Origin: Methanosphaera stadtmanae
GTDB lineage: Archaea > Methanobacteriota > Methanobacteria > Methanobacteriales > Methanobacteriaceae
NCBI GenBank assembly: GCA_015062805.1
Contig: SUTQ01000002.1
Span: forward strand, 62,001-126,000
Length of the DNA: 64,000 nucleotides
Reading direction: 5' to 3'
Made by a program: the position numbers and the translations under genes. The notes beneath the pieces were generated by a model. It was not told the origin of the DNA, ran no database searches, and saw nothing but the letters and a program-made list of their open reading frames with translations. This document shows positions 1 through 64,000 of this stretch, one piece after another; positions within the stretch are counted from its first letter, which is position 1, and every line of letters starts with the position of its first letter.

Positions 1-78
1 GGATTTTATATGTATTATAGGTTGTTAGCTAGAGAATTAAATAAAAAACTTCAGAGTTCTAATGGTATTTCTAATTGA
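1..78 (+). CDS. C-terminal end of an unidentified protein (cut by window edge)
   Basis: Frame 1 is open from the first base and ends in TGA at 76-78, giving the last 25 residues of a protein (ending QSSNGISN). It contains a basic helix-like stretch with LLARELNKKL. Long T runs follow at once (79-113), which suits a transcription end. The product cannot be recognised from so short a tail, and no start is visible because the gene begins before the window. Confidence 0.5.
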   Translation, partial: GFYMYYRLLARELNKKLQSSNGISN

Positions 79-135
79 TTTTTTTTATTATGAGATTTTT
101 TTTCTTTATAATCTTCAATTCTTTTTTTTATTATT
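79..135 (+). terminator. Oligo-T tracts after the partial gene
   Basis: Several runs of seven to nine T residues on the + strand lie directly after the stop at 78. Archaeal intrinsic termination needs only oligo-T in the non-template strand, so this is a plausible terminator for the upstream gene. No strong hairpin is visible. The rest of 136-250 is AT-rich upstream sequence of argF with no further gene. Confidence 0.45.
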
Positions 136-250
136 ATCTGTATAAGATAGTCAAAATTTTACTATTTACCTAATACTTTTTTAATTATAAAATACATACT
201 AATATATTATTTATTATTTAAATTATCATCAATATTTAGGGAAGGATAAC

Positions 251-1153
251 ATGGAAAATTTATTATCAATGACTGATGCAAAAGATGAAGTCCAAAACAT
301 ATTGGATATAGCATCAAAACTTAAATCAGGGGAAATAAACGATAAAGCATTAACGGATAAATATTTGGGGATGGTTTTTGAAAAATCTTCTACAAGAACC
401 AGAGTCTCATTTGAAGTAGGGATGCAACAGCTTGGTGGAAAAGCATTATATTTATCCAGTAATGATTTGCAGATTGGTAGGGGAGAACCTATACCTGATA
501 CTGCAAGAGTATTGTCAAGATTTTTGGACTGTATCATGATTCGTGCTAAAAGTCATAAAACAGTGGAAGAATTAATAAAATACTCAGATATTCCAATAAT
601 CAACGGGTTAACAGATAAAGAACATCCATGTCAAACTTTTGCCGATCTTTTAACAATAAAAGAACACTTAGGTGATTTTAATAAAAAATTAGTCTTTGTT
701 GGAGATGGAAATAATGTATGTAACTCCTTACTTTTAGGAGCAGCATATACTGGTATGGATATGACCGTAGCTTGTCCAAAAGGATATGAACCGGATGAAG
801 AAATATTCGCATTAGCACAGGAAGAGGCTAAAAAAACAGGTTCAAAAATCAACATTGAATCAGATGTTCATAAGGCAGTAGAAGATGCAGATGTATTGTA
901 TACTGATGTATGGGTGAGTATGGGTGATGAAGAAGAAGCTGAAGAAAGAAAAAGAATATTAAAAGAATATCAAATCAATTCACAATTATTATCAGAAGCT
1001 AATGAAAATGCTATTGTTATGCATTGTTTACCTGCTATTCGCGATGAAGAAATAACAGATGAAGTAATGACCTCTTCCCAGTCAGCCATATGGGATCAGG
1101 CAGAAAACAGGTTACATGCACAAAAAGCTATATTATACTTATTGTTAAAATAA
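251..1153 (+). CDS. argF: Ornithine carbamoyltransferase
   Basis: Cytosolic enzyme of arginine synthesis that joins carbamoyl phosphate and ornithine to make citrulline. The 300-residue length is normal for the family. The carbamoyl-phosphate loop STRTR is at residues 47-51, HPCQ at 125-128, and the ornithine-side HCLP motif near residue 258. The ATG is preceded by GGAAGGAT at 240-247, which fixes the start. It heads a run of same-strand genes (hisF, Ntn hydrolase, ogg) with short gaps, but the 46-nt gap to hisF leaves co-transcription open. A second arginine gene, argD, lies 4 kb downstream. Confidence 0.96.
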
Positions 1154-1198
1154 TAGAATAAACACCTTCCCTTACTAATTTTTTTTAGAGTGATTATC

Positions 1199-2023
1199 AT
1201 GTTATCAAAAAGAATAATTCCATGTTTAGACTGTGATTTACAAGTTCCTGAAGGACGTGTTGTTAAAGGAGTAGAATTTAAACAAATACGCTATGCGGGT
1301 AATCCTGTGGAACTTGCAACTAAATATTATGAACAGGGTGCTGATGAAATAGTATTCCTGGATATAACTGCTTCCCATGAAAGACGTTCAACAATGGCTG
1401 ATGTAATTAAAAAAACAACAGAAAATGTTTTCTGCCCTATATGTGTTGGTGGAGGAATTCGTGAAGTAGAAGATTATGTTAACATGCTTAAAGCTGGTGC
1501 CGATAAATGTTCTACAAACACTGCAGCAATTAAAGATCCTTCCTTGATTAACAGAGCATCAGAACATGTCGGTAGTCAAGCATGTGTCATTGGTATTGAT
1601 GCAAAAAGAAGATATGTTGAAAATCCTGATGAATCAGATGAGCACTTTATTGTTGAAACCAGTGAAGGTTACTGTTGGTTTGACTGCAGTATTTATGGAG
1701 GACGTGAATTCACAGGAATAGATGCAATCAAATGGGCAATTGAATGTGAAGAAAGAGGAGCTGGAGAAATTCTTTTAACAAGTATGGATAGGGATGGAAC
1801 TAAAATAGGATACGATCATGATCTTACAAAAGCAATAAGTCGTAATCTATCAATACCTGTTATAGCATCTGGTGGGGTAGGAAATCCAGAACATGTATTT
1901 GATGCTTTTACTAAGGGTGAAGCAGATGCAGCATTGGCTGCCAGTATATTCCACTTTGATGAATATCCAATACCTGAAGTTAAAAAATATCTCAAGGAAA
2001 AAGGACTACCTGTAAGAATATAA
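1199..2023 (+). CDS. hisF: Imidazole glycerol phosphate synthase, cyclase subunit HisF
   Basis: HisF uses ammonia from HisH to convert PRFAR to imidazole glycerol phosphate and AICAR in histidine synthesis. The protein begins with the family signature ending in the catalytic Asp of CLDCD. Starting at ATG 1199 places this Asp at residue 11, as in known HisF proteins, and GAGTGAT (1187-1193) is well placed for it. An in-frame GTG at 1190 lies inside that ribosome site and is less likely. The (beta/alpha)8 phosphate-binding motifs are visible as CVGGGIR and IASGGVG. Length is 274 residues. No hisH is nearby, so the his genes are scattered. Confidence 0.96.
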
Positions 2024-2035
2024 TGGGAGAATACA

Positions 2036-2959
2036 ATGACCTTAATAATTAATATAGTTACACCTGAAGGCATAGTAATGGCTTCAGATAGCAGACAAAC
2101 TGAGAGAAACATTAAACAGTTTACTAGAATCTTTACTAATTCTGCTAATAAACTTTTTTCATTGAATGATAGGGTAATTGTTGGGACTTCCGGTTTAGCA
2201 TTCTTTGCAGACAATTCAGGGATAAGAAAAAATATTTCAGAATATATTGAAGCATTTAAAAAGGACAATAAGCTTGATTCTTTAACAGTTAATGAAATTT
2301 CTACAAAATTACAGGATTACATTAACAGCCACTATCCATGGGAAAAACAATTAGATATCTCTGCTCAACAATTAGAGATAGAAGCTGAAATGAATAGTGA
2401 AAGGATATTAGCTTTAGAAAAGAAAAAAGATTCTATTGATTTTAAGATTAAACAACCTTCTGGAAGAATTAAAGAGGGACATCTAAATATAGAACCTGTT
2501 AACTTACTGGTAAGTGGTTATAATCCGGATGGAACCTCTGAAACATATTCATTAAGTTCTCCGGGTGGAAAAATTCGTAAAAGAGATAATGACGAGTTTG
2601 GATGTACTTGGATTGGACAGGGGGATGTAGTAAGTAGACTGATTTTAGGTTACGATTCTAAATTATTTAAAGTTCCTGCGATAAAAGCTATGGGTAAAAA
2701 ATTCAATGGAGATTTAAGAACTCAAATAAGAGGCCTTGAATACTACATACAGTGGAATTTAATTACATTACAGGATGCTGTAGATTTAGCAGTATTTTTA
2801 ATTAAATCAACTGAAATCATGCAACGTTTCACTGATGGTATTAGCATGGATGTAGGTGACTTTCAGAATGTTGGTGGTCCTATAGATGTTGTTTTAATTA
2901 CAAAAAATGGAATAAAATGGATTAATAAGAAAGAAATCACCTATTCCGAGTATATATAA
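2036..2959 (+). CDS. Proteasome-like Ntn hydrolase with N-terminal threonine
   Basis: After removal of the initiator Met the protein would begin with Thr, followed by the proteasome beta-type strand ending EGIVMASDSRQT. The Asp of ASDSR is residue 17 of the mature chain, exactly where proteasome beta subunits carry it. NKLFSLNDRVIVGTSG places a Lys at mature residue 38, matching Lys33 with a short insertion, followed by the G-x-SG strand. The C-terminal half also looks proteasome-like (DAVDLAVFLIKS, then IDVVLITKNGIKWI). At 307 residues it is about 100 longer than a 20S beta subunit; the extra is mainly a charged, Lys/Glu-rich insertion at about residues 105-150. It starts at ATG 2036 after GGGAGAA, 12 nt after hisF. 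The fold is inferred from motifs and the substrate is unknown. Confidence 0.75.
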   Translation: MTLIINIVTPEGIVMASDSRQTERNIKQFTRIFTNSANKLFSLNDRVIVGTSGLAFFADNSGIRKNISEYIEAFKKDNKLDSLTVNEISTKLQDYINSHYPWEKQLDISAQQLEIEAEMNSERILALEKKKDSIDFKIKQPSGRIKEGHLNIEPVNLLVSGYNPDGTSETYSLSSPGGKIRKRDNDEFGCTWIGQGDVVSRLILGYDSKLFKVPAIKAMGKKFNGDLRTQIRGLEYYIQWNLITLQDAVDLAVFLIKSTEIMQRFTDGISMDVGDFQNVGGPIDVVLITKNGIKWINKKEITYSEYI

Positions 2960-2992
2960 CCTCCTTTTTACTTTTTTTGGAAGATGATTAGT

Positions 2993-3925
2993 ATGATATC
3001 TGAACAGTTTATTATAGAAAATGATGATTATTATGGAGACTTTGATTTAAAATTAACAATGGAATCAGGTCAGACAAGTCAACCACCATGGTTATTGGAT
3101 AAAAATAAATATTATGAAGTTCTAGAATTTGAAAATCATGATGTCTTGGTTGAAATATCACAGGAATCGTTAAATGATGACTTGGTTGTTAATTGTTTTT
3201 CGGAAAGAGAAGTTGATGTTGAGAAAATTAGGAAAAAATTATTTTATATTTTCGATTTGGAATATGATATTACTTGTGTTTATGATTTTCTAGATGATAA
3301 TAAAGAATTAAATGATGTTTATCAATTTAATAAGGGTTTAAGATTATTCAAAGCTCAATTTCCCTATGAGTGTATAATCTCTTCAATATGTTCAGCAAAT
3401 AATTCCATTAAACGATGGACAAAATCAGTAACAGATATAAAAAAGGTGTATGGTGAAGAAAAAATATTCAACAATAAAAAATATTATTTATTTCCTAAAG
3501 AAGAAAGTTTTGTTTCAATTCCAGATAATGATGAAGGATTAAAAAGATTTGGTGTTGGATATAGAAGTTCATACATGTTAAATTCAACTAAACTGATATT
3601 AAGTGAACCAGATTACCATAAAACAATCAAAAAACTTTCATATTCTGAATCATTTAAAAAAATCACTGAATTAGAGGGTGTAGGACCTAAAGTTGCCGAT
3701 TGTATTTTATTGTATGGTTATAATAAACATGAAGCATATCCTGTAGATGTTTGGATAAACCGTATTACATCATATATTTATTTTGAAGGTTATAAATCAT
3801 CAAATAAAAAGATAATGGAGTTTGCACAAGATAAATTTGGAAATTATTCGGGTTATGTTCAGTTATATTTGTTTAATTATGCACGATTAAGTGGATTAAC
3901 AGAAAAACTAAAAGCTATAAAGTAA
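2993..3925 (+). CDS. ogg: 8-oxoguanine DNA glycosylase/AP lyase of the HhH-GPD (OGG) family
   Basis: Base-excision repair enzyme that removes oxidised guanine and nicks the abasic site. A helix-hairpin-helix GPD signature is clear: LEGVGPKVADCI supplies the Schiff-base Lys (residue 233), and PVDVWINR supplies the catalytic Asp (residue 252). The N-terminal ~110 residues precede the helical core, as in full-length OGG1-type enzymes, and the total of 310 fits that class rather than short archaeal AGOG. ATG 2993 is chosen because GGAAGATGAT at 2979-2988 lies just before it; the ATG at 2984 is inside this site. It follows the Ntn hydrolase on the same strand. The preferred substrate is inferred from the family. 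Confidence 0.88.
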   Translation: MISEQFIIENDDYYGDFDLKLTMESGQTSQPPWLLDKNKYYEVLEFENHDVLVEISQESLNDDLVVNCFSEREVDVEKIRKKLFYIFDLEYDITCVYDFLDDNKELNDVYQFNKGLRLFKAQFPYECIISSICSANNSIKRWTKSVTDIKKVYGEEKIFNNKKYYLFPKEESFVSIPDNDEGLKRFGVGYRSSYMLNSTKLILSEPDYHKTIKKLSYSESFKKITELEGVGPKVADCILLYGYNKHEAYPVDVWINRITSYIYFEGYKSSNKKIMEFAQDKFGNYSGYVQLYLFNYARLSGLTEKLKAIK

Positions 3926-4022
3926 ATTTAATAAATAAATAGAAATGTATTTGGGAGGGGAGGAATGAATATTTATAAATTCTAATTTATTATTTGTTTT
4001 TCTTTATTATTATATGTTATTT

Positions 4023-4460
4023 TTATTCATCTACGATTTCGATTGTATTCATTACATCGCCTTGTCTAATTGCATAGACAACATCCATACTATCACTGTC
4101 GATAACTTGACCAAATACTGTATGAACACCATCAAGATGTGGTTGTGGAGAATGTGTGATGAAGAATTGACTTCCACCTGTGTCTTTACCTGCATGTGCC
4201 ATAGATAATGCACCAGTTCCGTGTTTGTGTGGATTTCCTTCAGTTTCACATTTGATAGTGTAACCAGGTCCACCAGTACCGTTACCGTTTGGACATCCAC
4301 CTTGGATTACAAAGTCAGGTATTACTCTGTGAAATGTTAAACCGTCATAAAAACCGCTTTTTGCTAATTTTTCAAAGTTTTCTACGGTTCCCGGTGCTTC
4401 ATTAGGGAATAATTCTAATTCAATGTCACCTTTTTCTGTTTTAATAATTGCCTTTTTCAT
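4023..4460 (-). CDS. Cyclophilin-type peptidyl-prolyl cis-trans isomerase
   Basis: Small cytosolic proline isomerase that assists protein folding. The cyclophilin core is plain: [13 protein letters not shown] near residues 43-55 holds the catalytic Arg, and GGSQFFIT follows at about 95-102. At 145 residues it is a single-domain minimal cyclophilin without a signal peptide. GGTGAAAT lies just before the ATG. It is convergent with ogg, which ends 97 bp away across an AT-rich gap, and may be co-transcribed with the SpoIIM-like gene upstream, 44 bp away. Confidence 0.96.
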
Positions 4461-4504
4461 ATAATTTCACCTTATAAGATAATATGTTATTTCAAATAAT
4501 TAAA

Positions 4505-5281
4505 TTATATTATTAACCAAAGTAGAATTGGTGTAATAAAAGTCTCGATAAAAGCCGCAATAATCAACAATATAAACACAATTCCCGTACTGATTATGGC
4601 ATCTTTAACTAGGTAAATTGAGCTGTTTAATTCTTCATTCACTGTTGTTTTACTGCTGAGGATACCCTTTATAATTTTTAATTCAAATGATGTCAGCATT
4701 AAAGCTCCACTAAATGCAAATACGCTGGATGGAATCTCAAATATGCCGTGAGGAATTACTCCAAATAAAATTATTATGAAGTTTACATCATTGAACAATA
4801 CTCCAATTTGACAGGCATTGACGAACGTAATAATGACTGAAGGTATAGCCAATAGTAATCCTCCGAGTATACATTCAAAGTCAATTGTAAAGTTATAGAA
4901 GAATAAGTCTATAAATCCTTCAAAACTATAATCCTGAAAAAGATTGCTGGTTACATCTTCATTATTCTCGATTATAACATCCGTTTGTTGATCAGAATAA
5001 TTCTCTTCAAAATTTGATTCATACAATTCATTAGGATATGATTCATCATAATAGACTTTTTCATAATCTTCTTCGCCGAAAATACTTTCATCAATTTTTA
5101 ATGAATCAATTCTTTGATTTATTTCTGTTTGTTTATTAATGTCTTCTATAGTAAAAAAGAACGAACCCATTAGAGCAAATAACAGGAAAATTAAAATCGA
5201 AACAGTAAAAATCTTTTTATTTCTGTTGAAATAACCAAACAGGTACTCTTTTTGAAGTAGATTATTAAAATTTAACGACAT
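4505..5281 (-). CDS. SpoIIM/DUF95-family integral membrane protein
   Basis: A 258-residue membrane protein with one N-terminal membrane segment (about residues 26-46), an acidic external or cytoplasmic loop (about 50-120), and four hydrophobic segments from about 130 to the end. The segment around VNACQIGVLF followed by PHGIFEIPS is the hallmark of the stage II sporulation protein M family, which is widespread in archaea that do not sporulate. Its role there is not established. GGAGAT precedes the ATG. The divergent argD starts 176 bp away. Confidence 0.78.
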   Translation of the reverse strand: MSLNFNNLLQKEYLFGYFNRNKKIFTVSILIFLLFALMGSFFFTIEDINKQTEINQRIDSLKIDESIFGEEDYEKVYYDESYPNELYESNFEENYSDQQTDVIIENNEDVTSNLFQDYSFEGFIDLFFYNFTIDFECILGGLLLAIPSVIITFVNACQIGVLFNDVNFIIILFGVIPHGIFEIPSSVFAFSGALMLTSFELKIIKGILSSKTTVNEELNSSIYLVKDAIISTGIVFILLIIAAFIETFITPILLWLII

Positions 5282-5396
5282 ATAATATCTCCAATAATAT
5301 CTAGTATTACTTTATACAATTATTCTAATTATAATTATAATTATTCATCAAATTAGTATTAATATTAGAAAGTCTTAAAGCATATAGAAAATATAA

Positions 5397-5412
5397 CTAT
5401 ATATGTATATGT
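5397..5412 (+). promoter_or_regulatory. Putative TATA box of argD
   Basis: The stretch ACTATATATGTATATG resembles an archaeal box A. A start site about 25 nt downstream would give a leader of roughly 25-30 nt that still includes the strong GAGAGGAGGAT ribosome site just before ATG 5458. Confidence 0.45.
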
Positions 5413-5457
5413 TTATTATGATTATGAAAGTATTACATTAAATTAGAGAGGAGGATT

Positions 5458-6627
5458 ATGTTGAATAGTGAAGAAGTAAAAAATACTTTAGACACATATG
5501 TAATGAATACATATGGTCGATATGATTTGGTTATAGACCATGCACATGGTAGTATAGTCTATGACAAAGACGGAAAAGAATATATTGACTGTGTAGCAGG
5601 AATAGCAGTAAACAATATTGGTCATACACATAAAAAAATGACTGAAAACTTATCAAAACAGTTAGAAAAAATGATACACGTATCAAACCTTTACTACACA
5701 GAAGAACAAGCAACATTTGCAAAAAGACTTGTAGAACTTTCACCTCATGACAAAGTATTCTTTGCAAACAGTGGTGCCGGAGCAAATGAAGGTGCAATAA
5801 AACTTGCAAGAAAATACACTGGAAAAGGAGAAATCATTTCAACCTTAAAATCATTCCACGGAAGAACTCTTGCAACAATTACTGCAACAGGACAACCTAA
5901 ATACCAGAAAGGATTTGAACCTTTACCAGCAGGCTTCAAACACGTAGAATACAACAATATTGAGCAGATGAAAGAAGCAATAACTGATGATACTGCTGCA
6001 ATCCTTGTAGAACCTATTCAAGGAGAAAGTGGTGTAAGAGTTCCTGATGAAGATTACTTACCATCCTTACGAAAATTATGTGATGAAAAAGGAATTCTTT
6101 TAATATTTGATGAAGTTCAAACTGGATATGGACGAACAGGTAAGATGTTTGCTTCAGAATTAACTCAAACAGTGCCTGATATCACAACCTGTGCTAAAGC
6201 AATAGCAGGTGGACTACCAATGGGTGCAGTATTGGCAAACAAAGAAATTGCTGATGCTTTCAAACCTGGAAGTCATGCAACAACATTTGGTGGATCACCA
6301 TTTGTGTCATGTGCAGGTAACACGGTTTTAGATATTTATGAAGAAGAAGACCTTGTAAACAAATCACATGAAAACGGTTTATACTTTATGGAAAAATTAG
6401 AATCTCTTAAAGAAAAACATGATTGTATCGTGGATGTCAGAGGACACGGACTCATGGTAGGAGTTGAATTAAACTACGAATGTGGAGATTTAGTAGCTAA
6501 AGCTCAAGAAAAAGGAGTTCTTATAAATGTTGCAAACGGTACCGTTATTCGATTTGTACCACCACTCATAATCACCAAAGAAGAATTAGATCAAGTAGTA
6601 GGAGTAATAGATGAAATATTACCATAA
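5458..6627 (+). CDS. argD: Acetylornithine aminotransferase
   Basis: PLP-dependent class III aminotransferase that converts N-acetylglutamate semialdehyde to N-acetylornithine in arginine synthesis. It has the family landmarks: a glycine-rich N-terminal region (CVAGIAVNNIGH), NSGAGANEGAIKLARK, FHGRT, FDEVQTGYGRTG, and the PLP lysine in CAKAIAGGLPMG near residue 245. The 389-residue length is typical. The strong GGAGGAT ribosome site fixes the start. The family also includes succinyldiaminopimelate and ornithine aminotransferases, but argF in the same region supports the arginine role. It is a single transcription unit, with the helicase converging from the right. Confidence 0.93.
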   Translation: MLNSEEVKNTLDTYVMNTYGRYDLVIDHAHGSIVYDKDGKEYIDCVAGIAVNNIGHTHKKMTENLSKQLEKMIHVSNLYYTEEQATFAKRLVELSPHDKVFFANSGAGANEGAIKLARKYTGKGEIISTLKSFHGRTLATITATGQPKYQKGFEPLPAGFKHVEYNNIEQMKEAITDDTAAILVEPIQGESGVRVPDEDYLPSLRKLCDEKGILLIFDEVQTGYGRTGKMFASELTQTVPDITTCAKAIAGGLPMGAVLANKEIADAFKPGSHATTFGGSPFVSCAGNTVLDIYEEEDLVNKSHENGLYFMEKLESLKEKHDCIVDVRGHGLMVGVELNYECGDLVAKAQEKGVLINVANGTVIRFVPPLIITKEELDQVVGVIDEILP

Positions 6628-6703
6628 TACTACTCTAATTTGCTTTTTTTTATTTAATTTTTTTAAAATAGATATTATGAGAGAAAATCTCATTAATGAA
6701 ATA

Positions 6704-8449
6704 TTATTTTGTAATAGCTTCTCTGAAGAATTTTGGAATTAATTTTCTATACATTTTATTTCTTAACAAGGTTTGAATATTTTTGTCAAGAATGTATGTA
6801 TCACAGTGGTCATTTTCTGCTCTCATTCCACGACCATATGCCTGAAGCAATGTCATAACAGTTTTATAAGCATACCATTCAGGATCTAGGTTTTTTCTTT
6901 CATTTATCTGTTTATCCCCAAGATAAGGGTAGGGAACCTTATAAATAACTTGGAATTCACATTTTTCATATGGAAGATCTACACCTTCACTCATTGATGG
7001 ACTCACAAGAACATACGGATTTTTGGATTTTTCAAATTCTTCCAGTGTTTTTTCCCGTGTTTTTGGCGTATGAGATAATATTCTTTGGTCTTTAATGTGA
7101 TCTGTGATATATTGCTGGCATTTGTAGCTATTTGTATGGATTAATCCCTTTTCATCACCGTGCTTGTCTAGAATTTCTCTAAGTACTGGAATGGTTTTAG
7201 GTGCTGTATGCCATAAAGCTCTTTTTGACATTGGTCCAACAAGGTTCATATGTATTGGTCTGTATTCCTTTTTGAATGGGCTTTCACTATAAATATAGTA
7301 AACATCTTCAGGGTCTAATCCCAACCATTTACAAAACAGGTCTTTGTCCAATATTGTTGCACTCATGAACAATACCTTATCTGCATATTGGAATAAAGTT
7401 TTTTCAGCATAATTGTCTACTTTTAATGGCTTGAAAGATACTATATCATCTTCTGTAGAAACTATCCAGTTATCTGGATCATTTTTTATATTGATTGTTA
7501 TTTCTTTTATTTTTCTTTTAATGTGTTCTATTCTATCTGCTTTTTGTTTTGTATATTCATTTACTCGTAAAGTGTTGTATGAGTCATATATTGCTTCTAA
7601 AAATGCTATCCAATCTTTTACATCTGTGTAACTCATCATTTCTTTAGGGATGGTCTCATTAATATCCTTTTGAAGTTGTTTGTTATGGATGTTTAATTCA
7701 AGTTTATGCATTATTTTATCTTCAATATTATGTGCTTCATCCAGTATCATTAAGTTACGTTTTTGGAAGTGTTGAACATAATTTAATTCCAGGTATGCAT
7801 AGTCATAATTTAACAATGTCACAGGCTCTTCTATAGCTATTGCTTTTTGGTTCCAATATGGACATCTTTCACCTGATTGGAAGGTGAAGGGTGTATTGTA
7901 ATATGATTCTCCTTCGGCATCAGTGACATCCTTTTGTTTTGATTTTTCAATTTTGATACCGAAAGGACATGAAAATCCATCAGTTGTTCTTATGGTTTGA
8001 CATGTACCCTGGTCACAAGAGTTTAGTCCACCACTATCTCTGCATGTGAAATTGTTTCTTCCTTTTACTTGTGCATAGCCAAACTCATCTGCATATTGTC
8101 TTTGAAGTTGTTTTGTCATAGTCAATATGTATGATGGTTGTAGTATCTGGGCTAATGTTGCAGCAATCGCTGATTTTCCTGTTCCAGTACCGGCTTCCAG
8201 TATTACATATTTTTTATCGGATTCTAATGCATTAAGAATTTCAGTAATTAATTCCAGCTGGTTATGTCTTGCTTCTTTAAATGGAAAGTTTTCTATTATT
8301 TCATCATCAATCTCAGGATGTTGTCTTTGTAATTCCTCTTTCTCTTCTGTAGTTGGTCTTTCTATTAGTGATTGATGTTCATCTTCACTTTTTGAGCATA
8401 TACATTTGTTTTTTATCATTCCACACTTTGGACAAAATATTGAATTCAT
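6704..8449 (-). CDS. DinG/XPD (Rad3)-type iron-sulfur DNA helicase
   Basis: Superfamily 2 helicase predicted to unwind DNA 5'-3'. A small zinc-binding-like N-terminus is visible (CPKC at residues 6-9, CIC at 16-18). Walker A is GTGTGKS at 87-93 and the DEAH box is at 237-240. Between them are Cys 136, 145, 150, 161 and 196; four of these likely ligate the 4Fe-4S cluster typical of Rad3/XPD proteins. The C-terminal helicase half shows FMSATIL, SPSMSEGVDLP and QAYGRGMRAENDH (motif VI, Q-x2-GR-x2-R). Length is 581 residues. No clear ribosome site precedes the ATG, so the start rests on the zinc motif following directly. Whether it works in repair, like XPD or DinG, is not shown. Confidence 0.88.
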   Translation of the reverse strand: MNSIFCPKCGMIKNKCICSKSEDEHQSLIERPTTEEKEELQRQHPEIDDEIIENFPFKEARHNQLELITEILNALESDKKYVILEAGTGTGKSAIAATLAQILQPSYILTMTKQLQRQYADEFGYAQVKGRNNFTCRDSGGLNSCDQGTCQTIRTTDGFSCPFGIKIEKSKQKDVTDAEGESYYNTPFTFQSGERCPYWNQKAIAIEEPVTLLNYDYAYLELNYVQHFQKRNLMILDEAHNIEDKIMHKLELNIHNKQLQKDINETIPKEMMSYTDVKDWIAFLEAIYDSYNTLRVNEYTKQKADRIEHIKRKIKEITINIKNDPDNWIVSTEDDIVSFKPLKVDNYAEKTLFQYADKVLFMSATILDKDLFCKWLGLDPEDVYYIYSESPFKKEYRPIHMNLVGPMSKRALWHTAPKTIPVLREILDKHGDEKGLIHTNSYKCQQYITDHIKDQRILSHTPKTREKTLEEFEKSKNPYVLVSPSMSEGVDLPYEKCEFQVIYKVPYPYLGDKQINERKNLDPEWYAYKTVMTLLQAYGRGMRAENDHCDTYILDKNIQTLLRNKMYRKLIPKFFREAITK

Positions 8450-8535
8450 AATATTATTTTTTGTTTTTACTTGTTTTTTTACTTTTTTAATTTAAATTTA
8501 AAGAAGTTAATTTACTTTTTAAAAGTTTTTTAAAA

Positions 8536-8584
8536 ATTATATATATTTTAAAAAACCATAGATATACTATAAACTATTTATAAC
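8536..8584 (+). promoter_or_regulatory. TATA-rich promoter region of cbiL
   Basis: Two box-A-like elements are present, one centred near 8543 (TTATATATATTTT) and one near 8579 (CTATTTATAAC). Both lie upstream of the GAGAGGAAT ribosome site and ATG 8652. Which of them is used cannot be told from sequence. Confidence 0.35.
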
Positions 8585-8651
8585 ACAAAATTTAAGTTTA
8601 CTTTATAATTATTAATTATTATTCAAATCATATTAAGAGAGGAATTATTAT

Positions 8652-9347
8652 ATGGCAATAGGTAAGTTATATGGAATAGGTGTAGGTCCAGGTGACCCAG
8701 AATTAGTGACTATTAAAGCAGCACGCATTATTAAAGAAACAGATATTATATTTGCACCACAATCTAAAAAAGGAAGAGCAAGTGTAGCATTAAAAATTGT
8801 TCAAGGAATAATTGATGAAAGAGAAGAAGAACCTGAAATTTTACAACCATTATTCCCTATGACTGAAGATGCTGAAACACTTGATAAATCATGGGATGAA
8901 GCAGCAGATCAATTGTTTGAAAAATTATCTCAAGGTTTGGATGTTGTGTTTGTTACTTTAGGTGATCCTACAATATTCAGTACTTTTTCATACGTATCTA
9001 AAAGATTACAGAAAAAAGGTGTTGAAGTGGTTTTAGTACCTGGAATAGCAGCAATGACCGCATGCAGTACTACAGCAGGAATACAATTAACGGAACAGGA
9101 TGATATACTTGTAGTTGTACCACAAATTGATGATAGATTACCTAAAATATTACCATATGTTGATACTGTAGTTGCTATGAAAACATCTCGTCATTTGGAT
9201 TTATTGGAAGATTGTATAAATCAGGATCCTAGGGAAAAAGAAATAGTTTCTGTACAAAATTGTACAATGGAAGATGAAAATATTGTACATGGCTTTGTTG
9301 ATAATAAAAAATATTTCTCAACAAGCATCATCAAGTTCAAAAAATAG
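8652..9347 (+). CDS. cbiL: Cobalt-precorrin-2 C20-methyltransferase
   Basis: SAM-dependent tetrapyrrole methylase that methylates C20 of cobalt-factor II/precorrin-2 in anaerobic cobamide synthesis. The N-terminus has the diagnostic GIGVGPGDPELVTIKA motif, and VVFVTLGDPTIFSTFSYV and VPGIAAMTA are the family's SAM-binding motifs. Length (231) is normal. It stands alone on the + strand, while another corrin gene, cbiT, is at 56990, so the pathway genes are dispersed. Cobamides are essential for methyl transfer in methanogenesis. Confidence 0.95.
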   Translation: MAIGKLYGIGVGPGDPELVTIKAARIIKETDIIFAPQSKKGRASVALKIVQGIIDEREEEPEILQPLFPMTEDAETLDKSWDEAADQLFEKLSQGLDVVFVTLGDPTIFSTFSYVSKRLQKKGVEVVLVPGIAAMTACSTTAGIQLTEQDDILVVVPQIDDRLPKILPYVDTVVAMKTSRHLDLLEDCINQDPREKEIVSVQNCTMEDENIVHGFVDNKKYFSTSIIKFKK

Positions 9348-9357
9348 TATTGGAAGG

Positions 9358-10461
9358 TCAGTCTTCTAATCTTTTAATTATTTTTTTACATAGAATTTCC
9401 CAATTAAATTCATTAAAAACCTTTTTTTGTATACTATCCGGATTTTCTTTAAGTTTATCCCAGTTATTTATTGTTGATTGTAATTTTTGTTCTAATTCAG
9501 TAACATTATGGTTAATTAATGTTCCATACTCTGTTTTTTCTATTATATCCGGTGAACCGCCAACATTTGTGGATATTATGTAATTTCCATAGTAGGCTGC
9601 TTCAAGGGTAGATATTCCGAAGCTTTCTTTTTTTGATGTACAGCAGTATATGCTTGATTTGGCATATTCTTCACTTAATTTTTCTTTATCTGATATATAA
9701 CCTTTAAATATTATTTTCTTTTTTAGTTCAGGCTTTTTATTAAATAAATCTTCAATAAAATTTTTCATATCTTCTTCAACAGTACCTATCAATATTATTT
9801 TCCAATCATTTAAATCAATATTAGATGCAGCGGTTAATAACATATCTATGGATTTGTTTTTTTTCTCAATATATCCTACATACAGGATATTGTGTTCTTT
9901 ATTGGTTAAGGGAGTATTGGATTTCTTAATACCATTGGGAAGGTATAATAATTTTTTTTCCGTTATGATATTACTTTCAAGTAAGGTATTGAAATTTTTC
10001 TTAGTTTCAATACTTACTAAATCAATAAATTTAAAGAGTATTTTCACGTAAAAACGTCTTAAAGAAGGAAATAATCCTTTTCTTTTAATAAGAAAATCAA
10101 TAAACTCATTATTTGCATCTAACTTTAAAAATATTTTACCATTTATGTTATTTAATTTGTAACTAAGTATATAATAAGGTAATAAATTGTATCTTAAATG
10201 ATATAACTGTAATATATCAATATGTTTGGCATGCTTTTTAAGATATTTCTTAACATCCTTTTTTTCGTTTCCAGAATTCTCTAAATAATCTAATGAAAAA
10301 TTATCTGAATATAAAATATTATCCATGTAATCAAATTCTTCATTAGGATATGTTGTAATCTTTGTTTCATAATCTTTGGATAAAGTGTAAGGAATCATAC
10401 CCACATCCTTTGTAAGAATGTAATTATATAATCCTGGAAAAATGCAGTTAAATTTTTTCAA
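9358..10461 (-). CDS. GT4-type glycosyltransferase
   Basis: A GT-B-fold glycosyltransferase and the first gene of the surface-glycan locus. The C-terminal Rossmann half has ILYVGYIEKKNKSID, a KIIFKGYIS strand, and the EX7E donor-binding motif as ESFGISTLE. The N-terminal acceptor half is divergent and Lys/Asn-rich. Its start is TTG 10461 with AAGGAG about 11 nt upstream; no ATG lies near the natural N-terminus. It follows the small gene at 10477 by 15 nt, so the two are probably co-transcribed. It converges with cbiL, which ends 10 bp away. Donor and acceptor are unknown. Confidence 0.85.
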   Translation of the reverse strand: MKKFNCIFPGLYNYILTKDVGMIPYTLSKDYETKITTYPNEEFDYMDNILYSDNFSLDYLENSGNEKKDVKKYLKKHAKHIDILQLYHLRYNLLPYYILSYKLNNINGKIFLKLDANNEFIDFLIKRKGLFPSLRRFYVKILFKFIDLVSIETKKNFNTLLESNIITEKKLLYLPNGIKKSNTPLTNKEHNILYVGYIEKKNKSIDMLLTAASNIDLNDWKIILIGTVEEDMKNFIEDLFNKKPELKKKIIFKGYISDKEKLSEEYAKSSIYCCTSKKESFGISTLEAAYYGNYIISTNVGGSPDIIEKTEYGTLINHNVTELEQKLQSTINNWDKLKENPDSIQKKVFNEFNWEILCKKIIKRLED

Positions 10462-10476
10462 TTTATTTATAACTCC

Positions 10477-10806
10477 TTATTCTTTGTAACAAAAAATTTC
10501 AACTTGATTTTTAATTTTATGAGTTAATTGTTTTTCATCTAATTGTATAGGCATTTTAAGGTCTTCTAACAAATCAAATTCCGTGTCGATAATTTCTTCA
10601 ACACGGTATAAAAACCAACTTGTTGTTTCATCTTTTGCTTTTTTGTTAAAAAGGGGATAATCAAATCCTTCAGTGTTAAAACCATTTTTGCCACTATATT
10701 CTATAGTCATTTCATCATCGTTGTGTAATATAATCTCAACCGTATTTATTCCATGGTTTTCCTTAAGGTCTTCAAATCTGAAATGAAATTTATCATAGGA
10801 TGTCAT
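10477..10806 (-). CDS. Hypothetical protein (109 aa)
   Basis: An acidic, soluble small protein that I do not recognise. It has an alternating beta-like region (HFRFEDL, VEIILHNDDEMTIEYSG) followed by an aromatic segment (TSWFLYRVEE) and a charged C-terminal helix. No signal peptide or membrane segment is seen. AGGTATGAT precedes the ATG, and the gene lies 15 nt upstream of the GT4 gene in the same direction, so it may be co-expressed with the glycan genes. The divergent small membrane gene starts 72 bp away. Confidence 0.7.
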   Translation of the reverse strand: MTSYDKFHFRFEDLKENHGINTVEIILHNDDEMTIEYSGKNGFNTEGFDYPLFNKKAKDETTSWFLYRVEEIIDTEFDLLEDLKMPIQLDEKQLTHKIKNQVEIFCYKE

Positions 10807-10877
10807 CTAAATCATACCTTTGGTTGCATAATAATTATTTATAATTATGTACATAGATGTATTTAAGAGATGAGATT

Positions 10878-11117
10878 ATGTTAGAAAATATTTTGTCTGA
10901 ATTAACCAATAATCATAAAAAAGAAATAGGAAAATATGCCTTAGTTTTCTGTGGTGGAGCAGTAGCAGGTTTCCTAATTAAAAAAACACTAGATACATAT
11001 TTGGATGATATGTCTAAAGAAATTGGCACTATAGAAAATGAAAATAAAAATCAAATAGATATCTCTGATTTAGATAATGAAATACTTATTGAAGAAGATG
11101 AATTAGAGGATATTTAA
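10878..11117 (+). CDS. Small single-span membrane protein (79 aa)
   Basis: ATG 10878 is preferred because AGAGATGAGA precedes it; an in-frame ATG at 10857 lacks a ribosome site and adds only seven residues. The protein has one membrane segment (YALVFCGGAVAGFLI, about residues 18-34) and an acidic C-terminal tail rich in Asp, Glu and Ile. No family is recognised. It sits directly before three glycosyltransferase genes on the same strand, so a role in holding surface-glycan enzymes at the membrane is possible but unsupported. Confidence 0.6.
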   Translation: MLENILSELTNNHKKEIGKYALVFCGGAVAGFLIKKTLDTYLDDMSKEIGTIENENKNQIDISDLDNEILIEEDELEDI

Positions 11118-11134
11118 TGAATTAATGGGGTTTT

Positions 11135-12070
11135 ATTATTCAAAGTAATGTTTCTATTGTATTATTAAATTGGAATGGTGATGAAGATACTATTGAGTGT
11201 TTGGAATCATTGAAGAATTTAGATTATCCTGATTTTGATGTTTATCTTGTTGATAACAATTCAGAAAATCAATCTATAAATAAAATAATTAATTATTTGA
11301 ATCATGATTCCTTTTTTAATAGTGTTTTGATTGAAAAAGAAGATTTAATAGGTTTTGAGAAAAAAGATGATACCAACCTTGTTTTTATTTTAAATGATAC
11401 GAATGCTGGATTTGCTGGTGGAAATAATGTTGCTTTAAATTATATTAAGGATAACCTTTCTTCTGGTTATGTAATGCTATTAAATAATGATACAATAGTT
11501 TCAAAAGACTTGTTAACAGGTCTTGTCAATAAATTCAATGAGGGGAATGATGTTGGATTTGTTGGAGTAAAACACTATTATTATCATGATAAGAATATAA
11601 TTCAAACTGTTGGTGGTGGACTAATTGATTTGGTTCATGGGGAATGCAGTGCAATAACTACCTATGGAATACAGGATGAATTTGATTTTTTAACGGGTTC
11701 ATGTATATTCATGTCTTGTGATGTTTTACGAAATGTTGGATTGATGAATGAAGATTATTTCATGTACTGGGAAGATGTGGATTGGTCTACTGTTGCAAGA
11801 AAAAAGGGTTATAAATTAACAATTTCAGACATTGGATGTATATATCATAAAGAAGGAGCATCAATTAAATCAGTATCTAGAATATATTATCATACACGTA
11901 ACAGAATTTTATATATGAAACGTAATACTACTGGTTTAACTTATTGTAAATTCATGATTTACATAGTTTTGTATGTACTTAAAGAATCAACAACTAATTT
12001 CTTTAAAAATAGGGAATATTCTCTTGCTCTTTTAAGAGGTTTAAAGGATGCTTTGTTAAAAATTATATAG
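11135..12070 (+). CDS. GT2-type glycosyltransferase, probable ATT start
   Basis: GT-A-fold family 2 transferase of the rhamnosyl/WbbL-like type. The first strand VSIVLLNWNGDEDT is followed by YLVDNNS, the DxD-type LLNNDT and the catalytic-base region CEDVDWS-like DYFMYWEDVDWS. To include the first strand, translation must begin upstream of TTG 11201. The frame is open back to a stop at 11123 and contains no ATG, GTG or TTG there, leaving ATT 11135 or 11138 downstream of the weak GGGG site at 11127-11130. The N-terminal DNA closely resembles the GT2 gene at 13361, so the two are recent paralogues. The C-terminus has one hydrophobic segment that may bind the membrane. Confidence 0.8.
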   Translation: MIQSNVSIVLLNWNGDEDTIECLESLKNLDYPDFDVYLVDNNSENQSINKIINYLNHDSFFNSVLIEKEDLIGFEKKDDTNLVFILNDTNAGFAGGNNVALNYIKDNLSSGYVMLLNNDTIVSKDLLTGLVNKFNEGNDVGFVGVKHYYYHDKNIIQTVGGGLIDLVHGECSAITTYGIQDEFDFLTGSCIFMSCDVLRNVGLMNEDYFMYWEDVDWSTVARKKGYKLTISDIGCIYHKEGASIKSVSRIYYHTRNRILYMKRNTTGLTYCKFMIYIVLYVLKESTTNFFKNREYSLALLRGLKDALLKII

Positions 12071-12113
12071 ATTAAACAAGATATAGAATATCAATAGGTA
12101 AGAGGTAAGTAAA

Positions 12114-13355
12114 TTGAACAAAAAACAATTAAAAATAGCTGTATTTCATAATCTTCCATCTGGTGGGGCAAAACGATCATTATATACATATATTCAATAT
12201 TTAACTCAACAAGGGCACATTGTTGATGTTTTCATTCCAGAAACAGCTAATGAAGATTATTTACCATTAGATTCTGTTGCTAATAGTGTAATTAAATATG
12301 AAGTTAAACCAAGTTTTTTTAGAGAAAAAATCTATTCAATTTTCAGTTATGTTCCAGCAATAATTAAAAGAGTATCTGTTAAAAACGTTATGGAAACTGA
12401 GAAAAAAATCGCTGAAGATTTAAATAATTCTGGGTATGATATCGTTTATTGTGAACAGGATCAGTTTACAATGACTCCAGTGATTTTCAAATATTTAACA
12501 AAACCTTCAATATATTATTGTGCCCAACCAATTAGAAATGAAAAGATTCTTAAAAAAGTAAATAATCAGAAAACTAAAGCAGGCATATTTAATCATCCTT
12601 TAGTACGTCCGTTTGCAAATATGTTTGTAAACAATGTTGAAACAAATGATTATGAAAGAGATATTGAATTTGCAGAATATTCAACAAACCTTTTAACAAA
12701 CTCCTATTTTACACATGAAAATATATTAAGACAATATGGAAAAAATGCATTAGTTTCTTATATAGGAGTAGATAATAAGATGTTTACTCCATTAAATCTC
12801 AAAAGGGATAATTACGTATTATCCGTAGGAACTTGTATACCTCCAAAAGGATATGATTTTTTAATAAGATCAATTTCTAACATACCTGAAGATATTAGGC
12901 CTGAATTAGTTATAGTAGGTAATAGTAGTGATGAACTATGGGTAGAATATCTAATTACATTAGCCAAAGAGAAAAAGGTTGAATTAGACATATTAACCAT
13001 GATATCTGATGAAGAATTAATTAATTTGTATAATAAAGCTAAACTGGTGGTATATGCACCTTATTTAGAACCGTTTGGTTATGTACCATTGGAAGCAATG
13101 GCCTGTGGTACTCCAGTAGTCGGAGTTAAAGAGGGCGGACTTAGAGAATCAATATTACATAATAAAACAGGATTACTTACTCAAAGAAATGAGAAGGACT
13201 TTGCCAATGCTATAATCAAATTATTAAATGATGAAGAATTGTGGGATAGATTATCACAAACTGGAATAAAATACATAGAATCAGCATGGACTCTTGAAAA
13301 AGCTGGTGAAAGATTATTGGAACATATGTATAGAATATTAGAAGAAAATGAGTGA
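12114..13355 (+). CDS. GT4-type glycosyltransferase
   Basis: GT-B-fold glycosyltransferase of 413 residues. The N-terminus has the glycine-rich acceptor loop (HNLPSGGAKRSLYTYI). The C-terminal half has VLSVGTCIPPKGYD and an EX7E motif EPFGYVPLE followed by AMACGTPVV. It starts at TTG 12114 after AGAGGTAAG, with no better ATG. It sits between two paralogous GT2 genes on the same strand; the next start overlaps or abuts its end. All three probably act in sequence on one glycan, which is an inference from their packing. Confidence 0.88.
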   Translation: MNKKQLKIAVFHNLPSGGAKRSLYTYIQYLTQQGHIVDVFIPETANEDYLPLDSVANSVIKYEVKPSFFREKIYSIFSYVPAIIKRVSVKNVMETEKKIAEDLNNSGYDIVYCEQDQFTMTPVIFKYLTKPSIYYCAQPIRNEKILKKVNNQKTKAGIFNHPLVRPFANMFVNNVETNDYERDIEFAEYSTNLLTNSYFTHENILRQYGKNALVSYIGVDNKMFTPLNLKRDNYVLSVGTCIPPKGYDFLIRSISNIPEDIRPELVIVGNSSDELWVEYLITLAKEKKVELDILTMISDEELINLYNKAKLVVYAPYLEPFGYVPLEAMACGTPVVGVKEGGLRESILHNKTGLLTQRNEKDFANAIIKLLNDEELWDRLSQTGIKYIESAWTLEKAGERLLEHMYRILEENE

Positions 13356-13360
13356 TTAAA

Positions 13361-14317
13361 ATGAATGAACCATTAGTATCCATAATATTATTGAATTGGA
13401 ATGGTTATGAAGATACATTGGAAGCATTGGAATCATTATATCAGATAAATTATCCTAATTATAATGTGATAGTTGCCGATAATAATTCCACAAATGATTC
13501 AGTTGAAAAAATAAGGGAATATTCTCTTGGAAATATTAAGATAGAAACTAAATATACAAAATTCATGCAAAATAAACCCATTCAATTAACTATTCTAAAA
13601 GAAGGGGAATTTACTAAAGTAGACAATATATCTACAGAAAACGAAAAAAAATTGTTACTAATAGAAAATAAGGAAAATTATGGTTTTGCTAAGGGTAATA
13701 ATATTGCAATTGAATACACAATTAAATACGATGAACCAGAGTACATCTTATTATTAAACAACGATACAATAGTTGCTCCGGATTTTTTAGAAAAAATGAT
13801 TGCCGTTGCACAAAGTGATTCTAAAATAGGATTATTAGGACCAAAATTTTACTATTATGATTATGAAGGAAGTCATGATACAATTTGGTGTATAGGTAGT
13901 GTGGTTGACTTGGATCATTTTCCGGGACATCATAGTATAATGGAAGAACCTAATTATGATTTAACTCAAGATGTAATAGAATGTGACTGGGTATCTGGAG
14001 CGGGAGCATTAATAAAAACAGAAGCTATGCCTAAAACATTTTTATCAACAGAATTTTTCTTTGGATGTGAAGATGTTGATTTAGCAATAGCAATCAAAGA
14101 GAAAGGATACAAAGTTGTAACAGTTATGGATTCAATAATATGGCATAAGGTTGGAATGTCAAGACATAAAAATTCTACATTTAAAACAGAATATAATCAT
14201 ATAAAAACTAATTTACAATTTATCAAAAAGCATAACTCCAACTATTATTTGAGTTTACCAAAATATTACTACCAAATATTAAAATTGTACATTAAAGCGA
14301 TAATTAACAAATTATAA
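13361..14317 (+). CDS. GT2-type glycosyltransferase
   Basis: Family 2 GT-A transferase, paralogue of the gene at 11135. The N-terminus VSIILLNWNGYEDTLEALESL, VIVADNNST, LLLNNDTIVAPD and FFGCEDVDLA match the family. ATG 13361 is selected because GAGTGAT at 13350-13356 lies before it; GTG 13352 would overlap the end of the preceding gene and lies inside that site. About 55 extra residues separate the second and third strands relative to short GT2 enzymes. It ends the small + strand glycosyltransferase operon and is followed by a 270-bp AT-rich gap. Confidence 0.88.
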   Translation: MNEPLVSIILLNWNGYEDTLEALESLYQINYPNYNVIVADNNSTNDSVEKIREYSLGNIKIETKYTKFMQNKPIQLTILKEGEFTKVDNISTENEKKLLLIENKENYGFAKGNNIAIEYTIKYDEPEYILLLNNDTIVAPDFLEKMIAVAQSDSKIGLLGPKFYYYDYEGSHDTIWCIGSVVDLDHFPGHHSIMEEPNYDLTQDVIECDWVSGAGALIKTEAMPKTFLSTEFFFGCEDVDLAIAIKEKGYKVVTVMDSIIWHKVGMSRHKNSTFKTEYNHIKTNLQFIKKHNSNYYLSLPKYYYQILKLYIKAIINKL

Positions 14318-14587
14318 CTTTTTAACTATTTTTAAAAATTTTTTTAAATTATTTATATCTCATATAGTGTAATACTTTAAAATAATAATTAATTTTTTAT
14401 TCTAAAATTGTGTGTTTGTTTAGTTAATTTTTAAAAGAATTTTATTTTAGGTCTTTGAAAAATACAACACATAGTTAGTTATAAAAAAAATATTTTTCAT
14501 TAAAATTTTAAAAAGATTTAAATATTATTTAAAACAAAAATTTCAGTTATAATTCATTGATTATCAATGTAATACGGAGTTGTTAAC
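14318..14587 (+). other. AT-rich gap upstream of the surface protein
   Basis: No gene is visible. The stretch is almost entirely A and T, with T runs after the GT2 stop that may end its transcript, and several TATA-like candidates (for example around 14350-14358 and 14518-14530) that could serve the surface-protein gene. GGAG at 14576-14579 is the ribosome site for the next gene. Confidence 0.5.
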
Positions 14588-16561
14588 ATTAAGAAAAGAT
14601 ATTTATTAGTGTTAATTACTGTTTTATTTATTAGTTTAACTGTAGTTTCGGCAACTAATGATACTACTAGTGAAGAAGATGATTCATATCCTTATCTAAA
14701 TGGTGATTCATCAACATATGATTCAGAATTAATCACTAAGAAAACAAATGATAATGTTACGAAAACAAGTATAAAAACCAATTCAAAAACCTCTGTTAAT
14801 GCAGTAACAATAAAATATAATTCTACTGCAAAATTAAGTGCAAAAATCACTAATGCCAATACAGGTCAAAATATTAATGAAGGTAAAGTAGTTTTTAAAC
14901 TTAATGGTAATACAATTGGTTATTCTAATGTAAATAATGGAATTGCAACTTACGCATATAATGCTAAAAGTTTAACTCCTAAAGATTATACCTTAACGGT
15001 AAAATTCGGTGAAACTTCTAATTATTTGGGAAGTTCATCAGATTCAAAATTAACTGTTGTAAGGGATGAAAGTAAAATTGTTGTAAATAACGTAAATGTT
15101 ATTTCTAATGAAACAGTTAAGATTACCGCAACAGTAACTAATAAAAACAATGGAGTTTATGCAACAAGTGGTAAGGTTGCATTTAAACTCAACGGAAAAA
15201 CAATTGGTTATGCAAATGTAACAAATGGGAAAGCTATACTGACTTATAAAGCGGTTCATTCTGCAAAATCATATAAGCTTAACGCCACTTACGGTGGTAA
15301 CAATATATTGAATTCATCAGTTTCATCTATGAGTTCTTTTGTAGTTTCACCAAGACCTACAAAAATGACTGTTGGTAAAATTTCAGGATATTCCACTACT
15401 GTTGAACTTAAAGCTACAGTTGTGGATAAGTTAACTTCCAAATATTTATCTTCAGGTCTTGTAGTGTTTAAAATTAACGATAAAACTATGGGAAACGCCA
15501 CTATTGAAAATGGAAAAGCCTCTTTGAAATATAATTCCAGTCAACTGGCAAGGGGTACATATAAAGTAACAGCTTTACTTAAACCTACGTCATTTTATGA
15601 AGCATCTAATGCTACAAATAATTTGACAATTTTGGTAGAAAATACATTTACATATGATCAAATTAAAAATGCAGCTATTTATGTCAGAACAGTTTATGAA
15701 TCTAACAATACTTTAACTACTGTGCCTATTGGTAAATCCAGGATTGCTTTGTCTGAATTCTTAGCATTGATGATAAAATCTTGTTTCTATGCAGATAGGG
15801 GAGTAAAAGTTAATATTACTTATAAGAAGTATGCCTCATTAAATGAACAGTATGATTCATTTACAAAAGTTGTATTGAATATTTCTCAGGTTAAAGAAAT
15901 TGGTGACAGAACATTAAGTTTCATGGAATCTAATGGAAGACCACCAAAATATGTTTCTACAGAATTTGGAAAAATGGGTTATTTCAATATAGTATATACT
16001 TACTGTAGAGTAATGGATGTTTCAGCGTATAATTATCTGCCTTCAACTTGTAGAGTTTACAGTTGGGCAAGTATGCATCCATCCAGTTCCAAATCAAGAA
16101 CAATCTATTTAACAAGTGATGCAGTCTTAAATAAGGAAAAAGATTATGCTTTTATGGAAAGTATAAAAAATAAACTAGAACAAAAAGGTTATAAGGTTGT
16201 TATACTAGGATATGGACCAAATTCACATAATACTGCAATTAGAAGTCAATCATTGCCTATAAATGCATTACAAGTATCTATATTTGGTGGGGCAGATGCC
16301 GGGGTTATCTACGATATGTGTACAAGAAGTTTCATGAAATTAAAGGAAAGTAGATTGATGTATTTAGTTTATTATCCTGATTATTGTACAGATATAACTG
16401 GACTGTCCTATTTACCGAGAGCACATGATGATAATTACTCACCAAGTAGCTTTAAAGGAATATCTAATCCTGATATCTATTTAAAAAATAATGGATATGA
16501 CTATGTATATTCAAAAAATATTAATACAATAGTAAATGGTATTATTAACTATATAAGTTAA
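14588..16561 (+). CDS. Secreted surface protein: signal peptide, Ig-like repeats, pseudomurein-binding repeat
   Basis: Predicted cell-wall-attached protein of about 657 residues. Beginning at ATT 14588 gives a perfect signal peptide: KKR, then a hydrophobic core ending VVSA; GGAG lies 8 nt upstream. The GTG at 14609 would lose the positive n-region. Next come about three Ig-like repeats of ~95 residues (GKVVFKLNGNTIGYSNV, GKVAFKLNGKTIGYANV, GLVVFKINDKTMGNATI). A pseudomurein-binding-repeat-like segment follows (YDQIKNAAIYVRTVY to LSEFLALMIK, about residues 358-402). The final ~220 residues, with SRTIYLTSD and SIFGGADAGVIYD, I cannot assign beyond resembling other Methanobacteriales surface proteins. 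It converges with the GT4 gene 5 bp away. Confidence 0.85.
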   Translation: MKKRYLLVLITVLFISLTVVSATNDTTSEEDDSYPYLNGDSSTYDSELITKKTNDNVTKTSIKTNSKTSVNAVTIKYNSTAKLSAKITNANTGQNINEGKVVFKLNGNTIGYSNVNNGIATYAYNAKSLTPKDYTLTVKFGETSNYLGSSSDSKLTVVRDESKIVVNNVNVISNETVKITATVTNKNNGVYATSGKVAFKLNGKTIGYANVTNGKAILTYKAVHSAKSYKLNATYGGNNILNSSVSSMSSFVVSPRPTKMTVGKISGYSTTVELKATVVDKLTSKYLSSGLVVFKINDKTMGNATIENGKASLKYNSSQLARGTYKVTALLKPTSFYEASNATNNLTILVENTFTYDQIKNAAIYVRTVYESNNTLTTVPIGKSRIALSEFLALMIKSCFYADRGVKVNITYKKYASLNEQYDSFTKVVLNISQVKEIGDRTLSFMESNGRPPKYVSTEFGKMGYFNIVYTYCRVMDVSAYNYLPSTCRVYSWASMHPSSSKSRTIYLTSDAVLNKEKDYAFMESIKNKLEQKGYKVVILGYGPNSHNTAIRSQSLPINALQVSIFGGADAGVIYDMCTRSFMKLKESRLMYLVYYPDYCTDITGLSYLPRAHDDNYSPSSFKGISNPDIYLKNNGYDYVYSKNINTIVNGIINYIS

Positions 16562-16566
16562 CAATA

Positions 16567-17667
16567 TCATTTTTTAACTTTTTTTATACATTCATTGAAT
16601 GAATTTATCATATTAGAATATTGAAATTCATTGTTAATTATTTCTTTTGATTTTAAAGCCATTTTGTTTTCTAATTCTTTATCAATTAAAATAGTTTCAA
16701 TGGCAGTTTTCAAAGAATCTATATCTTTTTCAGGTACAATAAATCCATTGTCCCTTATCATATCTGGAGCAGCACCTACTGCCGTAGTGGCTATAATAGG
16801 ATTGTAGTAGTACATGGCTTCATTTAATACAAATACCCATGGATCACCCATTCCTTTATTGATTGATGGAACTACAACAAGATTACTTTCATTATAATAT
16901 TTTTCCAAGGCCTCATTATCTATTTTGCCAGTAAATGTCACGTTTTCCAGATTTTTTTCTTTGACATATTCTTTTAATTTTTCTTCTTCATCACCAGAGC
17001 CAACAATTATCAATTCTTTATGATCTAAATTTAATTTTTCATAAGCTTTAAGAAGGTATATTACACCTTTACGTTCTATTAAACGTCCAACATACAGTAT
17101 CTTTTTAATATGATGATTTTTCATGTTCAAATCAGCATGTCCTTTGATATTGCTTACATTTGGCATTATATGGATATGATTTTCAGGAACAGCTAGTTTC
17201 TTTTTAAAGTATTCTTTATGTAATGTTCCCGGAACTAAGATGGCGTTTGAGTGTTTACAAAGGTACTTGATAATGATGTGTAAAATTTTTTCCTTGATGT
17301 TTTCTTCTTTTTTCCAATCCCAGTCTTCACGCCAAATGATAAAAGGTTCTTTTTTAATTTTAGTGATACAGTATAATATTAAAGTTTCAACAAGTTCTTG
17401 GGGAGTATCCCAACTCCCTCCAATTGTAATATCATATGAATTTTTTGATTTAGCTATTAAACCTTTTGCGAATCCATGGAAATTTGGTAGGATTGTATAA
17501 TTAACTCCTTCAAGACCTTCTATTTGTTTGTTGATATCTTCATCATAAACATCTTGCATAACACTGATATGGGTGAAAACTAAATCTAAATCGTATATTT
17601 TAGATAGTTCTTTGAAAAATGGTAACCTATACCACATAGCCGTGTTATGTGTAAATAATATCTTCAT
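16567..17667 (-). CDS. GT4-type glycosyltransferase with altered EX7E motif
   Basis: GT-B transferase of 367 residues and last gene of the leftward glycan operon. The C-terminal half shows ILYVGRLIERKGVIYLL and ENVTFTGKI. The usual first Glu of EX7E is Asp (DPWVFVLNE), which some family members share. ATG 17667 is chosen because GGTGAAAC lies before it; in-frame TTG and GTG codons upstream overlap the previous gene. It follows the large membrane protein by 5 nt. The N-terminus (THNTAMWYRLPFF) is typical of enzymes taking lipid-linked glycans. Donor is unknown. Confidence 0.85.
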   Translation of the reverse strand: MKILFTHNTAMWYRLPFFKELSKIYDLDLVFTHISVMQDVYDEDINKQIEGLEGVNYTILPNFHGFAKGLIAKSKNSYDITIGGSWDTPQELVETLILYCITKIKKEPFIIWREDWDWKKEENIKEKILHIIIKYLCKHSNAILVPGTLHKEYFKKKLAVPENHIHIMPNVSNIKGHADLNMKNHHIKKILYVGRLIERKGVIYLLKAYEKLNLDHKELIIVGSGDEEEKLKEYVKEKNLENVTFTGKIDNEALEKYYNESNLVVVPSINKGMGDPWVFVLNEAMYYYNPIIATTAVGAAPDMIRDNGFIVPEKDIDSLKTAIETILIDKELENKMALKSKEIINNEFQYSNMINSFNECIKKVKK

Positions 17668-17672
17668 TAGTT

Positions 17673-20072
17673 TCACCAAGAATGTGTTATTCTATTATAA
17701 ATTTGAGAATCACCATTATCATATATTTTACTTGATTTACTTATTGGTTCATCTATTGGTAGATATTCTCCATTTCCATATAGGAATGAATTATGTTCAA
17801 TATTGTTTGATCGAAGGAACATATAACTTCGCGGCTCCATATCCGACATATTCTTTGGATTAGTTGTATGCATATCATTTAGCCAGTAAAGTAGAATGTT
17901 GCTGAAAGCATCAGAGAACAAAGTATTGTTCTGTTCGTTATCATAGTAGTTTTTAAACCATGCTACTCCAGCATATTCCCCCTGACTAAATATTGGTGCA
18001 TCAATACTATTATCAATAGGTAATGTGGAATGTTGGCCAAGTTCATAATCTATTAAGCCAGTGTTAAGAATAAAGAATAAAACCAGGAATATTCCAATAA
18101 CTTTCATGGTAATTCCGATACGTTTTCTCAATTCAGTTGTTTTAATAAGACCTATTGCTGAATTACTAATGTAATATAATCCAATTATGCAAAATGGTGC
18201 CAATACTACGAATGTAACTTCATATATCCGTTGTAAACTTAGTTGACCTCTAAATGCAGGTATATATAGACCACATGCCAAAATTACAAGGTTAAATAAT
18301 GCAAAAGCATTGTATTCTCTAGTGAAATGCAAGTATTTGGGTTGTATAATGTTCATTATAAAACCAACTAATATGAAGTAAACAGAGAATAAAATAACTC
18401 TTTGAGCATTAATACTTACAATATCCATGAAGTTGAATGGCCACCATAGATATAAGAATGCAAATATTGTTGCTACTACAATTATGGCTTGTCTACGTCG
18501 TAGACTCATCTGTTTGATTTTCATTACCTGATTTTTTATAAATGGATGGACATCTATATCTTCGATGTTCTTGTCTTCTGATATTTTATTGAAGATTTTA
18601 TAAGCCAATACTAGAACTATTAAAATTATGCCTAGTCCGGCAAGCAAAATTATGGGATTTATTGAACCAGTAGAAACCATAGTGTTGACATTTTTTGAAA
18701 CAATTCTCAAAGCATCAAATAATGAAGCAATAGGTTTACTATCTGCTGTTAATGAGTAGTATACTACTATGAATCCAATGAAGAACAACGATAAAGGTAA
18801 ACTTATTGTCTGATCTTTAACTTTGAAATATTTACCAAAATATTTTCTTTCTGCTCCCAAGGAAATTAGGAGTGTGTTTATAATATTTCCGAAACGACTA
18901 GATAGTATTGAAAGAGCAACTATTGTTGCAAGTAGCATGAACATAAACAGGTATGTGACACTGTAATGGGATAATATTAGTCCTACTCCAAATAAGAGAT
19001 ATAATATTTTTCTTTTAGTTTGAGGTATTGTTCTATCTATCATTAACCAGACTAATAAAACCAAGAAAATCTCAGCTATTTGTTGTCTAGCCATTTGAAC
19101 CATCCAACCATATGAAAAACCGTTATATGCAATGAAGAAAAATGCGGCTAAAAATGCAATTTTTCCACCAGTATGTTTTTCAAAGATTTTATATAATCCA
19201 ATACTTATTAATGAGAATAAAAAGGGATATATAAACTTTAAAATCCACGTTAAAGTCATTCCTGATAATTTGTTATAGATTGGAGCATACATTACTACAC
19301 TTAACATTGCATTGTACGCATGAGGCCAAGTGTGATCCCATATTCCATTTTTTATTACGTATGTTGCAAATTGGTATTCAAAGAATATGTCATAACCCCA
19401 TATGTGGTTTGATATAAGAACACTGTAATATAAAATTGATATTGCAATACTGAAGATTGCTATATGATAATATTCTCTTTTTAAGTATCCCCATGCCATA
19501 GCAAGCACTAATGTACATATTAAAAGTAAGAGTAATATTTGTATTTCATTTCTTCCATAGTACTGTAGTGTATAAGCTCCGATTATTGCAATTAACGGTA
19601 GGATACATAAGCATATGAATTGGTTTGATGTTAATAACTCAATACTTAATTTAGAACTACTATTATGGAAATAATTTTTATCTTGCTTATAAGCTAATAA
19701 TAATAGAATCATATTGTAAATAGTGAATGTTATTAATAAGGGTAGAGTTTCAATTGGTTTTGAAATACCAAAATAGGGATAAACCTGATTCATAAATAAC
19801 CCTACTAATAGAACAGAAAGTATGCTCAGACCAACACTTAGCAGAGTTGTAAAAGTATTTCCAAGTTTATGTAATTTAAGAACTCTTAAAATTAATACTC
19901 CCGGAACTAAAGCCAAGTATAACAAGGTAATGATATCATTAAATATTGGTATATGAATTTGATTGTATGAAAAAAAACCTACTACCCACATTAATATTTG
20001 AATTAATAGGATTACAGTTGCAAATTCTTTGAATTTCCAATCATTTAATGTAAAAATATTTCTAAAGTCCAT
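17673..20072 (-). CDS. Large polytopic membrane protein, DUF2206/GT-C-like
   Basis: A 799-residue protein with about 14-16 hydrophobic membrane segments up to residue 660 and a soluble C-terminal tail of ~130 residues. The architecture (many spans, early acidic loop after a membrane segment, IWGYDIFFEYQFATYVIKNGIWDH) suits the archaeal DUF2206 family and GT-C glycosyltransferases that use polyprenyl-phosphate sugars. The conserved NYYDNEQNN and RSNN regions in the tail have no assigned role. It lies inside the leftward operon 8 nt after the GT4 gene at 20080. Function as a dolichyl-sugar-dependent transferase or polymerase is inferred. Confidence 0.65.
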   Translation of the reverse strand: MDFRNIFTLNDWKFKEFATVILLIQILMWVVGFFSYNQIHIPIFNDIITLLYLALVPGVLILRVLKLHKLGNTFTTLLSVGLSILSVLLVGLFMNQVYPYFGISKPIETLPLLITFTIYNMILLLLAYKQDKNYFHNSSSKLSIELLTSNQFICLCILPLIAIIGAYTLQYYGRNEIQILLLLLICTLVLAMAWGYLKREYYHIAIFSIAISILYYSVLISNHIWGYDIFFEYQFATYVIKNGIWDHTWPHAYNAMLSVVMYAPIYNKLSGMTLTWILKFIYPFLFSLISIGLYKIFEKHTGGKIAFLAAFFFIAYNGFSYGWMVQMARQQIAEIFLVLLVWLMIDRTIPQTKRKILYLLFGVGLILSHYSVTYLFMFMLLATIVALSILSSRFGNIINTLLISLGAERKYFGKYFKVKDQTISLPLSLFFIGFIVVYYSLTADSKPIASLFDALRIVSKNVNTMVSTGSINPIILLAGLGIILIVLVLAYKIFNKISEDKNIEDIDVHPFIKNQVMKIKQMSLRRRQAIIVVATIFAFLYLWWPFNFMDIVSINAQRVILFSVYFILVGFIMNIIQPKYLHFTREYNAFALFNLVILACGLYIPAFRGQLSLQRIYEVTFVVLAPFCIIGLYYISNSAIGLIKTTELRKRIGITMKVIGIFLVLFFILNTGLIDYELGQHSTLPIDNSIDAPIFSQGEYAGVAWFKNYYDNEQNNTLFSDAFSNILLYWLNDMHTTNPKNMSDMEPRSYMFLRSNNIEHNSFLYGNGEYLPIDEPISKSSKIYDNGDSQIYNRITHSW

Positions 20073-20079
20073 TATAAAT

Positions 20080-21273
20080 TCAACTCTCTACAACTTTATT
20101 ATATTGTTCAATAATTTTTTTTACCATAATATCCATTGAATTTTTTGGTAAAGTTTCGTATGCATTTATTTCTAAATTTTTTAATAATTCTTTGTCATTT
20201 ATTACTTTTACAAGTTTCTCTTTTAAACTGTTAATATTACCTGCATCAAATAAGAATCCATTATATTCCTCTTCAATTAATTCAGGTATACCTCCAATAT
20301 TGCTGCCAATTACAGGTGTTCCAGTACTAAAACTTTCATATATGACTAAAGGCGAATTATCATAACAAATGGAAGGTATAACTAGAAGATTACTCATCTC
20401 ATAATATTTTCTTATGTTCTTGTTTTCAATAAAACCATGGAATATGATTCTATCATCATCTTTAGAGATACTTTTAAATTCTTCCTCATCATATCCTTTA
20501 CCAATGATGTGTAATCTTAAATGTTCTCCTTTAATCTCTTTAAAAGCATTAATGAGTGTGTCAACTCCTTTATGTTTACCTAATGTACCTATATAAGTAA
20601 TATCTATTGAATCATATTTTTTAACACTTTTTTTATTTTCGTATTCCACTCCTAATGGAATTTTAACACAGGAAATATCATTAAAGAAATTGTTTTCCTT
20701 AAATTTATCAATCATAAATTGTGATGGGGAAATTAATAGGTCAACATTGCCATTCAACAATCTTCTTTGTTGATTAACATATTTATTACAAATAAGATTT
20801 CTTGTTTCACATAAAGTGTTATTTCCTCTAATTAGGTTCGCTCTAGGACAAATTAATGAAAAATCATGTGATTCATATATTACAGGTATGTTTAAATCTT
20901 TTCCAGCTTTAAAACAAGATATCGATAAACCTTTATAATTGTTTATGTGGATAACGTCAACATTTTCATTTAAAAGTATTTCTTTGATTTTTTTTAATGT
21001 TGAACTGTTCCATAAATCTAATACATGCCAAAACGGTTTTTTGATTGCCTGTGCTTCTGTTTGTTTATAAGTGGGGTATAACTTTGTTGTATTCATTTGG
21101 TATATTGTTGTATTGTCCCTATTTATAACGTGATATTCCTCATCAGGGCTGGTGGTAATAATAATTGATTCATGACCATAATCTATCATACTCAAAGCTA
21201 TCTTTTCAACTATTATCTCAGCCCCTCCTAGAATATTAGGTGGATAAAGATTAGTGATAAAGCATATCTTCAT
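20080..21273 (-). CDS. GT4-type glycosyltransferase
   Basis: GT-B transferase of 397 residues with the N-terminal acceptor loop FITNLYPPNILGGAEIIVEK and the C-terminal donor half DITYIGTLGKHKGVDTLI, IIGKGYDEEE and the DNSPLVIYE region where Asp replaces the first Glu of EX7E. The ATG follows GAGGAAT and overlaps the stop of the upstream GT4 gene by 4 nt, which indicates translational coupling. Two internal Cys clusters (SLICPRANL and CETRNLICNK) are unusual but common in GT4 enzymes with this N-terminal fold. Confidence 0.88.
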   Translation of the reverse strand: MKICFITNLYPPNILGGAEIIVEKIALSMIDYGHESIIITTSPDEEYHVINRDNTTIYQMNTTKLYPTYKQTEAQAIKKPFWHVLDLWNSSTLKKIKEILLNENVDVIHINNYKGLSISCFKAGKDLNIPVIYESHDFSLICPRANLIRGNNTLCETRNLICNKYVNQQRRLLNGNVDLLISPSQFMIDKFKENNFFNDISCVKIPLGVEYENKKSVKKYDSIDITYIGTLGKHKGVDTLINAFKEIKGEHLRLHIIGKGYDEEEFKSISKDDDRIIFHGFIENKNIRKYYEMSNLLVIPSICYDNSPLVIYESFSTGTPVIGSNIGGIPELIEEEYNGFLFDAGNINSLKEKLVKVINDKELLKNLEINAYETLPKNSMDIMVKKIIEQYNKVVES

Positions 21274-22391
21274 AATAATTCCTCGTATAATTTATGTATG
21301 GATTCTGATATTTTTTTCCATTCATATTTTTCTTTAACTAATTCTCTACCATTTTTTCCCATAGTTTCTATCATTTCTTTATCTGTTAATATTCTTAAAA
21401 TAGAATCTTCTAACATTTCCACATTTTTTGGATCAATAATAATACCACTTTTTGTATTGATAACATCATCTGAAACCCCTACGATAGTGGTACTTATTAC
21501 AGGAGTTTCACATGCCAATGCTTCTAAAACAACAATTCCAAATCCTTCTTGTAATGAGGAAATAGATGGTAAAATAAATAACTCTGATTCTTGATAACAT
21601 TTAATAACTTCTTCATCTGTTAAAAAACCTTTAAATTCAACATTATCCGTTAATCCAAGTTGTTCTGTTTTAGATTTATAGAAATCTAATAATTCTCCTT
21701 TTCCACCAACAACTAATTTTATGTCAGGGATATTATTCTTTACTTTCACCAATGCTTCTAAAAGATAATCTAATCCTTTGTATTTGTGGAATTTGTCAAG
21801 TACACTTAAGAAAAAAATCTGATTATTATTACGGGGACCGTCTATTGGTTTAAATATATCAGTGTCTACCCCATTAGGTATTGTCGTAATTTTTTCTTTA
21901 TAGTTTTTTAAATGAGGAGAATTTATATAATCATTCTGTGTGATGATAATTTTATCTGCCTTATTTAGAAGTAATTTAAGGGTGGTTGAATTATAAAATT
22001 TTGCTATATAATCTGCAATACCTGTTCCTATAATATCGTTATGATATGTTACTACTAGAGGTTTATTTTTTATTCTCGTGATTATATTACTCCAATCACT
22101 ACTCCATGGAGTTGGTATGTGTGTGTGAATAATATCAAAATCTTCAGCGTAAAGAACTTTTGGAAGTGATAAAGTAACATTAGTATTGGCAATTTTTCCG
22201 TAATATTTAAGACGTTGAATATTTATGCCATTATAATTTTCATGTTCTATAGTATTTGGCTCATTTGCACAAATAACTTTAACTTTACAGTCATCATATT
22301 TAGCTAATTCTTTAGAAATATAATAGACATATTTTTCAACCCCACCAATAAAAGGGTAAAAACGTACGGGAGTTTGAATAATTTTCAACAT
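21270..22391 (-). CDS. GT4-type glycosyltransferase
   Basis: GT-B transferase of 373 residues. The start ATG after GAGGTTTTA gives PVRFYPFIGGVEKYVYYIS, the acceptor loop. The donor half has KYKGLDYLLEAL, LVVGGKGELLD, VEFKGFLTDEE and a canonical EX7E (EGFGIVVLE) with ALACETPVIST. It is coupled by a 4-nt overlap to the next gene. A 125-bp AT-rich gap separates it from the GT4 gene upstream, so a new transcript may start there. Confidence 0.9.
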   Translation of the reverse strand: MLKIIQTPVRFYPFIGGVEKYVYYISKELAKYDDCKVKVICANEPNTIEHENYNGINIQRLKYYGKIANTNVTLSLPKVLYAEDFDIIHTHIPTPWSSDWSNIITRIKNKPLVVTYHNDIIGTGIADYIAKFYNSTTLKLLLNKADKIIITQNDYINSPHLKNYKEKITTIPNGVDTDIFKPIDGPRNNNQIFFLSVLDKFHKYKGLDYLLEALVKVKNNIPDIKLVVGGKGELLDFYKSKTEQLGLTDNVEFKGFLTDEEVIKCYQESELFILPSISSLQEGFGIVVLEALACETPVISTTIVGVSDDVINTKSGIIIDPKNVEMLEDSILRILTDKEMIETMGKNGRELVKEKYEWKKISESIHKLYEELL

Positions 22392-22515
22392 TAAAACCTC
22401 TTAAACATAATTTCTTATAATATGTTATGTTTTTCTAATAATTTATTCATTTTTAAAATTTATTATTGATGACTAACATAATCCAGTTTCGTAAAATAAT
22501 TAAAAAAGTTTTAGA

Positions 22516-23658
22516 CTATTTTAAAATGTCTAAATAAAATTTTTCTGTTTGGGAGGTTATATGATTCCAGTCATATTCTTTTGCATATTCTCTACAAAGA
22601 TTTCTTTGATTATTGTCGATTCCTTTTTCAATAATATTATTGATTAATTGAGATAGCTGTTCACTATCATCTCCAATAATCCAACCATTATCCTTTGTTA
22701 TTAAATCTTTTGCAGCATTCATGTTATTATCTAATGTAATTACTGGTACTCCACAAGCATTAGCCTCAATAACAATTATACCAAAACCTTCACGTTTTGA
22801 AGGAAGAATAAGTGCACTAGAACTTTTTATTTCACTATATAGTTTTTCATGATTTTCATAAAAATCTTCAAAAATAATATTATTTTCAAGATTTAAACTA
22901 GATGTTAACTGTTTAAGATATTTTTCAGAAGGACCGTTTCCAATGATTTTACATTTTACTAGTGGATGAACTTTTTTAACCTTTGAAATAGCATTAATTA
23001 TTAAATCCACATGTTTTTCAGGTATTAAACGACCAGCGAATATAATATCTTTATATTCCTTTGATGGATTTACGAATGTTATCTCTTGAATATTCACACC
23101 ATTAGCAATTATGGTTGAATTATCTGGGCATTTATTTTTCAACATATTTTCAAATGTTAGTTGGGATACACAGATAAAATTCTTTGTTAGGTTAAAAATT
23201 CCTTTTTCAATTATTTTTCCAAAAATTCCTAGTTTACCCAAGTATTCATACCAATAGTCATTCCAAACTTCATGGAGTGTTATGACTAGGTTTTTTCTGT
23301 GTTTTATTTTACTTGTGTAACATGAAAAGTATGGGAATCCTTGACAGTCTACTATGTCAAAATCTTTTAATTTAGCATTTATTAGTATGCATCTAGCAAA
23401 ATATAATGCTTCTTTAATGGAACGGGTGTTATTTTTTGTGTATAATTTCATAGGTTTACCAATACTGTGATATGTAATTCCATCATGTTTTATTATTTTT
23501 TTTGAAGAGAATTCTCCTGTATTCATCCAGTATCCTAATGAGAAAATGTGAACATCATGTCCTCTGTTAGATAATCTAGAGGCTATTTCATATATTCTTC
23601 TTTCTGCTCCACCAGTCACCCATGGAAAAGCAGTATCGTATATAAATGCAATTTTCAT
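22516..23658 (-). CDS. GT4-type glycosyltransferase
   Basis: GT-B transferase of 380 residues starting at ATG 23658, which follows GGGAGAA; an earlier in-frame start would include that site. The N-terminus carries FPWVTGGAERRIYEIA. The donor half shows IIFAGRLIPEKHVDLII, CKIIGNGP, IIFEDFYEN and canonical EX7E EGFGIIVIE. The C-terminus YDWNHITSQTEKFYLDIL is the usual closing helix. It lies 20 nt or more downstream of the DPM-like GT2 gene in the leftward operon. Confidence 0.9.
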   Translation of the reverse strand: MKIAFIYDTAFPWVTGGAERRIYEIASRLSNRGHDVHIFSLGYWMNTGEFSSKKIIKHDGITYHSIGKPMKLYTKNNTRSIKEALYFARCILINAKLKDFDIVDCQGFPYFSCYTSKIKHRKNLVITLHEVWNDYWYEYLGKLGIFGKIIEKGIFNLTKNFICVSQLTFENMLKNKCPDNSTIIANGVNIQEITFVNPSKEYKDIIFAGRLIPEKHVDLIINAISKVKKVHPLVKCKIIGNGPSEKYLKQLTSSLNLENNIIFEDFYENHEKLYSEIKSSSALILPSKREGFGIIVIEANACGVPVITLDNNMNAAKDLITKDNGWIIGDDSEQLSQLINNIIEKGIDNNQRNLCREYAKEYDWNHITSQTEKFYLDILK

Positions 23659-23693
23659 AAGCAATTCTCCCAAAATAAAAAAATAGTATAAGG

Positions 23694-24380
23694 TTAGTTA
23701 AATTTACGTGTTAACATGTATTTAATATGTCTCCAACCATCATCAAATGAGGATAGTTTAGCTTCTCCTCCACCTCTTTTTCTATAGGAAATAGGTACTT
23801 CTTTAATATTCAAGTTCTTTTCTGCTGCTTCTATTACCATTTCAATAGCAAATTCCATTCCAGGTGCTTTTAAATCCATTTTTTCATAGGCCTCTCTGGT
23901 AAATGCTCTCATACCACAATGTGTATCCGAGTATTCTGCATGGAATAGAATATTTAACATTTTTGTCAGCATAGGATTTCCTATGTACTGATGAAGTGCA
24001 GGCATGGCTCCTTTTTCAATACTTCCCTTGAATCTGGAACCTATTACAAAGTCACATCCATCTTCAACAATGTAATTTATGAAGTTCAAAGATTGTTCAA
24101 GAGGGTAAGTACCATCAGCATCTCCCATTACAAAAATATCGCCCGTAGCTTCTTTAAAACCACGTTTATATGCATTTCCGTATCCACGATTCATTTCTAA
24201 AAAAACTGTTGCACCAGCTTCACGTGCTTCTTGTTCAGTGTTGTCTGTAGAATTATTATTTATAACAATAATTTCTACTTCGTATCCAGCTTCTTTAATT
24301 TCTTCTACAGGAATACTTTTAATAGTTTTTCCTACAATTCCTTCTTCATTTAATGCTGGTATTACAAATGAAACTTTCAT
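23694..24380 (-). CDS. GT2 glycosyltransferase of the dolichyl-phosphate mannose/glucose synthase type
   Basis: A soluble 228-residue GT-A enzyme with the DPM1-like pattern: [42 protein letters not shown], the DxD motif as [21 protein letters not shown] and the HCGMRAF segment. Enzymes of this class move a sugar from UDP- or GDP-donor to polyprenyl phosphate, and so could supply a GT-C-type partner such as the membrane protein at 17673. ATG 24380 lies after AAGG; a TTG nine bases upstream is less likely. No C-terminal membrane segments are present, unlike the longer relatives. Confidence 0.85.
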
Positions 24381-24458
24381 GTTTAACAAACCTTAAGTTG
24401 ATTTTTAAAAGTATTTTTTAATTCTATAATTATTTTTGTTATTTTTTAAATAAATATT

Positions 24459-25634
24459 TCAGGTAATTATTTTGTTGATTATTTCATCAAATTTATGCAT
24501 GGAAATTTTCCAAGAATAGTTTTTTTCAACAAATAATCTAGCATTAATTCCTAGATCTTCTCTTAATGTTCTGTCATTATTTAATTGAATAATCTTTTTC
24601 TTAAATTCATCAGGAGTATCTGCTAACAAATAGTGAATATTATTGTCTGCATTTATACCACTTATTCCAATACTGGTTGAAATTACTGCTAATTCCATAC
24701 TCATAGCTTCCAATATTTTATTTTTTATTCCTGTTCCAGAAATCATGGGTGTAATGAAAATAGTTCCTTTAGTTAAGTACTTTCTAACATCATCTACAGA
24801 ACCGGTTACACAAATATTTGGATTTTCAGATAATCTTTTGATGTAATCTGATGGATTACGGCCAACAATATAAAAATTGACAGATATCTCTTTTAAAACT
24901 TCTGGATAAATCTTTTCAATAAAATATTTTACGGCATCATTGTTTGGAGGAGTACTCATATCACCTAAAAATACTAATTTTACATTATCTTCCAGATTAT
25001 TCTTAAAAAATCGTGTGTCTACACCATTACTTATCACTTCTATTGGTATGTTAATATCCTTTTTAAGTAATTTTTTATCTTTATTATTTACTAATACACA
25101 ACAATCAAATGAATTATAAACTTTTTCGTAACGATGTATTTTTAGATAATTTAAATACCAATATATTTTTGAGAATATTCTATTTGATTTTTTATACATA
25201 TTATAATTGTAGTTACTAACAGCATCAAATGCATAAACTATTTTTGGTAATTTAATATTTTTAGCATAAAAAGCCATGGGCATATCAGTAATAATTAAAT
25301 CAATATCTTCAGTAGTTTTTTCCTTAATTAATTTACTCATATCTTTATGGTAGTAATAGTTTAAAAAACTTTTAGTATTGATATTATCATATGACAGCAT
25401 GTTTTTAACAGTGTATTTCAATTGATTCTTAAAATCAAGATATTCTGGAATCGTTATACTATGAAATTCATCTAAATACTTTTCTAATTCTTTAATTGAA
25501 TATTTATCTGAATCAAACGATACTAGGTTTATATCATATTTTTTTCCAAGTTCTTTTATTAAATGATAGAAAGGTAGTGTTGCTCCAACGGTTTTTGAAG
25601 GAATATCATGACATATTAACAATATTTTTAACAA
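24459..25634 (-). CDS. GT4-type glycosyltransferase, TTG start
   Basis: GT-B transferase of about 391 residues. The N-terminus LKILLICHDIPSKTVGATLPFYHLI fits the family of enzymes with PSxxxGA loops. The donor half has LVFLGDMSTPPNND, FYIVGRNP, ICVTGSVDDVRKYL and GTGIKNKILEAMSME, the variant EX7E region of this subgroup. The likely start is TTG 25634, preceded by GGAAGTGAA and placed just after the stop of the gene at 25636. The in-frame ATG at 25661 would overlap that gene by 26 nt and lacks a ribosome site. Confidence 0.85.
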   Translation of the reverse strand: MLKILLICHDIPSKTVGATLPFYHLIKELGKKYDINLVSFDSDKYSIKELEKYLDEFHSITIPEYLDFKNQLKYTVKNMLSYDNINTKSFLNYYYHKDMSKLIKEKTTEDIDLIITDMPMAFYAKNIKLPKIVYAFDAVSNYNYNMYKKSNRIFSKIYWYLNYLKIHRYEKVYNSFDCCVLVNNKDKKLLKKDINIPIEVISNGVDTRFFKNNLEDNVKLVFLGDMSTPPNNDAVKYFIEKIYPEVLKEISVNFYIVGRNPSDYIKRLSENPNICVTGSVDDVRKYLTKGTIFITPMISGTGIKNKILEAMSMELAVISTSIGISGINADNNIHYLLADTPDEFKKKIIQLNNDRTLREDLGINARLFVEKNYSWKISMHKFDEIINKIIT

Positions 25635-25635
25635 A

Positions 25636-26775
25636 TTATTCACTTCCTTCAAGTGCTTCATAATAAATATTTAGTATGTTATTGGAAACGCGTTTCCAAT
25701 CCAAGTTTTCTCTAATATATTTTTGAGCATTTAACATTTGTTTTTGTGTTAATTCTTTATCAGTCAATGATTTAATTATTTCATTCTTTAGCGATTCAAC
25801 ATCACCATATTCAACGATACTTCCTGCATCTATTTTTTCTACTAATTCTCCTGATTCTTTTGTAACAATTACAGGGGTGTTTGATAGTAATGATTCGAAA
25901 ACAGTTATTGAAACGCCACCCATATATTTGACAGGGTTAACAAATAATTCGGCATCATGATAAATGGATATCTTATCATTTTCATCAATGAATCCAGTAA
26001 AAATTATTTTATTTTCTAGATTATTTGTTTTAATTATTTTATCTAATTCTTTCTTATAATCGGTGATTTTTCCAGCAATAATTAGTTTATACTCTGAGTA
26101 TTCTTCTGGTAATTTGCTAAATGCTTCAATAATATAATTAATACCTTTTAATGCATCAATTCTGCCCAAATATAAAATATATGGGGATGTTATATTATTT
26201 TTATTTTTAAATGTTCCTTTTTTTGGTAGATTATCAAAAACTTCAAGGTTCATTCCATTATATATTACCCTAACATCTTTCGCATTCATTAATCTATCAT
26301 AATAAGCTTCTTCTTCTGAAACTGCTATGGTAGTAGTAGCATTTTTCATAATTCTATTTCCATAAAAGAAATCATATATATTTTTTATAATTGACTTATT
26401 GATATGTTTTGGTGTTGATGCATGTGGTTGTAAGATATATGGAATATTAAACTTTTTAGCATATTTGATTACAATGTTATTTTGATAAGATCTTAATTCA
26501 TGTAAATGTATAACATCATATTTTTCTAAATTATTTTCTAGCCATTTTTTCATTTTAGGTGAATAGATAAATAATGCTAAATTAAACTTATATTCAATTG
26601 GAACCATTTTTAAATTATTAATCCTGTCTGTATCTTCTTTATTGTAATCGAAAGTTGTTGTTAAAATAGTTACATCATGTCCCATTTGCGTAAATTGTTT
26701 TGTAAGATTATAACAGACATTTACATCACCACCTCTAGTGAATGCAAAATAGGGAATTACTTGTAGTATATTCAT
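25636..26775 (-). CDS. GT4-type glycosyltransferase
   Basis: GT-B transferase of 379 residues starting at ATG 26775, just after AAGTGATTC; the GTG at 26784 is inside that site. It shows ILQVIPYFAFTRGGDVNVCYN, ILYLGRIDALKGINYII, KLIIAGKI, IIFTGFIDENDK and the MGGVSITVFE region, in which the first EX7E Glu is replaced. It ends with LDWKRVSNNILNIYYEAL. It is packed tightly (2-nt gap) against the next gene in the leftward operon. Confidence 0.88.
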   Translation of the reverse strand: MNILQVIPYFAFTRGGDVNVCYNLTKQFTQMGHDVTILTTTFDYNKEDTDRINNLKMVPIEYKFNLALFIYSPKMKKWLENNLEKYDVIHLHELRSYQNNIVIKYAKKFNIPYILQPHASTPKHINKSIIKNIYDFFYGNRIMKNATTTIAVSEEEAYYDRLMNAKDVRVIYNGMNLEVFDNLPKKGTFKNKNNITSPYILYLGRIDALKGINYIIEAFSKLPEEYSEYKLIIAGKITDYKKELDKIIKTNNLENKIIFTGFIDENDKISIYHDAELFVNPVKYMGGVSITVFESLLSNTPVIVTKESGELVEKIDAGSIVEYGDVESLKNEIIKSLTDKELTQKQMLNAQKYIRENLDWKRVSNNILNIYYEALEGSE

Positions 26776-26808
26776 ATGAATCACTTAAAATAAAAAAAGT
26801 AAGGAGTG

Positions 26809-28035
26809 TTATATATTTTTTAATAAAATGTCAAGTACTAGATTTTCTAGGATGCTTTCAAATCTAATTGCAAGAGTACTCCAATCATTGTCTTTAACAA
26901 AGTTGTAACCAGCTAAACTAATTTTTTCAATTTCTTTTTTGTTCTTGAATTTTTCTTGAACAACATCTAATACTTCTTCAGGAGTATTAATGTATATTAT
27001 ACCATTTTTTTCTCCAAATTCGGCTACTAAACCAGGTAAACGTGTTGCTATTACAGGTTTTTGCATTGCCATATATTCATATAGTTTTATAGGCACAATA
27101 TCTTGCATAATAACTTCATGTTTGTAAGCTGGAAGAATACAAGCATCACTAGCTCCAATTAAATCGGGCATAATTTTATATTTTTGTCTTCCTGTAAGAA
27201 TTAACTGATTTTCTAGGTTATATCTTTTTTGGATGGCTTTCAATGTTTCGTAGGCATCTCCGTCTCCAGTGATTAGTAATTTAATATTGTGATATCTAGC
27301 TTTATTTTTTCCTAATTCTATAGCTAATTCTTTAAGACCTGCAAAATCATATAAAAAACCCATAAAGAATAAAACAATATCTTTATTGTCAATTTTATAA
27401 TATCTACGTATTTTAAAACCGCTATGTTTTTTATAATTGAATTGTTTTAAATTAATTCCTGCATCAATAATGGCTAATCTATGAGGATCTGCACCTAATT
27501 CTATGGCAGTTTCACTAAGACGACGATTAATAGTAAGGACATATGAAGAATTTTTAATAGTTTTTTTAGTTATGTTTTTTCCTAATCTTCTGAAGGATTT
27601 TTCCGGAATTAATTGATGTAAAACATCGATAAAATAATAAACAAAAGGAATTTTTGATTTTTTAGCTAATTTAGAAGCTATATGTGCATTTAAAATTCCA
27701 AATCCTACTATTATGTCTGGTTTAAATTCTTCTAGTTGTCTTTTTATTTCTTTTTTATGATAATAAATTACTGAAAAGTAATTAATTACAGGAATTCTGA
27801 TTAATGGAGGTCTTATTACAGTAACATTGTTAGTATTATAGACTTTTTTATATTCTTTAAAGACTTTTCTAGGAGACTTAAAATTACCTTCTTCATCTTT
27901 ATTATTTTTCCATTCTACTTCATAATCTATTACTCTTATTTTATGCCCTCTTAGACCTAATAATTCCATTAAATGATGTTGTTGATGAGGATTTCTTTTA
28001 ATCCAATCTGACTCCTGTACAACAAGTATTCTCAT
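26809..28035 (-). CDS. GT4-type glycosyltransferase (WcaI/Alg-like)
   Basis: GT-B transferase of 408 residues. GGTGATTTAA precedes the ATG. The N-terminal half includes IIVGFGILNAHIASKLAKKSKIPFVYYFIDVLHQLIPEKSF, and the donor half includes FFMGFLYDFAGLKELA, ITGDGDAYE, LILTGRQKY and IVPIKLYEYMAMQKPVIAT. The last is the shortened form of the EX7E region seen in WcaI-like enzymes, which act on lipid-linked acceptors. It follows the epimerase gene in the same direction. Confidence 0.87.
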   Translation of the reverse strand: MRILVVQESDWIKRNPHQQHHLMELLGLRGHKIRVIDYEVEWKNNKDEEGNFKSPRKVFKEYKKVYNTNNVTVIRPPLIRIPVINYFSVIYYHKKEIKRQLEEFKPDIIVGFGILNAHIASKLAKKSKIPFVYYFIDVLHQLIPEKSFRRLGKNITKKTIKNSSYVLTINRRLSETAIELGADPHRLAIIDAGINLKQFNYKKHSGFKIRRYYKIDNKDIVLFFMGFLYDFAGLKELAIELGKNKARYHNIKLLITGDGDAYETLKAIQKRYNLENQLILTGRQKYKIMPDLIGASDACILPAYKHEVIMQDIVPIKLYEYMAMQKPVIATRLPGLVAEFGEKNGIIYINTPEEVLDVVQEKFKNKKEIEKISLAGYNFVKDNDWSTLAIRFESILENLVLDILLKNI

Positions 28036-28066
28036 TTAAATCACCATTTAATTTACATTATTATTT

Positions 28067-29068
28067 TTAAAATTTAAATTCTGCACTTTTTTGAATATTT
28101 TCCCAGTTTTCAACGAACCAATTATGTGTATTTTCTAACCCTTTTTCAAATTCAACAGTTGGTTTATATTTTAATATTCTTTTTGCTTTATCGATAGATG
28201 ATAAAAGTTTGTTTTTAGCATCCCAGTTTCGCCTTTCTTTAAATTCTATTCCTGCTTCATTACCACACAGTTCATTAACTTTATTTGCCATATCTATAAC
28301 TTGATGGTCTTTACCAGAACCTAAGTTTATGGATTCACCTATAGCTTCGTCTATTACACCCATTTTAGTTAAACCTTGAATAATATCATTAACATAGGTC
28401 CAATCTCTGGTTTCTGTTCCATTACCAGTAATAGGCAATGCTTGTCCATTCATTGCCCAATACATGAAATTTGGAATAACATTTCTGTATTTTCCAGGAA
28501 CTTCTCCCGGACCAAATACATTGAAGAATCGAGCATTAACAATAGGTAAATCGTACAAATTATGATAGTAATTAGTGTATAACTCACCAAGTAATTTTGT
28601 AACTTGATATGGTGTATGTAAACTTATACTTATATCATGTTCTTCAAATGGCATTTTAGAGTCTAAACCATATACTCCACAACCACTACTGGAGTATACA
28701 AAGCGTTTTACTCCGGTTAGTTGAGCATATTCAAGAACTTTTAATATACCCAATCCATTTACTTTTAAATCTTTTTCAGGTTTATCTACAGAATTTTGAT
28801 TTGCAAAATGAGCTGCTAAATGGAATACATAATCTGGTTTTTCTTTAAAAACCCATTTTAAAACCTGATCATCACAGATATCTCCTTGAATAAATTCTAT
28901 GCAATCTGCTTTTGGTATATTCCATTCATAAGCTGATGATAAATCATCTAAAATTATTATTTTTTTAGGATTAAATTCAGCTAGTTTTTTCGTTAAATTG
29001 CTACCTACACAACCTGCTCCACCAGTTACAAGAATAGTTTCCCCTTCATAAGCACTTTCAATATCCAC
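28067..29068 (-). CDS. NAD-dependent nucleotide-sugar epimerase/dehydratase (SDR)
   Basis: Extended short-chain dehydrogenase of 333 residues that modifies a nucleotide sugar. It has the NAD-binding GGAGCVGS at residues 16-23, a DD pair after strand 2, the SSSGCGVYG region, and the catalytic Tyr154 and Lys158 of YQVTK. The C-terminal substrate part has NARFFNVFGPGEVPGKYRNVIP and RDWTYVND. The start is GTG 29068 with GGAG upstream. UDP-glucose 4-epimerase-like or dTDP-glucose dehydratase-like activity is possible; sequence alone does not decide. It probably makes a donor for the adjacent GT4 enzymes. Confidence 0.85.
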   Translation of the reverse strand: MDIESAYEGETILVTGGAGCVGSNLTKKLAEFNPKKIIILDDLSSAYEWNIPKADCIEFIQGDICDDQVLKWVFKEKPDYVFHLAAHFANQNSVDKPEKDLKVNGLGILKVLEYAQLTGVKRFVYSSSGCGVYGLDSKMPFEEHDISISLHTPYQVTKLLGELYTNYYHNLYDLPIVNARFFNVFGPGEVPGKYRNVIPNFMYWAMNGQALPITGNGTETRDWTYVNDIIQGLTKMGVIDEAIGESINLGSGKDHQVIDMANKVNELCGNEAGIEFKERRNWDAKNKLLSSIDKAKRILKYKPTVEFEKGLENTHNWFVENWENIQKSAEFKF

Positions 29069-29227
29069 ACTAAAAACTCCTTAAATTTCCATTAAATAAT
29101 TTACAAAAACATCTCTTATTAATAGTTATATATCTAATTTGTTTTATTTAAATTTTAAATTGCTTTATTTTAACTGAGATTTGACGTTAATGATAAAATC
29201 TTATTTTTAAAAAATGAAGTTAATAAA

Positions 29228-30244
29228 TTACATAAAATTATCATTTATATTTTTTAGTAATACAATTATTTCTTCAAATCCTTTATCAATCTCTTTCTTG
29301 TCATTATCATATTGACTTTTTACAAAAGGTACTGTGTTATGATCTAAAGCAATATGAGGGATGTGCATGTATTCAGGACCATAAATTAACGGAAGATACT
29401 CTTCAGGATTATTCGGACAATTAAATTCATAACCTTCAAAAGTAATGGTTTTTAAAGGAAATACATATTCTGTTTTATATATTCTATTGTGAATATTGTT
29501 ATGTAAACCATCGATTGCATCAGATAGATGAGCTGTTTTTTCTTTAGTAAAATGCATTTTCGAGTTTTGTATTTCCAATCCCTCTTCAAAAGTCCAATAA
29601 CCACTTTCAATTTTTTCTCTTAATTCAGCCTGTAATTTTGTCTGTGTTTCGTTTCGTCCTTCAGTTAAACCTTCATCGTTAATGTAATCCTTTGGGAAGA
29701 CATCGAAATGGACAAAAGGTTTTTTTAATGCACATTGGAAGAATAATATGAAAGTACCATTATTAAGTATATCTAATTCATTACAATCATTTGGAAAGTT
29801 ATGGTGGGGTTTTGTAAGTTTTGATATGATTATGTTATCTTTTAAAGCATCAATTTTTTTTATTTCTTTAGGAAATACTTCTACAAATTTTTCATAATCT
29901 TCTCGAAGCATTGAAATATCCATATCATCATCCCAAGGAACAAATCCTCCATGGCGCACTGCACCAAGTAAACTGCCATAATCAAGCCAATATTTAATAT
30001 TATGTTTTTTACAGATATTATCAAATAGTCTAAGTAGTTCAAGGGATAGTAATTGAATTTGGCGCATGACACCTGTTGCTTTAATGTCACAACTACTAAA
30101 AATTAAATCTAACATTTGGTAATGTGATTCTAATTCTCTTAATTTATTGTTATTATTAAATCTTTGAACTAATTCTATTATCTTTGGATGATTTTTAATT
30201 CTTTGTGGTAATATTTGATATATTTTTGATAAAATAAAAACCAT
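29228..30244 (-). CDS. LicD-family phosphotransferase
   Basis: A 338-residue LicD/fukutin-type protein. The family core is KHNIKYWLDYGSLLGAVRHGG followed by the metal-binding WDDDMDI at residues 104-110. LicD proteins transfer phosphocholine or related phospho-groups from a CDP-donor to surface glycans. The N-terminal ~60 residues are basic and helical, and the C-terminal part (CPNNPEEYLPLIYGPEYM) is the usual LicD ending. AGGAG at 30256-30252 fixes the start. It is the first gene of the leftward operon after a 305-bp regulatory gap. No choline kinase or CTP:phosphocholine cytidylyltransferase is visible in the window, so the transferred group is unknown. Confidence 0.85.
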   Translation of the reverse strand: MVFILSKIYQILPQRIKNHPKIIELVQRFNNNNKLRELESHYQMLDLIFSSCDIKATGVMRQIQLLSLELLRLFDNICKKHNIKYWLDYGSLLGAVRHGGFVPWDDDMDISMLREDYEKFVEVFPKEIKKIDALKDNIIISKLTKPHHNFPNDCNELDILNNGTFILFFQCALKKPFVHFDVFPKDYINDEGLTEGRNETQTKLQAELREKIESGYWTFEEGLEIQNSKMHFTKEKTAHLSDAIDGLHNNIHNRIYKTEYVFPLKTITFEGYEFNCPNNPEEYLPLIYGPEYMHIPHIALDHNTVPFVKSQYDNDKKEIDKGFEEIIVLLKNINDNFM

Positions 30245-30341
30245 TTTTTAACTCCTAGAAAAATGTATTGATGACATTGTTTTTAATCAATTATTTTTAA
30301 AACATTAAGATTAATAACTATTTAATAATATTCTTTTAAAA

Positions 30342-30350
30342 ATATTTATA
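30342..30350 (-). promoter_or_regulatory. Putative TATA box of the LicD-led operon
   Basis: Read on the minus strand the sequence GCATATAAATATTTTT contains ATATAAATA, a good archaeal box A. A start site about 25 nt downstream (near 30321) would leave a ~75-nt leader ending in AGGAG and the LicD ATG. Confidence 0.5.
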
Positions 30351-30366
30351 TGCTACTTGAAAGAGT

Positions 30367-30392
30367 TATTACTATATTATACTATAGTAATA
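30367..30392. promoter_or_regulatory. Perfect 10-bp inverted repeat, possible operator
   Basis: TATTACTATA (30367-30376) and TATAGTAATA (30383-30392) are exact reverse complements with a 6-bp spacer. The repeat lies about 17 bp upstream of the leftward TATA box and between divergent genes, one of which encodes an HTH regulator. Its site and symmetry suit binding by a dimeric protein, but AT-rich sequence makes chance repeats more likely. Confidence 0.45.
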
Positions 30393-30517
30393 TCAAATGA
30401 ATGAACAGTTATGTAATCATATTACTTTGTTCTTATGATTTTTTTTAAAATATTGTTTAGTAAAATTCCATTTTTTTATTTTTATTCAAGGATTAACACC
30501 TTATTTATAGAAAAAGA

Positions 30518-30525
30518 TTTATATT
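30518..30525 (+). promoter_or_regulatory. Putative TATA box of the HTH-V4R gene (leaderless transcript)
   Basis: TTTATATT lies 24 nt before ATG 30549, at the usual distance between box A and the transcription start. No ribosome site precedes the ATG. Both facts fit a leaderless mRNA. Confidence 0.5.
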
Positions 30526-30548
30526 TCAATTAAAACATAGAAAATACT

Positions 30549-31304
30549 ATGATGCCTATAAACAATTTCAATAATACTAAAATTAAGATTTTTTCAACTA
30601 ATAAGGGGATTAAAATAGTAGATAGTCCTATAAAAATACAAATTTTAAACATGTTAGATGGTCAAGTTAGTGAAGCGGATATAGTGAATAAAACTGGAAA
30701 ATCTAAATCTACTATTTCAGTACATTTGAAGAATCTTATAGATGAAGGCATAATTAGTTTTAAATCTCATCCAATGGATAGAAGAAGTAAACTTTTTTAT
30801 ATTTTAGCAGATTATATCGGAGAGATTTATCCAGATAAAATTATATATAAATCCCCTGATATAGAATCAGACATAAATAATCAAGAACAATTATACAATG
30901 AATTGTTTAGGCAATATAAATCAATTCTATTAGTTCATGGACTTCAATTAGAGCCTTTGGAAGTTGAAACCGGAAAAAAAATTGGAAAAGAGATATACTT
31001 ATCTTTTGAATTTGAAACTTTTGATGAACTTCTTAATTTAATCATTGAGAAATTTGAGGAATTGAGTTTAGGTCATATTAAAATAAGCAGTGATAAACCA
31101 TTGATTCTAAAAAATAATAATTGTCATGAATGTAAAAATTTACAGTACAATATGCCAATGTGTAATATCACTAAGGGAATATTGAAAGGAATCTTTGAAG
31201 AATATTATGAAAAAACAGTATTTGTTGAAGAAGTTGAATGTACCTCAAAATATGATGATTGTTGTACTTTCATAATCGAAACTGCAGATATTAATAATTC
31301 TTAA
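30549..31304 (+). CDS. HTH transcription regulator with C-terminal V4R domain
   Basis: A 251-residue protein with an ArsR-like winged helix at the N-terminus (residues ~20-95: IQILNMLDGQVSEADIVNKTGKSKSTISVHLKNLIDEGII) and a C-terminal V4R domain. The V4R domain carries the expected cysteines: CHECKNLQYNMPMC and later ECTSKYDDCC, likely binding a metal, cluster or small ligand. V4R domains are sensor modules in archaeal regulators. The start has no ribosome site and fits a leaderless transcript. The gene is divergent from the LicD operon and convergent with the GT2 gene at 31291, whose end it overlaps by 14 nt. Regulation of the glycan locus is an inference from position. Confidence 0.85.
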   Translation: MMPINNFNNTKIKIFSTNKGIKIVDSPIKIQILNMLDGQVSEADIVNKTGKSKSTISVHLKNLIDEGIISFKSHPMDRRSKLFYILADYIGEIYPDKIIYKSPDIESDINNQEQLYNELFRQYKSILLVHGLQLEPLEVETGKKIGKEIYLSFEFETFDELLNLIIEKFEELSLGHIKISSDKPLILKNNNCHECKNLQYNMPMCNITKGILKGIFEEYYEKTVFVEEVECTSKYDDCCTFIIETADINNS

Positions 31305-31995
31305 ACTTTTTAACATATTTTTGTATGGAGACAGGTATAAAAGTAAACCAATCACCCATGCATGTACGAATTAAACCCCTTTTAAAATATTTTTTTTGTA
31401 ATTTTGGTAGTGTAGTATAATAAGATTCACTCATTGAAGCCCCTTTAGATCTATGTTCTAATGTTGTTGGAATGATATAAGCTTTAAAACCTTGATTTTT
31501 CATATTATAAACGTAATCTACAGCATACAAATGCCAATCATCGCATGTTTCTTCGTTTAAGTTATATTTATTATATATTTCTCTTGGTATGATGAATAAA
31601 CATTCATCCAAAGTACTTGCATTTTCTGCTTTAGTTATTTTAAAAGGAGAAACATCCACTGGATTTAAACCTTGTTTGATATTGCTTCTAACAAGACTGT
31701 CCACGGTTTTTCCAGCAACACCAACAATACCTATATTGTTTAGATTATTAAGTTGAACTGTCGTATTTTTAATCCAATTTTCATCAGAAAAATAAATATC
31801 TTGATGAGCAAAAACAAAATACTCACCATGTGCTTGTTTAGCACCAAAATTTAAAGCAGAAGCCGCACTTTTAAATCTATTTTTTTGATTGTCTACTAAA
31901 ATTAATTCATATTTCTCAGTCTGTTTATTTAAACTTTTAAGAAGATATTCATTAAGAATCTCCTTATTGTTATAAACACATATTATGCTCATCAT
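31291..31995 (-). CDS. GT2-type glycosyltransferase
   Basis: A short (235-residue) family 2 GT-A transferase. It begins MMSIICVYNNKEILNEYLLKSL, has LILVDNQKN, and the nucleotide-sugar region FVFAHQDIYFSDENW in place of a canonical DxD. The later CDDWHLYAVDYVYNMKNQG and HRSKGASMSESYY resemble the catalytic base and C-terminus. ATG 31995, or 31992 just after it, follows TGTGATA; upstream in-frame codons overlap the flippase gene. It ends an operon that runs left from 37408. The acceptor and donor are unknown. Confidence 0.8.
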   Translation of the reverse strand: MMSIICVYNNKEILNEYLLKSLNKQTEKYELILVDNQKNRFKSAASALNFGAKQAHGEYFVFAHQDIYFSDENWIKNTTVQLNNLNNIGIVGVAGKTVDSLVRSNIKQGLNPVDVSPFKITKAENASTLDECLFIIPREIYNKYNLNEETCDDWHLYAVDYVYNMKNQGFKAYIIPTTLEHRSKGASMSESYYTTLPKLQKKYFKRGLIRTCMGDWFTFIPVSIQKYVKKFKNY

Positions 31996-31999
31996 TTTA

Positions 32000-33445
32000 T
32001 CACAATCTAAGTTTTTCAATAATTTTTTGGGGTAACAATTGTTTAATAATGTTTAAGTCATCATCATCAAAGGTTTTTATTGCAAAAATGCTGATAAAGT
32101 AAACAATCATTCCAAGCAGTACACTTGTAAATAATTCTAAGTTAATGAAATAAATTAAAACTCCCATGATTACACTTGCTATAAATGGTTTAAGCAATAT
32201 CTCTTTCAGTGGAACTTGGTATCCATATCTATGCATAATGTACATATAGAATACAACCATACTTATTTCGTTTAAAACAGTAATCATTGCTGCTCCAATT
32301 CCACTAAATAAGTTTATTAACACATAATTTCCTATAGTACTAAAGAGAAGACATATGAACGTAGCTTTAATAGTTTCATGTTGTTTATTTATTGAAGCGA
32401 TACTTGTTCCTAAAATATAACTAAGAAATATTGCAGGTAATGCCCATATAATCAATTTAAGTATGGGAATTGTATTTACATATTCCGCCCCATAGATAAA
32501 CATTATAATTTTTTCAGATAGTACCAACGTACCCATTGAAATTGGCATACTAATTATCGTAAGATATTTCAAGGATTTTTTGTAGGAATATGATAACATG
32601 TCCTTACTATCAACATAAAACTTTGCAAATATTGGCAATACTGCTGTTGAGAATACAGTTGGAATAAATATTAAAGCTTGCATTAAATTAAATGCTGCAG
32701 TATATTCTCCAACAACAGCACTTGTTGTTAACATATTTAAAAGTATAGTATTCATTTTAAAAGATATTAAAGCAAAAATGCTGGTTATAGCTAATGGATA
32801 TGCATTACTAATCAGATATTTCCAAAATTTAAAATCAAATTGGAAGTGAATCAAACCATAATTTCTTGTACACATTGCAAAATTGTATAATAATACAATA
32901 ATTGAAGCTATAACATATACTAATGAAACTACAATAACGGACTGTTTAGTAAAGACGCAGATTAATATACCTGCAAACAATGTTACTGCATTTATTATCT
33001 CGGAAATGGACTGATATTCCATTTGTTCATATGCTCTAAACAATGAAGAAAATATTCCACTAAATGCATTGATGATAACAGAGGAACCAATAAGATAAAC
33101 TACGTACCTTGTAATATTATCAAAAGTGCCTACATTCACAAAAATTACCAATGCAGCCATTGTAATTAGGGATAATATAAGTTTAATACTGCCGTGGTTT
33201 CCTAAATATTTGGAAGTTCTGCTCTTGTCTCTAGCAACTTCACGTATAGTTAATGTTGATAGACCTAAATCAGTACCTATGGCGAATAATCCTGATATTG
33301 CCGTGGCAAATGAGATTATACCAAAATTTGTTGTTCCAAGGTATCTTGCAGAGTATAACGTATAAAAAAATGCAAGAACATAACTTATCAGTTGTGATAA
33401 AAATAATACACTTGTATTTTTCACAAGAGTTCTAACAGTACTCAT
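32000..33445 (-). CDS. Wzx-type oligosaccharide flippase
   Basis: Polysaccharide-biosynthesis membrane protein of the MATE/MOP superfamily with 481 residues and about 12-14 membrane segments. The N-terminus LVKNTSVLFLSQLISYVLAFFYTLYSARYLGTTNFGIISFA is the diagnostic RfbX/Wzx start, followed by IREVARDKSRTSKYLG. Such proteins move undecaprenyl/dolichyl-linked glycans across the membrane. It is one of two flippase genes in the locus, separated by glf. GTGAAATT precedes the ATG. Confidence 0.93.
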   Translation of the reverse strand: MSTVRTLVKNTSVLFLSQLISYVLAFFYTLYSARYLGTTNFGIISFATAISGLFAIGTDLGLSTLTIREVARDKSRTSKYLGNHGSIKLILSLITMAALVIFVNVGTFDNITRYVVYLIGSSVIINAFSGIFSSLFRAYEQMEYQSISEIINAVTLFAGILICVFTKQSVIVVSLVYVIASIIVLLYNFAMCTRNYGLIHFQFDFKFWKYLISNAYPLAITSIFALISFKMNTILLNMLTTSAVVGEYTAAFNLMQALIFIPTVFSTAVLPIFAKFYVDSKDMLSYSYKKSLKYLTIISMPISMGTLVLSEKIIMFIYGAEYVNTIPILKLIIWALPAIFLSYILGTSIASINKQHETIKATFICLLFSTIGNYVLINLFSGIGAAMITVLNEISMVVFYMYIMHRYGYQVPLKEILLKPFIASVIMGVLIYFINLELFTSVLLGMIVYFISIFAIKTFDDDDLNIIKQLLPQKIIEKLRL

Positions 33446-33473
33446 AATTTCACTCTACTATTTAATATTCTGT

Positions 33474-34649
33474 TTAAAGTCCTGTAAACTTTTCACTAAT
33501 TAAGTTTAGAACTTTTTCAACAACTTCATCCATTTGTAATATTTTATATTCAGTTAATCTTCCTATAAATGTGACATTATCATATTCTTGAGATATTTCT
33601 TTATATTTTCTGTAAATTTTATAATTTTTTTCTAAAGGTATAGGATAGTAAGGAATGTTCCCTTCTTTAGAATTTTCATCGTATTTAACTGGATATTCGA
33701 ACTGTATTACAGTTGAATTTAGATATTCTCCAGAAAAATATTTATAATCGATTATTCTAGAAAAATGATATTCAGTTGGATAATAAGTAACTGCAATATC
33801 TTGAAAAGTTTCGTTTTCAATAACTTCATTTATTAATACTGAAGATCTATATGGTAGTTTACCAAATTTATAATTAAAAAATTCATCTATCATTCCAGTA
33901 AATATCATATGGCCCTTGAATTCTTCATCTTCATAAAATATTTTTTTGTTTTCATGGTCTATTTTAATAATATCATGATAATCTTTATTTAACATTACTG
34001 TAATATTGTGATTAGATAACATATTATTGAACATATTGCTGTAACCATTTTGTGGAATTACTTGATAAACATTTTTATAATATCGACAGTCATATGAAGT
34101 TCTAAAAGGTAATAAGAAATCTATTAGTTCTAAAAGTTCTTCATTACTAATGTTATATACTTTTTTTAAATGTTTTGAAAATAGTTGGTATATGGCATCA
34201 CCCAATTTTTTTATATATTTGTTTTCTGATTCCATTAATTCTTTAATTGGGATTTGACTTTTAATACCATAATGTTCCAACAAAGCAACTTTGATTTCTT
34301 CAGCATATTCTGGTAATATTTTATCGATACTGATTAGGTTAAACGGAACAGGAATTAATGTATCTTTATCTTTAAATAATAATTTATGGCTATGGTTATT
34401 CCACATTGTGAACAAGGACAGATAATTGTAAACTATGGTATTATCGGTATGAAAAACATGTGGTCCATATTTATGTATTCTTGTCCCATTTTCATTAACA
34501 TAATCAAAGCAATTACCTCCAACATGATTTCTTTTCTCAATTATCAAGACCTTTTTATTCATTATATTGGCCAGTTCCTCAGCAGCGGTTATTCCTGCAA
34601 GTCCGGCTCCCACAATTATATAGTCAAACGGCAATCTATTGTCCTCCAT
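33474..34649 (-). CDS. glf: UDP-galactopyranose mutase
   Basis: Flavoenzyme that interconverts UDP-galactopyranose and UDP-galactofuranose, giving the donor for galactofuranose in surface glycans. It has the FAD-binding VGAGLAG at residues 13-19, RNHVGGNCFDY, GPHVFHTDN and the RIIDYKYFSGEY region that includes family-conserved residues near the flavin and substrate. Length (391) is normal. Its ATG follows the stop of the second flippase directly, so the two are translationally linked and the ribosome site lies inside the flippase end (AGAAG). Galf in this organism's surface glycan follows by inference. Confidence 0.95.
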   Translation of the reverse strand: MEDNRLPFDYIIVGAGLAGITAAEELANIMNKKVLIIEKRNHVGGNCFDYVNENGTRIHKYGPHVFHTDNTIVYNYLSLFTMWNNHSHKLLFKDKDTLIPVPFNLISIDKILPEYAEEIKVALLEHYGIKSQIPIKELMESENKYIKKLGDAIYQLFSKHLKKVYNISNEELLELIDFLLPFRTSYDCRYYKNVYQVIPQNGYSNMFNNMLSNHNITVMLNKDYHDIIKIDHENKKIFYEDEEFKGHMIFTGMIDEFFNYKFGKLPYRSSVLINEVIENETFQDIAVTYYPTEYHFSRIIDYKYFSGEYLNSTVIQFEYPVKYDENSKEGNIPYYPIPLEKNYKIYRKYKEISQEYDNVTFIGRLTEYKILQMDEVVEKVLNLISEKFTGL

Positions 34650-35948
34650 TTATTCTTCTGCAGGTAATTGGCCTACGATTTTTATTCCTTTTCTTTGTAA
34701 AAATGTTAACATGGCTAGAGTAATGAATGTTTCAGTAATTGTAAAGGCTATGGCTATACCAATTTCTTTAAATAAGCTAATAAGTATTATTCCAAGAATT
34801 ATGTCAATAATTCCACCCATTAACACGATTTTGGTAAAATCTTTTTTATAATTGAAAGTAAGCATAGTTTGTATACCAAATATATTACTTAATGATACCA
34901 TGAATGGAATGATTGATAATATTCTAAGGACAGTAATAGAACTTACGTATTCTGGTCCGAATAAAATGTTAATAACAGGTTCTGCAAATACAAATACTCC
35001 TATTGAAAATATCATTCCTAATATTGCTGCTAATTTAGTTAATTTTCTTATCATAAGTATATTTGAATTTTTATCTTTGTTATTAACAGTTCTACTTATA
35101 TATGGATATAATGCTTGTGATATTGGGTTAAATAATCCATTCACTGCATTAATTATTTTTTCAGCAATGCTGTAGTATCCAACTAATGTGTTGTTTGTCA
35201 GTAATCCTAATAAAAATGTATTTGTAGTTGTATACATGTTAATGGCTATCGTTGATAAGAAAACATGCCATCCTTCTTTCAAATGGTATTTTATATTTTC
35301 AAGACTGGGTTTTGTTAAATCGATATCGAATCTAGTTAAAGAAATGTATATTCCAAGAATACCTACAATGAGATAACCAAATGAGTTAATGACTGGAACT
35401 AATAAATAATCTGAAGATTGATGAATAAATACAAATATAAACACCGTGAAAAGTATTTTTCCTATAATATTTAGTATACTTGTATATTTCATGTATTCCA
35501 TACCTTGGAATAACCAGGTAGGAAATAGAACATTACCTATTACGATTCCAAATGTTAAAAGGTATACTTCTGCATCGTTATTAAATTTTGGTACTAATGA
35601 AACTATCGCTAATAATACTAAAAAGCTAAAAGCCGTTAGCATTATTTTTATAAACATTACCGTATTGAATATTTCGGATACTTTTCTCTTATCTTCTCTA
35701 ACAATTGCTAATTCACGTGTTGCTGAAAGATTAAATCCATAATCCGTAAACATTTGGAAATATGTAATTAGTGAAATTGCATATTGCGTTAATCCAAATT
35801 TATCTGGACCTAGTACATAAGTTAAGTAGGGTAATGTAATCAATGGTAATATGTAACTAGCAAATTGTAATCCAGTTAATGACGCTATGTTTTCAAGAAT
35901 TTTTTTATATTCAGCTTTATTTAATAATTTTTTAATAATCGAAAACAT
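34650..35948 (-). CDS. Wzx-type oligosaccharide flippase (second copy)
   Basis: MOP-superfamily membrane protein of 432 residues with about 12 membrane segments. The N-terminus LENIASLTGLQFASYILPLITLPYLTYVLGPDKFGLTQYA matches Wzx/RfbX proteins; FTDYGFNLSATRELAIVREDKRKVSEIF is also typical. It is clearly different in sequence from the flippase at 32000, so the locus may build two glycans or one flippase may act on a modified unit. GTGATAAT precedes the ATG. The stop abuts the glf start. Confidence 0.92.
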   Translation of the reverse strand: MFSIIKKLLNKAEYKKILENIASLTGLQFASYILPLITLPYLTYVLGPDKFGLTQYAISLITYFQMFTDYGFNLSATRELAIVREDKRKVSEIFNTVMFIKIMLTAFSFLVLLAIVSLVPKFNNDAEVYLLTFGIVIGNVLFPTWLFQGMEYMKYTSILNIIGKILFTVFIFVFIHQSSDYLLVPVINSFGYLIVGILGIYISLTRFDIDLTKPSLENIKYHLKEGWHVFLSTIAINMYTTTNTFLLGLLTNNTLVGYYSIAEKIINAVNGLFNPISQALYPYISRTVNNKDKNSNILMIRKLTKLAAILGMIFSIGVFVFAEPVINILFGPEYVSSITVLRILSIIPFMVSLSNIFGIQTMLTFNYKKDFTKIVLMGGIIDIILGIILISLFKEIGIAIAFTITETFITLAMLTFLQRKGIKIVGQLPAEE

Positions 35949-35982
35949 ATTATCACGTAATTAAATAAAAAAAGTTATGAAA

Positions 35983-36927
35983 TTAAGAATTAAATTCTTT
36001 TTCATAGAAATCTATAGTTTCTTTAAGTTCTTTATTGAAATCATGTTCATTTACATAACCAAAAGCTTCTTCAGCTTTACTAATATCTGCAACGGAATTT
36101 TTGATATCTCCATCTCGAACAGGTTCATATTTGGGATTAAAGTCATAACCCATCAATTCGCATATTTTTTCTAACAATTCTTTAATATTTATGGTACTGC
36201 CATGTGCAATGTTATAAACTCCAGTAACATCACTTTTAGCTACTTGGATGTTTGCTTCAGCAATATTTTTTACAAAAACAAAATCTCTAGTTTGAGTTCC
36301 ATCTCCGTAAATTATAGGCCGTTCTCCTTTAAGTAAAGTTGTAATAAATTTAGGTATAACTCCACTATATGCCGAATCAACACTTTGTCTTGGGCCAAAT
36401 ACGTTGAAATATCTTAAACAGGCTGTTGGTAGGTTATATGTTTTTGTAAATGTGTAAGAGTATAATTCCATAGTTGCCTTACTAACAGCATAAGGTGAAA
36501 GAGGTTTCAATGGTAGTTTTTCATTATTAGGTAATACTTTAGTTTCACCATAAACAGCGGCTGATGAAGCACATACAACTTTTTTAATATTGTTTTCACA
36601 TGCTGCTTTAAAGATATTGAATGATCCTTCAATATTAATTTTATTTGTTTTATTAGGTTTTTGAACACTTTCAGGTACACTAACTAACGCTGCTTCGTGA
36701 AATACAAAATCATGATTTTCAAAGATTTGTTTTAAATTTATTTCTGTAATGTCTCCACAAATAAGTTCTATTCTGTCATGATCTAAATCTTTAAGGTTTT
36801 CTATCTTTCCTGTTGACATATTGTCTATTAATGTAACTTTAGATACTCCTTTGTTGAGTAATGCTTCTGTAATATGCGAACCAATAAATCCAGCTCCACC
36901 TGTTACTATACATTTTTTGTTTTCCAT
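35983..36927 (-). CDS. UDP-sugar 4-epimerase-like SDR
   Basis: Extended SDR of 314 residues. NAD-binding GGAGFIGS at residues 10-17, a Tyr146/Lys150 pair in SPYAVSK, LRYFNVFGPRQ and YGDGTQTRDFVFVKN are those of archaeal UDP-glucose (or UDP-GlcNAc) 4-epimerases. ATG 36927 lies after GAGGAATA; the longer form from 36963 begins at a non-ATG codon and lacks a ribosome site. A UDP-galactose product would feed glf, which lies 1.3 kb downstream in the same operon; this link is inferred. Confidence 0.88.
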   Translation of the reverse strand: MENKKCIVTGGAGFIGSHITEALLNKGVSKVTLIDNMSTGKIENLKDLDHDRIELICGDITEINLKQIFENHDFVFHEAALVSVPESVQKPNKTNKINIEGSFNIFKAACENNIKKVVCASSAAVYGETKVLPNNEKLPLKPLSPYAVSKATMELYSYTFTKTYNLPTACLRYFNVFGPRQSVDSAYSGVIPKFITTLLKGERPIIYGDGTQTRDFVFVKNIAEANIQVAKSDVTGVYNIAHGSTINIKELLEKICELMGYDFNPKYEPVRDGDIKNSVADISKAEEAFGYVNEHDFNKELKETIDFYEKEFNS

Positions 36928-36979
36928 TTTATTCCTCATTAATTCTGTATTAAAAATTGTCATTTTGGATAAGAAATGA

Positions 36980-37408
36980 TTATATTACATTATATCGTAA
37001 AAATAATGTTCGATAAGGATTATTTTCATCATTTTTATATAATTCTATATTAATTGTTTGATTAATTCCCTTGTTTTTAGTTTGATCCATATAATATGGG
37101 AATTGGATATTTTCTTTGTCTTTTAATGATTTGACATCGGTAAATATGGTCTTATTATTCTTTTTAATTTCTATCGTGTAATTTATATCTTGATGTTCTT
37201 GATTAGTTATTCCGATATATATCTTTTCAACTGAATTTTGTGTTATGTTGATTGGAAAATCTGTCGTATTATTGTTATGATCCACTATGTAAAATTCAGT
37301 ATAGTCTTGACCGGGATTATGGAATACTACAAGATAGATTACTAATATGATTGAAATTATTAAAATAGCTAATAATACTCCTTTAACAATTTTGTTTAAT
37401 TGGGTCAT
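36980..37408 (-). CDS. DUF1616-like single-span membrane protein
   Basis: A 142-residue protein with one membrane segment (about residues 9-30: VLLAILIISIILVIYLVVF) followed by an outside beta-rich domain. The domain (YTEFYIVDHNNNTTDFPINI, then VEKIYIGITNQEHQDINYTIEI) resembles the C-terminal part of the archaeal DUF1616 family, which is often next to polysaccharide genes. Full members have several membrane spans, so this is a short form. GGTGAAAT precedes the ATG. It appears to be the first gene of the operon running left to 31291. Its role is unknown. Confidence 0.7.
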   Translation of the reverse strand: MTQLNKIVKGVLLAILIISIILVIYLVVFHNPGQDYTEFYIVDHNNNTTDFPINITQNSVEKIYIGITNQEHQDINYTIEIKKNNKTIFTDVKSLKDKENIQFPYYMDQTKNKGINQTINIELYKNDENNPYRTLFLRYNVI

Positions 37409-37504
37409 ATTTCACCATGAACAACTTTTTAATTTATTATAATTTAATATGTTTCTTTTAATATACATAATTATAATAAACTTTCTTTAATGGAGTTTCT
37501 ATTT

Positions 37505-38524
37505 ATGAATGAAAAATTTTATGTAACTGATTGTGAAGGACCATTATCTATAAATGATAATGCATATGAAATATCAGATTATTTTATTCCGGAAGGTGGT
37601 GAATTTTTTAGTATATTAAGTAATTATGATGATATGCTAGTTGAAAGAAATACTGAAGGATATCTTGCAGGTAGTACTTTGAAACTCATTTTACCATTTT
37701 TTAAAGCGTATGGTTTAACTGAAAAAGATTTAATAGAATTTTCAGAGGATAATATCAATATGGTAAATGGTGCTTATCAGATGATAAAGCATGTTCAGAA
37801 CATCATGCCATTCTATATAGTAAGTACAAGTTATAATCAATATATTAAGGCTTTATGCGATAAAACTGGTTTTATTTATGAAAATACATATTCAACACAT
37901 CTGGAATTGGATAAATTTAAAATAACTAACGAGGAACAAGAAACATTACTTGCTATTAGGGAAAATATTTTATTTGATTATGGATTTGAAAATATACATA
38001 AACAATTTTCAGAAGTAATATCCAACATGCAAATAAATAATTTAATCGAATCAGTAACTCCAGTTGGAGGAATTGGAAAACGAAATGCAATTTTGGACAT
38101 AATTGATAAAAATGATTATGAACCTGAAAATTTAATTTATAGTGGGGACAGTATTACGGATTGTGAAGCATTAGAATATGCTAAAGAAAATGGTGGAATA
38201 AGTATTTCATTCAATGGTAATATTCATTCTATTAGTTCAGCAGCAATATCTATTACTTCTACAAATAACTTGATATTGGCATTAATTGCGGAAATTTTTA
38301 AGAATAAATCAACAGAAGGAGTTTATGACTTTATAAGTTCTTATGATGAAAATCCTTTGGAATCAATTTTATCATATTCCAAAAATGATGAAATAACTCA
38401 AGAATTACTTTTAAATAAACCTTCCATTGATATAATTTCTGAAGAAAATATTCCAGAATTAAATGAAAAAAGTAAATTAATTAGAAATAAGGTACGAGGA
38501 CAAAAAATAGGAAATTTAGGATAG
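37505..38524 (+). CDS. HAD-like protein (EhaR/COG4030-type)
   Basis: A 339-residue HAD-superfamily-like protein. Motif I appears as TDCEGPL near residues 7-13 with the first Asp in place, motif II as [10 protein letters not shown], and motif IV as [12 protein letters not shown] with the acidic pair. A long helical cap separates motifs I and II. I recall proteins of this type annotated EhaR or COG4030 in Methanobacteriales; this needs a search. ATG 37505 is chosen since TGGAG overlaps the earlier ATG 37490. It heads a tight operon with the Ftr-like (7-nt gap) and PfkB genes. Phosphatase activity is likely but untested. Confidence 0.7.
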
Positions 38525-38531
38525 TGAAACT

Positions 38532-39416
38532 ATGAATTTAGAAATAGAAGATACTTATTGTGAAGCATTTACGGGAACATGCGTAAGAATAATTGTAACA
38601 GCAGAAGATGACAGAACTATAGAAAAAATTGCATATGATGCATGTGCAACACCAGGTACTGTAATTGGAAGAACAGAATCAGGAGTTGAAAAATTCTTGT
38701 CACCAGAAGAAACTCCGGACAATAGGCCAGGGGTAATAATACAATTCTGGTACAATACGAAGGATTTGAATAAATTTGACAAGGAATTATCATTCAGAAT
38801 AAGACAAGACATTCTTGTAAAACCTTTCGTAAAAATATTTGATGCATCAATCAATCCATTTGATTATATAGATACAACAGAACACGTTGGACATTGTGGT
38901 GACGGATATGAATGGACAGAAGACTTTGATGGCAGAACCATGATAAGAGTACCAATATGTGTACCTGACTTTTATATTGAACAAAAACTTGGTTGTATGG
39001 AAGGAATTATGGGAGTTAACTTCTGGTACTACTGTAGTACAAAAGAAGCAGTTTTAACTGGAGGATATAAATCATTGGAAGCATTGGCTGAGGTTGAAGG
39101 AATATGTACTCCTTTTGATATTTGTTCAGCAGGATCTAAAGTAGAAACAAATTATCCGGAGATAGGTCCAACAACTAATCATCCATATTGTCCATCACTT
39201 AAAGATAAGTTAGGTGAAGAGTCTAAAGTAGATGATGGGGTTAATTACATTCCAGAAATAGTTATAAATGCATTGACATTAGAAAATGCAGAAGAATCAT
39301 TGAAAAAAGGAATTGAAGCATTAGAAGATGTTGATGGGGTTCTAAAAGTGTCTGCTGGAAATTATGGTGGAAACTTAGGAAAATATAAAATGTATCTAAA
39401 AGAAATTTTAGAATAA
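38532..39416 (+). CDS. Divergent formylmethanofuran:tetrahydromethanopterin formyltransferase homologue
   Basis: 294 residues and collinear with Ftr of methanogens: the N-terminus [17 protein letters not shown], the [12 protein letters not shown] stretch, [12 protein letters not shown], the SAGSKVETN segment, [13 protein letters not shown], and the C-terminal [21 protein letters not shown] all have counterparts. Yet it is Cys-rich (over ten cysteines) and diverges strongly between these blocks, so it is probably a paralogue rather than the main enzyme. It lies between a HAD-like and a PfkB-kinase gene. Ftr moves a formyl group between methanofuran and H4MPT; the substrate here is open. Confidence 0.8.
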
Positions 39417-39435
39417 ATTGTTTTGAGGAAAAAGT

Positions 39436-40377
39436 ATGTCTTTGGATATTATTGGATGGGGAGCATTGAACGTAGATAGGTTATGTCAAGTAAATGAGTT
39501 TGCACCAATAGATGGTGAAACTTACATATACAATGAAACCAAATCTTGTGGTGGTTCAGCATCAAATACAATTATTGGAACAGCAAAACTTGGATTGAAA
39601 TCAGGTTATATTGGAAAAATAGGTTCAGATTCTAATGGACAAATGATGAAAGATTATTTGATTAAAAACAATGTCAATATTGATCATTTAATAGAATCAG
39701 AAGGAGAAACTGGTGAAGTGATTGGATTTGTTGATAATGAAGGAAATCGTAAATTATATGTGACTCCAAAAATTAATGATAAGATTTATAATAAGGATAT
39801 AAATAGAAATTATTTATTAAATTCAAAAGTTTTACATTTAACCTCTTTTGTAGGATTAAATCCTGATGATCCATCTATTAATACCCAATTTGAACTACTT
39901 GAAGAAATATCATCTAAAATCACCGTCTCTTTTGATCCTGGAATGTTATATGTTAATAAAGGAAAAGATTTCATGGAAAAATTAATATCATATACCGATA
40001 TTTTACTAATCAATGAATCAGAATTATTAATTACAACACAAGAAGAAGATTTTGAAAAAGCAGTTGAAAAAATTGCTCCTAAAGTGGATATTTTGGTTGT
40101 AAAACGTTCTACTGAAGGTTCATTTATTAAAAAAGATGATGAGGAATATAATGTGGGAATATTTAAAGTAGATACAGTAGATACTACTGGAGCCGGTGAT
40201 GCGTATAATGCCGGATTTTTATATGGATACCTTAAAGGATATTCTCTTGAAGAATCAGGAATTATTGGCAGCTATGTTGCGGCTCAATCTACTACAAAAA
40301 CAGGAGCAACAGAAGCTATTCCTAACATCCGTGACATTAATATTTCAGAAATAATTAACAATATTAAAAAACAATAA
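39436..40377 (+). CDS. PfkB/ribokinase-family carbohydrate or nucleoside kinase
   Basis: A 313-residue PfkB-family kinase. It has the N-terminal GGSASNTIIGTAKLGLKSGYIGKIG motif and the C-terminal DTTGAGDAYNAGFLYGYL with the catalytic Asp of GAGD near residue 254. GAGGAAA precedes ATG 39436, 19 nt after the Ftr-like stop, so the three genes form one operon. The usual substrates are sugars, fructose phosphates or nucleosides; nothing visible decides. Its pairing with a HAD-like protein and a formyltransferase homologue suggests a shared phosphorylated intermediate. Confidence 0.85.
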   Translation: MSLDIIGWGALNVDRLCQVNEFAPIDGETYIYNETKSCGGSASNTIIGTAKLGLKSGYIGKIGSDSNGQMMKDYLIKNNVNIDHLIESEGETGEVIGFVDNEGNRKLYVTPKINDKIYNKDINRNYLLNSKVLHLTSFVGLNPDDPSINTQFELLEEISSKITVSFDPGMLYVNKGKDFMEKLISYTDILLINESELLITTQEEDFEKAVEKIAPKVDILVVKRSTEGSFIKKDDEEYNVGIFKVDTVDTTGAGDAYNAGFLYGYLKGYSLEESGIIGSYVAAQSTTKTGATEAIPNIRDINISEIINNIKKQ

Positions 40378-40437
40378 GTACATATTACTATTATTGATAT
40401 ATAATAATTGAAATAATAAACTAATTACTCGGATATT

Positions 40438-41076
40438 ATGACATATGAAATTTTTGTAAATGAATTAGCAACTTCTAAGAAGTTAAATGAGATCAAAGAT
40501 GAATTACCTAAGGAAAATATTACTTTGAAAGAATTGATTAATATCATGTCTGGGGAAGGATTACAATTTATTATTGTCATTTTAATAGCCCCTTTTTTAA
40601 TTCCAGCTTCTATTCCTGGAAGTAGTACTCCTTTCGGTATTTTAATAATTCTTTTAGAAATAGCATTTTTAAACGATAAAGGTTTATATATTCCCGATTT
40701 TATTGGAAAATATGAAATTAGTAAAGAAAACGTATTAAAACTTTTTGAAATTATTCAAAGGGCTTTAAGTTATGTTGAAAAGATATCTAAACCTAGAGGA
40801 AAATTATCTACAAAAAAATATGTCTTGAAAATTAATGCTGTTATAACTATAATATTGGCTTTTTTGTTGTCTTTACCATTGCCTATACCATTTACAGATT
40901 TTGTTCCAGCTGTTTCAATTTTACTGTTGACAGTAAGTACATTGGAGCATGATTCTTATTTAATGATACTGGGTTATATGACAACAATATTTTCTATATT
41001 ATATTTTTATTCAGTAGGTTATGCAGGTGTTGAAATAATACGTTTGACATTAAATTATATAGGAATTCTTATTTAA
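40438..41076 (+). CDS. ExoD-family membrane protein
   Basis: A 212-residue membrane protein with the exopolysaccharide synthesis ExoD signature: ITLKELINIMSGEGLQFIIVILIAPFLIPASIPGSSTPFGILIILLEI near residues 30-78, followed by about three further hydrophobic segments. ExoD-type proteins are linked to exopolysaccharide production in bacteria, but their activity is unknown. CGGAT precedes the ATG. It follows the PfkB gene by 60 nt and converges with the Nudix-like gene. Proximity to the glycan locus may be meaningful. Confidence 0.8.
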   Translation: MTYEIFVNELATSKKLNEIKDELPKENITLKELINIMSGEGLQFIIVILIAPFLIPASIPGSSTPFGILIILLEIAFLNDKGLYIPDFIGKYEISKENVLKLFEIIQRALSYVEKISKPRGKLSTKKYVLKINAVITIILAFLLSLPLPIPFTDFVPAVSILLLTVSTLEHDSYLMILGYMTTIFSILYFYSVGYAGVEIIRLTLNYIGILI

Positions 41077-41105
41077 AACAAGGATGTTTAATGGGAAAGA
41101 AAATA

Positions 41106-42224
41106 TTATTTTCTTTGTCCTTTAGGGCGAGGAATATTCTTCTTTTCATCATTTGCATCAGTTCTGTTCAACTGATTTAATTTTTCTTTCCATCCGGATC
41201 TATTTATGTTTTCGGAATTGAAACTTACTTTTTCTTTAGATTCTTTTTCAGTTCGAATGTGTGGTGTTTTATCAGTTTTGCGAATAATTTTTATTTCAGG
41301 TTCATTTTGAATGGTTTCCTGACTCATATTTACTTCTTTATTCACATTCATATCGATTATTTCTTTGGTTTCTATTGTATCAACGTTTTCACTAACATCT
41401 TCTGTAACATTGTCATTATGTTCAACTATGATATCAGTTGGACTTTCTTTTATAATCTCTTCAGAATTATGTTCTATGATAATGTCATTTTCATTAGAGT
41501 CTAAAACAGATTTATCGATTATTTCTTCTTTGTCTTTTTTATGCTTAAATCTGATGTTCAATTTATCTGCAATTTTTTTATTTTCTTTAGGTTCTTCTGG
41601 TTCTACATATATTTCATTAGTTTTCGGTGTTGTTTGGGTTACTTTAGCTTCTCTTGGATGGAATGTCTTTTTAATTGTGTCTTTTAATAAACTGAATGAA
41701 CTAGTTACTCCTTCATTTAGTTTTTCAGTTTTGTTTTTGGAATGGATATTATTCATTATATCTTCTTGAATAATTTCTCTTCTTCTTTGTCTTCTGTTGG
41801 TTAATTCTTCAATTTCGGCTTCAACATCTTCGAATGGGTGTTTATTATTATGAATGTAATTGTGTAACCAAGGAACTAAAGGATACTCTTTAATTCTATC
41901 TAGTTGAACCCAATTATATGTTTCATAATCTTTAGATAATAACAATTCTCCGTTGAGTATGTTTCCTTCCATTATAACATGTACTTCTTTATCTGTTTTA
42001 TTGGTATAATCACCTATACCTATAATTTTTCCAGGATATACATAGTAACCTATTTCTTTTTGAACATTAGTAATTACGGTCTCATCAAAACTTTGTTCTT
42101 CTGTAAAAGTAGCACCAGGTAAATCCCAACGGTTCTTTTCGTCCTCTCTTTTTTCTTTTAAAAGTAGAAGTTTATTTTGTTCGTTGTATATTACGGTTTT
42201 AACGTACATATTAAACGTTTTCAT
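41106..42224 (-). CDS. Nudix-like domain protein with long charged tail and degenerate Nudix box
   Basis: About 372 residues. Residues ~5-140 form a Nudix-like fold: YVKTVIYNEQNKLLLLKEKRED, RWDLPGATF, and a Nudix-box region (starting at GATFTEEQSF and ending VQKEIGY). The box keeps the first and one late Glu, but the RE pair is Thr-Asn and the next Glu is Lys, so catalysis may be lost. The remaining ~200 residues are Glu/Lys/Asn/Ile-rich and look disordered. The ATG 42224 follows CAGGATG; longer forms overlap the upstream gene and add an odd basic stretch. It may bind a nucleotide derivative without cleaving it. Confidence 0.65.
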   Translation of the reverse strand: MKTFNMYVKTVIYNEQNKLLLLKEKREDEKNRWDLPGATFTEEQSFDETVITNVQKEIGYYVYPGKIIGIGDYTNKTDKEVHVIMEGNILNGELLLSKDYETYNWVQLDRIKEYPLVPWLHNYIHNNKHPFEDVEAEIEELTNRRQRRREIIQEDIMNNIHSKNKTEKLNEGVTSSFSLLKDTIKKTFHPREAKVTQTTPKTNEIYVEPEEPKENKKIADKLNIRFKHKKDKEEIIDKSVLDSNENDIIIEHNSEEIIKESPTDIIVEHNDNVTEDVSENVDTIETKEIIDMNVNKEVNMSQETIQNEPEIKIIRKTDKTPHIRTEKESKEKVSFNSENINRSGWKEKLNQLNRTDANDEKKNIPRPKGQRK

Positions 42225-42366
42225 TTTATTAAACATCCTGTTGTATTTATTTACTCTTGAATAATTAAATTTATAAATTATTAAGTTATAGATACTATTT
42301 ATTTTATCTAATCTTATTATTAATTTTTTTCTAAATATTTTGTAAAAAAAAGTAAGGGGGTTAAAG

Positions 42367-42990
42367 TTAGGTAGTCGTATTTGTAATATTTTGAGGTTGT
42401 GCTTGTACTCTAGTTTCTCCATAAAATGGTTTTTCTAAGTGTAAATCTTGTAATGTTTGATTAAAGTCAGGATGTTGGGTTAATAAAGTTTTTATATCTA
42501 CATAAACCTCATTTAAATCTTTTTGACTATCTGTCATTTCTGTATTTGCATTATTTATGGAAGTTTGTGCATCTTGGGCGCTTTTTTCTCCTTTAACATA
42601 TTGGCTGATGGAATATAATGTTGAAACAGTTCCATTTAGATTTTTTGATTCTAACTCTAAACGTTTAATTTGTAATTCAATATATTTTTGTTTAGTTTCA
42701 TCATTATTCGTCTGTTTTGATGTTTCATTTAATTTGGCTATTTCTTCCGCATATTTTGGTGTAATTTCATTATTTATGGTATTAATTAATGTATCTGCAT
42801 CTGTACTTTCTTGATTGTTGAATTGTTCAGTTGTTGAAATAATCTTTGTTTCAATTGCACTAGCGTCTTGTAATCCTTTATCATAATTTTCAGATAAAAT
42901 ATTATCTTGGTAAGGGATATAAAAACAGAAATACCCTGCAATTATTATTACAGCCAATGCAATAATTGCTGCTATAATTTTTTTATCCAT
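42367..42990 (-). CDS. Membrane-anchored extracellular coiled-coil protein
   Basis: A 207-residue protein with an N-terminal hydrophobic anchor (KKIIAAIIALAVIIIAGYFCFYIP) and a mostly helical, Gln/Asn/Thr-rich outside region. The central part (about residues 50-135) has heptad-like spacing (IELQIKRLELESKNLNG), suggesting a coiled coil. No family is recognised. It is upstream of the Nudix-like gene in the same direction. It could be a lipoprotein-like or pseudomurein-associated factor, but nothing in the sequence shows that. Confidence 0.7.
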   Translation of the reverse strand: MDKKIIAAIIALAVIIIAGYFCFYIPYQDNILSENYDKGLQDASAIETKIISTTEQFNNQESTDADTLINTINNEITPKYAEEIAKLNETSKQTNNDETKQKYIELQIKRLELESKNLNGTVSTLYSISQYVKGEKSAQDAQTSINNANTEMTDSQKDLNEVYVDIKTLLTQHPDFNQTLQDLHLEKPFYGETRVQAQPQNITNTTT

Positions 42991-43167
42991 TTTATCACCT
43001 AATATTTATAATATTTGTTTATTGACTATTTAATTTTATTACTTGTTACAGTTAATATAGTAAATATTTATTATATTTGAAAATTAAAACTAATATATAA
43101 TTAATACATAATTATCATGGTAATTATTTCGGGTTAATTTTTTTATTTTAATTAGCAAGGTGTATCT

Positions 43168-44370
43168 ATGGGCAGTGAAGATGAATCATCTATTTTGGAA
43201 ATCAGTAATCGCAACAAGGAATTAATTCATGAAGTTTTTGAATTAGAAGCTAATGGTCATAAAGATGCTAGGGATTTATTTAAAGAGGAAATAACAGGTT
43301 TTTTGATTAGAACAGAAGATGGTTCATTTACATTAGCTTCTGATAAAAGGGGAGAAGAATCTGAAACATTGCATAGTACTTTTGGTGCAAGAACAGAATC
43401 TTTCCAAAAATTTGTTATTCCATCAAAAATATTAGAAAAAGCAGAAAATACTAATGTAGTTAAAGTTTTAGATATCTGTAGTGGTATTGGTTATAATGTA
43501 TCTGCATTGTTGGATTACTTGAAGGGCGTTGATGTTGAAATTGAAGTTGACATGGTAGAATCTTCATTGGAAACACTTGCAACTACATTATTTATACCTG
43601 ATATTTGTGAATCTCACCAATATGTGAAAAAAGCTATTGAAACATACTTAATTGAAAAGGGTTATTTGCAATTTAATAAAGTTTTAAGTAATATTCCTTC
43701 AAATGTAACTATTAACATATATGTCTGTGATGCTAGAGATTATATAAAAAATTGTGATGATAAGGAATATGATGCAATTTTTTTAGATCCGTTTAGTCCA
43801 GCTAAATGTCCTGAATTATACACGGTGGATTTTTTTTCTAGATTAAAACAGTTTTTAACTCCAACAGCATTAATATTAACTTATACAGCGGCAAGTCCTG
43901 TACGATCTGCATTTGTGGATGTGGGGTTGCATGTAGGGGAAGGACCAAGAGTTCACAGAAGTGGTGGAACAATAGCTTCACGAAGTCCAGCATTGATTGA
44001 AACTCCATTGTCCTTCAGTGATGTTAAAGTTATTGCTTTAAGTGATGTGGGAATACCATATATTGATCCTTATCTTACTGATGATTATAGAACTATAATG
44101 GAAAGAAGACAGAATCAACGGAAAATAAGTAGAGGTAAAACTACCTTCCCTTCATCTAGCAAATTGCCACGTTATTTGGGTTTGGATCCGGATGTAATTG
44201 AAGATGATACTTTAAGAAATAAATTAGTGGCTTATGTTCAAGAAATGGGTTTTTCTTCATTGAATGATGAAAGAATAGTGAATTTATTAAATATTGACCC
44301 TAATCTTTATAGTAGAGATCAAATACTAGCTCTCAGGGAAAATTTACATAAATTATTAAATAATAATTAA
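43168..44370 (+). CDS. MnmC-like SAM-dependent methyltransferase
   Basis: A 400-residue protein with a class I methyltransferase core. Motif I is VLDICSGIGYNVSALLDYL near residues 102-120, and the MnmC-type catalytic motif is LDPFSPAKCPELYTVDFFSRL near 211-231, corresponding to the LDAFSPxKNPELW block of bacterial MnmC(m), which makes mnm5s2U in tRNA. There is no FAD oxidase domain, and the end (about residues 310-400) is an extra helical extension. SAM binding is likely; the substrate, perhaps tRNA U34, is inferred. AAGGTG precedes the ATG. It converges with the THUMP-like gene 21 nt away. Confidence 0.8.
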   Translation: MGSEDESSILEISNRNKELIHEVFELEANGHKDARDLFKEEITGFLIRTEDGSFTLASDKRGEESETLHSTFGARTESFQKFVIPSKILEKAENTNVVKVLDICSGIGYNVSALLDYLKGVDVEIEVDMVESSLETLATTLFIPDICESHQYVKKAIETYLIEKGYLQFNKVLSNIPSNVTINIYVCDARDYIKNCDDKEYDAIFLDPFSPAKCPELYTVDFFSRLKQFLTPTALILTYTAASPVRSAFVDVGLHVGEGPRVHRSGGTIASRSPALIETPLSFSDVKVIALSDVGIPYIDPYLTDDYRTIMERRQNQRKISRGKTTFPSSSKLPRYLGLDPDVIEDDTLRNKLVAYVQEMGFSSLNDERIVNLLNIDPNLYSRDQILALRENLHKLLNNN

Positions 44371-44391
44371 AATAGGAATTACCTATCTTAA

Positions 44392-44934
44392 TTAATTCCA
44401 CATTTTTGTTATTCTATTGTTTTTTGTATTTATGATATTTATTGCAGTAATATCTCCAACGATATATAAATTTATAGTCCATACAGGATTGTTTTTAGTT
44501 TTGTCTATTTTTATAATATTTTCTATTCTTTTAGTTAATTCTTCTTCAATTTTTTCTTCTGTTTGTGAAGTACAGTATGTATTTAAATAACAATTAATTT
44601 TAAAAGTATCGTTATAACATAATTTATGTCTTATTTTTCTTAAGATTACAGAAGTTATATAGTTCATATTGCTTATTACGCAAGTTACTGGAATGATACA
44701 ATATTCTGTATTAATTTTTAATTGTTTAATCAATTCTTCTGGTTTGGCATATTCTAGAAAGTATATAAATGGACTTTCTGATTCTTTTAGAAAATAATTA
44801 CTGTTTAGTTCATTTAAATCTTTTTCGAATTGATATATCATTTCATCTAATTCTTTTGGATTGGGTGTTTGTTTAAATTTTATCAACATTTCTTTATTAT
44901 TCTGTTTTTTAAATTTCATAATATTATTATTCAC
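44392..44934 (-). CDS. THUMP-domain-like protein (180 aa)
   Basis: The C-terminal part fits a THUMP RNA-binding domain: DTFKINCYLNTYCTSQTEEKIEEELTKRIENI, then WTINLYIVGDITAINI, the usual beta-strand pair around a helix. The N-terminal half (about residues 1-80) is a helical module with EKDLNELNSNYFL. Short archaeal THUMP proteins act with tRNA-modifying partners, as TAN1 does with the cytidine acetylase. The MnmC-like methyltransferase gene converges from the left. No catalytic domain is present. The domain call rests on pattern only. Confidence 0.6.
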   Translation of the reverse strand: MNNNIMKFKKQNNKEMLIKFKQTPNPKELDEMIYQFEKDLNELNSNYFLKESESPFIYFLEYAKPEELIKQLKINTEYCIIPVTCVISNMNYITSVILRKIRHKLCYNDTFKINCYLNTYCTSQTEEKIEEELTKRIENIIKIDKTKNNPVWTINLYIVGDITAINIINTKNNRITKMWN

Positions 44935-45005
44935 TCCTTAAACAATGTATATAAATTTTAATTTTTTATATATTTTTTATAATATATATTATTTTTCATT
45001 AAATA

Positions 45006-45017
45006 TTTATATAAAAT
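45006..45017 (+). promoter_or_regulatory. TATA box of the pilin-like pair (leaderless)
   Basis: TTTATATAAAAT is a near-ideal archaeal box A. Its centre is 25 nt from ATG 45036, and no ribosome site precedes that ATG, so the transcript probably begins at or next to the start codon. Confidence 0.55.
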
Positions 45018-45035
45018 AAACAATTAATAATAATT

Positions 45036-45449
45036 ATGGATTCAAAGGGTATTTTTAATATAGAATTATTTATTTCATTGATGATTTTGTTAATAATCTT
45101 TGCAATGATAATTTCATTTTCTATAGAAGAATTTTCTTCATTTGAAGAGACGCAAAATAGAAAAGAATCGAGAGTACTGGTTTCAGATATCACAGAAATA
45201 ATTATGGATGTCTATATTAAGGGGGATGGTTTTTCCAGGCGATATGAATTGCCTTCTAAAATTAATGAGGAAACATATATTCTTCAAATTAATGAGTCGG
45301 GAGTTTATATAAATTCGCATTATCAAATAACTTATTCACAAACATTCTCTAAAAATATTCTAAAATCTAAAAAATATATTTTAAAACCAGGATATGTATA
45401 TGAGTTTAGAAATATTAATAATTCTATAGAAATAATACAAAATAATTAA
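45036..45449 (+). CDS. Type IV pilin-like protein with class III-type signal peptide
   Basis: A 137-residue protein. The N-terminus MDSKGIFNIELFISLMILLIIFAMIISFSIEEFS has the KG cleavage-like pair and a glutamate five residues into a long hydrophobic helix, as in archaeal prepilins processed by a dedicated prepilin peptidase such as EppA. The C-terminal ~95 residues form a beta-rich outside domain. The gene seems to have a leaderless transcript and is followed 39 nt later by a second protein of the same plan. It may be a minor pilin or adhesin; function is inferred. Confidence 0.7.
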   Translation: MDSKGIFNIELFISLMILLIIFAMIISFSIEEFSSFEETQNRKESRVLVSDITEIIMDVYIKGDGFSRRYELPSKINEETYILQINESGVYINSHYQITYSQTFSKNILKSKKYILKPGYVYEFRNINNSIEIIQNN

Positions 45450-45488
45450 TTAAGCATATAATTTATTGCATACTTTTTATGAAACATT

Positions 45489-45959
45489 ATGAATAACAAA
45501 GGACAAATTATAGTAGAATATATTTTAATCGTGGTAGTAATATTTCTTATTATAATTCCGATGACTCACGTATTTCTAATTGAATCGGAAAAAAATATTA
45601 TAATAGAATCAGCACAAATTGGAGCACAAATAGGTATTGATAAGAATGCCTATGCAATGTATTATAATGATACATTTAATAATTATATGGATAATTATCC
45701 TAGATTGTTGTATCCGACAGAAATAAAAGTTATTAACATAAGCATAATAGAAAATGAGAACAATATAACATTACAGGTATTTTTACATTCCAATGATTAT
45801 TTAACAAATAATCAGAAAGAAATAGTTGGTTCTAGGGTAAATTATTATATTAGAAAAACAATATCTGAAACTTTCAATCAAAAAGACACGGATTTATATT
45901 ATGAAAATTGTCAATCTAATAATTTTAAAATAGAAACAAAAAAAGTAAAATGGATTTAA
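45489..45959 (+). CDS. Class III signal peptide protein, pilin-like
   Basis: A 156-residue protein. Its N-terminus MNNKGQIIVEYILIVVVIFLIIIP closely matches the archaeal class III signal motif KGQ-x-SVEY, with Ile in place of Ser, which predicts cutting before Gln5 and assembly through the hydrophobic helix. The outside domain is Asn/Tyr-rich. It forms an operon with the similar gene just upstream. No pilus ATPase or platform gene is in the window, so the assembly system must lie elsewhere. It converges with the phosphoglycosyltransferase gene with no gap. Confidence 0.78.
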   Translation: MNNKGQIIVEYILIVVVIFLIIIPMTHVFLIESEKNIIIESAQIGAQIGIDKNAYAMYYNDTFNNYMDNYPRLLYPTEIKVINISIIENENNITLQVFLHSNDYLTNNQKEIVGSRVNYYIRKTISETFNQKDTDLYYENCQSNNFKIETKKVKWI

Positions 45960-46913
45960 TTAGATTATATTTCCTCTAGCAAAATAAGCTACCAGAATAC
46001 CTAATAACCCAAATATTAATCCAATTCCCCATATTATATAAACGACCTGTTTTTCTTTCATAGGTTTTTTAAGAATAGATCTTATCAATGAATTAAAACC
46101 TGTAGACGGTACAACAAGTTGTCCTTCTTCATTAACTTCGGTAGGTTTGAAATTTTGACGTTCCATTACCCCAGCACTATAGAATTTTAAGAATCCATCA
46201 ATAATGTTAGGAATCAATACAATAAATGCAATTATTTTAACCCTACCAATAAATGCAATAATTGCAATACAAGCACCTATAATTAAAGTACCAACATCTC
46301 CAGGAAATACATTGGCAGGATATTTATTATAGAATAAAAATGCAATTAAAGCACCAAGCATTGAGAATGATATGATAGCTACATCATATTTGTTCATAAT
46401 AATACAAGACAATGTCAGTGATGTCAATGCTATTATACCTAACCCTGTTTCAATACCATTCAAACCAGCCAACATGTTTGTTAAATTCGATGCGATTGAA
46501 ACGGCTACAGGGATAAGTAACATATAAATGATACCCACGTTAGGTGGAGTAACCCACATAATTGGAAGACCAGCAATCCAAAGTAATATTAACTTCTCTT
46601 TAGAAGATAACATTATTAGGTCATCTACCATTCCAATCATACCTGTTAGTAAAATAACTATTAATGTAATCGTTAATTGGGATTGCCATTGCGGACATAA
46701 ATATACTCCAACCATGATTGAAATAGCAAAACCAAGAAGTATTCCAATACCACCCATTTCTGCTACTTCCGGTTTGGTAAGTTTATGAATATCTTTACCT
46801 ACAATTTCAGCTTTTTTTAATCTTCTAATTAAAGTAGGCATAGATAAGAAAGTAATTAAAAAAGCTATAAGTCCACAAAAACCTGAAATAAGCAATAGCT
46901 CTGTTGAATTCAT
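45960..46913 (-). CDS. MraY/WecA-type polyprenyl-phosphate sugar-1-phosphate transferase
   Basis: A 317-residue membrane enzyme with about 10 spans. It shows the family landmarks in order: DIHKLTKPEVAEMGGIGILLGF, the acidic MVDDLIML near residue 95, NMLAGLNGIETGLGIIALTSL and FPGDVGTL. Such enzymes start glycans by moving GlcNAc-1-P or MurNAc-like phosphate to dolichyl phosphate; in methanogens they serve N-glycosylation (AglH) or pseudomurein. Which one applies cannot be told. The ATG follows GGGTGTG. It is last in the metG-DUF530-HTH row. Confidence 0.88.
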   Translation of the reverse strand: MNSTELLLISGFCGLIAFLITFLSMPTLIRRLKKAEIVGKDIHKLTKPEVAEMGGIGILLGFAISIMVGVYLCPQWQSQLTITLIVILLTGMIGMVDDLIMLSSKEKLILLWIAGLPIMWVTPPNVGIIYMLLIPVAVSIASNLTNMLAGLNGIETGLGIIALTSLTLSCIIMNKYDVAIISFSMLGALIAFLFYNKYPANVFPGDVGTLIIGACIAIIAFIGRVKIIAFIVLIPNIIDGFLKFYSAGVMERQNFKPTEVNEEGQLVVPSTGFNSLIRSILKKPMKEKQVVYIIWGIGLIFGLLGILVAYFARGNII

Positions 46914-46931
46914 ATAAACACACCCAATTTT

Positions 46932-47402
46932 TTAATTTTCTCTATTTTTTTTAAGAATATAATAAATTGTTCTAATAGGAATATTTAACTTTTCAGAAAT
47001 TTTTGTTACTGGTATTCCTTCATTCTTTAATTTAACAATTTCTTTTTTAGTTTTATCGGAATATTTTGATTTCGGACCTTGTTTTAATTTGTCTTTTTTA
47101 AGATAGTATACAGTTTTAGTGTCAATATTTAATCTAGAAGCTATGGCTTTGACAGATAATCCTGAACTAATCATTTCATTAATGGTATCTTTTAAATTAT
47201 CATCATATTTTTTAGGACGGCCCCTACTTTCAATAACATTTATTGTTATACCAAGTTCACTTAAAGCATCCAGATATATTTCAGAGGTTCGTTCATATAA
47301 ACTTAAAGGACAGTTGATTTCTTCAAGATCAGGATTTTCATCTAAAATTTCAATAATCAATTTTGATGATAATGGTTTATTTACATGTACTTTTGAACTC
47401 AT
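46932..47402 (-). CDS. Double helix-turn-helix protein, probable regulator
   Basis: A 156-residue protein. Residues ~1-58 form a small alpha/beta domain (LSSKLIIEILDENPDLEEINCPLSLYERT). Two resolvase/homeodomain-like helix-turn-helix units follow: SSGLSVKAIASRLNIDTKTVYYLKK and NEGIPVTKISEKLNIPIRTIYYILKK, each after a GRPKKY or GPKSKY basic arm. It sits between the DUF530-like and phosphoglycosyltransferase genes. It probably binds DNA as a regulator; no resolvase catalytic domain is present. The target is unknown. Confidence 0.78.
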   Translation of the reverse strand: MSSKVHVNKPLSSKLIIEILDENPDLEEINCPLSLYERTSEIYLDALSELGITINVIESRGRPKKYDDNLKDTINEMISSGLSVKAIASRLNIDTKTVYYLKKDKLKQGPKSKYSDKTKKEIVKLKNEGIPVTKISEKLNIPIRTIYYILKKNREN

Positions 47403-47416
47403 ATAAACATCTCTTA

Positions 47417-49027
47417 TTATTTATTTATCAGTTCTAAGAATTTTTTAGCCTTTTTGGTTGTAGGTTTTTCAATCTTTCTAAGATTGTTCTTTTCTTTTGT
47501 AGCTTCTTCATGTGATACATGTAGTAAATCCGCTGCTTTATTTAATGAAATATCACATTTATTATGTAAAGCCACAGCACCTATTGCTTCTTGATTAGGT
47601 TTCAAATGTAAATTCTTAATTTTTGTTTCAAGTTCAGATTTATAATGGATAGTTTCTTTCATATTATTTAAAGAAGTTATGTTTTCATCATAATCCAGTA
47701 ATAAACTAACTACATCCTTTGGAAAAACATATTCAAATACTTTGATTTGATTGGAATCCAAAGTAGGTCTAAGATTTGGGAAAGGCCCAGAATAATTATT
47801 TCTTCTACTTTCAGTTGTTGTTAAATAATATTTAAATATGTCCCATAAAAGCAATGTTTTCGGAGTTTCCATATAAAAATGTTTTTTAATTTCAACTTTC
47901 TTTGCAATGTCTTCTCTAAGTTCTCGATCTAAAACTCTATCCTTGTTCATCAAATTATTTTTTTTAAGTTTTATGTATTTTAACTCTTCTTCTAGCTCTA
48001 AACGTTCTTCTGCTTCTCTGGCTAGTTTACTGGCATCGTTTCTAGCTTCTTCCACTAATTTTTTATATAAATTTATTTTTTCAAGGTTTTTGAGGTGTAA
48101 CGGGATAATGTCATCAATATTCTGATTAATGATGTTTTCAGAATATTGTAAATAAGCTATAGCCAGAGCATTTTGAACGTATTTGTCATTAATAAGTGAT
48201 GGCTTTTTATGATTAAACTGAAGTAATTCAATTCTTACATTGGAACCATATCTCTTACGTAATTCTAGTTCATAGTTGGATTCGTCTGCATAATCTATGT
48301 TAGCTTTTTTGCTTACCCATTTTCCACTTTTTTCATCTTTTACTTTAGCGATAACTGTGACACTCTTTACTAAACCCCTTTTTTCTTGTTTCATTACTTT
48401 AATGATTGATCTATAAGCTTCAACACTATATTTTGTAAGTTGTGAACGTTTAAGTAAGTATTCTCCACCTAATGGCAAATACTTAATTAGTTCTAATCTG
48501 CAAATCCCACTGTTGTTTGATTGGATTTCGAAGTCTGTTGAACCACATTCACATATAACATCTTCAACTTCAAATTCATCATTGAATTGTAATATTTGTT
48601 CAATATTATTTTTCTTATAGTTTTGTTTACATTTTTTACAAGTAATTGTTGCGTATTCCTCTAAGTGACCTATTGCTATCTTATGGGATGCAATAGCAGA
48701 TTTTACTTGATCTAAGATATTTTTCTTATTAGATGCCTTAATCCGGAAATATTGTGCGTGTCTGGATTGATCATGCACATCATCTGGAATAATTTCAGTA
48801 GAATTATTCCCTCCCCCCTTTCCAAATCTTTTTAAAGCACTATAAGGAGAAGTAAAACCTCTTATTTCCATTTTATTTCTTAGATTTTGAAGATGTTCCA
48901 AATTCTTTTTTAAATATATAAAAATTTCAATAAAACTGTCAAAATCTTCGATACTTTCGGCTAATATAGGTTTACTTTGAATCTTTTTTAGATACTTCTC
49001 ACTTTGTGTCACTAAGGTTTCGCTCAT
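47417..49027 (-). CDS. DUF530-like archaeal protein with zinc-ribbon-like segment
   Basis: A soluble 536-residue protein. A zinc-binding-like segment is at about residues 129-165 (CKKCKQN and later CECGSTDF). A long charged coiled-coil (LYKKLVEEARNDASKLAREAEERLELEEELKYIKL) follows around residues 310-345. The C-terminal ~60 residues look like a small HTH (NKCDISLNKAADLLHVSHEEA). From memory it resembles DUF530, found in methanogens next to metG, which is the arrangement here: its ATG overlaps the metG stop by 4 nt. Function is not known; nucleic-acid binding is a fair guess. Confidence 0.72.
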   Translation of the reverse strand: MSETLVTQSEKYLKKIQSKPILAESIEDFDSFIEIFIYLKKNLEHLQNLRNKMEIRGFTSPYSALKRFGKGGGNNSTEIIPDDVHDQSRHAQYFRIKASNKKNILDQVKSAIASHKIAIGHLEEYATITCKKCKQNYKKNNIEQILQFNDEFEVEDVICECGSTDFEIQSNNSGICRLELIKYLPLGGEYLLKRSQLTKYSVEAYRSIIKVMKQEKRGLVKSVTVIAKVKDEKSGKWVSKKANIDYADESNYELELRKRYGSNVRIELLQFNHKKPSLINDKYVQNALAIAYLQYSENIINQNIDDIIPLHLKNLEKINLYKKLVEEARNDASKLAREAEERLELEEELKYIKLKKNNLMNKDRVLDRELREDIAKKVEIKKHFYMETPKTLLLWDIFKYYLTTTESRRNNYSGPFPNLRPTLDSNQIKVFEYVFPKDVVSLLLDYDENITSLNNMKETIHYKSELETKIKNLHLKPNQEAIGAVALHNKCDISLNKAADLLHVSHEEATKEKNNLRKIEKPTTKKAKKFLELINK

Positions 49028-51048
49028 TTTATATGTTCACCAACATTTCCTTCAGTGGTTAAAAGTTCCATACTGTCTGTAGCTAAAAGCATACCATTTG
49101 ATTCAACACCAAATAATTTTGCTGGCTGTAAATTTCCAACTACAATGACTTTTCTATCAACTAACTCTTCAGGTTCATATCTTTCAGCAATACCTGCAAC
49201 TACTTGTCTGATTTCGTTACCAAGGTCTACTTGTACTTTTAATAATTTTTTGGAACCTTCAATTTTTTCAGCTTCTTTAATTTGTCCAACAACCAAGTCT
49301 ACTTTAGCAAATTCATCAATACTTATTAAATCGCTCATATTTTCATCCTCTTCTTCTTTTTCATCTAATGCATATAATTTTTCTTTTTCTTCTTCAATAA
49401 CTTTGTCTTCAATTTTTTTAAATAATGGTTTGGCCTTTTTGATTTCATGTCCTGCTTCTAAAAACTCTTTGGATTCTTCCCATTTTACTTTAGGAGTTCT
49501 GTCTTCAAAGTTCATAAAACCATCCACAACATCCGTAGGCATACCTATAACTTCACGTATTCTTTGTGCTGATTCGGGTATGTATGGTGTTAATATAATG
49601 GATAATGCGTGAACCAATTGGTTTGATAAATATAAACAAGTTCTTGCACTGGCTTCATCTTCTTTAACAGCTTTCCATGGTTTTTTAATGTCAAAATATT
49701 TGTTAGCGCCTTTGGTTAGGTTCATGATTTCCTGTAAACCATCTCTGAATTCGAAATTTTCTATACAATCTGCAACTTTGTCTGGTAGTTCTTTAATCAT
49801 TTTTTCGAATTCTTCGTCTTCTTCGTTGTATTCTCCAGGTTCTGGGATTTTTCCGTCAAAGAATTTGTGTGTAAATGTAAATGTTCTGTGAACATAATTT
49901 CCTAGGTTATCTGTCAATTCATTGTTGATTCTTCTTTGGAAATCATCCCATGAGAAATCAGTGTCTTTGTTTAATGGTGCGTTAATTACCATATAATATC
50001 TTAAAAGATCACTGTTAAATTTGTCTAGGAAATCTTTGACCCATATTACCCATCCTTTACTGGTTGACATTTTACGTCCTTCTAAAGAAAGATATCCCCC
50101 ACCAATAACGGAGTAAGGTAATTTGATATTTCTTCCCATTAACATACTTGGCCAAAATATTGTATGGTGGTAAATAATGTCTTTACCTATGAAATGTACT
50201 GTTTTATCATCCCAGTAACTTTTCCAGTCAAGTCCATGCTCAGTTGCCCATGTATTGGCTGAGGATTGATATCCTATGAATGCTTCTGCCCAGACATATA
50301 ATACTTTACCTTCAGAATCTTCAAGAGGTACTGGAATACCCCAATTCATATCACGAGTCATAATCCAGTCTTTAAGACCTTCATTTACCCATTCTTTAGC
50401 GAAGTTTTTCACATTTTTAGGTAATTTTTCATTCTCATTAATCCATTTTTTCAAAGGTTCTTCAAACTCATGTAATTTGAAGTAATACTGTTCTGATTGT
50501 TGAACGTGCGGAGTTCCGTCACATATTAAACAATGAGGTTCTACCAGTTCTGTCGGATCTAAATGGCGACCGCAAACTTCACATTGGTCTCCTCTTGCTC
50601 CTTCACTTTCACAGTGAGGACATGTTCCTTCAACATATCTGTCAGGTAAGCTACGTTGACAAGTATCACAGTAAAGTTGATTTATGGTTTTTTCATAGAT
50701 ATATCCTTTTTCATATAATTCCTTAAAGAATTCCTGAGCCATTTTGTAATGAATTTCATCAGTTGTTCTTCTAAAACTATCCAATGAAATATTGCATGAT
50801 TTTAAATCATTACCTATTAATTCATGGTATTTATCTGTAATATCTTTAGGACTTATATTTTCTTGTTCTGCACGTACTGCAATAGGAGTTCCGTGTTCAT
50901 CCGTTGCACAAACCATCACAGTATCCACTCCTTTCATACGATTATATCTTGCATAAATATCTGCAGGAATATATGTGGAGCGAAGATGTCCTAAATGACA
51001 AGGACCATTTGCATAAGGTAATGCACATGATATAAATAACTTACTCAT
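49024..51048 (-). CDS. metG: Methionyl-tRNA synthetase
   Basis: Class I synthetase that charges tRNA-Met. Residues ~8-22 hold PYANGPCHLGHLRSTY with HLGH as the HIGH motif; the KMSKS motif is KMSTSKG near residue 334. The connective insertion has two zinc knuckles (CDTCQRSLPDRYVEGTCPHC and CEVCGRH...CLIC). The C-terminus (about residues 570-674) is a Trbp111-like tRNA-binding domain (FAKVDLVVGQI). Length is 674, typical of the long form. GGGAGAA precedes the ATG. It leads the DUF530-like gene by a 4-nt overlap, so translation is coupled. Confidence 0.97.
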   Translation of the reverse strand: MSKLFISCALPYANGPCHLGHLRSTYIPADIYARYNRMKGVDTVMVCATDEHGTPIAVRAEQENISPKDITDKYHELIGNDLKSCNISLDSFRRTTDEIHYKMAQEFFKELYEKGYIYEKTINQLYCDTCQRSLPDRYVEGTCPHCESEGARGDQCEVCGRHLDPTELVEPHCLICDGTPHVQQSEQYYFKLHEFEEPLKKWINENEKLPKNVKNFAKEWVNEGLKDWIMTRDMNWGIPVPLEDSEGKVLYVWAEAFIGYQSSANTWATEHGLDWKSYWDDKTVHFIGKDIIYHHTIFWPSMLMGRNIKLPYSVIGGGYLSLEGRKMSTSKGWVIWVKDFLDKFNSDLLRYYMVINAPLNKDTDFSWDDFQRRINNELTDNLGNYVHRTFTFTHKFFDGKIPEPGEYNEEDEEFEKMIKELPDKVADCIENFEFRDGLQEIMNLTKGANKYFDIKKPWKAVKEDEASARTCLYLSNQLVHALSIILTPYIPESAQRIREVIGMPTDVVDGFMNFEDRTPKVKWEESKEFLEAGHEIKKAKPLFKKIEDKVIEEEKEKLYALDEKEEEDENMSDLISIDEFAKVDLVVGQIKEAEKIEGSKKLLKVQVDLGNEIRQVVAGIAERYEPEELVDRKVIVVGNLQPAKLFGVESNGMLLATDSMELLTTEGNVGEHIK

Positions 51049-51209
51049 CTTTTTAAATTCTCCCTTTATTGATAATTAAATAATTTTTATAATTATATTA
51101 AATTTGTAAAATTAAGATATGATAATATATATTTTGTATGATTTATTTAGTTTGCTATATTTTCTAAAAAAATTGGTAGGTTTGTTATTTGAAAAAAATT
51201 CGTCTCTTT

Positions 51210-51220
51210 AAAATATATTA
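51210..51220 (+). promoter_or_regulatory. Putative TATA box of priL-priS
   Basis: AAAATATATTA lies 29-39 nt before ATG 51249, leaving a leader of about 9 nt. The GGAGTG at 51221-51226 is too far upstream to set this start, and the frame before the ATG closes at TAG 51228-51230. Confidence 0.4.
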
Positions 51221-51248
51221 GGAGTGTTAGTATAGATATTATAATATT

Positions 51249-52607
51249 ATGATAAAAACACCATATATAAATCCATTTAGTAATGATGCTAAAGAAATTG
51301 TCAGTAGATTAGGTCAAGTGGATACTTTAGATAAAAGAAATGATTCTTTAATGGTTATAGTTAACCATACCCGTGGTCAAAATTTAAATGATCCTCATAC
51401 ATTGCCAGAAACATTAAAAGATTTGGCTCTTGCCCGTTTTGAATGGTTTTTATTTAAGAAAACATCTGAAGCTCAAGAAAAAAAATATGAGTATTTATTT
51501 AATCCTGAAATATATGAGTACGATGTAGTCTCCTTTTATTTGTTGTGTCAGGCAGTTGCAATAAAGTATGGACCAGATAGTCATGAAGCAAAGTTAGTTT
51601 TAGATTGTGAAGAGGAGATAATATCCCAGCGTCTAGAAATTTTAAAAGCTGAACCAAACGATTTTCAGTCAAATTTTTTAAGAAAAGCCCTTAATCAATT
51701 AATCGATACTAATAACATTTATTGGACAGATTTAAAAGAGGTTTTAGATCTGGGAAAACTGGATATCAATGAATTGTTATTATCAAATGGTAGACTAATT
51801 CTTGAATATGAAGATTTCATTGTTGAATATGGGGATTTAATCCACAATAGAGATCCAAGAACAATGTATGAAGTTACTGCAGGAGTGAGAATTAAATCTA
51901 AATTATTGCTAAGTTTAATTAGATTATACACTAAACAATACATAGAAACAGTTTATGAAATGTCTAAAAGGATGGTTGAACCAAATCAAATTTTATTAGA
52001 TTTGGCTGATGATATAAAAGAAGTACAACAAAAAGCACAAAACCTAAAATATGGTGTTGCAGGAAGTTCTAATTATATTGATGATAAACCAATAAATTAT
52101 GAATTGGAAGCATTTCCCCCTTGTGTAAGAAAGTGTATGGATGGAATCAAAAGTGGTGGAAGAAACGATGCAATTGTCTTGTTTTTGACACCATTTGTAT
52201 CCTATTCAAGGTTATGTCCAGGAATATTCTCAATGCAAGATCAAAATATTAAAATATCTGATGTAGATCCCTCTTTGGACATAACATTAAATGAAATAAT
52301 TCCTATGATATATGATGCTGCAGAATCTTGTAGTCCACCTTTATTTAAAGACCAACCACAGGAAAAAATTAACATAAATTCAAAATTAGGATTTGGATTA
52401 CATTCTGATTTGAAATTGGACAATGAGGGAGAAACCCATTGGTATACACCAATGAGTTGTGAAAAGATTAAGTTGCATATGCCACATTTATGTACTCCTA
52501 GTATTGACTGTAAAAAAATAGGAAATCCCTTAACGTTTTACAATCGTAAAAGGAGATTAATGAATAAAGACAATGCAAATAGGCAGGTGGATAAAAATGG
52601 AGATTGA
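51249..52607 (+). CDS. priL: DNA primase large subunit
   Basis: Archaeal/eukaryotic-type primase large subunit, 452 residues, which partners PriS to start RNA or DNA primers. Four cysteines typical of the C-terminal 4Fe-4S domain are seen: [11 protein letters not shown] (two), SRLCPGIF and [27 protein letters not shown]. The N-terminal half is helical, as known. The start ATG 51249 has no close ribosome site and fits a near-leaderless transcript. It overlaps priS by 11 nt. Confidence 0.92.
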
Positions 52608-53568
52608 ATTAAGACCTGCATCAAACTATGAAAGAAAAATTTTTTATAGAGAAGAATGGGATGTTAAGGATGTTCCTGATTTTGTCATGGATTCATTGAC
52701 AAGTAGGGAATTTGGATTTGATCATTTTGGTCAGGGACCGAATGATAGATATAAAACATTTCAGGATGCTGTTAGATTAAAACGATTTATTAAGGCAAAA
52801 CAACCTTTTGCATCATATTGTTCAGTTGCATATTATGATAATCCAAAACAGAGAAAAGGTTGGCAAAAGTCAGAATTGGTATTTGATGTTGATGCTAAAG
52901 ATATTCCTATAAGAACATGTGATTGTAAAGAAGGAGAAGTATGTGACAAATGTTTAAATCAGGCAAAAGAAATCGTTTTAATGATAAGGGATGTGTTAAA
53001 AGGAGAAATGGGATTAAAGAATATTAACATGATTTACTCAGGAAGGGGTTATCATGTCAGGGTAATTGATGACAATGTAATGGAAGCTTCAAGTGAACTA
53101 AGAGGTCAAATAGTTCAATATGTTATCGGAGCAAAACAACCTGATTTAACCAATTCATTGGGTTTTACGAACTTGCAACACTTCATCATTCCTTTCGGAT
53201 ATTCAAAAAATTTCACTAAATGGTCTAAATATACGATTCTTCATTTAACGAAAGATTCAAAATTGGATAACGTTAATAAGAAGCTGTTGAACGACGTTCT
53301 AAAACATAGAGATGTATTAAATGATGATTTATGGGGATCATTCAGAGCAGATATTGGTCCGCGAAGATTTGAAAAAGTGATGGCTGCTGTCAGTAGAATA
53401 AATATGAACATAACCGATACAAAAGTATCCATAGATTTGAAACGTATCTTAAGACTTCCATCCACATTACACTCTAAGGTAAGTATGAAATCAACATTAA
53501 TAAAAAATATAGAAACTTTTGATCCCTTTGATGATGCAGTTCCTAACTTTGTTTATGAAAGGAAATAG
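52597..53568 (+). CDS. priS: DNA primase small catalytic subunit
   Basis: Catalytic primase subunit of the AEP (archaeo-eukaryotic primase) superfamily. Asp97 and Asp99 in VFDVDAK are the metal-binding pair, with IYSGRGYHV forming the next motif. [12 protein letters not shown] at about 108-119 supplies the usual zinc knuckle. ATG 52597 lies after AGGTGGAT, within the end of priL, so the two are coupled by an 11-nt overlap. An in-frame start at 52573 is earlier but has no ribosome site and adds only eight residues. Length is 323. Confidence 0.94.
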
Positions 53569-53860
53569 GTCTTGATTATCAACTTCATCAACAAAATACA
53601 TTACTTTAGCATCATCATATGGCAGTGTTTCTCATATATTATATCTCTTTTACTTAATTATTTTTTTACTTTAGATTCTGTTTAATTATTTAATATATTG
53701 TTATTAAACATTTTAAAGCATTGGTTATAATAAAAAGTAGCGAAGAGCAGATTTGCTATGTTATGGAAGTAACTATTATTATACAATTATTTTAATGAGT
53801 ATTTATCATTAATTTTAATAAATAGAATATACAACCCCTCAAAATAATTAAAGAACCTAT
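53569..53860. other. Gene-poor gap between priS and the UbiB-like gene
   Basis: No supported gene. T runs after priS may end its transcript. Read on the minus strand, about 20 codons near 53570-53628 look weakly coding-like (LPYDDAKVMYFVDEVDN) but run into the antisense of priS, so this is not called as a gene. A 7-bp stem with 7-nt loop (53738-53758) is present. The stretch may be the decayed remainder of the UbiB-like gene's 3' end. Confidence 0.4.
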
Positions 53861-55060
53861 TTAATCCAATAAAATCATGGAAATTCCCCTGGCCATTGAA
53901 ACGAATTCATTAGGGAGAATTACTCCATAATCTTGCATAAGATCTAGTAATTTAGTTAATGTTTCATTTAATCCATGGGAACCTTCTGCAAAATATCTAA
54001 ATAATAAATCACGGAAATCACGTTTTAAATTAGTTGTATTCATATCATATTTTAGAACGCCCATATACATGAACTGATGAATTAAACCATTTACATCTTT
54101 ATCTGCAATTAACATTAGTAAATCACAAAGATCTTTTCTAAAATCATCATCAAGAATTCCTACAGATCCCAGATCAATATAACATACAACGTTATCATCT
54201 AGAATTATTAGATTACCTGCATGCGGGTCTGCATGGAAAAAACCATCAATCAGAACTTGTTTCATGAAAGAATCAACAGCACGTTTTGCTAGGAGAGGTT
54301 TATCAAAGCTTTCATTATCGCTTTCATATACATCATGTAATGTTGTTCCATCAATAAACTCCATTGTAAGAACTTTTGATGTAGAATAATCTGAATAAGC
54401 AATTGGAATATGTATTGTTTCATCTTCAGAAAAATTCTTTTCAAAACGTTTCATATTTATTATTTCGTTAGTAAAATCAAGTTCGATGTTCATTGAATAC
54501 TCAAATTCATCAATCATACCTGGCAAATTATATTTTCTAAATTCTTCGTTATGTTTATGAATTTTAGCTACAAAATGTTTCATAATAGCTATATCATATT
54601 CAAGGGTATCCGCAATGCCCTCTTTTTGAACTTTAACAGCTACTTTTTCACCAGATATTAATCTGGCTATATGAACTTGGGCGATTGACGCTGTTGCAAG
54701 ACTTTTCTCTGAAAATTCAGAAAATAAATCATCAATATTGCCATTAAGTTCACTTTCAACTATTCTTTTAACTTCCTCATAACTGATGGGTGGATTATCA
54801 TCCTGTAACTTTTCAAATTCTGTTGCAATTCGTTCTCCCACCATATCTGGTCTTGTACTTAATAGTTGACCTAATTTGATAAAACTAGTTCCCAATTCCT
54901 GAAACATTAATCTTAAATTTACTGGAAGATCGGGGTCTAATAAAATATTGTATTCTTCGTCTTTAGAGGGTAAAATCTTTTCTTTAAGTGTTCTAGTTAA
55001 TAGTTTTCCAAAACCATATTTTCTAAACGCAGCATTTATTTCTCTTACGCGATTTTTCAT
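53861..55060 (-). CDS. UbiB/ABC1 atypical kinase-like protein, C-terminally short
   Basis: A 399-residue protein of the ABC1/UbiB/AarF family. The KxGQ motif is in FIKLGQLLSTRPDMV near residue 63, followed by IAQVHIARL, a Lys in VAVKVQKEG, the MEFIDGTTL hinge, HADPHAGNLIIL and YIDLGSVG, which form the kinase-like active site. Known full-length relatives run to about 550 residues with C-terminal membrane spans; this one ends right after ARGISMILLD, where they continue. The downstream sequence shows no continuation in other frames. Whether the kinase-like part still works is unknown. Quinones are not expected in this lineage. Confidence 0.82.
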   Translation of the reverse strand: MKNRVREINAAFRKYGFGKLLTRTLKEKILPSKDEEYNILLDPDLPVNLRLMFQELGTSFIKLGQLLSTRPDMVGERIATEFEKLQDDNPPISYEEVKRIVESELNGNIDDLFSEFSEKSLATASIAQVHIARLISGEKVAVKVQKEGIADTLEYDIAIMKHFVAKIHKHNEEFRKYNLPGMIDEFEYSMNIELDFTNEIINMKRFEKNFSEDETIHIPIAYSDYSTSKVLTMEFIDGTTLHDVYESDNESFDKPLLAKRAVDSFMKQVLIDGFFHADPHAGNLIILDDNVVCYIDLGSVGILDDDFRKDLCDLLMLIADKDVNGLIHQFMYMGVLKYDMNTTNLKRDFRDLLFRYFAEGSHGLNETLTKLLDLMQDYGVILPNEFVSMARGISMILLD

Positions 55061-55441
55061 TTTTTTTCCATTTTAATCACATGAAATTAGTTATATGATA
55101 TTATTTAAACTTTAAAAAAAATTATTCTTGTTAAAACATTAAAAGATTCCATTTAATTGTTAATTTATAACTATTTTATAATATTATCGGTTATACTTCT
55201 TTTATTTAGTTATATAAATGATAAATAACTATATTTTTAGTTCTTTGCTTAATTATTTGGTTATAATCTTATTTAAACATAATTATACTTATTTCAATTA
55301 AAAACATATCTTTTTAGGATATAACTGAATTTAAAATATAGGAACAACTAATTTATTGAAAAAAATATTAGAAAAAAAAGTAATGAATGAATAAAAATTA
55401 TTTTATTATTCAATTGTCCTGCTTTTATTATAAGTGTTTGT
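55061..55441. other. AT-rich gap upstream of the UbiB-like gene
   Basis: This 380-bp stretch has no recognisable gene or RNA. It contains several TATA-like sequences that could drive the UbiB-like gene leftward, and an A/T stem-loop (GAATAA/TTATTC arms) near 55387-55410. Together with the next feature it forms a 510-bp region without an intact gene. Confidence 0.45.
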
Positions 55442-55564
55442 TTAATCATCGTCTGTGAATTCCACTTTGAGTTCGTGTTTGCCCAGGTATTTTTCTATGA
55501 TTTCAAGAATTATTGTTGCTGGAGTATCACCTACTGTGTCATTGAAGACTAATTTTCCGTGTAA
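55442..55564 (-). pseudogene. Coding-like fragment, about 40 codons, no start
   Basis: On the minus strand a 41-codon open stretch ends in TAA at 55444-55442 and reads GKLVFNDTVGDTPATIIL, then EIIEKYLGKHELKVEFTDDD. Its amphipathic helix and codon choices look like real protein, but it has no ATG, GTG or TTG, and a TAA closes it at 55567-55565. It is out of frame with the end of cca, which stops 6 nt away. It is best read as the 3' remnant of a lost gene; no family is recognised. Confidence 0.4.
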
Positions 55565-55569
55565 TTATA

Positions 55570-56940
55570 TTAACTATTTCTTCCAAGTTTATAATCCGGA
55601 TGTATGTGCATGAAAATGTTTTCCAGGTCATTTATGTTTTCATTATTAATTATTATTTCAACAGGATTTAATTCGTAGTTTTGGGTAATTTCATCTTTAA
55701 TGTTTTTTCCTAATTTTAATATGCTTCTATTTTCCTCTTTAACAATATTTTCGACCATTTCTTGTACAGATTTATATTTTCTTTCCGAAATTGCAATCCA
55801 TTTGTTGTTTTTGATGTAAGCTTGAGGGTATTTTTCTTTAAAGTTAAAACCGTTTTCGTTATATTTAACTAGGGGACCATTGTGAATTTTTACATTGGAT
55901 AATTTATCAACCTCATATTCCAAAATGATATGTGCTTTATTATCTGAATCAATATAATAATTGCTCTCGATAATATTAAAATCATACATTTCGGACACGC
56001 TGATAAATGAGTTCATTGTTTTAGTAATTTGTGGATAAATCACGTCATCAGGTAATTCAGGAACATTAAATGATAGAACATAACATTTTGTTCCCCTTTT
56101 TTTGAATTCGTTAATCAATTCATCTTTATTAACAATAATTTTCCTATCTTTAAAGAAGTCTTTTGAAGGATTTTTTATAAAGTTACGGCAAGCTATGATG
56201 AATTCGGAAAATTTTTGCATACTTAATGCAGCTGCCACATTCCTATTTTTGTCAACAGGGTCAATGACTATCAACGGATCTTTGTAATTGTTACTGGTAC
56301 CATAATCTTCTAAATCTATTTTATAACGGTTATGCCATTTATTTGCAGCAGTTTCAATTACATTTTCGAAACTTTGATACTTTAATATTAATAATTCACA
56401 GAGATATCCTGAAAATCCATTAACTTTGGCATTTGCACCATAGGTATTGACAGAGGTCATAAATTTTTTTAGTAATAATACCTGATTTGCTTCTTCATCT
56501 GTCAGATGTTCTTGAACATAGTCAGTATGTAGGATTGTTCTATCTACTGCTGATTTTAGTTCACTGGCATCTTTAATGTTATAGCAAGGTACAAAATCAA
56601 CTTCAAAGTCGTCAATAATTCCCGTAACATAGGGGTGGGAAGCATATCTTATTTCCTTTTTGCCGTTTACCTGTTCAATGCAATATTGTCCTAATTCAAG
56701 ACCATATTCTTTTAATTTTTCTTCGGAATATGTTAAGGGAAATGTAATAAAAATGTCGATATCTGCTTTATCCATCAATGAAGTTTTCTTTGCCATTGAA
56801 CCTACTAGTCTACAGTTTATTTCAATGTTTTTATCGTTGGCATAGTCTTTAATGATTTTCATTAATTTATTGGAGAAATTCATGACTCTTTGTCGTTCTT
56901 CAACAGAAGGTTCTATTTCTTTCAATATTTCTTTGTAAAT
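55570..56940 (-). CDS. cca: Archaeal CCA-adding enzyme, probable ATT start
   Basis: Class I tRNA nucleotidyltransferase that adds CCA to tRNA 3' ends; about 456 residues. It has the nucleotidyltransferase signature RLVGSMAKKTSLMDKADIDIFITFP with the catalytic acid pair, GKKEIRYASHPYVTGIIDDFEVDFVPCYNI, and the VNTYGANAKVNGFSGYLCELL segment. AGGTGAT at 56950-56944 points to ATT 56940 (or 56943) as the start. The only upstream ATG (57012) overlaps cbiT, lacks a ribosome site and adds an unlikely hydrophobic stretch. Archaeal homologues need the helix just before the signature, which rules out a later ATG. It follows cbiT by about 46 nt. Confidence 0.9.
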   Translation of the reverse strand: MYKEILKEIEPSVEERQRVMNFSNKLMKIIKDYANDKNIEINCRLVGSMAKKTSLMDKADIDIFITFPLTYSEEKLKEYGLELGQYCIEQVNGKKEIRYASHPYVTGIIDDFEVDFVPCYNIKDASELKSAVDRTILHTDYVQEHLTDEEANQVLLLKKFMTSVNTYGANAKVNGFSGYLCELLILKYQSFENVIETAANKWHNRYKIDLEDYGTSNNYKDPLIVIDPVDKNRNVAAALSMQKFSEFIIACRNFIKNPSKDFFKDRKIIVNKDELINEFKKRGTKCYVLSFNVPELPDDVIYPQITKTMNSFISVSEMYDFNIIESNYYIDSDNKAHIILEYEVDKLSNVKIHNGPLVKYNENGFNFKEKYPQAYIKNNKWIAISERKYKSVQEMVENIVKEENRSILKLGKNIKDEITQNYELNPVEIIINNENINDLENIFMHIHPDYKLGRNS

Positions 56941-56989
56941 AATATCACCTAAACAAAAATAGCTAAAAAAGGAGGGGAAGATAGAAAAA

Positions 56990-57565
56990 TTAGATTTTTT
57001 TAGCACTAACAATGGTTATAGGATTTAGTGCTTTCATCATTACTCCACGATCGAGTATTGTTCCACGGGATACGTTTAATGAAACAACTTCCGGTTCGGC
57101 TCCTAAATCTTTAAGCATACGTACGGCATCAGTTGCTGTTTCTAAAACTATTGAAGTAATAATTATTTTTCCACCTACTGGAAGTTTGAGATAACCAGTT
57201 TCAATAATATTTTCAATATTTCCGTTACTGCCCCCAATCATAAGTTTTGTGAAGTCTTCTATTTCATCTAATGCGGCAAGTGCCTCATTTTCTATTAGTT
57301 CCACTTTATTTTGTAACCCAAATTTTTCTAAGTTGCAGCGTGTTGTTTGAATAGCCTCTGGGTTCATATCAATACTGTATACTTTGCGTGCTCTTTTTGC
57401 AAACTCTAGAGTTAATCCACCCGTTCCACATCCAACATCTATTACAACATCTTCATCAGTTAAACTTGTTTTACTGATTACTAATGCTCTAATTTCTTCT
57501 TTTGTTGGGCCCGGTACTTTTTCTGTTTTAATAAACTCGTCATCTGGTGTTATGTCGAAATACAT
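56990..57565 (-). CDS. cbiT: Cobalt-precorrin-6B/7 C15-methyltransferase (decarboxylating)
   Basis: SAM enzyme of anaerobic cobamide synthesis that methylates C15 and removes the C12 acetate carboxylate. The N-terminus has the specific IKTEKVPGPTKEEIRALVISK motif, and the SAM-binding DVGCGTGGLTLEFA is at about residues 42-55. MIGGSNGNIENII and the end are also family-like. The 191-residue length is normal. GGAG precedes the ATG. It is followed by cca. With cbiL at 8652 it supports de novo corrin synthesis. Confidence 0.93.
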   Translation of the reverse strand: MYFDITPDDEFIKTEKVPGPTKEEIRALVISKTSLTDEDVVIDVGCGTGGLTLEFAKRARKVYSIDMNPEAIQTTRCNLEKFGLQNKVELIENEALAALDEIEDFTKLMIGGSNGNIENIIETGYLKLPVGGKIIITSIVLETATDAVRMLKDLGAEPEVVSLNVSRGTILDRGVMMKALNPITIVSAKKI

Positions 57566-57603
57566 TTTAAAGTCTCCAATTTTTTTTTAACTGATAATTA
57601 TTA

Positions 57604-58158
57604 TTATTGTTTCCATTTAGTAAATAAGTTATTATCGATATTCATAATGTCTAATATTTTTCCAACAATAAAATTTATTTGATCATCTAATGTTTGAGGT
57701 TTGTGATAAAATCCGGGCATAGCAGGTAAAATTATAGCACCTTCTCTGCTGATATTGGCCATATTTTCTAAATGTACTGTTCTTAAAGGAGTTTCTCTAG
57801 GAACAATTATTAATTGTCTTCTTTCTTTTAAAGTTACATCAGCAACTCTAGAAATAACATTATCCCCATAACCATTGCTTATCGCAGATAAAGTTTTCAT
57901 GCTGCATGGAATAATTACTGAGGCATCAAATTTAAATGATCCACTATTGACTATAGCATTTAAATCATTTTCATCATAAACAAATGTAGCAATTTTTTCA
58001 ACATCGGTTATTGAATAATTTGTTTCATATTCCATGATGTCTTTTGCTATTGATGAAATTATTAAGTGTGTTTCAACATTATTTTTTTGAAGTTCTTCAA
58101 GCAATCGAATTCCCAATATGACTCCACTTGCACCACTAATTCCTACAATTACTCTCAT
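57604..58158 (-). CDS. ubiX: UbiX-type flavin prenyltransferase
   Basis: Forms prenylated FMN, the cofactor of UbiD-type decarboxylases. The N-terminus VIVGISGASGVILGIRLLEEL and later PCSMKTLSAISNGYGDNVISR and IVPRETPLRTVHLENM are characteristic. ATG 58158 is chosen because ATGAGGAAAA precedes it; the in-frame start at 58209 overlaps thpR and adds 17 unrelated residues. Length is 184. It follows thpR by about 10 nt. Its partner UbiD is not in the window. Confidence 0.93.
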   Translation of the reverse strand: MRVIVGISGASGVILGIRLLEELQKNNVETHLIISSIAKDIMEYETNYSITDVEKIATFVYDENDLNAIVNSGSFKFDASVIIPCSMKTLSAISNGYGDNVISRVADVTLKERRQLIIVPRETPLRTVHLENMANISREGAIILPAMPGFYHKPQTLDDQINFIVGKILDIMNIDNNLFTKWKQ

Positions 58159-58168
58159 ATTTTTTTCC

Positions 58169-58723
58169 TCATAAATTAAATTCTTTAATGTTTTTATAAA
58201 TAGGTCCATTAGGTGTTAATTTACTGGATTTAAGATAAATCTTTTTAACTTCCATTTTGCCGTGATATTTTTTATTAAGCTTTTTCAATGTTTGGGTAAG
58301 TTTTTCTTTGTCAGAAATGCTTTTTACTCGCCCAATAGTAATGTGAGGAACATAATTTTTTTCCTTTTTAAATCCAATTTTATTGAATTTTTTATCCAGT
58401 TCTTCAATTAATTCGACTGTTGTATTGTTTTTATCCTTTATTCCAGTCCAAATTACTCGAGGATTATAAATATTGGGGAATGCACCTATATTAACTACTT
58501 TTATAGTATATGTTTCTTTATCTTTAATGCTTTGGTTAACGATATCCGTAATTTGTTCAATTCGAGTATTATCTATTTCACCAAAGAACTTTAAAGTTAA
58601 GTGAATATTCTCTACTTCAACAAATTTAATATTTGAAGATTCACTATCCTCAATAATTTCCTGTGATTCTTCTATTTTATTTTTAATGTAAGGTTCAATT
58701 TCGATAGCTAAAAATGTACGCAT
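58169..58723 (-). CDS. thpR: RNA 2',3'-cyclic phosphodiesterase (2H family)
   Basis: LigT/ThpR-type enzyme of the 2H phosphoesterase family, 184 residues. The two catalytic H-x-T/I-x motifs are HLTL at residues 41-44 and HITI at 127-130, with FLAIEIEP at the start. It opens 2',3'-cyclic phosphate ends of RNA, perhaps in tRNA splicing or repair. GAGGAG precedes the ATG. Genes for ThpR and the CCA enzyme are often near each other in archaea, and here they are separated only by ubiX and cbiT. Confidence 0.93.
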   Translation of the reverse strand: MRTFLAIEIEPYIKNKIEESQEIIEDSESSNIKFVEVENIHLTLKFFGEIDNTRIEQITDIVNQSIKDKETYTIKVVNIGAFPNIYNPRVIWTGIKDKNNTTVELIEELDKKFNKIGFKKEKNYVPHITIGRVKSISDKEKLTQTLKKLNKKYHGKMEVKKIYLKSSKLTPNGPIYKNIKEFNL

Positions 58724-58813
58724 ATGAACTCCTCATTATTCGTATTTTAAAAAAAAGAGTTGATATTGATAATAGTTATCAATATAATAATAATACAATG
58801 GTAGTCAAATAAA

Positions 58814-59893
58814 TCATTTTTCAATAATTTGTTCTTCTATTGCCATTCCAAAGTGTCTTGCACCATCAGTAAAGTAAGCTAGTACTTTGTCTCCCACTTT
58901 TAAATCTGATACTGAAATAGGTTCTCCTTTTTCAGTAACTAATCTGATGGTTTCAGCATTTTGAACTAATGTTTTTATTTTTTGTCCATTGTTTTCGGCT
59001 TCAATAACTAATAAAGGTCTTCTTTCTATTTTAGAACGTCCAATAATGGCAGTTTTAGCTTCACCTTTGGTATTGATTGTTATGACTTCATCTCCTGCTT
59101 CTAATTCTGAGAGATATCTTGTTTTGTTACCTGGGGTCATAACATATGCATGAACTGCTCCGGCATTTACTCTAAATGGGCGGGAAGCAACGTATTCACT
59201 TTCTAAGGATTCGCTATGTACCATGAATAATCCTGAAGCAAATGATCCTATTAGCATTCCTTCTCCGACTTCCATAATGGAACAGGTATCTACACAGACC
59301 CTGTCACCTAAACCGACACTTTCAACTTTTGTAACGGTAGCTTCTTTAAGTTCATAGATTTCTTTAGAAGTTTTTTCAATCAGACTTCCCAGTTTTCTGA
59401 TTTCATTTCCGTCATTTGAAGACAATAAGACACCATCCGAACCATGTTCCATTGTTTCTAAAGCCAATTTCGCTTCTTCATAATTAGGTACATCAACCAT
59501 TATTTTGGAGGTACGTTCTTGGAGACTTGCTATGATGTTTTCTAGTGGTATAACTTTCCAATTTTTACCTTTTAAAATCACGTAATCTGCAACAGTTCCT
59601 AATTTTGAAACTAATAATTCATCTTCTTTGTTGTTAATTTCGATATAAACTGCAACTTCTTTTCCACTTTCTTTAGCTTCTTTAACATCTTCTATGGAAA
59701 TTTGTTCCTCATTTTCCAGTAATAGTATGTCAGAATCTGTTTTGTTGGATACTATTTTCACATTACCCAATTCTTTAATACTTTCAGAATTGTCAAAATC
59801 CATTATGTATTCAATTCCAGATTCTAAAGAACTTACTATTGCATCTTTACGGTCATTCCAGGTACCTGTTGGTCTTACCCATGCAAATTTCAT
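58814..59893 (-). CDS. aroB': 3-Dehydroquinate synthase II (archaeal AroB')
   Basis: Cyclises 2-amino-3,7-dideoxy-hept-6-ulosonate to 3-dehydroquinate with NAD, the archaeal entry into aromatic amino acid synthesis. The N-terminus MKFAWVRPTGTWNDRKDAIVSSLESGIEY is diagnostic, and the C-terminal half (VESVGLGDRVCVDTCSIM to GMLIGSFASGLFMVHSE, then RPFRVNAGAVHAY) is strongly conserved. Length is 359, as expected. AAGGAAGT precedes the ATG. It lies 14 nt downstream of aroA', whose product is its substrate. Confidence 0.95.
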   Translation of the reverse strand: MKFAWVRPTGTWNDRKDAIVSSLESGIEYIMDFDNSESIKELGNVKIVSNKTDSDILLLENEEQISIEDVKEAKESGKEVAVYIEINNKEDELLVSKLGTVADYVILKGKNWKVIPLENIIASLQERTSKIMVDVPNYEEAKLALETMEHGSDGVLLSSNDGNEIRKLGSLIEKTSKEIYELKEATVTKVESVGLGDRVCVDTCSIMEVGEGMLIGSFASGLFMVHSESLESEYVASRPFRVNAGAVHAYVMTPGNKTRYLSELEAGDEVITINTKGEAKTAIIGRSKIERRPLLVIEAENNGQKIKTLVQNAETIRLVTEKGEPISVSDLKVGDKVLAYFTDGARHFGMAIEEQIIEK

Positions 59894-59907
59894 ATCTATT
59901 GACTTCC

Positions 59908-60702
59908 TTATTCGTTTATTATTTTTAAAGCTTCATCAGGACTCATTCTATTATGAACGATTTCAACTAAAGCTTTGGTCATTTTGGTAGGATTTTTTGC
60001 TTGGAAAACATTTCTTCCAATAGCAATTCCAGCACCACCTACTTCAATTGCATCGTACACCATTTCTAACAATTGTTTATCGGTTTCTACTTTAGGTCCA
60101 CCAGCAATTATTACAGGAACAGGACAACCATCAACAACTTCTTTGAATGTATCTGGATCACCAGTATAGTTGGTTTTTACAATATCTGCACCTAATTCTG
60201 CACCTACTCTTGCAGCTAGTTTAACTACTTCTGGGTCATGTTCGTTTTCAATTTTAGGCCCTCTTGGGTACATCATTGCTAAAAGAGGCATTCCCCATTT
60301 GTCACATTCTTCTGCGATTCTACCAGTACTTTTTAACATTTCTGGTTCTTTTTCTGAACCGATGTTTATGTGTACACTTACAGCATCTGCACCTAGTTGT
60401 AGGGCTTTTTCCACACTTGTGACTTGAACTTTGTGGTAAGGGTCAACACTTAAGTCAGTACTTGCAGATAAATGTAAAATTAACCCTATATCTTTTCCGT
60501 ATCCACGGTGACCATTTTTTACCATACCTTTATGCATTAAAACTGCATTTGCTCCACCACTTGCGACAGAATCAATTGTTTCAGTCATATTTATTAATCC
60601 TGGAATTGGTCCTCCAGAAATTCCATGGTCCATTGGAGCTATTACACATTTTCCAGTTTTACGGTTAATAATTCTTTCAATTCTAATTTTTTTTCCTATC
60701 AT
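59908..60702 (-). CDS. aroA': 2-Amino-3,7-dideoxy-D-threo-hept-6-ulosonate synthase (AroA')
   Basis: Class I aldolase-like enzyme that makes the six-carbon-plus precursor of dehydroquinate from a deoxyketohexose phosphate and aspartate semialdehyde. It begins [35 protein letters not shown], and the Schiff-base Lys is in [18 protein letters not shown] and [13 protein letters not shown] bind phosphate. The family is shared with fructose-bisphosphate aldolase, but adjacency to aroB' supports this role. Length is 264. CGTGAT precedes the ATG. Both genes form one operon. Confidence 0.93.
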
Positions 60703-60875
60703 TGTATCACGTTCTAATTATTGAAATGAATCTATCATAATTATATTATTATCTATATTCTTTTTTCTTTAAACATTTTTTTTTAATTTTAAATTTCATT
60801 GGGAAATATGGATATTATATTAGTGGATATATCTATTTTTACTCAAATCTTTTTTTTAGACTATAAACTAACCTT

Positions 60876-61403
60876 TTATAATTTTTTTGACCATAATTTT
60901 AGTTCTTTTAAATTATTTGGAACAATATTGTCTGCTGATGAATCTAGATATCCATAATCAGATTTAATTTTTTCATTTGTGGTTGATGAATTGATGAAAT
61001 CAATTAATCCTCTGTTTCTAATTAAACTTACTCTAGGTTTTAAGATAGAAGACCAAATGAAGAATACTTTAAAAACTGTGTCTGGATGGTATCCACCACC
61101 CAAATCAACACATAAGACATCTATTTTTTCACATTTATTAACAAAGTCATATAATACTTCTTCATTTCTCACATCCACATTAAAAAATTGGATGTTGTTA
61201 TATTCAATTCCCAGGTTGCTCATGGCTTCAAAACTTTCAGGACTATTATCAAAGGCATAAACAATTCCATCCTGATTTAATTTGGATATTATCTTAGTTG
61301 AAGTACCAATATGGCATCCTATTTCAACAACATTGTCAAATGTTTTAATATTGTTTATCATATCCTCCTGGTATTTTCGTCTATCGTAACTAATATGAAT
61401 CAT
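60876..61403 (-). CDS. Class I SAM methyltransferase-like protein
   Basis: A 175-residue protein with the nucleotide-binding-like VVEIGCHIGTSTKIIS (E-x-G-x3-G) near residues 26-41, an acidic residue after strand 2 (YAFDNSPES) and IDVLCVDLGGGYHPD in the position of motif IV. The rest is short compared with full enzymes, so it may be a small methyltransferase or a degenerate one. The ATG follows GGAGCGAAT and overlaps the end of the flavoprotein gene by 14 nt, so they are co-translated. Substrate is unknown. Confidence 0.72.
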   Translation of the reverse strand: MIHISYDRRKYQEDMINNIKTFDNVVEIGCHIGTSTKIISKLNQDGIVYAFDNSPESFEAMSNLGIEYNNIQFFNVDVRNEEVLYDFVNKCEKIDVLCVDLGGGYHPDTVFKVFFIWSSILKPRVSLIRNRGLIDFINSSTTNEKIKSDYGYLDSSADNIVPNNLKELKLWSKKL

Positions 61404-62637
61404 TTAAAATTCGCTCCAGGATAGTTTTTGATGCTAATACTCCAGTTGAATAAGCTTGTTGCAAGTTGTATCCTCCACTAATTCCACATCCTTCGATAAG
61501 TTCTCCAACTATAAAAAGATTTTCAACAAGTTTGGATTCAAATGTATTTGGATCTATTTCATTTCGTTTAACACCGCTATTTGTAACAAAGGCTTCCTTT
61601 TCCAAGACTTCTGAAACATTTAATGTTAATCTTTTAAGGGAATCTCTGATTTTTATTCTTTCTTTTTTGTTGATTTGATTAAGAATCTTTGTTGAATCAA
61701 TATTTAGATAATTGAGGTATTCATTTGCCATTCTTTTTGGTAAATAGTTATGTAAATATGTTTTGATAGTTTTATTACTGTTTTTAGAAAAGTCTTCTTG
61801 TAATTTATTATCAAGTTCTTCATAAGAGTAATGTTCACAAAAATCAAGATTTATTATAACACTTTGATTTTTTCTTAAATATTTTTCAATTTCCATACTG
61901 TTATTCAATATTACAGGACCACTAATTCCGTTGTGTGTGAATATGATGGAGCCATTATCTTTTACAATGGATTTTTTATTGGATTTGATTTCTAATTTTA
62001 CTTCAATATCTATTCCTTGTAGGTTGTTTATCCATGTTTCTTTAATTTTAATTGGAGATAATCCACCCATCTGTTTTGTAATGGTATGTCCAAATTCTTC
62101 AACGAATTTATATCCATCACCTGTAGATCCAGTTTGGGGATATGTATTTCCACCAGTAGCTATTATTACAAATTTGGATTTATACGTTCTTGAATCATTA
62201 GTTTTAACAATGAATAAATCGTTTTTCTTCTTCAAATATTTTACATTAACGTTTAATTCATATTTTGTGGCTCTATTGTTTAAAATTTTTGTAAAAGTTT
62301 TCTGTACAGTTGAAGCTTTGTCTGATACTGGAAATACGCGTTCATTTTCTTCAACTTTTGTTTTACAATCATTTTTTTCAAGTAAATTTATTATGTCTTT
62401 ATTGAAGAAATTTGAAAAAGCGGTTCTGTAAAAATTTCCTCCGTTGTAAAAACTTTTCACATAGTTTTCTAGGGTGTTATTGTTGGTAATGTTACATCTG
62501 CCACCACCGGTAATAAGAATTTTTTTTCCTAAAATATCGTTTTTTTCCAACAAAATACTTTTTTTATCATCCAGGTGAATTGCAGATAATAATCCACTAC
62601 TTCCTCCACCTATAATTATGGTATTGTAAACAGTCAT
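61390..62637 (-). CDS. BaiN/HI0933-family FAD-dependent oxidoreductase
   Basis: A 415-residue flavoprotein of the HI0933/YhiN family. FAD-binding IIIGGGSSGLLSAIHL is at the N-terminus, GKKILITGGGRCNITNNN follows at about residues 37-54, IIATGGNTYPQTGSTGDGY at about 155, and GVKRNEIDPNTFESKLVENLFIVGE-CGISGGYNLQQAYSTG at the end. GGATGAT precedes the ATG. Bacterial relatives reduce bile-acid intermediates, but most members have no known substrate. It is co-transcribed with the methyltransferase-like gene. Confidence 0.88.
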   Translation of the reverse strand: MTVYNTIIIGGGSSGLLSAIHLDDKKSILLEKNDILGKKILITGGGRCNITNNNTLENYVKSFYNGGNFYRTAFSNFFNKDIINLLEKNDCKTKVEENERVFPVSDKASTVQKTFTKILNNRATKYELNVNVKYLKKKNDLFIVKTNDSRTYKSKFVIIATGGNTYPQTGSTGDGYKFVEEFGHTITKQMGGLSPIKIKETWINNLQGIDIEVKLEIKSNKKSIVKDNGSIIFTHNGISGPVILNNSMEIEKYLRKNQSVIINLDFCEHYSYEELDNKLQEDFSKNSNKTIKTYLHNYLPKRMANEYLNYLNIDSTKILNQINKKERIKIRDSLKRLTLNVSEVLEKEAFVTNSGVKRNEIDPNTFESKLVENLFIVGELIEGCGISGGYNLQQAYSTGVLASKTILERILNDSY

Positions 62638-62695
62638 TTTATCATCCTAATTAAAAAATAGAAAGAGTTATTCAGGTAAAGAATATTTAGGGGGG

Positions 62696-63274
62696 TTATT
62701 CATTTAAATTCATTAAAACATGATATACTCTTTGGAAAACAGTAATATAACTTAAAACGGTTAGTAAACCAATAGTACAAATCATTATTGTGTGTGAACC
62801 ACCTGCGAGTGCAGCTATAAAAGAACCTAGTGTAATAATAAGTAATCTTTCAGCACGTTCTGCTATACCCACAGAACATTTTATTCCTTCTTGTTCAGCT
62901 CTTGAACGGACGTAACTCACGGTAAGTGAGGCATGTATAGCCAAAGCTCCTAATATTGGGTCAACAAATCCACTATATATGATTCCTATAAGAATTGCGG
63001 CATCTGCAAAGCGATCACAAGTTGAATCTAAAAATCCTCCAAACTTTGTTCTACGATTTTGTGAACGAGCAATAGCTCCATCAATCATATCACAAATTCC
63101 ACTAATAATAATAAATAACGCCCCTGCAGCCAAATTACCTGATGCAAATAATACCCCAGAGAAAATACTAATAAATAATCCAATTATTGTCACAATATTG
63201 GGGTCTATTTCTATTTTTTCACCAATTTGGTTGGTGATTTTATTCGTTCGTGGTCGTAATTTATCATTTAGCAT
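62696..63274 (-). CDS. CDP-alcohol phosphatidyltransferase (archaetidylinositol phosphate synthase type)
   Basis: Integral membrane enzyme of phospholipid synthesis with about six spans. The complete signature D-x2-DG-x2-AR-x8-G-x3-D-x3-D runs from Asp62 to Asp87 in DMIDGAIARSQNRRTKFGGFLDSTCDR. At 192 residues it matches the archaeal AIP synthases, which join CDP-archaeol and inositol phosphate. Archaetidylserine or glycerol-phosphate synthase activity cannot be excluded. It is divergent from the Sua5 gene, 65 bp away, sharing a TATA-rich region. Confidence 0.85.
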   Translation of the reverse strand: MLNDKLRPRTNKITNQIGEKIEIDPNIVTIIGLFISIFSGVLFASGNLAAGALFIIISGICDMIDGAIARSQNRRTKFGGFLDSTCDRFADAAILIGIIYSGFVDPILGALAIHASLTVSYVRSRAEQEGIKCSVGIAERAERLLIITLGSFIAALAGGSHTIMICTIGLLTVLSYITVFQRVYHVLMNLNE

Positions 63275-63292
63275 ACTCTTTTATTTATAAAT

Positions 63293-63308
63293 TAAAATAT
63301 ATATAATT
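63293..63308. promoter_or_regulatory. TATA-rich shared promoter region
   Basis: AAAATATATATAA near 63294-63306 could serve the rightward Sua5 gene (start about 33 nt away, short leader) and, read in reverse, the leftward CDP-alcohol transferase. Which element is used cannot be told. Confidence 0.4.
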
Positions 63309-63338
63309 AATAATCGAATATTTTATAAAAATGATATA

Positions 63339-63956
63339 ATGAATGTATTTAACTACAATTATGGGGATAATCTTAAAAAAATTGTGGATTGTTTAAAAGA
63401 GGGTAAAATAGTAGTTTATCCTACAGACACAATATATGGTATTGCGGCTGATATAAATAATGTAGAAGCAATAAAAAGGGTATTTTGGACTAAAAAACGT
63501 TCATTTGATAAACCATTATCAATTTGTTTTCATGATACTTACCAATTAGAAAATTATGTTTTCTTGTCTGATGAAATTAAAAAAATACTGAAAAAAGCAT
63601 TGCCTGGACCATATACTTTTTTATTAGAAAAAAAAGATAACATTTCTCCATTATTAACTGCAAACACATCTATTGTTGGTGTAAGAATTCCTGAAAACAT
63701 AGTTTCATATGAATTAACTAGTGATTTTCCGATTACAAGTACTAGTGCTAATATTTCTGATTATCCTACTTATACTAACATATTGCAAATTCAAAAGCAG
63801 TTGGGAAATAATGTGGATGTTTATATCAATCAAGGCGAACTTGAAAATAATCAGCCATCAACAATAATTGATTTAACTAATAAAAAACCAGTACTTATAA
63901 GAAAAGGAATATATGATGAAAAATTATTAGATAAAATTCTAAAAATTAATTTATAA
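63339..63956 (+). CDS. Sua5/YrdC/YciO-family threonylcarbamoyl-AMP synthase
   Basis: A 205-residue protein with the YrdC fold: GKIVVYPTDTIYGIAADINNVEAIKRVFWTKKRSFDKPLSICFHD near residues 22-66, ALPGPYTFLLEKK at 85-100, VGVRIPENIVSYEL and ITSTSANIS. The family makes threonylcarbamoyl-AMP for the t6A37 tRNA modification. It lacks the C-terminal Sua5 domain, so it is YrdC-only. Its start ATG has little leader. The next gene follows 34 bp later on the same strand. Confidence 0.9.
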   Translation: MNVFNYNYGDNLKKIVDCLKEGKIVVYPTDTIYGIAADINNVEAIKRVFWTKKRSFDKPLSICFHDTYQLENYVFLSDEIKKILKKALPGPYTFLLEKKDNISPLLTANTSIVGVRIPENIVSYELTSDFPITSTSANISDYPTYTNILQIQKQLGNNVDVYINQGELENNQPSTIIDLTNKKPVLIRKGIYDEKLLDKILKINL

Positions 63957-63990
63957 CAATTGATAAAACATTACTTAAGGAAGGTTTATT

Positions 63991-64000
63991 ATGTCTGTAA
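63991..64000 (+). CDS. Start of a gene running off the window
   Basis: AAGGAAGG (63978-63985) followed by ATG 63991 looks like a good ribosome site and start. Only three codons and one base are inside the window, so the product cannot be named. Confidence 0.45.

Follow-up and report, generated by a model that had tools for sequence, protein, structure and literature searches.

What do a HAD-superfamily protein, a homologue of the formyltransferase Ftr and a PfkB-family kinase do together in Methanosphaera stadtmanae? The three genes form a compact, co-directional set at positions 37505-40377 of the window, by which we mean the whole stretch of 64,000 nucleotides that was analysed, and are separated by gaps of 7 and 19 nt. 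The open reading frames were found just as an earlier, sequence-only reading had described them. The features of the locus are:

35983..36963, minus strand: NAD-dependent sugar epimerase, part of the conserved upstream flank
36980..37408, minus strand: DUF1616 protein (PF07760), with which the conserved upstream flank begins
37409..37504, plus strand: AT-rich divergent intergenic region between the DUF1616 gene and the triad
37493-37496, plus strand: GGAG ribosome site within the intergenic region
37505..38524, plus strand: EhaR orthologue of the HAD superfamily (COG4030/AF1437-like), the module's proposed phosphatase
38532..39416, plus strand: Ftr2, EhaS orthologue, divergent formyltransferase; proposed to be formyl-H4MPT-dependent and to act in purine step 3
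39436..40377, plus strand: EhaT orthologue of the PfkB/ribokinase family, the module's proposed riboside kinase

The ATG at 37505 lies 8 nt downstream of the GGAG motif and agrees with the start of the HAD orthologues. A scan for consensus promoters was uninformative (23 sites versus 22.4 expected).

Relation to the eha operon

Judged by sequence and gene order, the triad consists of the orthologues of EhaR-EhaS-EhaT. The HAD protein, Ftr2 and the kinase are 41, 59 and 40% identical, respectively, to the genes that end the eha operon in L046, where they occur in the same order. The triad also ends the operon in L047, L049-L052 and L056, in Methanothermobacter and in most Methanobacteriaceae examined. 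The orthologous Methanothermobacter genes, which we take from their position to be MTH402-404, have the gene order of the window triad; the window triad differs from them in belonging to a genus without Eha hydrogenase. The sequence-only reading had likened the triad to genes that close some eha operons and had seen no Eha subunits here, and on both points it was right: none is encoded near the triad, and EhaA was detected neither in the source genome nor in any of the 20 genomes of the genus Methanosphaera, compared to 120 of the 131 other genomes of the order. That Methanosphaera lacks ehaA-Q has been reported (PMC6120340). The triad itself is contiguous in all 20 Methanosphaera genomes, with Ftr2 as its best conserved member (mostly 87-95% identity within the genus).

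The upstream flank indicates how this situation arose. The block of flippase, epimerase and DUF1616 genes upstream of the window triad is the block found upstream of ehaA in relatives: the epimerase is 44.6% identical to the gene preceding ehaA in L046 and is also present in L047-L051 and L056, and DUF1616 homologues precede eha in L047, L048 and L056. By synteny, the intergenic region 37409..37504 is the point occupied by ehaA-Q in relatives. As the upstream block is common to both, we concluded that ehaA-Q were lost in place. A further, unusual split of the operon was observed in L048 (G002; 12408-15647), where EhaA directly precedes EhaR-S-T and EhaB-Q lie outside the 20-kb stretch.

In the literature, EhaR, EhaS and EhaT count as subunits of the Eha [NiFe]-hydrogenase with a structural or assembly role. 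The likeness of EhaS and EhaT to a formyltransferase and a ribokinase was pointed out by Kaster et al. 2011 (PMC3087415), who held these functions to be very unlikely because the genes are co-transcribed with ehaA-R. Besides this co-transcription with ehaA-Q in Methanothermobacter (PMC3087415), the position of the triad at the operon end in L046, L047, L049-L052 and L056 speaks for subunits. However, the triad is kept under strong conservation in all 20 Methanosphaera genomes although these lack EhaA, it occurs in a different gene order and without Eha neighbours in L241, the triads of Bathyarchaeota and Archaeoglobi have no Eha gene nearby, and the sequences are those of enzymes with catalytic motifs. 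Since Methanosphaera has no Eha and yet retains the triad, a role as Eha subunit as the sole function was ruled out, and we regard the subunit assignment as barely credible.

The three proteins

Ftr2 contains both lobes of the Ftr family, PF01913 and PF02741, at 161 and 182 bits (Pfam gathering thresholds 27 and 25). Its AlphaFold model (pLDDT 85.5) has the fold of the formylmethanofuran:H4MPT formyltransferase Ftr/FhcD, with TM scores of 0.86-0.87 to 1FTR, 1M5S, 1M5H and 6S6Y, whereas sequence identity to these proteins is only 30-36%. Against the canonical Ftr model TIGR03119, Ftr2 scored 224 bits, below the equivalog cut-off of 292.6, while a second ftr gene of the genome (G000:C15) is canonical with 461 bits. 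A tree of 96 proteins placed Ftr2 and canonical Ftr in two clades, with support of 100/100. Members from Methanobacteria, Archaeoglobi, Bathyarchaeota and a Methanopyrus-like genome occur on both sides, and the presence of these four broad groups in either clade indicates that the duplication is old. The description of the Ftr homologue as divergent and Cys-rich in the sequence-only reading, which had also called for a search for a canonical copy and a phylogeny of both, is borne out. Ftr2 has 10 cysteines. Three of them, C122, C168 and C198, recur in 97-100% of 71 Ftr2 proteins but not in canonical Ftr; C220 is conserved in both types alike. Altogether, 33 positions are invariant in both, including the residue equivalent to M. 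kandleri E245 (E242 in Ftr2), a catalytic residue of Ftr. Invariant residues of its own that set Ftr2 apart from the canonical enzyme are R91, C122, E205, T206 and P213.

These data bear on another assignment, an Ftr isoenzyme of the CO2-to-methane pathway. The common fold and the conserved E242 are in line with it, as is the NCBIfam subfamily NF002554, which labels Ftr2 as Ftr; automatic annotation thus hides the gene as a second 'Ftr'. The deep separate clade, the score below the equivalog cut-off and the retention of Ftr2 beside a canonical copy led us to rule this candidate out. In addition, Ftr1 is the more transcribed copy in ANME (PMC9012536), and Ftr2 persists in Methanosphaera, a genus that does not form methane from CO2 (PMC6120340). 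An isoenzyme function is, therefore, highly unlikely.

The HAD protein has no Pfam match. It matches the solved structure 1y8a (AF1437) with an E value of 2.8e-31 in phmmer, and its model superimposes on 1y8a with TM scores of 0.86-0.93 (AlphaFold/Foldseek); the next-nearest folds are SerB phosphoserine phosphatases. Invariant residues are D9, S107, K192 and the GDSxTD motif at 214-219, and motif I reads DxE instead of DxD. The protein thus belongs to the AF1437/COG4030 family, from which no function can be transferred as AF1437 is uncharacterised. The kinase belongs to PF00294 (E value 8e-51, 173.5 bits) and possesses the catalytic TGAGD motif. It shares fold family and GAGD with PfkB nucleoside and sugar kinases such as MJ0406, its nearest solved relative (a sugar/nucleoside kinase), the ribose-1-phosphate kinase models and the AIRs kinase 1TZ6, but scores far below every NCBIfam equivalog cut-off.

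Linkage to purine genes and the absence of PurN and PurT

Loci outside Methanobacteria were collected by a scan for relatives of the HAD protein, and their neighbours were scored with profiles of the triad. The order HAD-Ftr2-kinase was found, never adjoining Eha, in seven loci of Bathyarchaeota and in Mnemosynella, and HAD-kinase-Ftr2 in two loci (L260, L271) of the phylum around Archaeoglobus. Archaeoglobi have HAD-kinase pairs with Ftr2 elsewhere in the genome, not beside pur genes. The triad thus recurs across phyla in several gene orders, which together with its contiguity in 20/20 Methanosphaera genomes indicates that the arrangement is not due to chance. It is conserved outside the strain, throughout the order and beyond; order-wide and phylum-wide searches with the HAD protein showed universality only. 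Ftr2 is present in 107 of 393 genomes from the phylum sampled around Archaeoglobus, scoring at least 307 bits against 250 for the next best match; the remaining genomes with a match mostly have the canonical type only. A related group in Aenigmatarchaeota (L237, on the contig shared with L160; 4901-8255) holds kinase, Ftr2-like and HAD genes together, with the Ftr2-like gene on the opposite strand and very divergent (279 bits); it may have another function.

The neighbours of these loci point to a pathway. Directly upstream of the triad, purD is found in each of the eight loci from Bathyarchaeota and Mnemosynella, usually accompanied by purF, purQ, purL or purM. The order is purF-purD-HAD-Ftr2-kinase in L128 and L136, next to purQ, purL and purM on the opposite strand and, in L136, with one additional ORF between HAD and Ftr2; in L238, purL-purQ-purM-purD-HAD-Ftr2-kinase occupy a single strand. 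The Bathyarchaeota PurD, PurF and PurM proteins are divergent and score below the NCBIfam cut-offs. No pur genes lie beside the triad in the window.

The source genome encodes PurD (471 bits, cut-off 288) and PurL (921 bits, cut-off 526), and neither a PF00551 (Formyl_trans_N) protein nor a PurT above the cut-off was found in it. PurN-family (PF00551) proteins and PurT above the cut-off were likewise each absent from 40 of 40 Ftr2-bearing genomes (22 Methanobacteria and 18 others, chiefly Archaeoglobi and Bathyarchaeota; a distant Aenigmatarchaeota genome was left out), a set that was found via the HAD gene or picked as Methanobacteria and is thus no unbiased sample of purine-making archaea, and that includes several incomplete MAGs that may miss genes. 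Positive controls worked for both families. Ftr2 was clearly separable from canonical Ftr in these 40 genomes (at least 352 versus at most 234 bits), and of all 53 genomes tested, 41 had a PurL above the cut-off.

This gap has been noticed before. Neither purN nor purT could be located by Brown et al. 2011 (PMC3261824) in two Archaeoglobi, in Methanopyrus or in four members of Methanobacteriales (M. stadtmanae, M. smithii, M. ruminantium and M. thermautotrophicus), although the remaining pathway is present there and M. thermautotrophicus grows as a purine prototroph. Chadwick et al. 2022 (PMC9012536) described the same gap at step 3 in ANME-1 and, in a separate section, Ftr2 paralogues in ANME-1, ANME-2a, ANME-2b, Archaeoglobales, Methanopyrus and Methanothermobacter, leaving the two observations unconnected. 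A link between Ftr2 and purines was not found in the literature searched, which excluded most subscription papers, so that priority is not proven. The complementarity between PurN/PurT and Ftr2 holds in the 40 genomes sampled through the HAD gene or as Methanobacteria; ANME-2a and ANME-2b, which carry PurN plus Ftr2 (PMC9012536), are an exception.

In Aerophobetes, Deltaproteobacteria, one Actinomycetota bacterium and Methanomassiliicoccales, kinase and HAD genes flank a PurN-family protein in the position of Ftr2. This protein belongs to PF00551, has TIGR00639 (PurN) as its best NCBIfam match, with a higher score for PurN than for PurU, and retains the catalytic N, H and D of PurN (INLHPA and a later D). 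A GWxSxGRDxAAxxLL motif stands in place of the GNGSN loop of E. coli PurN, presumably the loop that binds the GAR phosphate. Genomes of Methanomassiliicoccales and bacteria that encode the PurN-like protein also yielded no PurT above the cut-off; in those members of the Aerophobetes set with additional PF00551 proteins, the sole other one has the length of Fmt. The bacterial kinase-PurN-like-HAD set does not adjoin pur genes. In a tree of HAD proteins, those of Methanomassiliicoccales group with the archaeal Ftr2-type ones at modest support (87/89), as if, from this grouping, the formyltransferase had been swapped inside a conserved HAD/kinase frame. Another version of the kinase/HAD set occurs in Bipolaricaulota (L108, L114), where HAD is followed by a very divergent PurN-like ORF (63-70 bits) and the kinase is encoded on the opposite strand.

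A candidate route from GAR to FGAR

Based on these results we propose that the triad is probably a stand-alone module for the third step of de novo purine synthesis, the conversion of GAR to FGAR, in organisms that use tetrahydromethanopterin (H4MPT). Ftr2 would be a formyltransferase acting on GAR or its riboside, most likely with N5-formyl-H4MPT as donor. It would thus share the chemical step with the GAR transformylase PurN and with PurT, to neither of which it is homologous at the level of sequence or family, and would differ from them in using an H4MPT-bound formyl group rather than formyl-H4F or formate plus ATP. Kinase/HAD sets of bacteria and Methanomassiliicoccales would carry out the same step with the PurN-family protein replacing Ftr2.

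In Methanosphaera, formyl-H4MPT would be formed from serine via methylene- and methenyl-H4MPT, with C3 of serine derived from the methyl group of acetate via pyruvate; hydrogenotrophs would obtain it from CO2. Methanosphaera has no working CO2-reducing branch (PMC6120340). Labelling placed acetate C2 in purine C8 in M. stadtmanae and not in M. smithii, data that the 2011 paper termed inconsistent (PMC3261824); with H4MPT as donor, both results are accounted for. Eha is described as an anaplerotic hydrogenase (PMC5563889), and the triad makes sense in its operon if Eha refills a C1 pool drained by biosynthesis.

Several observations count against the assignment to purine synthesis: PurN and Ftr2 occur together in ANME-2a/2b, Ftr2 of Archaeoglobi is away from pur genes, PurD, PurF and PurM of Bathyarchaeota are divergent, HAD motif I is DxE and not DxD, and, according to Brown et al. 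(PMC3261824), formyl-H4MPT is not regarded as a working donor of formyl groups.

For the part of the HAD protein and the kinase, we tentatively favour a detour through unphosphorylated nucleosides, a serious possibility that would apply to the Ftr-fold and PurN-fold enzymes alike. The HAD protein would strip the 5'-phosphate from GAR, the product of PurD; Ftr2 would formylate the resulting glycinamide riboside; and the PfkB kinase would put the phosphate back at the expense of ATP, yielding FGAR for PurL. The detour is favoured over direct action on GAR by the linkage of HAD and kinase to whichever formyltransferase is present, and by the gene order purD-HAD-Ftr2-kinase, which is the order of dephosphorylation, formylation and rephosphorylation. 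Such a route would cost one ATP, like PurT, and would render the overall step irreversible although formyl-H4MPT is a modest donor.

Alternatively, Ftr2 might formylate GAR directly, from formyl-H4MPT or formyl-methanofuran, with HAD and kinase in ancillary roles such as nucleotide homeostasis or the repair or salvage of intermediates that have lost their phosphate. All evidence for the purine step applies here as well, and this option, nearly as probable as the detour, is a sub-case of the module whose likelihood is contained in that given above. Ftr2 has gained the invariant residues R91, E205 and T206, which may allow binding of the GAR phosphate; judging from their conservation, R91 and E205 could bind a phosphorylated substrate directly, and the detour would then be unnecessary. 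The pairing of HAD and kinase away from Ftr2 in Archaeoglobi also fits. However, the two accompany the bacterial PurN-family version too, their linkage through several gene orders suggests a shared reaction, and the PurN phosphate loop is missing from the PurN-like partner.

A different pathway altogether, either to a formylated (ribosyl) metabolite or cofactor or by hydrolysis of formyl-H4MPT to supply formate to PurP or other enzymes, appears unlikely. The location of the bacterial set away from pur genes would agree with it, as would the distant relationship of the PurN-like protein to PurU deformylases, but this protein scores higher for PurN, and purD precedes the triad in eight archaeal loci. 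As a formate source, moreover, the triad would leave step 3 without an enzyme, as PurT is absent too. The sequence-only reading had suggested an undescribed C1 or cofactor pathway; of this, C1 transfer stands, whereas the evidence points to the GAR formyltransferase gap and not to a cofactor pathway. Its further suggestions, that the fold works outside central methanogenesis and that phosphatase and kinase belong with the formyl-transfer protein, hold up. The two findings that it had named as refuting, a lone ftr with normal active-site residues and a triad confined to this strain, did not materialise: a separate canonical ftr exists, and the triad is conserved throughout the order and beyond. 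Two other candidates were dropped: synthesis of H4MPT or methanofuran, which a phosphatase and a kinase would suit, because of the PurN-like replacement and the purD linkage, and a HypX-like formyl donor for CO-ligand synthesis of [NiFe]-hydrogenases, because a sugar kinase has no obvious role there and the evidence from purine linkage was stronger.

If the module acts as proposed, it would give purine step 3 a third, non-homologous solution and would, to our knowledge, be the first formyl-H4MPT-dependent biosynthetic formyl transfer. A single hypothesis would then cover the gap reported since 2011 (PMC3261824; PMC9012536) and the function of EhaS/EhaT, reconcile the labelling data and give a reason for a purine step in an anaplerotic hydrogenase operon.

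Three further genes lie 3' of the triad. Directly adjacent is an ExoD-family gene (PF06055; 40438-41076, plus strand), where relatives have eha-linked polyferredoxin and CBS genes. A NUDIX-domain protein with a long, charged and repetitive C-terminal tail of about 240 residues is encoded at 41106-42422 (minus strand). The gene at 43168-44370 (plus strand) contains a PF05430 MnmC2-like methyltransferase domain, here in an archaeal genome, with a score below the bacterial MnmC2 cut-off.
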